Of a DNA stretch of 33,824 nucleotides, positions 1 through 33,824 are shown one piece after another. Positions within the stretch are counted from its first letter, which is position 1. Each line of letters begins with the position of its first letter. The DNA is from Chloroflexota bacterium (GTDB lineage Bacteria > Chloroflexota > Anaerolineae > B4-G1 > SLSP01). The notes beneath the pieces were generated by a model. It made no database searches, was not told the origin of the DNA, and was given only the letters and a program-made list of their open reading frames with translations. The DNA is taken from contig JAKJAC010000003.1 of NCBI GenBank assembly GCA_022707705.1, positions 266 through 34,089 of the forward strand. Reading direction: 5' to 3'. Position numbers and translations under genes: made by a program.

Positions 1-2
1 TG

Positions 3-1346
3 GGAGAGCAAGTTGCGCCAGTTCGAGTTGCGCGGTTAGCGCTGCCACTCGCAGAGATTCAGGCAGAGCTGACGCGCCTCAACCGAGCAATTCTCTCGAC
101 GGCGGTCATTGCGGCGACGCTCGCAGTAGCATTGGCGTTCCTGATTGCGAGCCGCACCACCTCACCCGTGCGCCAACTCACAGCGATGGCACAACAGGTG
201 GCGGCAGGTAATCTGGATGCACGGTTACTTCCAACCACACAAGATGAAGTGGGACAGCTCACGCATGCTTTTAATATCATGGCGGAGAATCTTCAAGACA
301 AGATCAGGGCACTCACCACAGAGCAGAGTCGCTCGAGCTCGATTCTCGACCATATGGCGGACGGCGTGTTGGTTATAGATAGGGATGGCGTTGTTCAGAT
401 GCTCAATCCCGCTGCTGCACGCATTCTCGATGTCACGCCAGAAGCGGCGCTGGGCAGCACTTTCTCACCACTGGTACGCCATCATCGCTTGATTGAATTG
501 TGGTTGCGGTGTCAGCGCACACAGGAGGAACAGCAAGACGCCGTCGAAACCGATCACGGCAAAGGCACTTTTCTCCAGGTCATTATCACCCCTCAGAAGA
601 CGCCATCTGCGCCGGGATATCTGGTTATTGTGCAGGATCTCACCCGCATTCGCCATCTGGAGACCATCCGGCGCGATTTTGTCAGCAACGTTTCCCATGA
701 GCTGCGTACACCGCTGGCGTCACTTTCGGCATTGGTGGAATCTCTGCAAGATGGCGCGCTCGAAGACCCAGCAATGGCGCAGCGTTTTCTCAGCCATATG
801 GAACGTGAACTGACAGCTATGACGCAAATAGTAGAGGAACTGCTGGAGCTCTCCCGCATCGAATCGAACCGCGCTCCGTTCTTCATGCAATCCACATCCC
901 CAGAAACGCTCATGCGTACGCCGGCAGAGCGGATGATGCCCCAAGCCGAACGCGCCGGGTTGACTTTGGAAGTGGAATACCCTGAATCCCTCCCGCCTGT
1001 GCTTGCCGATGCAGAGCGGATTCAACGGGTAATAACCAATCTACTGCACAATGCTATCAAGTTTACCCCTGCAGGGGGTCGTGTTACTCTCCTTGCGCGT
1101 CGCGAGAATGAGGACAGAGTCGTCATCGCGGTACGCGATACAGGTGTAGGAATCGCACCAGAGGAGCAAGCGCGAATCTTCGAGCGTTTCTACAAAGCCG
1201 ATCACGCCCGCTCAAGCAGCGGCACCGGATTAGGGCTGGCCATCGCCAAACATATCGTTCAGGCGCACCGCGGGCAGATTTGGGTAGAAAGCGTTGAGGG
1301 CCGCGGCAGCACCTTCTATTTCTCGCTACCCGTTGCTAAGCTGTAG
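3..1346 (+). CDS. phoR: PhoR-type sensor histidine kinase (5' end outside window)
   Basis: This is a membrane sensor kinase that autophosphorylates and passes phosphate to a partner regulator; its place before pstSCAB suggests it senses phosphate with PhoB. The frame is open from base 3, so the N-terminus lies upstream. What is visible reads: a hydrophobic membrane segment (bases ~90-150), a HAMP linker (SPVRQLTAMAQQ onward), a PAS domain (ILDHMADGVLVIDRDG), a HisKA dimerisation domain with the H-box VSHELRTPL (phospho-accepting His codon 696-698), and a HATPase domain with the N-box (NLLHNAIKF), G1 (DTGVGIAPEE), F-box (IFERFYKAD) and G2 (GTGLGLAIAKH). All catalytic boxes are intact. The family is certain; the name PhoR is inferred from context. 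The regulator gene is presumably just upstream. Confidence 0.9.
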   Translation, partial: GEQVAPVRVARLALPLAEIQAELTRLNRAILSTAVIAATLAVALAFLIASRTTSPVRQLTAMAQQVAAGNLDARLLPTTQDEVGQLTHAFNIMAENLQDKIRALTTEQSRSSSILDHMADGVLVIDRDGVVQMLNPAAARILDVTPEAALGSTFSPLVRHHRLIELWLRCQRTQEEQQDAVETDHGKGTFLQVIITPQKTPSAPGYLVIVQDLTRIRHLETIRRDFVSNVSHELRTPLASLSALVESLQDGALEDPAMAQRFLSHMERELTAMTQIVEELLELSRIESNRAPFFMQSTSPETLMRTPAERMMPQAERAGLTLEVEYPESLPPVLADAERIQRVITNLLHNAIKFTPAGGRVTLLARRENEDRVVIAVRDTGVGIAPEEQARIFERFYKADHARSSSGTGLGLAIAKHIVQAHRGQIWVESVEGRGSTFYFSLPVAKL

Positions 1347-1368
1347 GGCAACGGCAAGAGAGTATCGA

Positions 1369-1410
1369 AAGACGGGGATGTTGGCGCGAAGTCGCCGACA
1401 TCCCCGTCTT
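1369..1410 (+). terminator. Strong hairpin after the sensor kinase gene
   Basis: An 18-bp stem (1369-1386 with 1393-1410, one G-U wobble) encloses a 6-nt loop, 22 nt after the kinase stop codon. It is followed by TTGTTATG rather than a full T-run. It probably ends or attenuates the kinase transcript and separates it from the pst operon. Confidence 0.7.
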
Positions 1411-1442
1411 GTTATGGGCTAGTCAAGCAATCAGCCCGATTT

Positions 1443-1483
1443 GTTTACATAACCTTAACCTGATTTTGAAACGGCGTTAAACC
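1443..1483 (+). promoter_or_regulatory. Pho box: four 8-bp repeats at 11-bp spacing
   Basis: Four direct repeats lie just upstream of pstS: GTTTACAT (1443-1450), CTTAACCT (1454-1461), TTTGAAAC (1465-1472) and GTTAAACC (1476-1483), each separated by exactly 3 nt. The second is identical to the PyTTAAPyPyT-type cyanobacterial Pho-box repeat, which also uses 3-nt spacers. A possible -10 (TAGGAT, 1492-1497) follows 8 bp downstream, as expected where a bound PhoB-type activator replaces the -35. The repeats are seen directly; regulator binding is inferred. Confidence 0.75.
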
Positions 1484-1553
1484 TCTCGTGATAGGATTGT
1501 ATTCGTACGAAAGAACGTACATATCCTATTCTGAATCGCTGAGGAGAGAGAAA

Positions 1554-2546
1554 ATGCGTCGTTTCTGGTTTATCACATTGGTGTTGACAGTGGTGTTGGC
1601 GGCTTGTAGCGCTCAAACCACCCCACCCCCGCAATCTACCCCGGCATCCACACCACAGGCACCTGTGGTCATCGAAGCTCAGGCAGGGATGTTACCCGAG
1701 GTGAATCCGCTGGAAGTAAAGGGTGACATCATCAGCGCCGGCAGTTCCACGGTATTCCCGCTCTCCGAGCGGATAGCGGAGCGCTTCCGCGATGAGGGTT
1801 ATAGCGGCAATATCACGATTGACAGCATCGGCAGCGGCGCCGGTTTCGAGCGCTTCTGCGTCGCCGGCGAGAGCGACATCGCCAACGCCAGTCGCGCCAT
1901 CAAGGATTCGGAGATCGAGTCTTGCCGTGCCATTGGCCGAGAGCCGATTGAGTTCCGCGTCGGCACGGATGCGCTCGCCGTGGTGGTGAGCAAAGAGAAT
2001 ACCTTTGTCACCGAATTACCCATGGAAGAGCTCGCCGCTATCTTCACCGCCGAGAAGTGGTCGGATGTGAATCCGGCGTGGCCCAATGAAGCCATTCTGC
2101 GCTTCATCCCTGGCACGGATAGTGGCACTTTCGATTACTTCGTGGAGGAAGTTTTCGAAAAGGACAAGACCCCGCTCCTGGGTAGCAAAAATCTACAACT
2201 GAGCGAGGATGACAACATTCTGGTCCGCGGCATCGCTGGCAGTCCCTATGCGATTGGATTCTTCGGCTACGCCTATTACGAAGAGAACACCGACCACCTC
2301 AACATCGTATCTCTGGATGGCGTTGCGCCAAATGCGGCGAGTGTAGATGACAACTCCTATCCCCTGGCTCGTCCGCTCTTCATCTACTCTGATGCCAAAA
2401 TCATGCAGGGAAAGCCGCAGGTTGCTGCCTTCATCAACTTCTATCTCACTTTCGTCAATGAAGAAATCGTTCTGGTCGGTTACTTCCCTGCCAGCAAAGT
2501 GGGCCTCGATGGCGCCATGCAAGCCTGGCTCGATGCTGTGAAGTAA
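1554..2546 (+). CDS. pstS: Phosphate ABC transporter substrate-binding lipoprotein PstS
   Basis: PstS captures phosphate outside the membrane and delivers it to PstCA. The frame is open from 1488, but the ATG at 1554 is preferred: it has a GAGGAGAG ribosome site and starts directly with a lipoprotein signal peptide (MRRFWF, hydrophobic core, lipobox LAAC with lipidated Cys18). A Thr/Pro linker (residues ~20-40) tethers the binding domain. Phosphate-binding signatures are present: SAGSSTVFPL, IGSGAGFERFC, ANASRAIKDSE and PGTDSGTFDYF. The length of 330 aa is normal for the PstS/SphX family. It is the first gene of pstSCAB and lies 70 bp after the Pho box, so phosphate-starvation induction is likely. 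Confidence 0.96.
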   Translation: MRRFWFITLVLTVVLAACSAQTTPPPQSTPASTPQAPVVIEAQAGMLPEVNPLEVKGDIISAGSSTVFPLSERIAERFRDEGYSGNITIDSIGSGAGFERFCVAGESDIANASRAIKDSEIESCRAIGREPIEFRVGTDALAVVVSKENTFVTELPMEELAAIFTAEKWSDVNPAWPNEAILRFIPGTDSGTFDYFVEEVFEKDKTPLLGSKNLQLSEDDNILVRGIAGSPYAIGFFGYAYYEENTDHLNIVSLDGVAPNAASVDDNSYPLARPLFIYSDAKIMQGKPQVAAFINFYLTFVNEEIVLVGYFPASKVGLDGAMQAWLDAVK

Positions 2547-2595
2547 TCAACGTAGCAGTCTTGGGTAAGCGGTACGGTGACAGAGACATATGACT

Positions 2596-2623
2596 TGTGC
2601 AGCAGCGAGACAGCTGCTGCACA
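2596..2623 (+). promoter_or_regulatory. Perfect intercistronic stem-loop between pstS and pstC
   Basis: An 11-bp perfect inverted repeat (TGTGCAGCAGC at 2596-2606 and GCTGCTGCACA at 2613-2623) has a 6-nt loop and no T-run. It sits 50 bp after the pstS stop and 14 bp before the pstC ribosome site. Such a structure can protect the upstream message from 3' exonucleases, giving more binding protein than permease. Function is inferred. Confidence 0.65.
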
Positions 2624-2649
2624 ATACTGCTGAGTCAGGAGGTATTCAA

Positions 2650-3609
2650 TTGGCATTGGCAAACACGGAATCCACGGTTGCTTCTGATAACGCAACGCCG
2701 GAAGCCAGGGTAGTATTGCGAAAGCGCTCACGCCCGGGGGAAACCCTGTTTCAGAGCTTTCTCTTCATCTGCGGGGCAATCTCAATTCTGACGACAGCGG
2801 GCATCATCTATGTGCTGGGGCATGAATCACTGCTCTTCTTCAGAAGTCCAGATGTGAGTCTACTCGAGTTTTTCACCGGCACCAAATGGCAACCGGCAAT
2901 CCTGGAGTTTGGGATTCTGCCACTCTTCAACGCCACTTTGATGACCAGCGCGATTGCATTGGCGGTCGCGTTGCCTATGGGTCTCAGCGCCGCGATTTAC
3001 CTGAGCGAATATGCCACGCTACGCACGCGCGGCGTGCTTAAGCCTATCCTGGAAGTGCTTGCCGGGATTCCGACAGTAGTTTATGGCTATTTTGCGTTGA
3101 GTTTTATGACGCCACTCTTGCGCACGCTCTTTGGCGCCAACACGGTTGAAATCTACAACACAGCTTCTGCCGGTCTGGTGATGGGCATTCTGATTTTGCC
3201 GCTGGTCACCTCCATGAGCGAGGATGCGCTAAGCGCAGTGCCGCGCAGTCTGCGGGAAGCAGCCTACGCATTAGGCGCCACCAAATTGGAGACAGCCGTG
3301 AAGGTAGTCGTGCCCGCAGCATTATCGGGCATCACCGCAGCTTTTATCATTGCTGCCTCACGTGCTGTAGGAGAGACCATGATTGTCGCCGTTGCAGCGG
3401 GCGCAGGACCGAATTTCACTTTCAACCCTTTTCGCGCTGCCGAAACGATGACGGGACACATTGTGCGTATCAGCGGCGGTGACCTGAGTTACGATTCAAT
3501 CGACTATAACAGCATCTTCGCCATTGGATCGATGCTTTTCTTAATGACTCTGACGCTAAATCTCATCAGCAATCGCGTAGTACGGCGTTTTCGGGAGGTG
3601 TATGAATGA
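2650..3609 (+). CDS. pstC: Phosphate ABC transporter permease PstC
   Basis: PstC is one of the two membrane channel subunits of the high-affinity phosphate importer. An in-frame ATG exists at 2590, but the segment 2596-2623 is a stem-loop. The TTG at 2650 follows a perfect AGGAGG (2637-2642) by 7 nt, so a TTG start is chosen, giving 319 aa, the usual PstC size. Six hydrophobic segments are apparent. The EAA loop that contacts PstB is clear ([19 protein letters not shown]), and the following helix contains ASRAVGETM, typical of Pst permeases. The stop codon overlaps the pstA start (ATGA), indicating translational coupling. Confidence 0.93.
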
Positions 3610-4835
3610 TCCCTGCCCGTTTCAATCCACAGACGCCGCGCCGTCATCGCACCGGTGGCGTATGGAGTACCCTTTTTCTGGGCGCGATTATCATTGCGAT
3701 TGTGGCACTGGGCGCATTGCTCACCAATATCATGGATGAATCTTTCGGATTGGTTGCGATTGAGAGCCGCATTGATCCAGCCACGCTTGAACGCGATGGG
3801 ACTCTACTGGAAGCGCTCGACAAAGAACAGCTGATACAAATCCTCACAGAGCACATTTCGGCGGGATTGTTGCGGCGTCTGGAAAACGACCAGGCTTTCG
3901 AGGAGCGCGATCGAGGCAATGTTTATGCACTGGTGCTGGAGCGCGTTGTCGAACCGGAGATTGTGAAAACCTGGTCGTTGACTGATTCGCTGCTGAATCG
4001 CGACGCAATTAAGGCTGAAGCACTGGCGAAATATCCCCAAGCCACACTCGAGTTTCACGCCTGGATCAATCCGGCATTCATGCAAATGTCACAATCAAGC
4101 AAACCAGAATTTGCAGGCGTGCGAACCGCTATTCTGGGGTCGTTGTGGACCATTGCTATCACCATTATCGTCGCGTTCCCCACCGGTGTGGGCGCAGCAA
4201 TCTATCTGGAAGAGTATGCCAGCGATACTTTGGTGAATCGCGTTATTCAAACCAACATCAATAACCTGGCGGGAGTACCTTCAATACTCTACGGCATGTT
4301 AGGGTTGACCATCTTCGTGCGCGGATTGGAACCTTTCACCAGTGGGGCGTTGCTGGGGGCGGTAGACACGACCACGGCTAATGGGCGCACGGTGCTCTCT
4401 GCCGGTCTAACGCTCGCGTTGCTGGTCTTGCCTCTGCTCATCATCAACGCGCAAGAGGCAATCAAAGCCGTGCCCGGTTCGTTACGCGAGGCCAGCTATG
4501 GGTTGGGGGCTACCCGGTGGCAGACCATTTGGCATCACGTGTTGCCCAATGCCATGCCGGGAATTCTTACCGGGACAATTCTCGCCATCTCGCGCGCTAT
4601 CGGAGAGACCGCACCCCTCGTAGTCGTAGGCGCATCAGCATTTGTGGCACTGGATCCAAGTGGTCCGTTTTCGAAGTTCACCACCTTACCCATTCAAATC
4701 TATCAATGGACAACGCGACCGCAGGATCAGTATCGTAACCTCGCTGCTGCCGCCATTCTTGTGTTGTTGGTCTTGTTACTAAGCCTTAATGCCGCAGCCG
4801 TCTTGTTGCGAAATCGCTACAGCCGGAAACTGTAG
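3606..4835 (+). CDS. pstA: Phosphate ABC transporter permease PstA with enlarged N-terminal region
   Basis: PstA is the second channel subunit. At 409 aa it exceeds the common ~290 aa. After the first membrane helix (residues ~18-40) a charged, helix-rich segment of about 120 residues (~45-165) precedes the permease core, apparently facing outside the membrane. This resembles the extra domain (DUF3333) described in some PstA proteins; that assignment is from memory. The core carries the EAA loop ([19 protein letters not shown]) and [10 protein letters not shown]. It starts inside the pstC stop codon and is followed 24 bp later by pstB. Confidence 0.92.
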
Positions 4836-4859
4836 CTCCAGAAGGAGGATTTCTCTGCT

Positions 4860-5699
4860 ATGATAAGTTTCAGCAGCCCGATTTTCGGCCACAACCAGGT
4901 TCAACAATGCCTCACCGATACAGCTGTGGCAACCGGTGATTGCGCCATCGAGACACGTGATTTGACCGTATTCTATGGCGATTTTTGCGCTGTGCGGGAT
5001 ATCAGCCTGCACGTTGAGCTGCGCAGAATCACTGCCTTTATCGGACCTTCGGGGTGCGGCAAAAGCACAGTCTTGCGAGCGTTCAATCGCATGAACGATC
5101 TTATTCCCACTGCCCGAGTGGAAGGTGCGGTGCTGCTAGGGGGTCAGAATATCTATGCGCCCCAAGTAGATGCGGTAGAAGTGCGCCGGCGCGTGGGAAT
5201 GGTGTTCCAGAAGCCGAATCCCTTTCCAAAGAGCATCTATGAAAATGTCGCCTGGGGCGCTCGCATCAATGGCTACCGCGGCAACCTGGATGAACTTGTG
5301 GAGCGAACTCTGCGACATGCTGCTCTGTGGGATGAGGTGAAGGATAAACTGCAGCAGAGCGCCCTGGCGCTCTCTGGAGGGCAACAACAACGCCTGTGCA
5401 TTGCGCGCGCTATCGCCATCGAACCGGAGGTTATTTTGATGGATGAACCGGCTTCGGCGCTTGATCCCATCGCCACCTTACGGATCGAGGAATTGATGCG
5501 GACTCTGGCGCAGGAGTATACAATCATTGTGGTCACCCACAACATGCAGCAAGCCGCCCGTGTCTCGGATCGCACGGCTTTCTTCATGGTGGATGAAAAT
5601 CGCACCGGCTATATGGTTGAGCAAGGCAATACCCGCGATATCTTCACCAATCCGAAAGATAAACGCACTGAAGATTACATCACGGGGCGGTTTGGGTAA
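4860..5699 (+). CDS. pstB: Phosphate ABC transporter ATP-binding protein PstB
   Basis: PstB is the cytoplasmic ATPase that drives the importer. It shows the complete ABC set: Walker [11 protein letters not shown]-loop FQKPNPFP (typical of PstB), signature LSGGQQQR, Walker [14 protein letters not shown] and H-loop VTHNMQQA. The length is 279 aa; the first ~28 residues are a non-conserved extension. An AAGGAGG site at 4842-4848 supports the ATG at 4860, although the 11-nt spacing is slightly long. Its C-terminal TGRFG ending is characteristic of PstB. Confidence 0.96.
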
Positions 5700-5747
5700 A
5701 GATGCAAGAACGCGCGTTGGATGCAGGTCCACAAAAGGGGTAATATT

Positions 5748-6191
5748 ATGAGAAAGCAACGTGTATTGTTTCTGTGCACAGGCAATTCAGCCCGCAGTCA
5801 GATGGCAGAGGGGCTGGTCAATCATTTCCTCAGTGAAAACTGGGAAGCCCGCTCTGCCGGCGTGGCGCCGGCAGAGCGGGTACACCCACTTGCCATCGCG
5901 GCGATGGCAGAACTGGGAATTGATATCTCAACTCACACCCCCAAATCCACAGAGGGATTCCGTGACCAGCCCTTCGATATGGTCATTACTGTCTGCGATC
6001 ACGCAGCGAAACACTGCCCGGCATGGTTGGGCAAAGGGGAAGTGGTTCATATCGGCTTTCCCGATCCAGCTGCAGCAGAAGAAGTCACCAAACTGGAGGT
6101 TTTCCGGAAGGTGCGTGATGCGCTAAAACAGCAAGTGTTGGATTTTCTGGTACAATGGAAACTAGACAACCCCAGATTTTTCATAGACTGA
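5748..6191 (+). CDS. arsC: Thioredoxin-type arsenate reductase (LMW-phosphatase fold)
   Basis: The 147-aa protein has the low-molecular-weight phosphatase loop CTGNSARS with catalytic Cys10, the two further cysteines of the thioredoxin-coupled arsenate reductases (Cys83 and Cys90 in VCDHAAKHCP) and the general-acid Asp106 in GFPDP. These positions are close to S. aureus ArsC (10/82/89/105), so reduction of arsenate to arsenite is the best prediction; a pure tyrosine phosphatase would lack the second and third Cys. The ATG at 5748 has an AAAAGGGG site. It lies between pstB and phoU: Pst transporters can admit arsenate, so co-expression makes sense. No arsenite exporter is visible here. A 14-bp inverted repeat lies within the gene. 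Confidence 0.87.
   Translation: MRKQRVLFLCTGNSARSQMAEGLVNHFLSENWEARSAGVAPAERVHPLAIAAMAELGIDISTHTPKSTEGFRDQPFDMVITVCDHAAKHCPAWLGKGEVVHIGFPDPAAAEEVTKLEVFRKVRDALKQQVLDFLVQWKLDNPRFFID
5848..5880 (+). repeat. 14-bp perfect inverted repeat inside arsC
   Basis: CCCGCTCTGCCGGC (5848-5861) and its exact reverse complement (5867-5880) are separated by 5 nt. The hairpin is very GC-rich and lies within codons ~34-45 of the arsenate reductase (ARSAGVAPAER). No T-run follows. It could slow ribosomes or act as an mRNA processing/stability element between pstB and phoU; function is unknown. Confidence 0.6.
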
Positions 6192-6199
6192 GGCGGATT

Positions 6200-6883
6200 A
6201 TGGAAACCCGAAGAACATTCGATAGGGAATTGCAGCTACTGCAAGATGAGGTATTGGCACTCGGAAGCATGGTAGAAAACGCGCTGATTGAATCGGTGGA
6301 ATATCTTAAGCAGCGCAACTTCGACGGATCACGGCAAATCATTGCACAGGATCGCGTCATCAACCGCAAACGTTATGCTATTGAGGAGCAAGTACTGGTG
6401 CTTATCGCAACGCGCCAGCCCATGGCAAGTGACCTGCGGATTCTGGCAGCGATTCTGGAAATTGCCGGTGAGCTGGAACGCATTGGCGACTATGCCAAGG
6501 GGATTGGCAAAATCAATTTGTTGATTGGCGATAAGCCCTTGCTTAAGCCGTTAATTGATGTGCCCCTGATGGCAGAGAAAGCACGCTCCATGTTACATCG
6601 TGCCCTAGATGCTTTTATCCGCCATGATGTAGCACTGGCGCGCGCCATTCCGCAGGAGGATGACTTTGTGGATGCGCTCTATGAGCAGGTCTACCGGGAA
6701 CTCATCACCTACATCATGGCAGATCCGAGCACTATCGAGCAAGCGAATCACTTGCTCTGGGCAGCGCATAATCTGGAACGCGCAGCAGACCGAGTGACCA
6801 ATCTGTGCGAGCGGGTAATTTTCACCGTTACCGGAGAATTGACGGAACTGGATAACAAAGAGGTCGCGCTGGATGTACCCTAG
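6200..6883 (+). CDS. phoU: Phosphate signalling regulator PhoU
   Basis: PhoU is an all-helical cytoplasmic protein that links Pst transport to PhoR and damps the Pho response. The 227-aa product has two repeats of a three-helix bundle with the metal-binding signatures ELERIGDYAKGI (first half) and NLERAADRVTNLCE (second half). The in-frame ATG at 6155 is inside arsC; the ATG at 6200 is preferred because GAGGCGG lies just before it and the protein then starts METRRTFDREL, typical of PhoU. It follows the arsC stop by 8 bp and closes the pst operon. It converges with elp3, 6 bp apart, with no clear terminator between. Confidence 0.94.
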   Translation: METRRTFDRELQLLQDEVLALGSMVENALIESVEYLKQRNFDGSRQIIAQDRVINRKRYAIEEQVLVLIATRQPMASDLRILAAILEIAGELERIGDYAKGIGKINLLIGDKPLLKPLIDVPLMAEKARSMLHRALDAFIRHDVALARAIPQEDDFVDALYEQVYRELITYIMADPSTIEQANHLLWAAHNLERAADRVTNLCERVIFTVTGELTELDNKEVALDVP

Positions 6884-6889
6884 AGACTG

Positions 6890-8548
6890 CTACAGACGTC
6901 TTAGAGGATACAGGTCGCCTTCCACAAAACCACGTTCGCGATAATAGGGCCGGGTTCCCACTGCGGCGATGACCGCCAGCTCGCGGAACCCGGCTTTCCA
7001 CGCCAGGTCCGCCGCGATTTCCAGCAGCTGTGTGCCCAATCCGCGATGTTGCTCCCCCCACCCGCGCTGCCCAAGCTCCTGGGCAGGACCATAGATATGG
7101 ACCTCGCGAATCATCGCCGCATCACGAATCTCGGGCACGGGGATTTCTGTGCGCGGGGCATCAGGCAGTGAGAGCCGCAAGAAACCTGCCAGGCGCTCTT
7201 CCGGGGTCAGCACTTGAAGGAAGTGCTCCACGGTAGTATCTGTGCGGTAAGTCACATCCTCGACTCGCATACCATTATTCGCTGCGTGACCCATCAAAGT
7301 CTTGATTTCTGTGCCAGCTATGCCCCGCAGCTCTTGCGCGCCGCTGCTGCGGACTTCACGACAGCGAATACAGTCACAGCGCAAGCCGCGTGCTTCCAGT
7401 GCCTGTTGAACGACTTGGCGCAAGTTGCTTTTGCGGGTCCCTGCGACGATATAGGAGGCGGGAATATCCCGCATCAGACGGTTGATGCGGCAATAAGGCG
7501 GCACAAGCATCTTGCATTGTACCAGTAACTCAATCAGGTCTGCTTCAGCGTAAGGCGCATATTCTCCGGCAGTCCACAAGTCATAGAGCGCCGTGCCTTC
7601 AACCAGAGCCGTGGGGTAGATTTTGATCTCATCAGGGCGTAGCGCCGGATCGCTCCATAACCGAGCAAAATCGGCAAGGTCGGAGTCCAGGGTCGCGCCC
7701 AACAGATTGGGCATCCAATGCAATACTACCTTGAAGCCGCCGAGACGCAGCAGACTGACCGCTTGCTGCGTCTGCGCTAGAGTGTGCCCACGCCGATTGA
7801 GCAGCAGGACACGGTCATCGAGGCTCTGCGCACCCACTTGCACTTTCGTCACGCCGTTTTTGCGCAGCGTCACCAGCGCTTGCGGCGTGATAAAATCAGG
7901 TCGCGTCTCGACAACCAGTCCTACATTGCGATGAGGCGCCTGTTCATTCTGCAGCAGAGCTTCCTGTAACGTCGAGGACTCTGTTTCGTTCATCGCGTCA
8001 AAACAGCGGCGCAGAAACCATTCCTGATACTCTGCCGGATAGCACGACCAGGTGCCACCAAGAATCAGCAACTCCACCTTATCCACCGGGTGTCCGATGG
8101 CAGTTAGTGCTTTGATACGCCCGGCGGTTTGGAAAAAGGGATCATAACCGTATTGCAGCGCCCGCAAAACACCGGGCTCACCATCGAGATAACTTTTTGG
8201 GGCATCTTGCTGCCCAGGGCAGAAGATACAATTTCCCGGGCAGGGATAAGGCTCAGTTAATACCGCAACGGGAGTCACACCGGAAATGGTTCGCACCGGG
8301 CGTCCTCGCAACCGTCGTTCAAGGTCTGAACGAGGTACAAGCGCGCCTTCTGCCACCAATTGCCGATAGGCTTCGAGCAACTGTGACTTGGCATAAGTGC
8401 CCGAAGGACTGGGGTACCTTCGCAGAATATCTGAGTAATCTTCAACATTCTCAGGCAATGCAGCTACGGCGTGCAGGATGCGCAATACACGTTCGCGCTC
8501 ATCAGGCACGCTCAGGTCCAGTTGCTTGGGTACACCACCTTTAACCAT
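6890..8548 (-). CDS. elp3: Elp3-type tRNA uridine-34 modifying enzyme (radical SAM + GNAT)
   Basis: Stand-alone Elp3 uses a radical SAM cluster and acetyl-CoA to start 5-carboxymethyl modification of wobble uridine in tRNA. The 552-aa protein carries CPGNCIFC (Cys103, 107, 110, the CxxxCxxC form used by Elp3), the following PKSYLDGEPG and GGTWSCYP segments, and a C-terminal GNAT domain (~480-552) with RGLGTQLL and YYRERGF. The N-terminal ~90 residues match the tRNA-binding part of archaeal and bacterial Elp3. It is a single gene. A TATAAT stands 7 nt before the ATG, so the mRNA may be leaderless. Elp3 is best known from eukaryotes and archaea; bacterial copies occur in Chloroflexota among others. 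Confidence 0.93.
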   Translation of the reverse strand: MVKGGVPKQLDLSVPDERERVLRILHAVAALPENVEDYSDILRRYPSPSGTYAKSQLLEAYRQLVAEGALVPRSDLERRLRGRPVRTISGVTPVAVLTEPYPCPGNCIFCPGQQDAPKSYLDGEPGVLRALQYGYDPFFQTAGRIKALTAIGHPVDKVELLILGGTWSCYPAEYQEWFLRRCFDAMNETESSTLQEALLQNEQAPHRNVGLVVETRPDFITPQALVTLRKNGVTKVQVGAQSLDDRVLLLNRRGHTLAQTQQAVSLLRLGGFKVVLHWMPNLLGATLDSDLADFARLWSDPALRPDEIKIYPTALVEGTALYDLWTAGEYAPYAEADLIELLVQCKMLVPPYCRINRLMRDIPASYIVAGTRKSNLRQVVQQALEARGLRCDCIRCREVRSSGAQELRGIAGTEIKTLMGHAANNGMRVEDVTYRTDTTVEHFLQVLTPEERLAGFLRLSLPDAPRTEIPVPEIRDAAMIREVHIYGPAQELGQRGWGEQHRGLGTQLLEIAADLAWKAGFRELAVIAAVGTRPYYRERGFVEGDLYPLRRL

Positions 8549-8561
8549 GCCCTCTATTATA
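8549..8561 (-). promoter_or_regulatory. elp3 -10 element, probable leaderless start
   Basis: On the minus strand TATAAT (8561-8556) ends 7 nt before the elp3 ATG (A at 8548), placing the expected transcription start at or within 1-2 nt of the start codon. No convincing -35 is seen at 17 bp (TGAGGC). A short GAGGG lies directly against the ATG, too close to be a normal ribosome site. Confidence 0.55.
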
Positions 8562-8968
8562 ACTCAAGTTGCGGTTTAGCCTCAGGGTATAGACAAGGGG
8601 CATTCGTAGCAGTTCGGAGGGCTTCTGCGTCCCCTGTGAGGCGCGCAGGGCAAAGAGGTTGCTGCGTCAACCCCGGACGAATGCCTTGCTCGCGCTTCAA
8701 GGGCAGTGCGCGAGGCGTGGCGCGGTTTCGGTCAGCGACCTGCTACGAAATCCCACAAAGAGCACACCACTTATTGGGAAGTTCAAGCGGTTGAGTACAA
8801 CCGCGGTTGGCTTGGTGGGACAATGGCGTTGGGTACAACGCGTGTGGATTTTGGCAGATGCGGACTAAAGTCCGGAAAATATCCAACTCGATGATTAGTT
8901 TTCTGCGAAGAATGGTTGCATTTGACAGCAAAACCTATTTCCGTAACGACATCGTTATTATAAAGCAC
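8562..8968. repeat. Repeat-rich intergenic segment between elp3 and the methyltransferase
   Basis: About 400 bp without a credible gene. It holds a 9-bp inverted repeat GGCATTCGT/ACGAATGCC (8599-8607, 8677-8685), CTCGCGC/GCGCGAG (8689-8695, 8708-8714), a 15-bp motif also found at 23171-23185 (8720-8734), two GTTGrGTACAAC palindromes (8788-8803, 8826-8841) in a 35-bp block that recurs at 18453-18487, and a small CGGAC-TAAA-GTCCG hairpin near 8860-8875. Short open frames here are translations of these repeats. Confidence 0.7.
8773..8807. repeat. 35-bp intergenic repeat, copy A
   Basis: Identical over 35 bp to 18453-18487. It contains the palindrome CGGTTGAGTACAACCG (8788-8803). A second, variant palindrome GCGTTGGGTACAACGC follows at 8826-8841. 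Confidence 0.85.
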
Positions 8969-8997
8969 TTTTCAAATGCGAATTTCTCGCATATAAT
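8969..8997 (+). promoter_or_regulatory. Promoter of methyltransferase gene, leaderless type
   Basis: TTTTCA (8969-8974), a 17-bp spacer and TATAAT (8992-8997) stand 6 nt before the ATG at 9004, so transcription should start at the start codon. No Shine-Dalgarno sequence precedes the ATG. Confidence 0.65.
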
Positions 8998-9003
8998 AGC
9001 ACT

Positions 9004-9708
9004 ATGCGACAGGAAGTAATCATACAACTCAATGAACTAAATCGCGACTTCTACAATCAATTTGCCGAGACCTTTGCCGATTCACGTGGGGCAAGTGAAC
9101 CAGGTATGGGATATGTGCTCTCGCTAATCAGGCCTGGGAATCAAGTTCTGGAGTTGGGGTGCGCACAGGGGCGTTTTGCGCGGTTGCTCCCGGCAGGTTG
9201 CCAGTATCTAGGGCTAGATTTCTCAGCCGCATTGATAGCGCTTGCCCAAGAACGCTCTTACCTCATTCCAACACAATTTGTGGTTGCGGATTTGATGGGA
9301 GACGACTGGGTGATGCAGGTCAATCCACCTTACGATGTCATTTTAGCGCGCGCCGTGCTACATCACATTCCAGGATACTCGAATCGCCTGCGGATATTGC
9401 AGCAGATGGCAACATTGCTAAAGCCAGCCGGACAGATCATATTAGCGAACTGGCAGTTGCTAGCAGCGGAGCGATTTCGCAACCGTCTTCAGCCCTGGCA
9501 AAACATCGGATTGTCAGATTCAGATGTCGAGCCTGGCGATTGTCTACTTGATTGGCGCCGCGATGGGTTTAGCCTACGGTATGTGCATCATATTGACGCG
9601 GATGAGGTCCGCCGTCTCGCGGTTGAAGCGAAATTGGATATTGTGGAAATGTATGCTTCAGATGGACGTGAGGGCAATCTTACACTCTACGCAGTTATGG
9701 CGAGGTGA
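9004..9708 (+). CDS. Class I SAM-dependent methyltransferase, substrate unknown
   Basis: This 234-aa cytoplasmic protein has the Rossmann-type SAM site: motif I VLELGCAQGRF (residues 48-58), an acidic end of strand 2 (LGLDFSAALI), motif II/III VVADLMGDDW and a post-motif segment ILARAVLHHIPGY that resembles the UbiE/Methyltransf_11-type families. The late segment (DGFSLRYVHHIDADEVRRLA) is typical of small-molecule methyltransferases with a C-terminal lid. The substrate cannot be read from sequence. It appears to be the head of a two-gene unit with the putative lipoprotein gene, which begins 4 nt after its stop. Confidence 0.85.
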   Translation: MRQEVIIQLNELNRDFYNQFAETFADSRGASEPGMGYVLSLIRPGNQVLELGCAQGRFARLLPAGCQYLGLDFSAALIALAQERSYLIPTQFVVADLMGDDWVMQVNPPYDVILARAVLHHIPGYSNRLRILQQMATLLKPAGQIILANWQLLAAERFRNRLQPWQNIGLSDSDVEPGDCLLDWRRDGFSLRYVHHIDADEVRRLAVEAKLDIVEMYASDGREGNLTLYAVMAR

Positions 9709-9712
9709 TTTG

Positions 9713-10195
9713 ATGACAACACGGAGCCTGCATTCACACCTTCAAGAGCGTCCGCGCAAGATTCCGTTCATCGGCATCGGTTTGATCGGATTGTTTTTGC
9801 TCAGCAATTGCGCCGTGTTACCCCAGAATGAGACTATTTTTGTGCCGTCAGCCACCTCGGCGATGCTGATCGAGGTGGTCCCAGCTGCTGCTACTCCCCC
9901 TCAAGGAGGTTCAGCCCTACACATCACTCCCGCCACAGTGCAACCTGGCGCGGTAATCTCAATTCACGGAAGCGGGTTTCAGCCGGAAGAAGTCATCATG
10001 GTAGTTATCCGTGCAGCTGAAGAATCTTATCTGTATGGAGCACAGGCGCTACAGAACGGCGAATATGTGCAAGAGATTGTCTTGCTGGAGACTCTGCCCA
10101 CAGGAATCGCTGTTACGATTGAGGCGGAAGGACAAGATAGCGGACGGCAGTTAAATGGCGAAATTCAAACCACGGATTTTGGGAACAACAGCTGA
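9713..10195 (+). CDS. Small putative lipoprotein with IPT/TIG-like domain
   Basis: The ATG at 9713 is chosen over upstream in-frame codons because those overlap the methyltransferase; a GAGGTG inside the methyltransferase stop region can serve as ribosome site. The 160-aa product has a charged N-terminus, one hydrophobic segment (~18-31) and LLSNC, a near-lipobox with Asn at -1, which is unusual. The exported part contains ITPATVQPGAVISIHGSGF, reminiscent of the start of IPT/TIG beta-sandwich domains. No enzyme motif is seen. It is cotranscribed with the methyltransferase by position. Export is probable, lipidation less sure. Confidence 0.65.
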   Translation: MTTRSLHSHLQERPRKIPFIGIGLIGLFLLSNCAVLPQNETIFVPSATSAMLIEVVPAAATPPQGGSALHITPATVQPGAVISIHGSGFQPEEVIMVVIRAAEESYLYGAQALQNGEYVQEIVLLETLPTGIAVTIEAEGQDSGRQLNGEIQTTDFGNNS

Positions 10196-10207
10196 TTTGG
10201 TGCTGTT
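10187..10207. terminator. Weak hairpin between convergent genes
   Basis: AACAGC (10187-10192) and GCTGTT (10202-10207) form a 6-bp stem spanning the stop of the lipoprotein gene, 10 bp from the end of the convergent DUF2298 gene. It may be a shared terminator, but the stem is short. Confidence 0.3.
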
Positions 10208-10216
10208 ATTGCATGC

Positions 10217-13200
10217 TTATTGAGTCACTTTGTAGAGGCGCGCGCCATTCTGGTCGTAGAGTTTTTCCAACCAACCCCACGCCACCATGTTGTCGAATTT
10301 CTCCATGCCCTCGGGCGCCATCAGCATTTGCTCATAGGGCGTCAGCACTACGTAGGCAATCTGATACTGCTGGAGAATCATCCGCGCTATCTGAGGGTCT
10401 GCGGTATCGTAAAATGCCCTGACGTCTGCTTGCCGCAGTTCAACGGTGCCAGCTGGCATAACCATGCGTTGTTGCACCTGATGCCACCGCCATCCCACAA
10501 CAGAGGGCAAACCCGTGTAGATGCTGACGCGATTGCCCCAGGTGATATACTCCACGGCAGCATTCATCTCCATGATTGCAGGTGAACCGGCGATATGATC
10601 TTGTATCCAGTTGATGAGCGCAAGGTCTGGCGCCAGCGAAAGAGAAGTGCCATTTTCATAATGTTGAGCAAACGCCAGAGATTGGCTCCCATCAAGTGAA
10701 TTCGGCGCGGCGCTTACCCAACGGTCACGCAATTTGGCGGGAATCGCAAACACGGGATAGAGAGCCCCTAATAGCAACAGCAGCAACAAGATACTCAGTA
10801 TAGCATCGCCTAGCCACACCCGGCGCCCGCTGAACCATTGTTCCAGGCGCACATCAGCGGTATCCTTTCCACTCCAGAAGAACGACCACAGGCGTTCCTG
10901 GGCAACGGCTGCAGTGATCGCAAATAGCATCCATACTTGCATGTAGGGTTTGAAGACTGTGTTCATCCGTCCCAAATCACCTTTGAGCACGACCAGCTCT
11001 ACAACCAGAGTGATTGTGAGCGCCGTACCCACCCAGAACCAGAACACGCGCCAGTGGGGTTGTTGTCCGGGATTCAGCACCAACAGCGCCGCTATCACTC
11101 CCAGGGGAATGACAATCCAGGCGATTTTCACCCCAACGAAAAGCAGCGTCAGTGTGAGCAAAAGCGTTCCCACGGTCACTGCCAGCAATTCTTTCCAGGG
11201 AGCCACAGTCAGGTTTTGTCGCAGGTGGCACAACATTACCCGCGCCTGAGCTACGGCAAGCAACACCAGGGAGAGCACAAATTGTCCATGAATGAGGAAA
11301 TATTCTCCTGCCATCGTGCGACGGCCTGTCCAGGCGCCAATCTCTCCGTATATGGCGATGTAATTGGATGTGAAGGGATGGAACAACATTGCGGCAAAAC
11401 CCCAAATGAGCAGTGGCGTCACTAATTGGTAATAGGGGAAATGCAGCTGCCAGGTATCAGTGGCTTCAGACGGAGATACTGCCAGTGCACTGTGCTTGGG
11501 GAAGAGCAGCGGCAGCAGAAAACCCACACTCATCAACGCCAGATAGGTCGGATAATCCCAGGTGTTGGTTGCCTGGAGCGCCCCCGCCACTAAACCGGCG
11601 AGCACCAGAAGCGGCAGCGCTCTGCGGAAAAAACTCCAGGCATCGGTGATGACTGAATTGGCACGCGAGCGCCATTGCGCCGTTGGGCGCAGCCCCCACT
11701 GCAGAGCGATCCCCAGTGCAACTTGCGTCAGCGGCAAGGAAATAGCGTGGGCATGCAAGTCGCCGTACAAAAAGGTAAACAGCGGGAACTCATTGATGGG
11801 GCCTGCCCCTTCACCGGGTCCGGCAGGGATGATGCGCGTTGCATTCCAGTACCACCATTCTGGACGAAAGGGAAGTGTTTGCCCTTTCACAACCACTTTC
11901 CAGAAACCAGAAGCGGCAGACACCAGTAACTGATACCCGGGAATCAGGCTTTCGAATTGTACATTACCGACTTCAGCCAACCCCTTAAGCAGTAACTGAA
12001 TTTCACCCAGGTTACCCAGCAACACGACCATGGCAACAGCCCAGATACCCGCACGTCGCGCCCGGCGCACACTTCCAGGCGTGGCATCCCTCCCTCCCGT
12101 CGCAAGATTTGCCGCCAGCGTATACGCGCCTGTGCCGGTCATAGCAAACAGGGTCGGGATTGCCAGGTTGTAAGCCACACCGGGTATGATACCAGTAGCT
12201 TTGATCAATGAGCCAATGAGCACGAAACCAAAGTAGTAATAATTCATTTCCCCGCCAGCAAACCAGGGGTCATAGGGGGGGAACCAACTGGATTTGATCA
12301 CAGCATTAAGGTAAGCCAGGTCCATAGGCTTTTCACCACCTGTAACCAGATGGTAGAAATCAGGGTTAGCATATCGCACCAGCACCCAGCCCACATATAA
12401 AACCGCAAAGACGATCTCGATGCGTAAAAGGTCTGGCCAACGCTCACGCCAGAACTCACGCACCTCGTTCCAACGCCGGCGTAGCAACAATGCCGTCATC
12501 AAAGTCCAGACCAGCAACAGAATCCACAAAAGTGCCTGCGTATGACGCACCACATGCAGTGAAGCCAATAGCCAGGCGGGGTATGCCCATAGCAAAAGCC
12601 CTAGCATTCGAGCAAGTCCGTATCCCCGATCCCGCAACGCAGGGAAAAGCAGCATCATCCAGGGAAATGCAAGCCAGCTCAATAGAGTTAGCACCAACCA
12701 CCAGAGCAATACTGCCAATACAGGGTACCGGTTTTGCAGCGCGGTGCGATTGAACATAGATGACCATGTCCCCCCACCCTCTTGCACCTCACGTGTTTCG
12801 GTATCCATGACCAAGGGCGTGCCGTCACCGCCTGTCTCGCGCGTAGCCTGCTTGGGAGTCATCCACACCGCATTATCTATCAGCGAAAGTGGAAGCAGCA
12901 TTTCTGCACGCTCACGGGAATAGGCGGCAGTCTTGGCAAAAATCAACACCCGCGGATGATCATAGACGCTGAATGCCTCTTCCGCCACCGGATAGGGAAT
13001 CGAACAGCTGCGAGATGTGGTGTAACGTGCCAGCGGAATCGTGAAGGGCGCTTCCTGGTCTTCGAACTGGCATGCACCAAGCGATGGAAACGACACGAAT
13101 TCTGCTGTAAGCTCGAAGCCGAGGCTGCCATCAAAAAGCGCCTTGTAATATGCCACCGTAAGCGGATAACGCTGCGGCAGTCGCACTATTGAGCCGTAGA

Positions 13201-15196
13201 GGCGATTACTGGAAAGAACAATGTAATCCACCTCTTCAAGCCAGGTGTGGAGCAATTGCCATTTGCTCGGATCGTCGTTGTTGTAGAGTTGCATGAGCGA
13301 ATCGCTGCTGGATGATAAGCCCTTGTACCAATCATAGAAAGGGTCCTTGCCGTCAATCCTCACGGGCATGGCATCATCCCAATGCTCATTGCCCAGCACC
13401 GATGTCCCGAGGGTAATAGGAGCGCCATCGATCAAACGCAGGCGGACGAAGAGCTGCTCATTAGCCAAGACCTGTATGGGTTGAAGTGCAACCGTCAGCT
13501 TTGCAGGTGTGGCGCTGCCGGTAGGAATCTGCACCTCCTGCTGTGCAAGCACAGCGAGAGATTCCGGGTCCCGCGCCAGAACCACTTCCAGTAGAACCGC
13601 TTGTGCCGGGTCGCTCAAATGAACTTTGTTGAGGGTTAAGGAATTAATCGTCCCCGCCACATTAGGGGTAATCTGAAGCTGCAGTGGGCGCCCCTCCTTA
13701 TACAGGATGGCATTGGGTTGCACCGGCAACTGCAGCTGTAATCCTTCTTGTGTGCGGACGGTGATAGCTGTCGGAATATTCTCAAACATCCACCGCGAAG
13801 CTTCAACGCGGGTGAAGGTACGCGCATAAATCTGCATGAATGCAGCTGCCCAAAGAATGGTGCCCACAACGACTACCCCGATGACGCCGCGCGCCCCTGT
13901 AAGAATCCAAGTTCGCCATCCGTGGCATTGGCGTTCCAGGGCTTTTTTCGCCGCGGAGGCAAGGGCAATCAGCCCCCAAGCCGCGAAGAGCGTGAAAACA
14001 GGGTAAACGGGCAGCAGGTAGCGCATGGATTTGACCCACTGCGTCGCTTGATAGAGGAAATAGAGAGTTCCCCAAAGCCAGGGGAGAACGGCATCAAAGC
14101 GCCTTTCCCGCCAGAGCGCACGCGCCATGAAGCCCCAACCCGCCCAGGCTGTTATCCCAAGTGGCAATCCCAACCCCCAGAAGACCATATTGACCCATGG
14201 GAAGACCAGCGGCAAGCGTGATGTCCATTGGTGACCAGGCGGAGAGTCAATCTCACCGCTCACAACTTGCCGGATGTATTTCATGGTGTTCAACCATGAT
14301 GAAGAGAGGCCCACATTCCAAAATCCCGGACCCTTAAAGGCGTACGGCTGCGCCACTCGGAATATCAATACAGCAAGGAAACCAGACGCCACCAAGAACA
14401 ACAGTGTGGACAATCGTGTTTGGAGACGGAGTCGCGGACCCGACTCTGATTCCTCCAAATACAACAAGCCCGCAAAGCCCACCACCCCGGCAACGGGCCA
14501 AGTGCTGATTTTGCAGGCGACTGCCAACCCGGTCGTGATGCCGGCGAGAAGCAACACCCAAGTGCGGCGTGAGTTAGTAGCGACAACGGCAAGATATAGA
14601 GTCCAGGTAACAAATACTGTGGCAAAACTGTCTACTACAAAGAAGTGGGCGTGTTGAATAGGTAATACCGCAAAGGCGTAAAGAAGGCCTGCTAGCAATG
14701 CAATGGGTTCGCCAAACAAACGCCGCGCCAACAAAACCAGCGCCAGCAGACTCAAAAGATCGGCGAGAGTTGAGAGGTACCGGCCTACGAGGTGCACGCC
14801 GCCATAGCCGGTATACTGACCCGCATAGCAAGGCTGGCGAGAATCAAAGAGCAATGCACGCGCAAGGCGAGGGAGGAAAGGTGGGGCTTCGGTACAGGCA
14901 TGATCTAACCAGGAGCCTGCAGCTCGCGCGACAAACAACGGCAGGGTGCCGTAAACGTAGCCTCCAAAGCCACGGTTCTCCGGGTTGAGAGGCGAAGTGG
15001 CCGTATCCCAGTATTGATGGAGCGACTCTGGAAATTCCAGCGCCGCAGTCACCATCGTCAAATAACGTTCGTCGGGATGCAGGTGTGTCCCCTCATCCCA
15101 ATCCAGGTCATAAACGCGAACCCAGGCAGCAGCACAAAGAATCAATGCCAGACAGAGAAGGAAAATGCCACGTGAGATTTGATGTTTCTGTTGCAT
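10217..15196 (-). CDS. Giant membrane protein: GT-C glycosyltransferase fused to Chlor_Arch_YYY (DUF2298) domain
   Basis: This 1659-aa polytopic protein has two halves. Residues ~1-480 resemble PMT/ArnT-type GT-C transferases: a first membrane helix, then the acidic loop DLDWDEGTHLHPDE where such enzymes keep catalytic Asp/Glu, and many hydrophobic segments. Residues ~480-750 form a soluble, beta-rich extracytoplasmic region. Residues ~880-1650 match the DUF2298 family known from Chloroflexi and archaea, with the diagnostic YYY at 986-988 (GGEMNYYYFGF). A lipid-linked sugar is the likely donor and an envelope glycan or protein the acceptor; both are inference. The family often occurs as separate proteins; here both domains are one frame. 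TACAAT lies 7 nt before the ATG. There is no adjacent partner in its strand. Confidence 0.85.
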   Translation of the reverse strand: MQQKHQISRGIFLLCLALILCAAAWVRVYDLDWDEGTHLHPDERYLTMVTAALEFPESLHQYWDTATSPLNPENRGFGGYVYGTLPLFVARAAGSWLDHACTEAPPFLPRLARALLFDSRQPCYAGQYTGYGGVHLVGRYLSTLADLLSLLALVLLARRLFGEPIALLAGLLYAFAVLPIQHAHFFVVDSFATVFVTWTLYLAVVATNSRRTWVLLLAGITTGLAVACKISTWPVAGVVGFAGLLYLEESESGPRLRLQTRLSTLLFLVASGFLAVLIFRVAQPYAFKGPGFWNVGLSSSWLNTMKYIRQVVSGEIDSPPGHQWTSRLPLVFPWVNMVFWGLGLPLGITAWAGWGFMARALWRERRFDAVLPWLWGTLYFLYQATQWVKSMRYLLPVYPVFTLFAAWGLIALASAAKKALERQCHGWRTWILTGARGVIGVVVVGTILWAAAFMQIYARTFTRVEASRWMFENIPTAITVRTQEGLQLQLPVQPNAILYKEGRPLQLQITPNVAGTINSLTLNKVHLSDPAQAVLLEVVLARDPESLAVLAQQEVQIPTGSATPAKLTVALQPIQVLANEQLFVRLRLIDGAPITLGTSVLGNEHWDDAMPVRIDGKDPFYDWYKGLSSSSDSLMQLYNNDDPSKWQLLHTWLEEVDYIVLSSNRLYGSIVRLPQRYPLTVAYYKALFDGSLGFELTAEFVSFPSLGACQFEDQEAPFTIPLARYTTSRSCSIPYPVAEEAFSVYDHPRVLIFAKTAAYSRERAEMLLPLSLIDNAVWMTPKQATRETGGDGTPLVMDTETREVQEGGGTWSSMFNRTALQNRYPVLAVLLWWLVLTLLSWLAFPWMMLLFPALRDRGYGLARMLGLLLWAYPAWLLASLHVVRHTQALLWILLLVWTLMTALLLRRRWNEVREFWRERWPDLLRIEIVFAVLYVGWVLVRYANPDFYHLVTGGEKPMDLAYLNAVIKSSWFPPYDPWFAGGEMNYYYFGFVLIGSLIKATGIIPGVAYNLAIPTLFAMTGTGAYTLAANLATGGRDATPGSVRRARRAGIWAVAMVVLLGNLGEIQLLLKGLAEVGNVQFESLIPGYQLLVSAASGFWKVVVKGQTLPFRPEWWYWNATRIIPAGPGEGAGPINEFPLFTFLYGDLHAHAISLPLTQVALGIALQWGLRPTAQWRSRANSVITDAWSFFRRALPLLVLAGLVAGALQATNTWDYPTYLALMSVGFLLPLLFPKHSALAVSPSEATDTWQLHFPYYQLVTPLLIWGFAAMLFHPFTSNYIAIYGEIGAWTGRRTMAGEYFLIHGQFVLSLVLLAVAQARVMLCHLRQNLTVAPWKELLAVTVGTLLLTLTLLFVGVKIAWIVIPLGVIAALLVLNPGQQPHWRVFWFWVGTALTITLVVELVVLKGDLGRMNTVFKPYMQVWMLFAITAAVAQERLWSFFWSGKDTADVRLEQWFSGRRVWLGDAILSILLLLLLLGALYPVFAIPAKLRDRWVSAAPNSLDGSQSLAFAQHYENGTSLSLAPDLALINWIQDHIAGSPAIMEMNAAVEYITWGNRVSIYTGLPSVVGWRWHQVQQRMVMPAGTVELRQADVRAFYDTADPQIARMILQQYQIAYVVLTPYEQMLMAPEGMEKFDNMVAWGWLEKLYDQNGARLYKVTQ

Positions 15197-15203
15197 GCAG
15201 GCG

Positions 15204-15231
15204 ATTGTAACGCAAAGAGGAGGATTGACAA
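15204..15231 (-). promoter_or_regulatory. Promoter of the DUF2298 fusion gene, leaderless type
   Basis: Reading the minus strand, TTGTCA (15231-15226), a 16-bp spacer and TACAAT (15209-15204) are followed by 7 nt and the ATG (A at 15196). The predicted start of transcription coincides with the start codon. The remaining bases up to 15361 show nothing else recognisable. Confidence 0.65.
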
Positions 15232-15361
15232 GCCAGAAGCGATTTCGTATAGCCTTTTACTTTTCAAGGAGAGATCAAAAGACTAACGCTTTTTCGTCCG
15301 CCATAACTACGCGAAGTGCAAAACAGGAGTTCCCCGCCAATCAACGGGAAATCGAGGTCTA

Positions 15362-16801
15362 TCAGCCGCCCAGCAACGGGCGCAATTCGCGCATCGAGCC
15401 ACCCAATGGGCTTTCGCCCATCTCAGCAGATGCCAGAATACCCATGAGTATCTGAGAACCAGTTCGACCCGTAGAGGGGCTCACCGCGATGCTCAGGTCC
15501 CGCCGAAATGAGGACGTCAAGTCATCGCCAGTGGCATAACGCACCAGCGCCAGCGCCTGCACGGCATTGCTGATGGCATAGCGCGGTTCCAAGCGCTCCA
15601 ATTCCTCAAAAAAGAAGGCGCAGCTGGTATACATACGTTGACGGTAGAGCTGGGCATCCAACAGGGAGAGCAACTGCTGCTGTGTGACCGTAGGAAGATG
15701 CCCCAAATGATGCTCAACCAAGAACTGGGGACCAGAAATCTGCCCCAGAATGACCTGGATATAGGCATCGCGGACAGCCCAGGGCGCCAGGTCACGGGCG
15801 CGCATCGCATCCGCAAATATCTCATCAATCTCATGCGCGAGGTTATCCAACGCGCGGCGCAGAGCGCCCTTCCAATAACCAAAACCGGCAGTACACGAGC
15901 AACCCGTTGACCAGCGTCCCAGATTGTGAGCGCAGCTCCAGGCAGAATTCTCCACAATTTCGACTTCGACCGCAGGAGGATGTTGGCGCAGATATGCGCC
16001 CAACGTGATTATTTCATACACATCCTGCGCAGAAGGGGTTGTCAACGCAGTCAAGACTTCCACACCGTGCCGGTGGTGATGCCCGAAAGTCTCACCATCC
16101 GTTGCCAACAAGGTAAGCGACCCCGGTTTGCGCCAGTGCAATGTGGAATTCACCCAAGCGCGAGCCTGCTTGGCCGCAGGCATGTTGAAGGCGAAGGCAT
16201 TCGAAAGCCCGCGATCACGCACAAAAACGGTCACATAACGCTCTTGCCCCAGACGCACCTTGTAGGGACCACTGCCATGAATGAGGTCACCGCGCACCTG
16301 TTCGTCTGAAAGAATCACAAAATGCACACCGGAATCCGCCACAGCCTCTAGAGTGGCGTAATCAACAGCCATTTCTGGTAACCACAACCCTTCAGGGTGA
16401 TGGCCAAAACGCGCGGCGAAACTGGCGATTCCCCATCGAATCTGGCAACGCTTATCTCTACCCCGAGCCAGCGGCAAAATGGTGTGGTGCACCGATTGAG
16501 CGACCCCATTAACCACACCATGCTGCTGGTAATAAGCCTGCACATCACTTACAATGCGTGAATACACCGCCGGGGCATGCCGGTCCATCCAACGGGCCAA
16601 TGTGCCGCCGAGGTTGAAACTCATTCGTCCAAAATTGCCTGCCTCAGCAGTCGGTTGGTAGCTCTCCGCCGTGACGCGCGTGTTCCAATTTGTATAAGGA
16701 GCAGCTTCACGCTCTTCACGGTATTCACCCGTGAAGGGGTCTTCTCGTGGGGGTTGGTAAAAGTGACCGTGAACGCAGAAGAAGGGCTTGGTATCAGTCA
16801 T
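15362..16801 (-). CDS. Glycoside hydrolase family 57 protein, short form
   Basis: GH57 enzymes act on alpha-glucans (amylase, 4-alpha-glucanotransferase, branching activities). The 479-aa protein opens with VHGHFYQPPREDPF (His11, His13; GH57 motif 1). Later it has GLWLPEMA, where Glu143 fits the nucleophile position, and ATDGETFGHH, where Asp235 fits the acid/base. The N-terminus resembles the DUF3536-containing GH57 group, whose members are often ~800 aa; this one ends much earlier, so it lacks the long C-terminal part. An AGGAAAG site precedes the ATG. It lies 36 bp after glgA on the same strand, so glycogen or maltodextrin metabolism is likely. Exact activity is unknown. Confidence 0.82.
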   Translation of the reverse strand: MTDTKPFFCVHGHFYQPPREDPFTGEYREEREAAPYTNWNTRVTAESYQPTAEAGNFGRMSFNLGGTLARWMDRHAPAVYSRIVSDVQAYYQQHGVVNGVAQSVHHTILPLARGRDKRCQIRWGIASFAARFGHHPEGLWLPEMAVDYATLEAVADSGVHFVILSDEQVRGDLIHGSGPYKVRLGQERYVTVFVRDRGLSNAFAFNMPAAKQARAWVNSTLHWRKPGSLTLLATDGETFGHHHRHGVEVLTALTTPSAQDVYEIITLGAYLRQHPPAVEVEIVENSAWSCAHNLGRWSTGCSCTAGFGYWKGALRRALDNLAHEIDEIFADAMRARDLAPWAVRDAYIQVILGQISGPQFLVEHHLGHLPTVTQQQLLSLLDAQLYRQRMYTSCAFFFEELERLEPRYAISNAVQALALVRYATGDDLTSSFRRDLSIAVSPSTGRTGSQILMGILASAEMGESPLGGSMRELRPLLGG

Positions 16802-16837
16802 GAATTCTTTCCTGGAACGAGGTAGGCTACAGCAAGA

Positions 16838-18298
16838 TCAATGCTGCGCCCTCGCACGACGGTAAAGGTCCACGTAGGCTCGCGCAGAATTCGACCACGA
16901 AAAGTCAAAATCCATCGCACGCCGCTGTAAAGCCTGCCACTGCCCAGAATTGTGGTACACCAACAAGGCGCGTTGCAGAGCTTCTCCGAACGCATCAGCC
17001 GTATAGGGGCGGAACACAAAACCGTTGCCACGCTTAGGTTGTGTGGTGGCATCAATGACAGTATCGGCAAGTACGCCCGTCGCACGTACGACGGGAACCG
17101 CACCATAACGTAGTGCAATCATGTGCCCTAAACCGCCAGGTTCATACTGACTGGGCATTAAGAACATATCAATGCCCGCATAGATGCGACGCGCCAGGCG
17201 ATCATCAAACTTGATGAAAACGCGCACACGATCCGGGAATTTCTGCTGCAATAGGCGGAAACGCTCCTCATATCCTGACTCACCCGTACCCAATAGCACG
17301 AACTGCACATCCTGCTGACTGAGGAGAGACTCCAAAGCGGGCAACATGATGTCCAATCCCTTGAGGGGATCAAGGCGAGAAACGACGCCCAATAAGGGTG
17401 TCTCGGCGCGGTTTGGCAACCCCACCTCACGCTGCAACGCAGCCTTATTCACCGAGCGCATGCGCAACGACTCAACGTCGAAGGACTGCGTGAGCGCCGC
17501 ATCCGTGTCGGGACTCCAGACCGCCGTATCAATGCCGTTCAAAATGCCAAACAGGTGTTCCTGGCGCTCCCGCAACAGAGCATCTAGCCCCATACCATTT
17601 TCCGGTGTAAGAATCTCGCGGCTGTAGGATGGGCTGGCAGCACTAAGCACATCAGCGTGTGCAATGCCCTGAGCCATCCAGTTGACTTGCCCGGGAGGTT
17701 CTATGGGCAGGTGTTCAAGCTCCTGCATTTGAGCAAAGGTTAAAATCAGCCGACCGCAAAGCCCTTGATAAGCCAGGTTATGGATTGTAAAAAGCGTCGC
17801 CATGTCACGATAAAATGCATCGTGCTTCCCGTACACGTCCAACCAAGCTACGACCGGAGCTGTATGCCAATCGTGCGCATGAATCACATCAGGTTTCCAA
17901 TTCATCACGCGATCCAGCATCTGCAGGGTTGCAATGACTGCACGAGAGAAGAAAGTGAAACGGCGCGGGTCATCGTTGAAACCGTAGACTTTCTCGCGGG
18001 TCGAGAGGTATTGCTCGTCCCAAATCATATACACCGGTAAGGCATCAACTGCAGTTTCCAGAAGATGCACATTTTCCTTTCCCGGTCCTAGCGGCACAGC
18101 AATAGGACCCCCCACGCGCTGCAAATCATAGTCCTTACCGACGGTATTGCCGTAGCGGGGCAACATCAAACGCACATCAATATCAAGATTCCGTAAGGCT
18201 TTGGGTAAGGCACCAGCCACATCCGCCAAGCCGCCCACCTTGACGAATGGCGTCGCTTCTGCTGCAAGGAAGAGCACTTTGAGTTTCTTGTCATTCAT
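16838..18298 (-). CDS. glgA: Glycogen synthase GlgA (GT5)
   Basis: GlgA extends alpha-1,4-glucan using ADP-glucose. The ATG at 18298 is preferred to the longer frame from 18391, because GAGGTG lies 6 nt upstream and the protein then starts NDKKLKVLFLAAEATPFVKV, matching the family N-terminus; length is then 486 aa, standard. The donor-binding KVGGLAD loop (Lys20) and the C-terminal PSQYEPGGLGHMIALRYG retaining-GT motif are present; the usual EPCGL has Gly in place of Cys. HAHDWHTAPV and FTIHNLAYQG are also typical. It is the first gene of a two-gene operon with the GH57 enzyme. Confidence 0.95.
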   Translation of the reverse strand: MNDKKLKVLFLAAEATPFVKVGGLADVAGALPKALRNLDIDVRLMLPRYGNTVGKDYDLQRVGGPIAVPLGPGKENVHLLETAVDALPVYMIWDEQYLSTREKVYGFNDDPRRFTFFSRAVIATLQMLDRVMNWKPDVIHAHDWHTAPVVAWLDVYGKHDAFYRDMATLFTIHNLAYQGLCGRLILTFAQMQELEHLPIEPPGQVNWMAQGIAHADVLSAASPSYSREILTPENGMGLDALLRERQEHLFGILNGIDTAVWSPDTDAALTQSFDVESLRMRSVNKAALQREVGLPNRAETPLLGVVSRLDPLKGLDIMLPALESLLSQQDVQFVLLGTGESGYEERFRLLQQKFPDRVRVFIKFDDRLARRIYAGIDMFLMPSQYEPGGLGHMIALRYGAVPVVRATGVLADTVIDATTQPKRGNGFVFRPYTADAFGEALQRALLVYHNSGQWQALQRRAMDFDFSWSNSARAYVDLYRRARAQH

Positions 18299-18402
18299 GT
18301 TATTCACCTCGACCTCCTGCGCTATCGGAGACCACTGGCTTACCGTCCGCCGTTGAGGGTCAGCGGCTGATTCTGCCTTCAACAGGTTCACGAGTTAATT
18401 TC

Positions 18403-18430
18403 ATTATAGCCGAGTTTGAAGAAAGGGCAA
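18403..18430 (-). promoter_or_regulatory. Promoter of glgA operon
   Basis: On the minus strand TTGCCC (18430-18425), a 16-bp spacer and TATAAT (18408-18403) predict a start near 18396 and a leader of about 98 nt before the glgA ATG. Unlike the leaderless genes, this gene has a ribosome site. Confidence 0.55.
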
Positions 18431-18452
18431 CGAATTGGGAATAGGACAAATC

Positions 18453-18487
18453 ATTGGGAAGTTCAAGCGGTTGAGTACAACCGCGGT
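18453..18487. repeat. 35-bp intergenic repeat, copy B
   Basis: Identical to 8773-8807, with the palindrome CGGTTGAGTACAACCG at 18468-18483. It directly precedes the tandem array of the related 14-bp palindrome. Confidence 0.85.
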
Positions 18488-18506
18488 CAGATTGATGAGA
18501 CAACGG

Positions 18507-18588
18507 CGTTGAGTACAACGTGGCGTTGAGTACAACGTGGCGTTGAGTACAACGTGGCGTTGAGTACAACGTGGCGTTGAGTACAACG
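18507..18588. repeat. Tandem array: five copies of CGTTGAGTACAACG at 17-bp period
   Basis: The 14-bp near-palindrome CGTTGAGTACAACG begins at 18507, 18524, 18541, 18558 and 18575; the first four are each followed by TGG. The core GTTGAGTACAAC is shared with the copies near 8.8 kb. The array lies between the divergent glgA and LTD/PLD genes. Minus-strand open frames here are only translations of the repeat. Confidence 0.9.
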
Positions 18589-18632
18589 CGTTGAGGCGTT
18601 TTGACGCGCCAGAGAGACGTGGAGGTATTTTT

Positions 18633-18693
18633 TGTGATTTTCGTAGACGGGGGAAACCCTTCGGGTTTCTTAGCCCCGTTCACGAAAATCACA
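18633..18693. repeat. 61-bp long imperfect hairpin in divergent intergenic region
   Basis: Outer arms TGTGATTTTCGT (18633-18644) and ACGAAAATCACA (18682-18693) are a perfect 12-bp inverted repeat. Inside are ACGGGG/CCCCGT (18647-18652, 18674-18679) and GAAACCC/GGGTTTC (18653-18659, 18663-18669) with a 3-nt loop. It precedes the LTD/PLD gene and is not placed to terminate either neighbour. It could be a small RNA, a cruciform or a remnant mobile element. The remaining parts of 18299-18818 show only the promoters and repeats listed. Confidence 0.75.
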
Positions 18694-18745
18694 CCTGCAG
18701 AAAGAAGATGCAGAGAGTTGATCGCCGATGAAGCTTTAAATGCCC

Positions 18746-18774
18746 CTGTCTAGTCTATCGTGACATGCTATAAT
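18746..18774 (+). promoter_or_regulatory. Promoter of the LTD/DUF11/PLD gene
   Basis: CTGTCT (18746-18751), a 17-bp spacer and a perfect TATAAT (18769-18774) lie about 45 bp before the ATG at 18819. The leader includes an AGGGGGC ribosome site. Confidence 0.5.
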
Positions 18775-18818
18775 CAAGATGATTCCGTACTCGATCATCG
18801 CTCCAGGGGGCGAAAATC

Positions 18819-21800
18819 ATGCACTGGAAAGGTAATCACTCCATCCGAATGCTGGGGGTCGTGACCATGGTACTGCTTCTGCGGCTGCACTCTCCTACCC
18901 CTGTTTCACTGCTGGAAGCGCAGACATCTGAGCCAATGGCAAGCAGCACGGTGGTGATCAACGAGGTGGCGTGGATGGGAACCGCCGCGAGCACGGCTGA
19001 CGAATGGATTGAGCTCCATAACCCAACGGCACAGAACATCAATCTCGACGGCTGGACTTTGATAGGGGATGATAACAATACACCCAATATCACCCTGATT
19101 GGCAGTATTCCCGCGGGTGGATTCTTTCTCCTCGAACGCACAGATGACACCACGGTGAGCGATATCAATGCAGATCAGATCTACACCGGCGACCTGATCA
19201 ATACCGGCGAAAGCCTGACGTTGCGGGATAACACGAATCTGGTGATTGACACAGCTAATGGCAACGGAGGCGCCTGGCCCGCAGGCGATAATGCCACCAA
19301 ATCTTCCATGGAACGCATCAACGCTCTCGCACCTGATGACGATTCCAATTGGGCGACCCATAGCGGCATTATCCGCAACGGCCTGGATGCCAGCGGCAAC
19401 CCACTAAACGGCACACCCAAAGCACGCAATGCTGCTGCAACGCCGCCAGAACCTGGCAACGCCGATCTGCAGGTCTCCAAAACGGGTCCGCTAACGGCTG
19501 TAGCGGGAATGACCATTACCTACACGTTGCACATCACCAATGCCGGGCAGAGCCCTGCCGTGAGCGTGCGGGTAACTGACACACTTCCGACGAGTGTCAT
19601 CTTTGTCAGCAGTATCCCCACACCCACCCACACCACCGGAGGCATCGTCACCTGGAACCTCGATACGCTGGAGAGCGGCGCCGAACACCAGATTTCCCTC
19701 ATCGGGAGCATCAGTCCCAACGCCCCCACAACTCTGGTAAACACGCTGGTTGCCAACACAGCTCCCCCCGAAAGCACTTACCTAAATAACACAGCCGTGT
19801 GGACCACAACCCTCATAAATGTGCTCATCAATGCAGTCATGTTCAATGGTCTGGCGCCCCTCGACACAGACGAGGCTGTGCAAATCCTCAACCTGAGCAA
19901 TACACCAGCACCGCTAGCCGGTTGGGAGCTATGCAAAATCGCGAGCAGCAATTTCGCTTGCAGGACTCTCCCAGCCCTCATTCTCCCGCCACGAGGCAAA
20001 ATATGGCTTACCCGCGACCTGGAGGATTTTCGGCAGAGCTTCGGCTTTCCAGCAGATGTTCTGCTTTCACCGTGGCTGAGTAATAATCTTGCTAATGAAG
20101 GAGACGAGGTCATTCTTCGTGATGCCACCCATGCCGTAGCCGATGCTGTCGTGTTCGGCGAGAACGGCGAAGTGAACACCGCAGGATGGGAAGGCAATGC
20201 CATTCGAATCTACCAGAATAGCGTTGGGAGCGCCGAAGGTCAGATTCTTCACCGCATCCCTGATGAAGTCACCGGACTGCCAATCACCGATACCGACAAC
20301 GACGCCGATTGGATACAAGCCGCCGATGATCCAATCCACGGTCGCCGTGCAGTGTTTCCCGGTTGGGACTTTGTAGAGCCTTTTTTCTGGCCCACGACGA
20401 CCACGGTAAGCGCCACCTTGATGGTCGGCATCGCACCAGATAATGGTTACGAAATCATCTCACGAACCCTAGACTCAGCCCAGGAAAGCATCAAGATTGA
20501 AGTATACACGCTGTATCACGGCGATCTGAGCGAAGTGCTCATTGCCAAAGCACAGGCTGGCGTGAGCGTTACGGTGTTGCTCGAAGGAAGCCCAGCGGGA
20601 ATGGGGGAAGTAGACCCACGCTGGCAAGCCGAACTCACCACCTGTCAGTTGCTCGAGGCGGCGGGCGGCAAATGTTTCTTTATGATTCACGAAACGACAG
20701 ACCATATCTATGCCCGCTACGAATTGGTCCATGCGAAATTCATCGTCGTAGATAACCATTGGGCGGTGGTCACGTCACAGAACTTCGGAAACGCCAGCAT
20801 CCCCTCCGACGATAAACGGAATGGCACGTTTGGTTCGCGCGGTGTGGTAGTGGCAACCGATGCAGAAGCAGTTGTGAATCGGATTGCTGCCGTTTTCGAC
20901 GCCGACTGTGACCCAACCCACCATCATGATATCCTGCGGTGGAATACAGGAGGTTATGCCAGATACAGCACGCCCATCAACCCAGTGGACCTCTACGCAG
21001 GTGATGCAACTACCACGACCGTCGTCTTTCCGGAGCCACTCGTCCTCAACGGTCGTTTTGCCTTCGAAGTTTTCACGGCGCCAGAGGGCGCGTTACGCCA
21101 GCGGGATACATTGCTGGGATTGGTGGCGCGCGCGCAAAGCGGTGACACCGTTTACGTCGAGCAGCTCTATGAATACGCGACATGGGGCACCGAACCGCTT
21201 GTGGGACCCAATCTGCGCCTGGAAGCCTATATCAATGCTGCGCGCAGAGGCGCTCGGGTACGCATCCTGCTCAACAGCGGCAGCTTCGATCAAGAGGTGT
21301 ATGACTCGACCCAGAATCACACGACCGTCGAGACTGTGAATCAGATTTCCCGCGCCGAGAATCTCGACCTACGCGCGAGCCTGGGGGATCCTACCGCTTA
21401 CGGCATACACAACAAAATGGTGCTGGTGCAGCTGCATGGTGAGGGCGGGTATATTCATTGTGGTTCGATCAATGGCAGCGAAAGCTCCAGCAAAATCAAC
21501 CGCGAGCTGGCGCTGCAAGTGCAGAGTGATGCTGCTTACGCCTACCTGGAAGCGATGTTCCTTAACGACTGGTACCGTTCTAACCCCATTTTCCTGCCCG
21601 GGATTCTAAAGCATTACACACCGCCACAACACCTGCTTATCACTGAGGTCTATTACGCCACCAGCGACACCAACCGGGAATGGGTCGAAATCTACAATCC
21701 TACGGGCTTGCCTATAGATTTGAGTGCCTACAAAATCGGCGATGCTGCCGCACCAACTGACTACGAAAGCATGTATCTGTTTCCTCCAGGAACATTCATT

Positions 21801-22208
21801 CAACCACAACAGGTGCTCGTCATCGCAGTAAGTGGTGTGAGAGTTCCCAACGCCGCCTTCGAAATAGAGAATGACACAGCCACACCTGATATGCTGCGAT
21901 ATGTGGGTTGGGGCGACGGCGGTTGGAACCTGGCAAACGGAGGTGACCAGGTTATTCTGCTGGGTCCAGACGACCGCCCCGTTGATGTGCACCTCTGGGG
22001 ATCGGTGAGTTACCCCGGAGTAAGTCCGCATCCCGGCGTCAGCCTGAGTAGCTCTTCGCTGGAACGTTACCCAACAGACGTTGATACCGATGACTGTGCC
22101 GTGGATTTTCGCGAACGGGGTGTCCCCACACCGGGGGAAGTGCCAGAAGGAACCTTATCGCCCGAAATATCTTCCGGGATATTCGCGCTCAAACATCCAT
22201 TGGATTAA
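18819..22208 (+). CDS. Exported multidomain protein: LTD - DUF11 - LTD - phospholipase D-like - LTD
   Basis: The 1129-aa protein starts with a signal-peptide-like segment (hydrophobic ~11-21). Three lamin-tail-like beta-sandwich domains are recognisable by INEVAWMG...DEWIELHNP (~45-205), the region ~335-470, and ITEVYYATSD...EWVEIYNP (~960-1100). A DUF11 repeat (ADLQVSKTGPLTAVAG, TYTLHITNAG) occupies ~214-325. Between them lies a phospholipase D-like region (~540-950): HKD1 is complete (His638, Lys640, Asp645), whereas HKD2 has His864 and Lys866 but Gln871 in place of Asp, followed by an intact GSING. The protein may be an extracellular phosphodiesterase or nuclease, or a binding protein if HKD2 is dead. 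No C-terminal anchor is seen. Its end overlaps the convergent DMT gene by 20 bp. Confidence 0.85.
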   Translation: MHWKGNHSIRMLGVVTMVLLLRLHSPTPVSLLEAQTSEPMASSTVVINEVAWMGTAASTADEWIELHNPTAQNINLDGWTLIGDDNNTPNITLIGSIPAGGFFLLERTDDTTVSDINADQIYTGDLINTGESLTLRDNTNLVIDTANGNGGAWPAGDNATKSSMERINALAPDDDSNWATHSGIIRNGLDASGNPLNGTPKARNAAATPPEPGNADLQVSKTGPLTAVAGMTITYTLHITNAGQSPAVSVRVTDTLPTSVIFVSSIPTPTHTTGGIVTWNLDTLESGAEHQISLIGSISPNAPTTLVNTLVANTAPPESTYLNNTAVWTTTLINVLINAVMFNGLAPLDTDEAVQILNLSNTPAPLAGWELCKIASSNFACRTLPALILPPRGKIWLTRDLEDFRQSFGFPADVLLSPWLSNNLANEGDEVILRDATHAVADAVVFGENGEVNTAGWEGNAIRIYQNSVGSAEGQILHRIPDEVTGLPITDTDNDADWIQAADDPIHGRRAVFPGWDFVEPFFWPTTTTVSATLMVGIAPDNGYEIISRTLDSAQESIKIEVYTLYHGDLSEVLIAKAQAGVSVTVLLEGSPAGMGEVDPRWQAELTTCQLLEAAGGKCFFMIHETTDHIYARYELVHAKFIVVDNHWAVVTSQNFGNASIPSDDKRNGTFGSRGVVVATDAEAVVNRIAAVFDADCDPTHHHDILRWNTGGYARYSTPINPVDLYAGDATTTTVVFPEPLVLNGRFAFEVFTAPEGALRQRDTLLGLVARAQSGDTVYVEQLYEYATWGTEPLVGPNLRLEAYINAARRGARVRILLNSGSFDQEVYDSTQNHTTVETVNQISRAENLDLRASLGDPTAYGIHNKMVLVQLHGEGGYIHCGSINGSESSSKINRELALQVQSDAAYAYLEAMFLNDWYRSNPIFLPGILKHYTPPQHLLITEVYYATSDTNREWVEIYNPTGLPIDLSAYKIGDAAAPTDYESMYLFPPGTFIQPQQVLVIAVSGVRVPNAAFEIENDTATPDMLRYVGWGDGGWNLANGGDQVILLGPDDRPVDVHLWGSVSYPGVSPHPGVSLSSSSLERYPTDVDTDDCAVDFRERGVPTPGEVPEGTLSPEISSGIFALKHPLD

Positions 22209-23124
22209 ATGAAGGAGGCGGCGCAGCGCCACGCTGTACATCCCGACGCACTAATGAAGTGCCACCAATTAACAATACTGCCCCTAGCCACTGCAAGCCT
22301 GATAGCGTCTCACTCAATAACAACAAAGCCAGCGCCAGACTGACCACCATCTCCATAAGGTTGAGGATGGCAGTCTGAACACCACCCAATCGTTCCATAC
22401 TGAAGAACATCGCCAGACGTGAGAGCGCTGTGGTTAATCCCAACGCTACAATTACTTGCCAACCCGGTACACTCACAGGCTCCAACGGCGTCCCTCCAAG
22501 CAGGCGCGCCACAGATACCGTGATTGCCATTCCGGTAATGATATAAAGAGTTGCTGAACGCGAAGGCACATCTGCGAGAACCCACTGCCCCATGACCATA
22601 TACCATCCATTGAGCGCAGCTGAAGCAATCATCAACATCGCGCCAAGATGGTTGGAAGGGTCTGTCACCGTCCACGGCGCCTGAACCAGTAAAGCCCCAA
22701 TCAGTGAGGCGGCTAACCGGGAAACAGTGAGTCGCGTAATGCTTTGACCAGAGGCGGTGAGGAAAATAACAACCCACACGGCGTACAATGAACTGAGCAA
22801 TGAGGCGCGCGAAGCATCAATCCGCTCTAGCCCGCTATAGTAAAAAAGCGAACCCACACCATTGATTGCACCGATCATCAAACAGTACAACAACGTGCGC
22901 CAGGGAATGAGGAATAAGCGGGGCCAAAACACAAAGTACACTATCATCAAGAACACCGCCGCAACAAGCGTGCGCAACGACGCCAATGTCAACGGTGTGA
23001 TACCGTACCGATAAGCCAATTTACCAAGAATAGGCGCCCAACCGAGCAGAAATGAGCTCAGCAGCCCACTGTAAATGCCCATATTGCGCCGACGCAATTC
23101 CTGGTTGCCGATGCCCTGCCGCAT
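22189..23124 (-). CDS. EamA/DMT-family membrane transporter
   Basis: Ten hydrophobic segments in two EamA repeats mark a drug/metabolite transporter; substrate unknown. The frame is open to 23226, but the upstream codons (GDRNRAAG region) are translated from a 15-bp dispersed repeat also found near 8.7 kb. Two starts remain: ATG 23124, with GGAAAAG upstream and a basic N-terminus (311 aa), or ATG 23082, directly before the first helix (297 aa). The first is chosen. The C-terminal half ends with the family-like LLLSETLSGLQWLGAVLLIGG. It converges with the LTD/PLD gene, overlapping its last 20 bp. Confidence 0.85.
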   Translation of the reverse strand: MRQGIGNQELRRRNMGIYSGLLSSFLLGWAPILGKLAYRYGITPLTLASLRTLVAAVFLMIVYFVFWPRLFLIPWRTLLYCLMIGAINGVGSLFYYSGLERIDASRASLLSSLYAVWVVIFLTASGQSITRLTVSRLAASLIGALLVQAPWTVTDPSNHLGAMLMIASAALNGWYMVMGQWVLADVPSRSATLYIITGMAITVSVARLLGGTPLEPVSVPGWQVIVALGLTTALSRLAMFFSMERLGGVQTAILNLMEMVVSLALALLLLSETLSGLQWLGAVLLIGGTSLVRRDVQRGAAPPPSFNPMDV

Positions 23125-23170
23125 ACTCTTTTCCAGACCGCCACGGCTCAACCGACCACGGATACCGGCA

Positions 23171-23185
23171 GCGCGGTTTCGGTCA
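23171..23185. repeat. 15-bp dispersed motif, second copy
   Basis: GCGCGGTTTCGGTCA here is identical to 8720-8734. Both copies are followed by C/G-rich, partly self-complementary sequence, which suggests a short extragenic repeat family. Two copies only, so a weak case. Confidence 0.45.
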
Positions 23186-23219
23186 CCTGCCTGCGGCAAA
23201 GGTCCACCACCATTATCAG

Positions 23220-23248
23220 TTTTCACTCCAGATCATCCATGCTATACT
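23220..23248 (+). promoter_or_regulatory. Promoter of the small membrane protein gene, leaderless type
   Basis: TTTTCA (23220-23225), a 17-bp spacer and TATACT (23243-23248) stand 7 nt before the ATG at 23256. The -35 and spacer equal those of the methyltransferase promoter at 8969-8997. No Shine-Dalgarno is present. Confidence 0.6.
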
Positions 23249-23255
23249 GAACATT

Positions 23256-23768
23256 ATGAAGAGACGGCGCAAATCCATATTGCTGATACTGGCAGCCCTC
23301 AACATAGTCATCATTGGGCTTCTTGGCACCTTTGTGGTCAAGCAAAAAAACGCCACACCTCCAACAACCGCAGCAATCTCTCCCTGTTCACAAGTTGTGC
23401 TTTCCAAAATCGAGCCCTATCTCTCACCCGCCGTTGCCTGGGATACCGGCACATTGACGGTGATGACCACGGTTTTCTATAGCACGCCCAATCCCCCCGA
23501 TGCTAGCGCCCAGTTGCTCTGGGATATGCTCGATAGTATCAAACACGCCCTGGAACTCGGTTGTGACCTTCCTGCAGAGGTCACGCTCATCATTCAAGCC
23601 CACGGACAGATGCAAAACACCAGTCATGTAGCCCTGCTCAACGGAGCAGATATCGCAGCCTGGACAAAAGCAGAGCTCTCCGATACAGAACTGAGTCTTC
23701 GCGGCAAATATTGGCAGCACAACGAAATCCAGCCCGAGCGCTCCGAGCAGCAATCCTCCCCCAATTAA
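23256..23768 (+). CDS. Small membrane-anchored protein of unknown function
   Basis: The 170-aa product starts MKRRRKS, followed by one hydrophobic segment (~8-28), then an apparently exported domain of ~140 residues with Cys near 44 and 104 that could form a disulfide. No known motif is recognised. The frame is open upstream to 23052, but that part overlaps the 5' end of the DMT transporter gene; the ATG at 23256 sits 7 nt after a good promoter and directly before the membrane segment. Its TAA stop shares the palindromic TTAA with the stop of the convergent phosphodiesterase gene. Confidence 0.65.
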   Translation: MKRRRKSILLILAALNIVIIGLLGTFVVKQKNATPPTTAAISPCSQVVLSKIEPYLSPAVAWDTGTLTVMTTVFYSTPNPPDASAQLLWDMLDSIKHALELGCDLPAEVTLIIQAHGQMQNTSHVALLNGADIAAWTKAELSDTELSLRGKYWQHNEIQPERSEQQSSPN

Positions 23769-24514
23769 CGCAACGCCGCTATCAACCGCTCGGGTTCGTT
23801 GGTGATCAGCGCATCTATACCCCACTCCGCCAGAACCTTGGCGCGCGCCACGTCATCCACGGTCCATGTCGCCACCCACAGCCCTCGCCCGTGCGCTCGC
23901 TCAATGCGCGCCTTGGAAAGCAATCCGTGATGCGGATGCAACGCCTCGTGAGGCGTTATCGGGCGAAGCAACCGCGCGCCAATCCCTAGGGCATCGTAGA
24001 GCAATCCACATGGAATTTCTGGCGCCAACGAACGCGCCTGCGTCAAGGCGTAGGGTTTGAAAGAGGAGAACCACACCCGATCTGCCAGTCCCAAACGGCG
24101 CACAAGCGTCACCACCGCCAGCTCCAGCGCGGCATCTCTCCTGGAAAAGGCCTTGAGCTCGATGTTAATGATAAGACGTTGTCCAACAGCTACAAAAACC
24201 TCTTCCAGAGTTGGTATGCGCTCGCCGGCAAAAGCTGGATCGAAGCGTATACCTGCATCTAACAGTTTTAACTGTGCAAGGGTAAGCTCAGCCACGGCAC
24301 CCTTGCCATCAGTCGTAGCATCCACTCGAGCATCATGAATCACCACGGGCACACCATCAGCGCTCAGATGCACATCCAGCTCGACGCCATCCGCCCCCAT
24401 CTCAGCCGCTTTGCGAAAAGCCGCCAAAGTATTCTGAGGCGCAGCATGACTTGCGCCACGATGCCCCAAAATCAAAGGACGATGCTGTAACCAAGTTGCG
24501 GGAAAAGTTGCCAT
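23765..24514 (-). CDS. Glycerophosphodiester phosphodiesterase
   Basis: GDPD enzymes cleave glycerophosphodiesters to glycerol-3-phosphate and an alcohol. This 249-aa protein has no signal peptide, so it is cytoplasmic like UgpQ. The catalytic set is present: His18-Arg19 in LGHRGASHAAPQNT, Glu45 and Asp47 in GVELDVHLSADG, and His60 in VVIHDARVD. Later motifs NIELKAF and TVDD also fit. It starts 1 nt after the AAA+ ATPase stop codon and is the last gene of the M24 peptidase operon. The product could feed phospholipid recycling. Confidence 0.93.
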   Translation of the reverse strand: MATFPATWLQHRPLILGHRGASHAAPQNTLAAFRKAAEMGADGVELDVHLSADGVPVVIHDARVDATTDGKGAVAELTLAQLKLLDAGIRFDPAFAGERIPTLEEVFVAVGQRLIINIELKAFSRRDAALELAVVTLVRRLGLADRVWFSSFKPYALTQARSLAPEIPCGLLYDALGIGARLLRPITPHEALHPHHGLLSKARIERAHGRGLWVATWTVDDVARAKVLAEWGIDALITNEPERLIAALR

Positions 24515-24515
24515 T

Positions 24516-25814
24516 TTATAGCTCCACGAAATAGGCCGCCGCAGCCCGATCCAATAACTCCTGGCTGAGCGAGGGCGGCACGTTCAGATAACGAGCAATA
24601 TCAATAATCTGATCCACCAAATCACGAGGATGGCAGGCGCGTGGGACACGACGAGGCTTGATGTAATGCTCCTTGATGAGATATGCCAGAGACCCATCAT
24701 TCCACTCGATATTGCGCGCCTGACAGATGCGCTTCAGAATCTCGCGATACCCGTCCCAATCTGGGTCGCCCACCTCGATTTTATGACGAATGCGTCGCAG
24801 AAATGCTTCGTCTACCAGGTCCTTTGGAGCAAGGTTTGTGGAGAACACAATCAAAACCTCGAAAGGAATTTCGATTTTGCGCCCCGTGTGCAACGTCAGG
24901 TAATCCAGACGTTTCTCCAAAGGCACGATCCAACGATTCAGCAAGTCGCGCGGGCGTACTTGCTGGCGCCCAAAGTCATCAATCAACAGGATTCCACCAT
25001 TAGCGCGCATTTGGAAGGGCGATTCGTAATACTTGTTGTTCGTATCATAGACCAGGTCCAACCCCTCCAGAGTCAGCTCGCCGCCGACCACAATGAAAGG
25101 GCGACGAATCCGCAACCAGCGGGGATCCAGGGCTCGTTGCGTAGCTGTGTCCATAGCAACGGATGCATGATTGACATTGTCGAAGACCTTGACGACTTGC
25201 CCGTCCACTTCAACCGCGAAAGGAATGTAAATATCCCCCTCCATAAGCAGCGAGCCAATAGCCTCTGCAATCGAGGTTTTGCCGTTACCAGGCGAGCCAA
25301 AAAGGAATATCGAACGCCCAGAGTTGACAGCAGGACCGATTTGCTCGAACGTGTTCTCATTGATAACCAGGTGTGAAAGCGCCTGGCGCAAATGGCGTTT
25401 GTTGACCGTGACCTCTTTGAGTCCTTGCTTCCGCACAGACTGATTGTAAATCTCCAATGGCACAGGTGCAGCGCCCGCGTATTGGCTACGGTCAAGCGCA
25501 TCCCGCGCCATCTCACGACCACGCGCAGTCAGCACATACTCATAGGTGGATTCCGAAAGCCCACTGGCTCCACCTGCGCCCCGCACTTCACAAAGACGTT
25601 CGCGCTTCAGAAATTCCAGACACTGACTGACTACGCCGGCGAAGGGCAGCGCCATGCGCGCCGCAAGATCCCGCCCAGAGAGATAGCTCTCAAAATACAG
25701 CACTTTCAATGCCAGGTCGGTCAGGAAACCGATGTTCAAGCCCGTTTCCTGAACATTGCGCGGAGCTACCGGTGTAAAACCCTGTGCCGGACCGCTGCTG
25801 CTCGATTGATTCAT
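24516..25814 (-). CDS. AAA+ ATPase with N-terminal winged-helix-like domain
   Basis: The ATG at 25814 has GGGGAGG 6 nt upstream and is preferred to 25835. The 432-aa product has an N-terminal helical, probably winged-helix region (~25-110: LSGRDLAARM...LTARGREMA) and an AAA+ core: Walker A GSPGNGKTS (173-181), Walker B GILLIDD (274-280), sensor 1 LIVFSTNL (~321-328) and a lid region with PRACHPRDLVDQI. No membrane segment or protease domain is present. Homologues are common, mostly unnamed, in Chloroflexota; the function is unknown. It sits between the M24 peptidase (28-bp gap) and the phosphodiesterase (1-bp gap), so coexpression is certain enough, functional linkage is not. Confidence 0.85.
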   Translation of the reverse strand: MNQSSSSGPAQGFTPVAPRNVQETGLNIGFLTDLALKVLYFESYLSGRDLAARMALPFAGVVSQCLEFLKRERLCEVRGAGGASGLSESTYEYVLTARGREMARDALDRSQYAGAAPVPLEIYNQSVRKQGLKEVTVNKRHLRQALSHLVINENTFEQIGPAVNSGRSIFLFGSPGNGKTSIAEAIGSLLMEGDIYIPFAVEVDGQVVKVFDNVNHASVAMDTATQRALDPRWLRIRRPFIVVGGELTLEGLDLVYDTNNKYYESPFQMRANGGILLIDDFGRQQVRPRDLLNRWIVPLEKRLDYLTLHTGRKIEIPFEVLIVFSTNLAPKDLVDEAFLRRIRHKIEVGDPDWDGYREILKRICQARNIEWNDGSLAYLIKEHYIKPRRVPRACHPRDLVDQIIDIARYLNVPPSLSQELLDRAAAAYFVEL

Positions 25815-25842
25815 CAATTGCCTCCCCAATATCAAAGGTATT

Positions 25843-26934
25843 TCAGGCTGATACCACGAAAGGCGCTCGAGGTAAGGTGCTCAGTGTTTCAGCACCATAT
25901 TCGGTGATAAGCACATCATCCTCAATGCGCACTCCCCCTACCCCTTCGAGATAGACACCCGGCTCAACGGTAAACGTCATTCCAGGCAACAGAGGGATAG
26001 AATTTCCCCCCACGATATAAGGCGGTTCATGAACTTCCATTCCCAGACCATGGCCCGTGCGATGGGTGAAATTCGCACCATAGCCCGCTGCCGTAATCAC
26101 CGCGCGCGCCGCAGCATCAACCGCCTCGGCTGTCACACCTGGATTGGCTGCCGCACGCCCCGCCTCATTGGCGCGAAGCACCAGGTCGTGAATGGCACAC
26201 AAGGGTCCTGTCGGTGGTCCCATTGTCACTGTTCGCGTCAAATCCGAAGCGTATCCCTCGACAAAAGCACCCCAATCCACAACCAACCAATCACCGAAAC
26301 AAAGCTGTCGCGAACCGGGAACGGCATGAGGTAGTGCGCCATTAGGTCCGGATACCACGATCGGGTCAAAGGAGACCGCATCAGCCCCACCGGTGAGCAA
26401 ACGCGCCACCAGTCGCGCCGCGGCCTCGCGCTCGGTCATCCCGATACGCAACTCTGCCAACCACCCCAGAAAAGCCGTCTCGGCAACCGCAATGGCACGA
26501 CGCATCGCCGCAAGTTCTGCCGGCGATTTAGCCATCCGCAGCCGGCCCAGAAGATCGTCAGCAGGGACCAACTGTGCGCCAGAGGCATACCGCTGCAGAA
26601 TTCGTGCTTCCAACAGCCGCATCCGCAACGATTCCACACCGATACGCGCCTCGGCCAACTCCAGAGCCACACATGCCTCGTGGAAAGCCATCGCATAGCC
26701 TTCTTCATCGGTGTAGGAAAAAGTTTCCATAAACGGAACCTTCCCGACTTCCAACGCCGGAAGCACCATCACGGGCGGTTGGTCTACGGAAAACAGCGCT
26801 ACTGTGGGTCTCTCGCTCAAATGAAAGCCACACCCGGTGAGATAAAGCAGATTTGGACCAGGCACTAACGCGATGGCATCCAACCCTTCAGCCTGTGCCG
26901 ATTCCAACAACCGTGCCAACAATTCCTTATTCAT
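25843..26934 (-). CDS. M24-family metallopeptidase (Xaa-Pro peptidase-like)
   Basis: This family removes residues next to proline using two metal ions. The ATG at 26934, preceded by GGGGAGGAG, gives 363 aa; the longer frame from 26973 is rejected. A creatinase-like N-terminal domain (~1-130) is followed by the pita-bread domain with all five metal ligands: Asp220 (VVDWG), Asp231 (SDLTRT), His295 (HRTGHGLG), Glu324 (TVEPG) and Glu338 (RIEDD). HEPP is also typical. It is cytoplasmic. It heads a three-gene operon whose present promoter seems to use a -35 from the adjacent insertion sequence. Confidence 0.93.
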   Translation of the reverse strand: MNKELLARLLESAQAEGLDAIALVPGPNLLYLTGCGFHLSERPTVALFSVDQPPVMVLPALEVGKVPFMETFSYTDEEGYAMAFHEACVALELAEARIGVESLRMRLLEARILQRYASGAQLVPADDLLGRLRMAKSPAELAAMRRAIAVAETAFLGWLAELRIGMTEREAAARLVARLLTGGADAVSFDPIVVSGPNGALPHAVPGSRQLCFGDWLVVDWGAFVEGYASDLTRTVTMGPPTGPLCAIHDLVLRANEAGRAAANPGVTAEAVDAAARAVITAAGYGANFTHRTGHGLGMEVHEPPYIVGGNSIPLLPGMTFTVEPGVYLEGVGGVRIEDDVLITEYGAETLSTLPRAPFVVSA

Positions 26935-26987
26935 CTGCTCCTCCCCTGTGTTACCCCAACGAATTCCGGACATTGCACGAACGCAGC

Positions 26988-27015
26988 TTTATACTCGAGT
27001 TTAGACAAGTGTCAT
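26988..27015 (-). promoter_or_regulatory. Hybrid promoter: IS-borne -35 with flanking -10, reading into the M24 operon
   Basis: On the minus strand ATGACA (27015-27010), inside the left end of the insertion sequence, is followed by a 16-bp spacer crossing the junction and TATAAA (26993-26988) mostly in flanking DNA. Both hexamers match consensus at 5 of 6 positions. The predicted start is near 26981, 47 nt before the M24 peptidase ATG. Confidence 0.55.
26993..27000. repeat. Target-site duplication, left copy
   Basis: ACTCGAGT flanks the insertion sequence on both sides (also 28479-28486). The 8-mer is itself a palindrome. The next base is T on both sides, so the duplication may be 8 or 9 bp. 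Confidence 0.75.
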
Positions 27016-27064
27016 CGCCCTGGCGATAAGTCAGGGTATGAATCCGTACCTTACCAATCGCATT

Positions 27065-28414
27065 TCAAGCAGTAAGCGCTGTCGTTGTGCCCTTTTTGAC
27101 GACTTTGAAGCGTTCTTTGGGCGTTCGGGGCGTGCCTGTGGGCCAACCTGGCGCTTTACCGCGCGGTTTAGGTGCGCCAGCCGGTGAGCCAATCAGTAGA
27201 AAAATCGGTTTGAGGCTCTGGCGTACCCGCTGTGGGGTCAGACGCTGTTGCGGCTTTTGCCAGGGCAAGGGCGTATCCGCAACGATAGGCCGTGCGAGAA
27301 AGAGCATCCAGTGCGCGACCGCCACCAGCAGCGTCCAGGTATCGCCAGTCGCGGCGCTCTGGAAGCGCGGCAGGTTCCAACCCAGGCGTTCTTTGCGAAA
27401 GCGCACCCCTGGTTCAATCGGCCAGCGTTGTCCATAGGCGCTCCAGATGGTGCGGGCGGTGACCACGATACCGGACGGGATAGTTGGCGGCGCCAGCCAA
27501 GCAAACCAGACGGCTTGGGGTGGTTGTGCGCGTTCGCAATGGATGCTGGCACGCACTACATCATAGGTCAGGTGGGAGGCTTTGCGCTCGTGCAACCCGT
27601 TCCAGCGTTCCAGGCGTACCTGCCCGTAGTAAGCGTCTTCAAACTCGCAGACTTCATCCGGTGTCCGCCAGGTGTCCGGGTCTTTGAAGGCAAAGCGGGC
27701 ACCATGTTTGCGCGGGCGCCCGCGGCGCGGTGGGGTCGCGGGCGGCGCTGGACGATAGAGCACCCGGTCACGGCGCAAGCGGGTCACAAGCCCGACCCGC
27801 AACCCTTGCACCTGCCGCAAAAACTCCGCGTTGCCATACTTGCCATCCGCAGGCACGATGTCCAGAGCTTCTGGACAATCGCTCCGTAGCTGGGCGAGTG
27901 CCTGAACCTGTGCGGCGCCCACGGCTTGAGCCGTTTGAGTACTGGGAACGCGCCGCACATCAAGGGCCAACGACCAACTGGAATGCGGCTCCGCACACCA
28001 TTCCAACAACGAATAGGGGTACCCTACCGTTACCGTGCCGCCATTCACGTCGCTGGAAGCTTGATACACGTACTGCAAATCGGATAACACGCGCCCGCGC
28101 GGACGAGGCCAACACGAACCATCCAGCGGAAAGATGCACACCCCTTGCCGTGGCAATTGTTGGGCCAGCACGCTCTGCAAGGCTTCCTGGTCGATCGCGC
28201 CGTCCTCCACTGCCGCATAGAGGCTGGACCAGCTCCGTCGAAAACGTTCGCTCTGGCTAAGCATAGCAAAGGAAGACACGCTCTCTACCGCCAGGAGGGC
28301 ATCTAGCACCTCAAACAGAGCGTCACGTCGCGCTGTAAAGACACGCTCATAGACCGCTTGACGAAATGCGATTAGTCTGGTAAGGTTCTCTCTGGTAGTA
28401 TCTGGTGTGCTCAC
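27065..28414 (-). CDS. IS4-superfamily DDE transposase
   Basis: The 449-aa transposase cuts and joins the element ends. Catalytic residues are visible: Asp98 (PLDGS), Asp190 (PADGKYG) and Glu334 within the IS4 signature Y-(2)-R-(3)-E-(6)-K (Tyr327, Arg330, Glu334, Lys341; YGQRWPIEPGVRFRK). The frame is complete with a GTG start at 28414 and no strong ribosome site; the start lies inside an 8-bp inverted repeat (28391-28398, 28427-28434), which could limit translation. No frameshift is seen, so the protein is likely functional. Family placement between IS4 and IS701 is not settled. Confidence 0.92.
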   Translation of the reverse strand: MSTPDTTRENLTRLIAFRQAVYERVFTARRDALFEVLDALLAVESVSSFAMLSQSERFRRSWSSLYAAVEDGAIDQEALQSVLAQQLPRQGVCIFPLDGSCWPRPRGRVLSDLQYVYQASSDVNGGTVTVGYPYSLLEWCAEPHSSWSLALDVRRVPSTQTAQAVGAAQVQALAQLRSDCPEALDIVPADGKYGNAEFLRQVQGLRVGLVTRLRRDRVLYRPAPPATPPRRGRPRKHGARFAFKDPDTWRTPDEVCEFEDAYYGQVRLERWNGLHERKASHLTYDVVRASIHCERAQPPQAVWFAWLAPPTIPSGIVVTARTIWSAYGQRWPIEPGVRFRKERLGWNLPRFQSAATGDTWTLLVAVAHWMLFLARPIVADTPLPWQKPQQRLTPQRVRQSLKPIFLLIGSPAGAPKPRGKAPGWPTGTPRTPKERFKVVKKGTTTALTA

Positions 28415-28434
28415 AACGCCAAGTATCTACCAGA

Positions 28435-28464
28435 GGGCGGTTTTGTTCAAGTGCAAAACCGCCC
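28435..28464 (+). terminator. Hairpin at the right end of the insertion sequence
   Basis: GGGCGGTTTTG (28435-28445) and CAAAACCGCCC (28454-28464) form a perfect 11-bp stem with an 8-nt loop, followed by CGAATTTTG on the + strand. It would act as a terminator for + strand transcription leaving the element toward the S1 gene, or as a structural end element. Confidence 0.55.
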
Positions 28465-28478
28465 CGAATTTTGTCTAA

Positions 28479-28486
28479 ACTCGAGT
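28479..28486. repeat. Target-site duplication, right copy
   Basis: ACTCGAGT, identical to 26993-27000. It is directly followed by the ribosome site of the S1-domain gene (AGGAG at 28489-28493), so the element inserted just ahead of that gene. Confidence 0.75.
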
Positions 28487-28501
28487 TCAGGAGACGCGAT
28501 C

Positions 28502-29695
28502 ATGAAATCAGCCACAGACCTTGGATCACACTCCGAGCAGGATACGCTGAGCGCGATGCTCGATGCCTACACTCCCCCTGCTCCCTGTCGTCGCGGTGAC
28601 GTTGTGAAAGGTGTCATCGTGCGAGTTAATCCTAAAATGATCCTGATTGACATCGGGAACAAATGCGACGCCATCGTACACCCGCGGGAAATGGAGTTGC
28701 TCGAGCCTGGTGACCTGGAGAGGCTAAAACCTGGTCAAACGGTTCATGTGTACGTGCTCGATTCCAATGAAAGTGAGAATGTGATTCTGGTCTCACTGAA
28801 TAAAGCGGATCAAGAAAGCGATTGGGTGCGCGCACAGCAACTGCTGGAAAGCGGCGAAACCGTGGAACTGGAAGTGGTGGATTACAACAAGGGCGGCGTG
28901 ATAGTCCACCTGGGGCAGTTGCGTGGCTTTGTGCCTGCATCGCAGTTACAGCCGGGTTGGCGCTCTTTTCAAAACGCAGAAGATACGGAGCACCGTTGGC
29001 AAGCGCTGTTGGGGAAGACCCTCACACTCAAGGTAATTGAGGTGACCTCTAGCCGAAACCGCCTTATCTTCTCGGAACGTGGAACATTCAGCGAACGTCC
29101 GCGTCGCCACAATGTTCTGGAGGAGCTGGAAGTCGGTTCTGTGCAGCGGGGTGTGGTCAGCAATATTGTTGAATTCGGTGCATTCGTCAACGTCAAGGGC
29201 ATCGATGGACTGTTGCATATTTCGGAAATCTCCTGGCAGCGTGTGAATCACCCTTCGCAGGTGTTGCAGGTGGGTCAGGAACTGGATGTGTACATTTTTG
29301 ATGTGGACCTGGAACGCCGCCGGCTCAGCCTCAGCCTCAAACGCCTGACGCCCGACCCCTGGGAGCTGATGGGGCAGCGTTACAGCGAGGGACAACAACT
29401 GGATGTCAAGATTGTCAATCTTGTGTCGTTTGGGGCTTTCGCTAGCCCGGTAGATATTCCTGAGGTCGAGGGCTTGATTCATCTTTCTGAACTCTCTGAG
29501 CAACCGGTACTGCGGGCAGATGAGGTGGTGCAGGTCGGCATGATTCGCCCGGCGCGAATCCTATCGCTGCGCCCCAAAAACCGTCGTGTTGCTTTCAGCC
29601 TGAAAGTTGCATCTTCTGAACTCCAGGAATCTGAAACGAAAGTCGCTGAAGTGGCGCCGGAAAATGATGCGCCGGTATTCCCCACTGAAGTATAG
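28502..29695 (+). CDS. S1-domain RNA-binding protein, RpsA-like (four S1 repeats)
   Basis: S1 repeats bind single-stranded RNA; bacterial ribosomal protein S1 uses them to capture mRNA. The 397-aa product has four repeats (~30-106, ~115-195, ~207-280, ~292-372). The third (VSNIVEFGAFVNVKGIDGLL) and fourth (VNLVSFGAFASPVDIPEVEG) are the most canonical. Four-domain S1 proteins are usual in many Gram-positive and deep-branching bacteria, so this may be the genuine S1. The ATG at 28502 has AGGAG 8 nt upstream. The insertion sequence ends 23 bp before the start codon, so its original promoter has been displaced. Confidence 0.9.
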   Translation: MKSATDLGSHSEQDTLSAMLDAYTPPAPCRRGDVVKGVIVRVNPKMILIDIGNKCDAIVHPREMELLEPGDLERLKPGQTVHVYVLDSNESENVILVSLNKADQESDWVRAQQLLESGETVELEVVDYNKGGVIVHLGQLRGFVPASQLQPGWRSFQNAEDTEHRWQALLGKTLTLKVIEVTSSRNRLIFSERGTFSERPRRHNVLEELEVGSVQRGVVSNIVEFGAFVNVKGIDGLLHISEISWQRVNHPSQVLQVGQELDVYIFDVDLERRRLSLSLKRLTPDPWELMGQRYSEGQQLDVKIVNLVSFGAFASPVDIPEVEGLIHLSELSEQPVLRADEVVQVGMIRPARILSLRPKNRRVAFSLKVASSELQESETKVAEVAPENDAPVFPTEV

Positions 29696-29781
29696 ATAAC
29701 GGTGCGTTTAAGGTCAGGCATCGGGCTTGGATTGTAAGGTCAGGGCTGATTTTACACGGTAGCCTTCCCAGTTGGCAATGT

Positions 29782-29815
29782 TAGCCCTGGCTGCAATAGC
29801 CGGGGCTATTTGTTT
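29782..29815 (+). terminator. Rho-independent-type terminator after the S1 gene
   Basis: TAGCCCTGGCT (29782-29792) pairs with AGCCGGGGCTA (29798-29808) with one wobble and a 5-nt loop, followed by TTTGTTT. It separates the S1 gene from the AmmeMemoRadiSam genes. Confidence 0.7.
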
Positions 29816-29835
29816 GGAAAACGCTGGAGGCGAGA

Positions 29836-30852
29836 ATGTCATCTGCACCACGTTTGAGCCGACCCCTTTCAGGGGGCATGCTACAATGCCGGGTGTGCGA
29901 GCATTTCTGCACGCTGGCGCCCGGCGACTGGGGGAAATGCGGCGTGCGCGTTCACCGCGAGGGGCAGCTGCAGCTGGCTGTTTATGGCGAAGCCGTGGCG
30001 TTGCACGTAGACCCCATTGAGAAGAAACCCCTGTATCATTTCCTTCCCGGCTCAACAGCGCTTTCTGTGGGCACTTATGGCTGTAATCTGCGCTGCGAAT
30101 GGTGTCAGAACTGGCAGATGTCGCAAGTGCGGCGGAACCCCGCCGAAATGGAAGCCTCGGTTATCACGCCGGAAGCTCTGGTTGCTCTGGCGCGTCAGAA
30201 GCACAGCGCTTCTATTGCTTATACCTATAACGAGCCCACGGTCTTTTTCGAGTACACTTATGACACGGCTGTTTTGGCTCATGCGCAGGGACTCAAAAAT
30301 GTCTATGTCTCCAACGGCTTCATGTCTGCTGAGACGTTGGAGCCACTCACACCCTGGCTTGATGGCATCAACGTGGATTTGAAGGGTTTCACCGAGGACC
30401 TCTATCGCACCTACACGGGTGCGCGTCTCGAACCGGTCAAGCGCAACATTGCGACGATTGCGCGCAGCGGGCGGACCTGGATCGAGGTAACGACCCTGGT
30501 CATTCCGGGGTTGAATGATTCCGATGCGGAATTGAGTGCGGTCGCGGAGTGGTTGGCGAAAATTGACCCCAATATCCCCTGGCATGTCTCCGCGTTCTAT
30601 CCTACCTATCACATGCAAGATCGCCCGCGAACTCCGCCGGAGACGTTGGTGCGTGCTTATACTTTGGGAAAAGCCGCCGGGTTGAATTTTGTTTATGTGG
30701 GCAATGTCTATGATCCGGACCGTGAAGGGACCTATTGCCCGCACTGTGAAACGCTCTTGATTTCTCGCTCGGCATACCGTATCCGCACGCATTGGCAAAC
30801 GCCAGGGGTTTGTCACCATTGCGGGGCGACCATTCCAGGTGTCTGGCGGTAG
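29836..30852 (+). CDS. amrS: AmmeMemoRadiSam system radical SAM enzyme
   Basis: The 338-aa protein is related to pyruvate-formate-lyase activating enzymes. The radical SAM motif is GCNLRCEWCQNW (Cys83, Cys87, Cys90). Four N-terminal cysteines (18, 21, 25, 35; CRVCEHFC...KCGV) and a C-terminal pair of CxxC knuckles (YCPHC and VCHHC) suggest additional metal or zinc binding. SNGFMS and VDLKGF segments are typical of the AmrS family. The ATG at 29836 has GGAGGCGAG upstream. It is the first of three genes that consistently cluster in bacteria and archaea; the modified substrate is not established. Confidence 0.93.
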   Translation: MSSAPRLSRPLSGGMLQCRVCEHFCTLAPGDWGKCGVRVHREGQLQLAVYGEAVALHVDPIEKKPLYHFLPGSTALSVGTYGCNLRCEWCQNWQMSQVRRNPAEMEASVITPEALVALARQKHSASIAYTYNEPTVFFEYTYDTAVLAHAQGLKNVYVSNGFMSAETLEPLTPWLDGINVDLKGFTEDLYRTYTGARLEPVKRNIATIARSGRTWIEVTTLVIPGLNDSDAELSAVAEWLAKIDPNIPWHVSAFYPTYHMQDRPRTPPETLVRAYTLGKAAGLNFVYVGNVYDPDREGTYCPHCETLLISRSAYRIRTHWQTPGVCHHCGATIPGVWR

Positions 30853-30866
30853 GAGGAGTCGTAATT

Positions 30867-31688
30867 ATGGACAAGGAAATGCGTTTGTCTCCCGGCATCC
30901 GCCGTCCGGCGGTTGCCGGCATGTTCTATCCGGATGATCCCGCCCTTTTGCAGGAGACCGTGGATGATTTTCTGAAGGCGGCTACTCCGGCGCCTCTCGC
31001 CGGAGTTCGAGCAATCATCGTGCCACATGCCGGCTATGTATATTCAGGTCCGGTGGCAGGTTTTGCTTACCGGCTGTTAGCGGAACAACCGGCGCCCCCA
31101 TCTCGAATCTATCTTATGGGACCGGCGCACCGCGCTTGGTTTCAGGGTGTGTCGCTGGGCAATTTTGAGGGCTTTGCGACTCCGCTTGGGGTCATGCCGG
31201 TGGATGTCGCTGCAGTTTCCCGATTGATTGAGCGCGACCCGTGGTTTCAGCCCCTGGGGCAGGCACACCAGGGCGAGCATTGTCTTGAGGTACAGCTGCC
31301 CTTTCTCCAACGTGTATGGGCTGATGTTCCGATTGTGCCTTTGCTCTTTGGCGATGTGAACCCTGAAGTGATTGCCCGGGTTCTCGATGGGGTGTTGGAA
31401 CCGGATGACCTTATTGTGGTCAGCTCTGATCTCAGCCACTATCACAGCTACAGCGATGCGGCGCGCCGCGATACTGCTTTCATCGAGGCAGTCCTTCGGG
31501 GCGACCAGACAGCAGTGGCACAGGGTGAGGCTTGTGGGCAGGCGCCCATTCTCGCCGTGATGTCCCTTGCAACGCTGCGGGGGTGGCGCTCTCATTTGCT
31601 GGATTATCGCAATTCTGGTGACACTGCCGGCGACCGTCGCCAGGTTGTGGGCTACGCCGCGATTGCTTATGCCAGCGACGCTCTGTGA
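30867..31688 (+). CDS. amrB: AmmeMemoRadiSam system protein B (MEMO1 family)
   Basis: The 273-aa protein belongs to the MEMO family, related by fold to metal-dependent dioxygenases (LigB-like). Conserved His-containing segments are present: VPHAGYVYSGP, GPAHRAWF, GEHCLEVQLPF and SDLSHYHSYSDA. The ATG at 30867 is chosen because AGGAGGAG overlaps the preceding stop codon; the open frame further upstream overlaps amrS. It lacks a signal peptide. Whether the bacterial members are enzymes is unknown; human MEMO1 binds metal. A perfect 9-bp hairpin lies in its coding sequence at 30984-31006. Confidence 0.92.
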   Translation: MDKEMRLSPGIRRPAVAGMFYPDDPALLQETVDDFLKAATPAPLAGVRAIIVPHAGYVYSGPVAGFAYRLLAEQPAPPSRIYLMGPAHRAWFQGVSLGNFEGFATPLGVMPVDVAAVSRLIERDPWFQPLGQAHQGEHCLEVQLPFLQRVWADVPIVPLLFGDVNPEVIARVLDGVLEPDDLIVVSSDLSHYHSYSDAARRDTAFIEAVLRGDQTAVAQGEACGQAPILAVMSLATLRGWRSHLLDYRNSGDTAGDRRQVVGYAAIAYASDAL

Positions 31689-31748
31689 TTCATGCCCTTT
31701 ACCTTTTAACCTTTATCCTTTAACTCGCAACACGTTTAGGAGCGACCT

Positions 31749-32330
31749 ATGGATAACCAACCCTTGACTGCCGAAGAAAAGCAGATTTTGCTACGCCTGG
31801 CGCGTGAGGCTATCCGTGAAGCCCTGAGTGGCGCCTCGATGCCTGAGCTTGCGCTGCAAGCGCTGCCGCCGCGCTTACGGGAGAAAGGCGCAGCTTTTGT
31901 GACTCTCACGCTCGATGGGCAGTTGCGTGGTTGCATTGGATCACTATCAGCGCATCGTCCGTTGGCGCTGGATGTGCAGCGCCATGCTGTAGATGCCGCT
32001 TTTGATGATCCGCGTTTCCCGCCGCTGACGGACCTTGAATTTCTGCCCCTCCGGATTGAAATCTCCGTGCTCTCAGAGCCGCAACCACTTGCCTACACCG
32101 ATCCTGATGACCTGTTGCGGAAGCTGCGTCCGGGAATAGATGGTGTGATTCTGGAACGAGGTTGGAATCGCGGAACCTTTCTGCCGCAAGTATGGGAACA
32201 ACTGCCGGAGCGGGAGTTGTTCCTGAGCCACCTGTGCCAGAAAGCGGGCTTGCCATCCAATGCCTGGAAATGGCCTGATATCCGTATCAGTTTGTATCAA
32301 GTGGAGAAGTTCATGGAGGAAAAGCCGTAA
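31749..32330 (+). CDS. amrA: AmmeMemoRadiSam system protein A (AMMECR1 family)
   Basis: This 193-aa protein is of the AMMECR1 family, named after a human gene of unclear biochemical role. The hallmark LRGCIGS (59-65) is intact, as are FDDPRFPPLT and the C-terminal GTFLPQVWEQ. A TTAGGAG site lies upstream of the ATG. The 60-bp gap from amrB contains short CTTTA-rich runs but no terminator, so it is probably the last gene of the trio. The protein is cytoplasmic. Its conserved Cys62 could be the substrate or active site of the system; this is speculation. Confidence 0.93.
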   Translation: MDNQPLTAEEKQILLRLAREAIREALSGASMPELALQALPPRLREKGAAFVTLTLDGQLRGCIGSLSAHRPLALDVQRHAVDAAFDDPRFPPLTDLEFLPLRIEISVLSEPQPLAYTDPDDLLRKLRPGIDGVILERGWNRGTFLPQVWEQLPERELFLSHLCQKAGLPSNAWKWPDIRISLYQVEKFMEEKP

Positions 32331-32427
32331 GGATCGTGAGGGTGGGATTCGGCGCAACCTTTAGCTGGTCTTCGCGTATTATCAGGTAGAACCTTGAGGA
32401 ACGAGATCATGTTAAAGGAGTTGAACA

Positions 32428-32922
32428 ATGGATACTGAAAATGAAGTTCGCGAAGCACCGATTCCCGCTGCAACCCCGGCGCCAGTGGCGCCATCTGTGC
32501 AGCCACCCGCCCCACTCTCGCCGGCGGATGAACGCCTATGGGCAATGTTAGCGCATCTGAGCGTGTTGCTGAATCTGGTGACCGGTTTCCTGGGTGTGGG
32601 CGCCGCGCTGATTATCTACCTGGCTTATCGTGGGCGCTCGCGCTACGTGGCCTATCAGGCTCTGCAAGCGCTGATCTTCCAACTGGTCTTCTGGGGCGGC
32701 GGTGGGCTGTTGATTGGACTGGTCTGGGCAGTGACTGGCTTGCTCATCCCTATCCTGGTCGGCTTGCTGTTGGTTCCCATTGCCATCGTTGCTACGATTG
32801 TCCTGGCAGCGTTCCCCGTAATCGCGGTGATCTATGGCGTGATTGGTGGGCTTCAGTGCAACGGCGGCGAGGATTTCCGCTACTGGCTTATCGGCGATTG
32901 GGCGCTCAACTTGCTCAACTAG
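32428..32922 (+). CDS. DUF4870-like small membrane protein
   Basis: The 164-aa product has a Pro/Ala-rich cytoplasmic tail (~10-33), then PADERLWAMLAHLSVLLNL, the typical start of DUF4870 proteins, and three to four hydrophobic segments. Family hallmarks FLGVGAALIIYLAYRGRSRYVAYQALQAL are split here around a conserved basic turn (YRGRSRYV). Function is unknown. AAAGGAG 10 nt upstream supports the start. It follows the amrA stop by 97 bp. It is followed by a terminator. Confidence 0.82.
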   Translation: MDTENEVREAPIPAATPAPVAPSVQPPAPLSPADERLWAMLAHLSVLLNLVTGFLGVGAALIIYLAYRGRSRYVAYQALQALIFQLVFWGGGGLLIGLVWAVTGLLIPILVGLLLVPIAIVATIVLAAFPVIAVIYGVIGGLQCNGGEDFRYWLIGDWALNLLN

Positions 32923-32961
32923 CTGCTGGTAGCCTGCAGAAACCGGCAATGTATTCGACGG

Positions 32962-32992
32962 CAACGTGACCCTCATGAAGAGGGTCACGTTG
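32962..32992 (+). terminator. Perfect 13-bp hairpin terminator
   Basis: CAACGTGACCCTC (32962-32974) and its exact complement (32980-32992) surround a 5-nt loop, 40 nt after the DUF4870-like stop. TTGCTTAT follows. It separates that gene from the lipoprotein gene. Confidence 0.75.
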
Positions 32993-33027
32993 TTGCTTAT
33001 GTGGGGTGCAGAACAGGGAGGGGGCTT

Positions 33028-33824
33028 ATGAAACCCGGGAATATTGCTCTTTGGTTCTGGATTGGACTTGCGCTAGTCCTGACGGCGTGTGGTACAACCG
33101 GTGGGGTTGCCGAATCTCCCTCTCCTGCGGCGACCGCCACGGTACCTCAAGAGCTTGCCGTTGTCACGCCAACCATGCCAGCGACTCCCGTGGCGCCCTC
33201 ACCTGCGCCCACCTCAACTTTGGCGCCTACTGCAACCCCAGTCAAGGTTACATCCGATGAACCAGCTATTCTGACTCGAACCGTCACCATCACGCCGGAA
33301 GCTTATCTGCCTACCGTAATGAGGAATTGGGCGCTTGCCGTCTACGAAACGCAGACCACGTTGAACAGCTACGATTGGGAACAGGCATTACGCCCTTCTG
33401 ATCCTGGAGCGCCCTACTATCCCTATCATAGCCTTGATATGGGGGCTGTTGGTCCACCCGAAACGCGCACCTATACCGTGGTGGTTCTGGAGAACAGCTA
33501 CACGCGCATCACGGTATTGCCGTATTTGGGCGGGCGTATTTTGCGTTGGGAGGACCGTCTCACCGGACAGAAATTGACTTACGAGAATCCCGTCATCATG
33601 CCCGTCAACGCGAACTGGGGCTATCGGGGTTGGTGGTTGGCGACAGGTGGTGTGGAATGGGCTTTCCCGGTAGAGGAGCACGGGCTCAATGAGTATCTTC
33701 CCTGGGAGTACCAATTGCTTTCAGGGGATAATTGGCGGGGGGTGCGCGTCTGGCACACCGATTGGCGCACCGGGATGCTGATCGAGATGACGCTGCAACT
33801 CTACGGCGGTGATAACAGCCTGGT
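33028..33824 (+). CDS. Lipoprotein with DUF5107-like domain (3' end outside window)
   Basis: The frame is open from the ATG at 33028 (GGGAGGGGG ribosome site) to the window end, so the gene is cut off. The N-terminus is a lipoprotein signal (hydrophobic ~6-19, lipobox LTAC, Cys21) followed by a ~50-residue Pro/Thr/Ala linker. The visible domain has YTVVVLENSYTRITVLPYLGGRI-type strands (positions ~148-170, quoted in parts: VVLENSYTRITVLPYLGGR) and tryptophan-rich NANWGYRGWW, matching DUF5107/galactose-mutarotase-like proteins thought to bind sugars. The function is unproven. It lies after a terminator, so it starts its own transcript. Confidence 0.8.
   Translation, partial: MKPGNIALWFWIGLALVLTACGTTGGVAESPSPAATATVPQELAVVTPTMPATPVAPSPAPTSTLAPTATPVKVTSDEPAILTRTVTITPEAYLPTVMRNWALAVYETQTTLNSYDWEQALRPSDPGAPYYPYHSLDMGAVGPPETRTYTVVVLENSYTRITVLPYLGGRILRWEDRLTGQKLTYENPVIMPVNANWGYRGWWLATGGVEWAFPVEEHGLNEYLPWEYQLLSGDNWRGVRVWHTDWRTGMLIEMTLQLYGGDNSL

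Follow-up and report, generated by a model that had tools for sequence, protein, structure and literature searches.

Leaderless genes have been inferred in bacterial genomes from TA-like (TANNNT) signals approximately 12 bp upstream of the start codon by Zheng et al. 2011 (PMC3160421), and in that survey such genes were predicted in 4 of 12 Chloroflexi genomes, where they made up 4.0-5.7% (average 4.7%) of the genes. In Deinococcus-Thermus and in Actinobacteria/Mycobacterium they account for a fifth to two fifths of the genes (PMC3160421), and in the GeneMarkS-2 work leaderless transcription was predicted in 21.6% of bacterial species (PMC9581028). Translation directly from a 5'-terminal AUG is a route described for leaderless mRNAs, and it is favoured by IF2 (PMC10783764). 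Our literature search turned up no paper in which transcription starts had been mapped in Chloroflexota. The leaderless class is an already known, minor mode in bacteria; what is added here is a lineage, a set of conserved individual sites, and variation at the level of families.

The window analyzed here is a stretch of 33,824 nucleotides from a 4.8-Mb, 77.6%-complete assembly of a Chloroflexota bacterium. A sequence-only reading of the window had pointed to four genes whose -10 hexamer ends 6-7 nt before the ATG and which lack a Shine-Dalgarno (SD) sequence, and to a TTTTCA-17 bp arrangement common to two of them. All four sites were confirmed by direct reading, and the shared arrangement is that of the methyltransferase gene and the gene for a 170-aa protein. 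The features are summarized in Table 1.

Table 1. Genes, promoter elements and repeat DNA discussed in the text (positions are those of the window).
Feature	Position	Strand	Details
elp3-type radical SAM/GNAT tRNA U34 modification enzyme, predicted leaderless	6890..8548	-	552 aa; TIGR01211 469.5 bits, cut-off 350
elp3 -10 box TATAAT	8556..8561	-	spacer 7 nt to ATG 8548-8546; direct reading and relatives
Dispersed repeats in the gap that separates the divergent elp3 and methyltransferase promoters	8598..8843		outside both core promoters
Methyltransferase -35-like TTTTCA	8969..8974	+	17 bp to -10; promoter search and relatives
Methyltransferase -10 box TATAAT	8992..8997	+	spacer 6 nt to ATG 9004; conserved in relatives
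SAM-dependent methyltransferase, predicted leaderless	9004..9708	+	234 aa; PF13489 1.1e-15
DUF2298/Chlor_Arch_YYY membrane protein, predicted leaderless	10217..15196	-	1659 aa; PF10060 3.3e-108; TIGR03662 488.7 bits
DUF2298 gene -10 box TACAAT	15204..15209	-	spacer 7 nt to ATG 15196
DUF2298 gene TTGTCA	15226-15231	-	16 bp upstream of TACAAT
170-aa gene promoter TTTTCA-N17-TATACT	23220..23248	+	-10 ends 7 nt before ATG 23256
170-aa protein without family, predicted leaderless	23256..23768	+	orthologues in 12 relatives

The minus strand reads TTGAGT TATAAT AGAGGGC ATG at the elp3 start and TTGTCA-N16-TACAAT CGCCTGC ATG at the start of the DUF2298 gene. The methyltransferase gene is preceded by TTTTCA-N17-TATAAT AGCACT ATG, with 10/12 consensus matches in the promoter search, and the 170-aa gene by TTTTCA (23220-23225), 17 bp, TATACT (23243-23248) and then GAACATT ATG. 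On reading of the sequence, no SD was seen at 4-11 nt before the ATG in any of these four genes; the AGAGGG/AGGGG adjoining the elp3 ATG is too near to act as one. Other genes of the window do have an SD (starts at 3606, 4860, 29836, 31749 and 32428), for example AGAAGGAGGA before 4860, GGGAGGTG before 3606, and GGAGG before 29836, in line with the strong ribosome sites that had been noted for other genes. The four genes share with bacterial leaderless genes a TANNNT box approximately 10-14 nt upstream of the start that ends 6-8 nt before it, absence of an SD at usable distance, and a correct start codon, the N-termini being conserved from Met in relatives.

The nearest named relatives of the elp3 protein are from Anaerolineae MAGs (Chloroflexota; 86% identity), and elp3 and the methyltransferase gene are divergent neighbours across the family. 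The 170-aa protein gave no match in Pfam or NCBIfam. At 23226-23256, the annotatable GTG start of a divergent open reading frame for an EamA-type transporter (22189-23226) falls within the 170-aa gene's promoter, and the transporter therefore probably starts further in.

As judged by comparison with relatives, the box-ATG arrangement is real and evolutionarily conserved in these four genes. For elp3, an exact TATAAT is found 6-8 nt before the ATG, with no SD, in all 12 starts that could be read, which come from eight genera of the family (spacing of 6 nt in two, 7 nt in nine and 8 nt in one); at the base composition here, a given ATG would be preceded by an exact TATAAT in any of three registers with a probability of approximately 3e-4. 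The other upstream columns, with one genome taken per genus, are near background apart from a G at -2 in seven of the eight genera. With this G, with TG at -3/-2 in several of the boxes and with no conserved -35, the elp3 boxes would be as in extended -10 sigma70 promoters, from which they differ in that the distance from box to ATG is fixed as well. A search beyond the family, of 76 elp3 loci from Anaerolineae and others, gave six boxes at spacing 6 and two at spacing 7, two of these eight representing same-genus loci; the other spacings had 0-3 boxes.

Seven genomes keep the methyltransferase box, namely those of the genus (G000-G004) plus G012 and G013; its TTTTCA is kept in G003, G004 and G001 and is absent in G002. 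The methyltransferase gene of G011 (L258) reads CCAGGAGGAGCAC-ATG, with a strong SD (AGGAGG) replacing the -10-adjacent start, so the mode of initiation of this gene differs between relatives. In eight genomes (G000-G005, G011 and G014), the DUF2298 gene has its box at a spacing of 7 nt from the ATG, as TACAAT or, in G005, as TAAAAT. For the 170-aa gene, the complete TTTTCA-N17-TATACT-N7-ATG recurs with 0 mismatches in G002 and G003, directly at the ATG of the orthologue.

Conserved boxes of this kind could be real but secondary promoters, the main transcripts starting further upstream with a leader and being translated without an SD (unstructured start/S1-type); bacteria are known to use leadered starts that lack an SD (PMC5397173), and a plausible S1 gene encoding four S1 domains is present in the window at 28451-29695. 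However, the elp3-methyltransferase gap of the same-genus relatives is 80-170 bp, which leaves little room for other promoters, the gap in G000 is filled by repeats, and of the elements upstream of elp3 the box alone is kept across genera. Secondary promoters are considered very improbable on these grounds.

The gap between elp3 and the methyltransferase gene is 455 bp in the window, lengthened by repeats that leave both core promoters untouched; two segments (8597-8755 and 8771-8843, approximately 158 and 73 bp) were found again at several places of the genome sample. A promoter-like unit of 39 bp, TTTTCTAGAGCGGCAATAGTGGCTAGACTAACGAGCATG, was observed in G002 and G003 (many contigs; L100:1076-1114), with at least 10 copies per genome, and the repeat DNA holding this unit in the genome of the window looks related to the repeat that ends near position 8843. 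The unit comprises the motif TTTTCT/TAGACT-N7-ATG, in which 7 nt separate a -10-like box from the ATG. This motif was rejected as a further gene promoter, since it here precedes only a 13-codon open reading frame and belongs to repeat DNA.

The boxes could also be true promoters of ordinary short leaders, with the real start codons located downstream, and some Anaerolineae elp3 proteins indeed align only from residue 37-54. The proteins of the family, however, align from M1 with conserved N-terminal residues (MVKGGVP and MAKGGVP, and also MVKDGVP or MTKNGIP, from the Met after the box), and a downstream start would not require that the box-ATG spacing is held at 6-8 nt; downstream starts are hence regarded as very improbable.

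For a genome-wide test, a sample of 123 contig pieces (1.12 Mb, including 31 kb N) was taken in regular steps along the contig list, blind to the motif. Genes were called with a simple, home-made Markov gene caller, which replaced a codon-usage caller whose starts were badly placed; a total of 807 genes were called, and some genes were missed, including the methyltransferase gene of the window. A strict -10 box (TA, two of three of TAA, T) was counted before ATG candidates. By a 5-nt criterion, an SD was present before the candidate start in 429 genes of this sample, compared to 71 at a control position. The non-SD genes had 6, 4 and 3 boxes at spacings of 6, 7 and 8 nt, respectively, compared to an average of 0.86 boxes at each position outside this range, that is, 13 boxes versus 2.6 expected (Poisson P 3.5e-6), and the SD genes of the sample showed no peak at these spacings (2/688; Fisher P 1.7e-4). 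The distance plot of -10 motifs to start codons, which the sequence-only reading had proposed as a check, accordingly has its peak at 6-8 nt, and only in non-SD genes. The excess amounts to approximately 10 of the 807 called genes (1.3%). With a margin for weaker boxes and for genes that the caller missed, the predicted leaderless class would comprise about 1-3% of the genes, and its earlier description as a substantial class, set against this share in the 1.12-Mb sample, was overstated.

A count over the entire assembly gave 51 occurrences of TATAATN6-7ATG, compared to 35 with N4-5, 19 with N11-12 and 25 with GTG at N6-7, these exact-TATAAT counts having a noisy background (35 at N4-5); the excess at the 6-7-nt spacing goes with ATG, and GTG is without such an excess. 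The window, with four of approximately 24 genes, is above the genome average (binomial P approximately 0.001 at 2%), and this richness was given no further weight because a reader had singled the window out. Among the further class members are genes encoding a DEAD-box helicase with MrfA-type domain, a tRNA m1G methyltransferase, a response regulator, ABC and MFS transporters, and a glycosyltransferase; the members found genome-wide have no evident function in common. A possible additional class, in which the -10 box would lie at a distance of 15-20 nt and a short leader would start at the SD, gave a mixed picture on reading and is not claimed. A 16S gene, from which the anti-SD would be read, was not found in the incomplete assembly (77.6% complete).

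Chance occurrence of AT-rich hexamers near ATGs, selected by the reader, is refuted for the four sites: -10-like hexamers are common, the four cases among approximately 24 genes were chosen by eye and the background spacings are not empty, but each of the four box-ATG units is kept in relatives, that of elp3 in all 12 starts with the upstream DNA largely diverged, and the genome-wide peak is confined to non-SD genes.

The sites resemble the genes of Zheng et al. 2011 in signal (a TAtaaT-type box), in distance and in the manner of inference, and Chloroflexi are listed in that work (PMC3160421); they differ in belonging to a further lineage, one of the Anaerolineae, in the lower rate here (approximately 1-3%), and in the site-by-site conservation of individual genes. 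With Deinococcus-Thermus and Actinobacteria/Mycobacterium they share the -10 directly before the start, the absence of an SD, and the coexistence with SD genes; there, in contrast, leaderless genes are abundant (at least 20% in genomes of the Deinococcus or Actinobacteria type), whereas here they are a small minority.

The strength of the signal also varies within the class Anaerolineae, for which 150 genomes were counted and the family sums were made by hand. In one family of six genomes (f29), TATAATN6-7ATG was found 748 times, versus 173 (N11-12), 117 (N4-5) and 97 (GTG), a 4-6-fold excess over control spacings. In another family of six genomes (f12), there were 35 occurrences versus 53 (N11-12), 84 (N4-5) and 49 (GTG), thus no excess. 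By these counts, some Anaerolineae families have a strong leaderless signal, and in others none can be detected.

In sigma70 promoters the -10 box occupies positions -12 to -7, so a spacer of 6-7 nt would make the A of the ATG, or the nucleotide beside it, +1. RNA polymerase would hence start at, or not more than 1 nt from, this A and produce an mRNA without a 5' leader, and ribosomes carrying initiator tRNA would recognize the 5'-terminal AUG directly, without SD pairing. Sigma70-type promoters with the -10 fixed 6-8 nt upstream of the ATG very probably give rise to leaderless mRNAs in this organism, as a minor class in an otherwise SD-using Anaerolineae genome. For the elp3, methyltransferase, DUF2298 and 170-aa genes, the prediction of leaderless starts is well supported because the spacing, the lack of an SD, the conservation of the box-ATG unit, and the conservation of the proteins from Met coincide.

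For an uncultured Chloroflexota lineage, the prediction of leaderless starts now has a firm comparative basis, and correct start codons are supplied for genes that SD-based annotators may misplace. The predicted leaderless promoter of elp3 persists across genera, while in at least one relative the neighbouring methyltransferase gene has a strong SD instead. It is conceivable, though rather unlikely, that leaderless initiation is selected family-wide in certain genes, most of all in elp3 with its tRNA wobble-modification enzyme, and may serve regulation, and that the size of the set changed strongly between families; if true, translation of these genes might, for example, persist under inhibition of SD initiation or under an altered IF2/IF3 balance. 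The variation among the Anaerolineae families provides a test bed for gain or loss of the leaderless mode.
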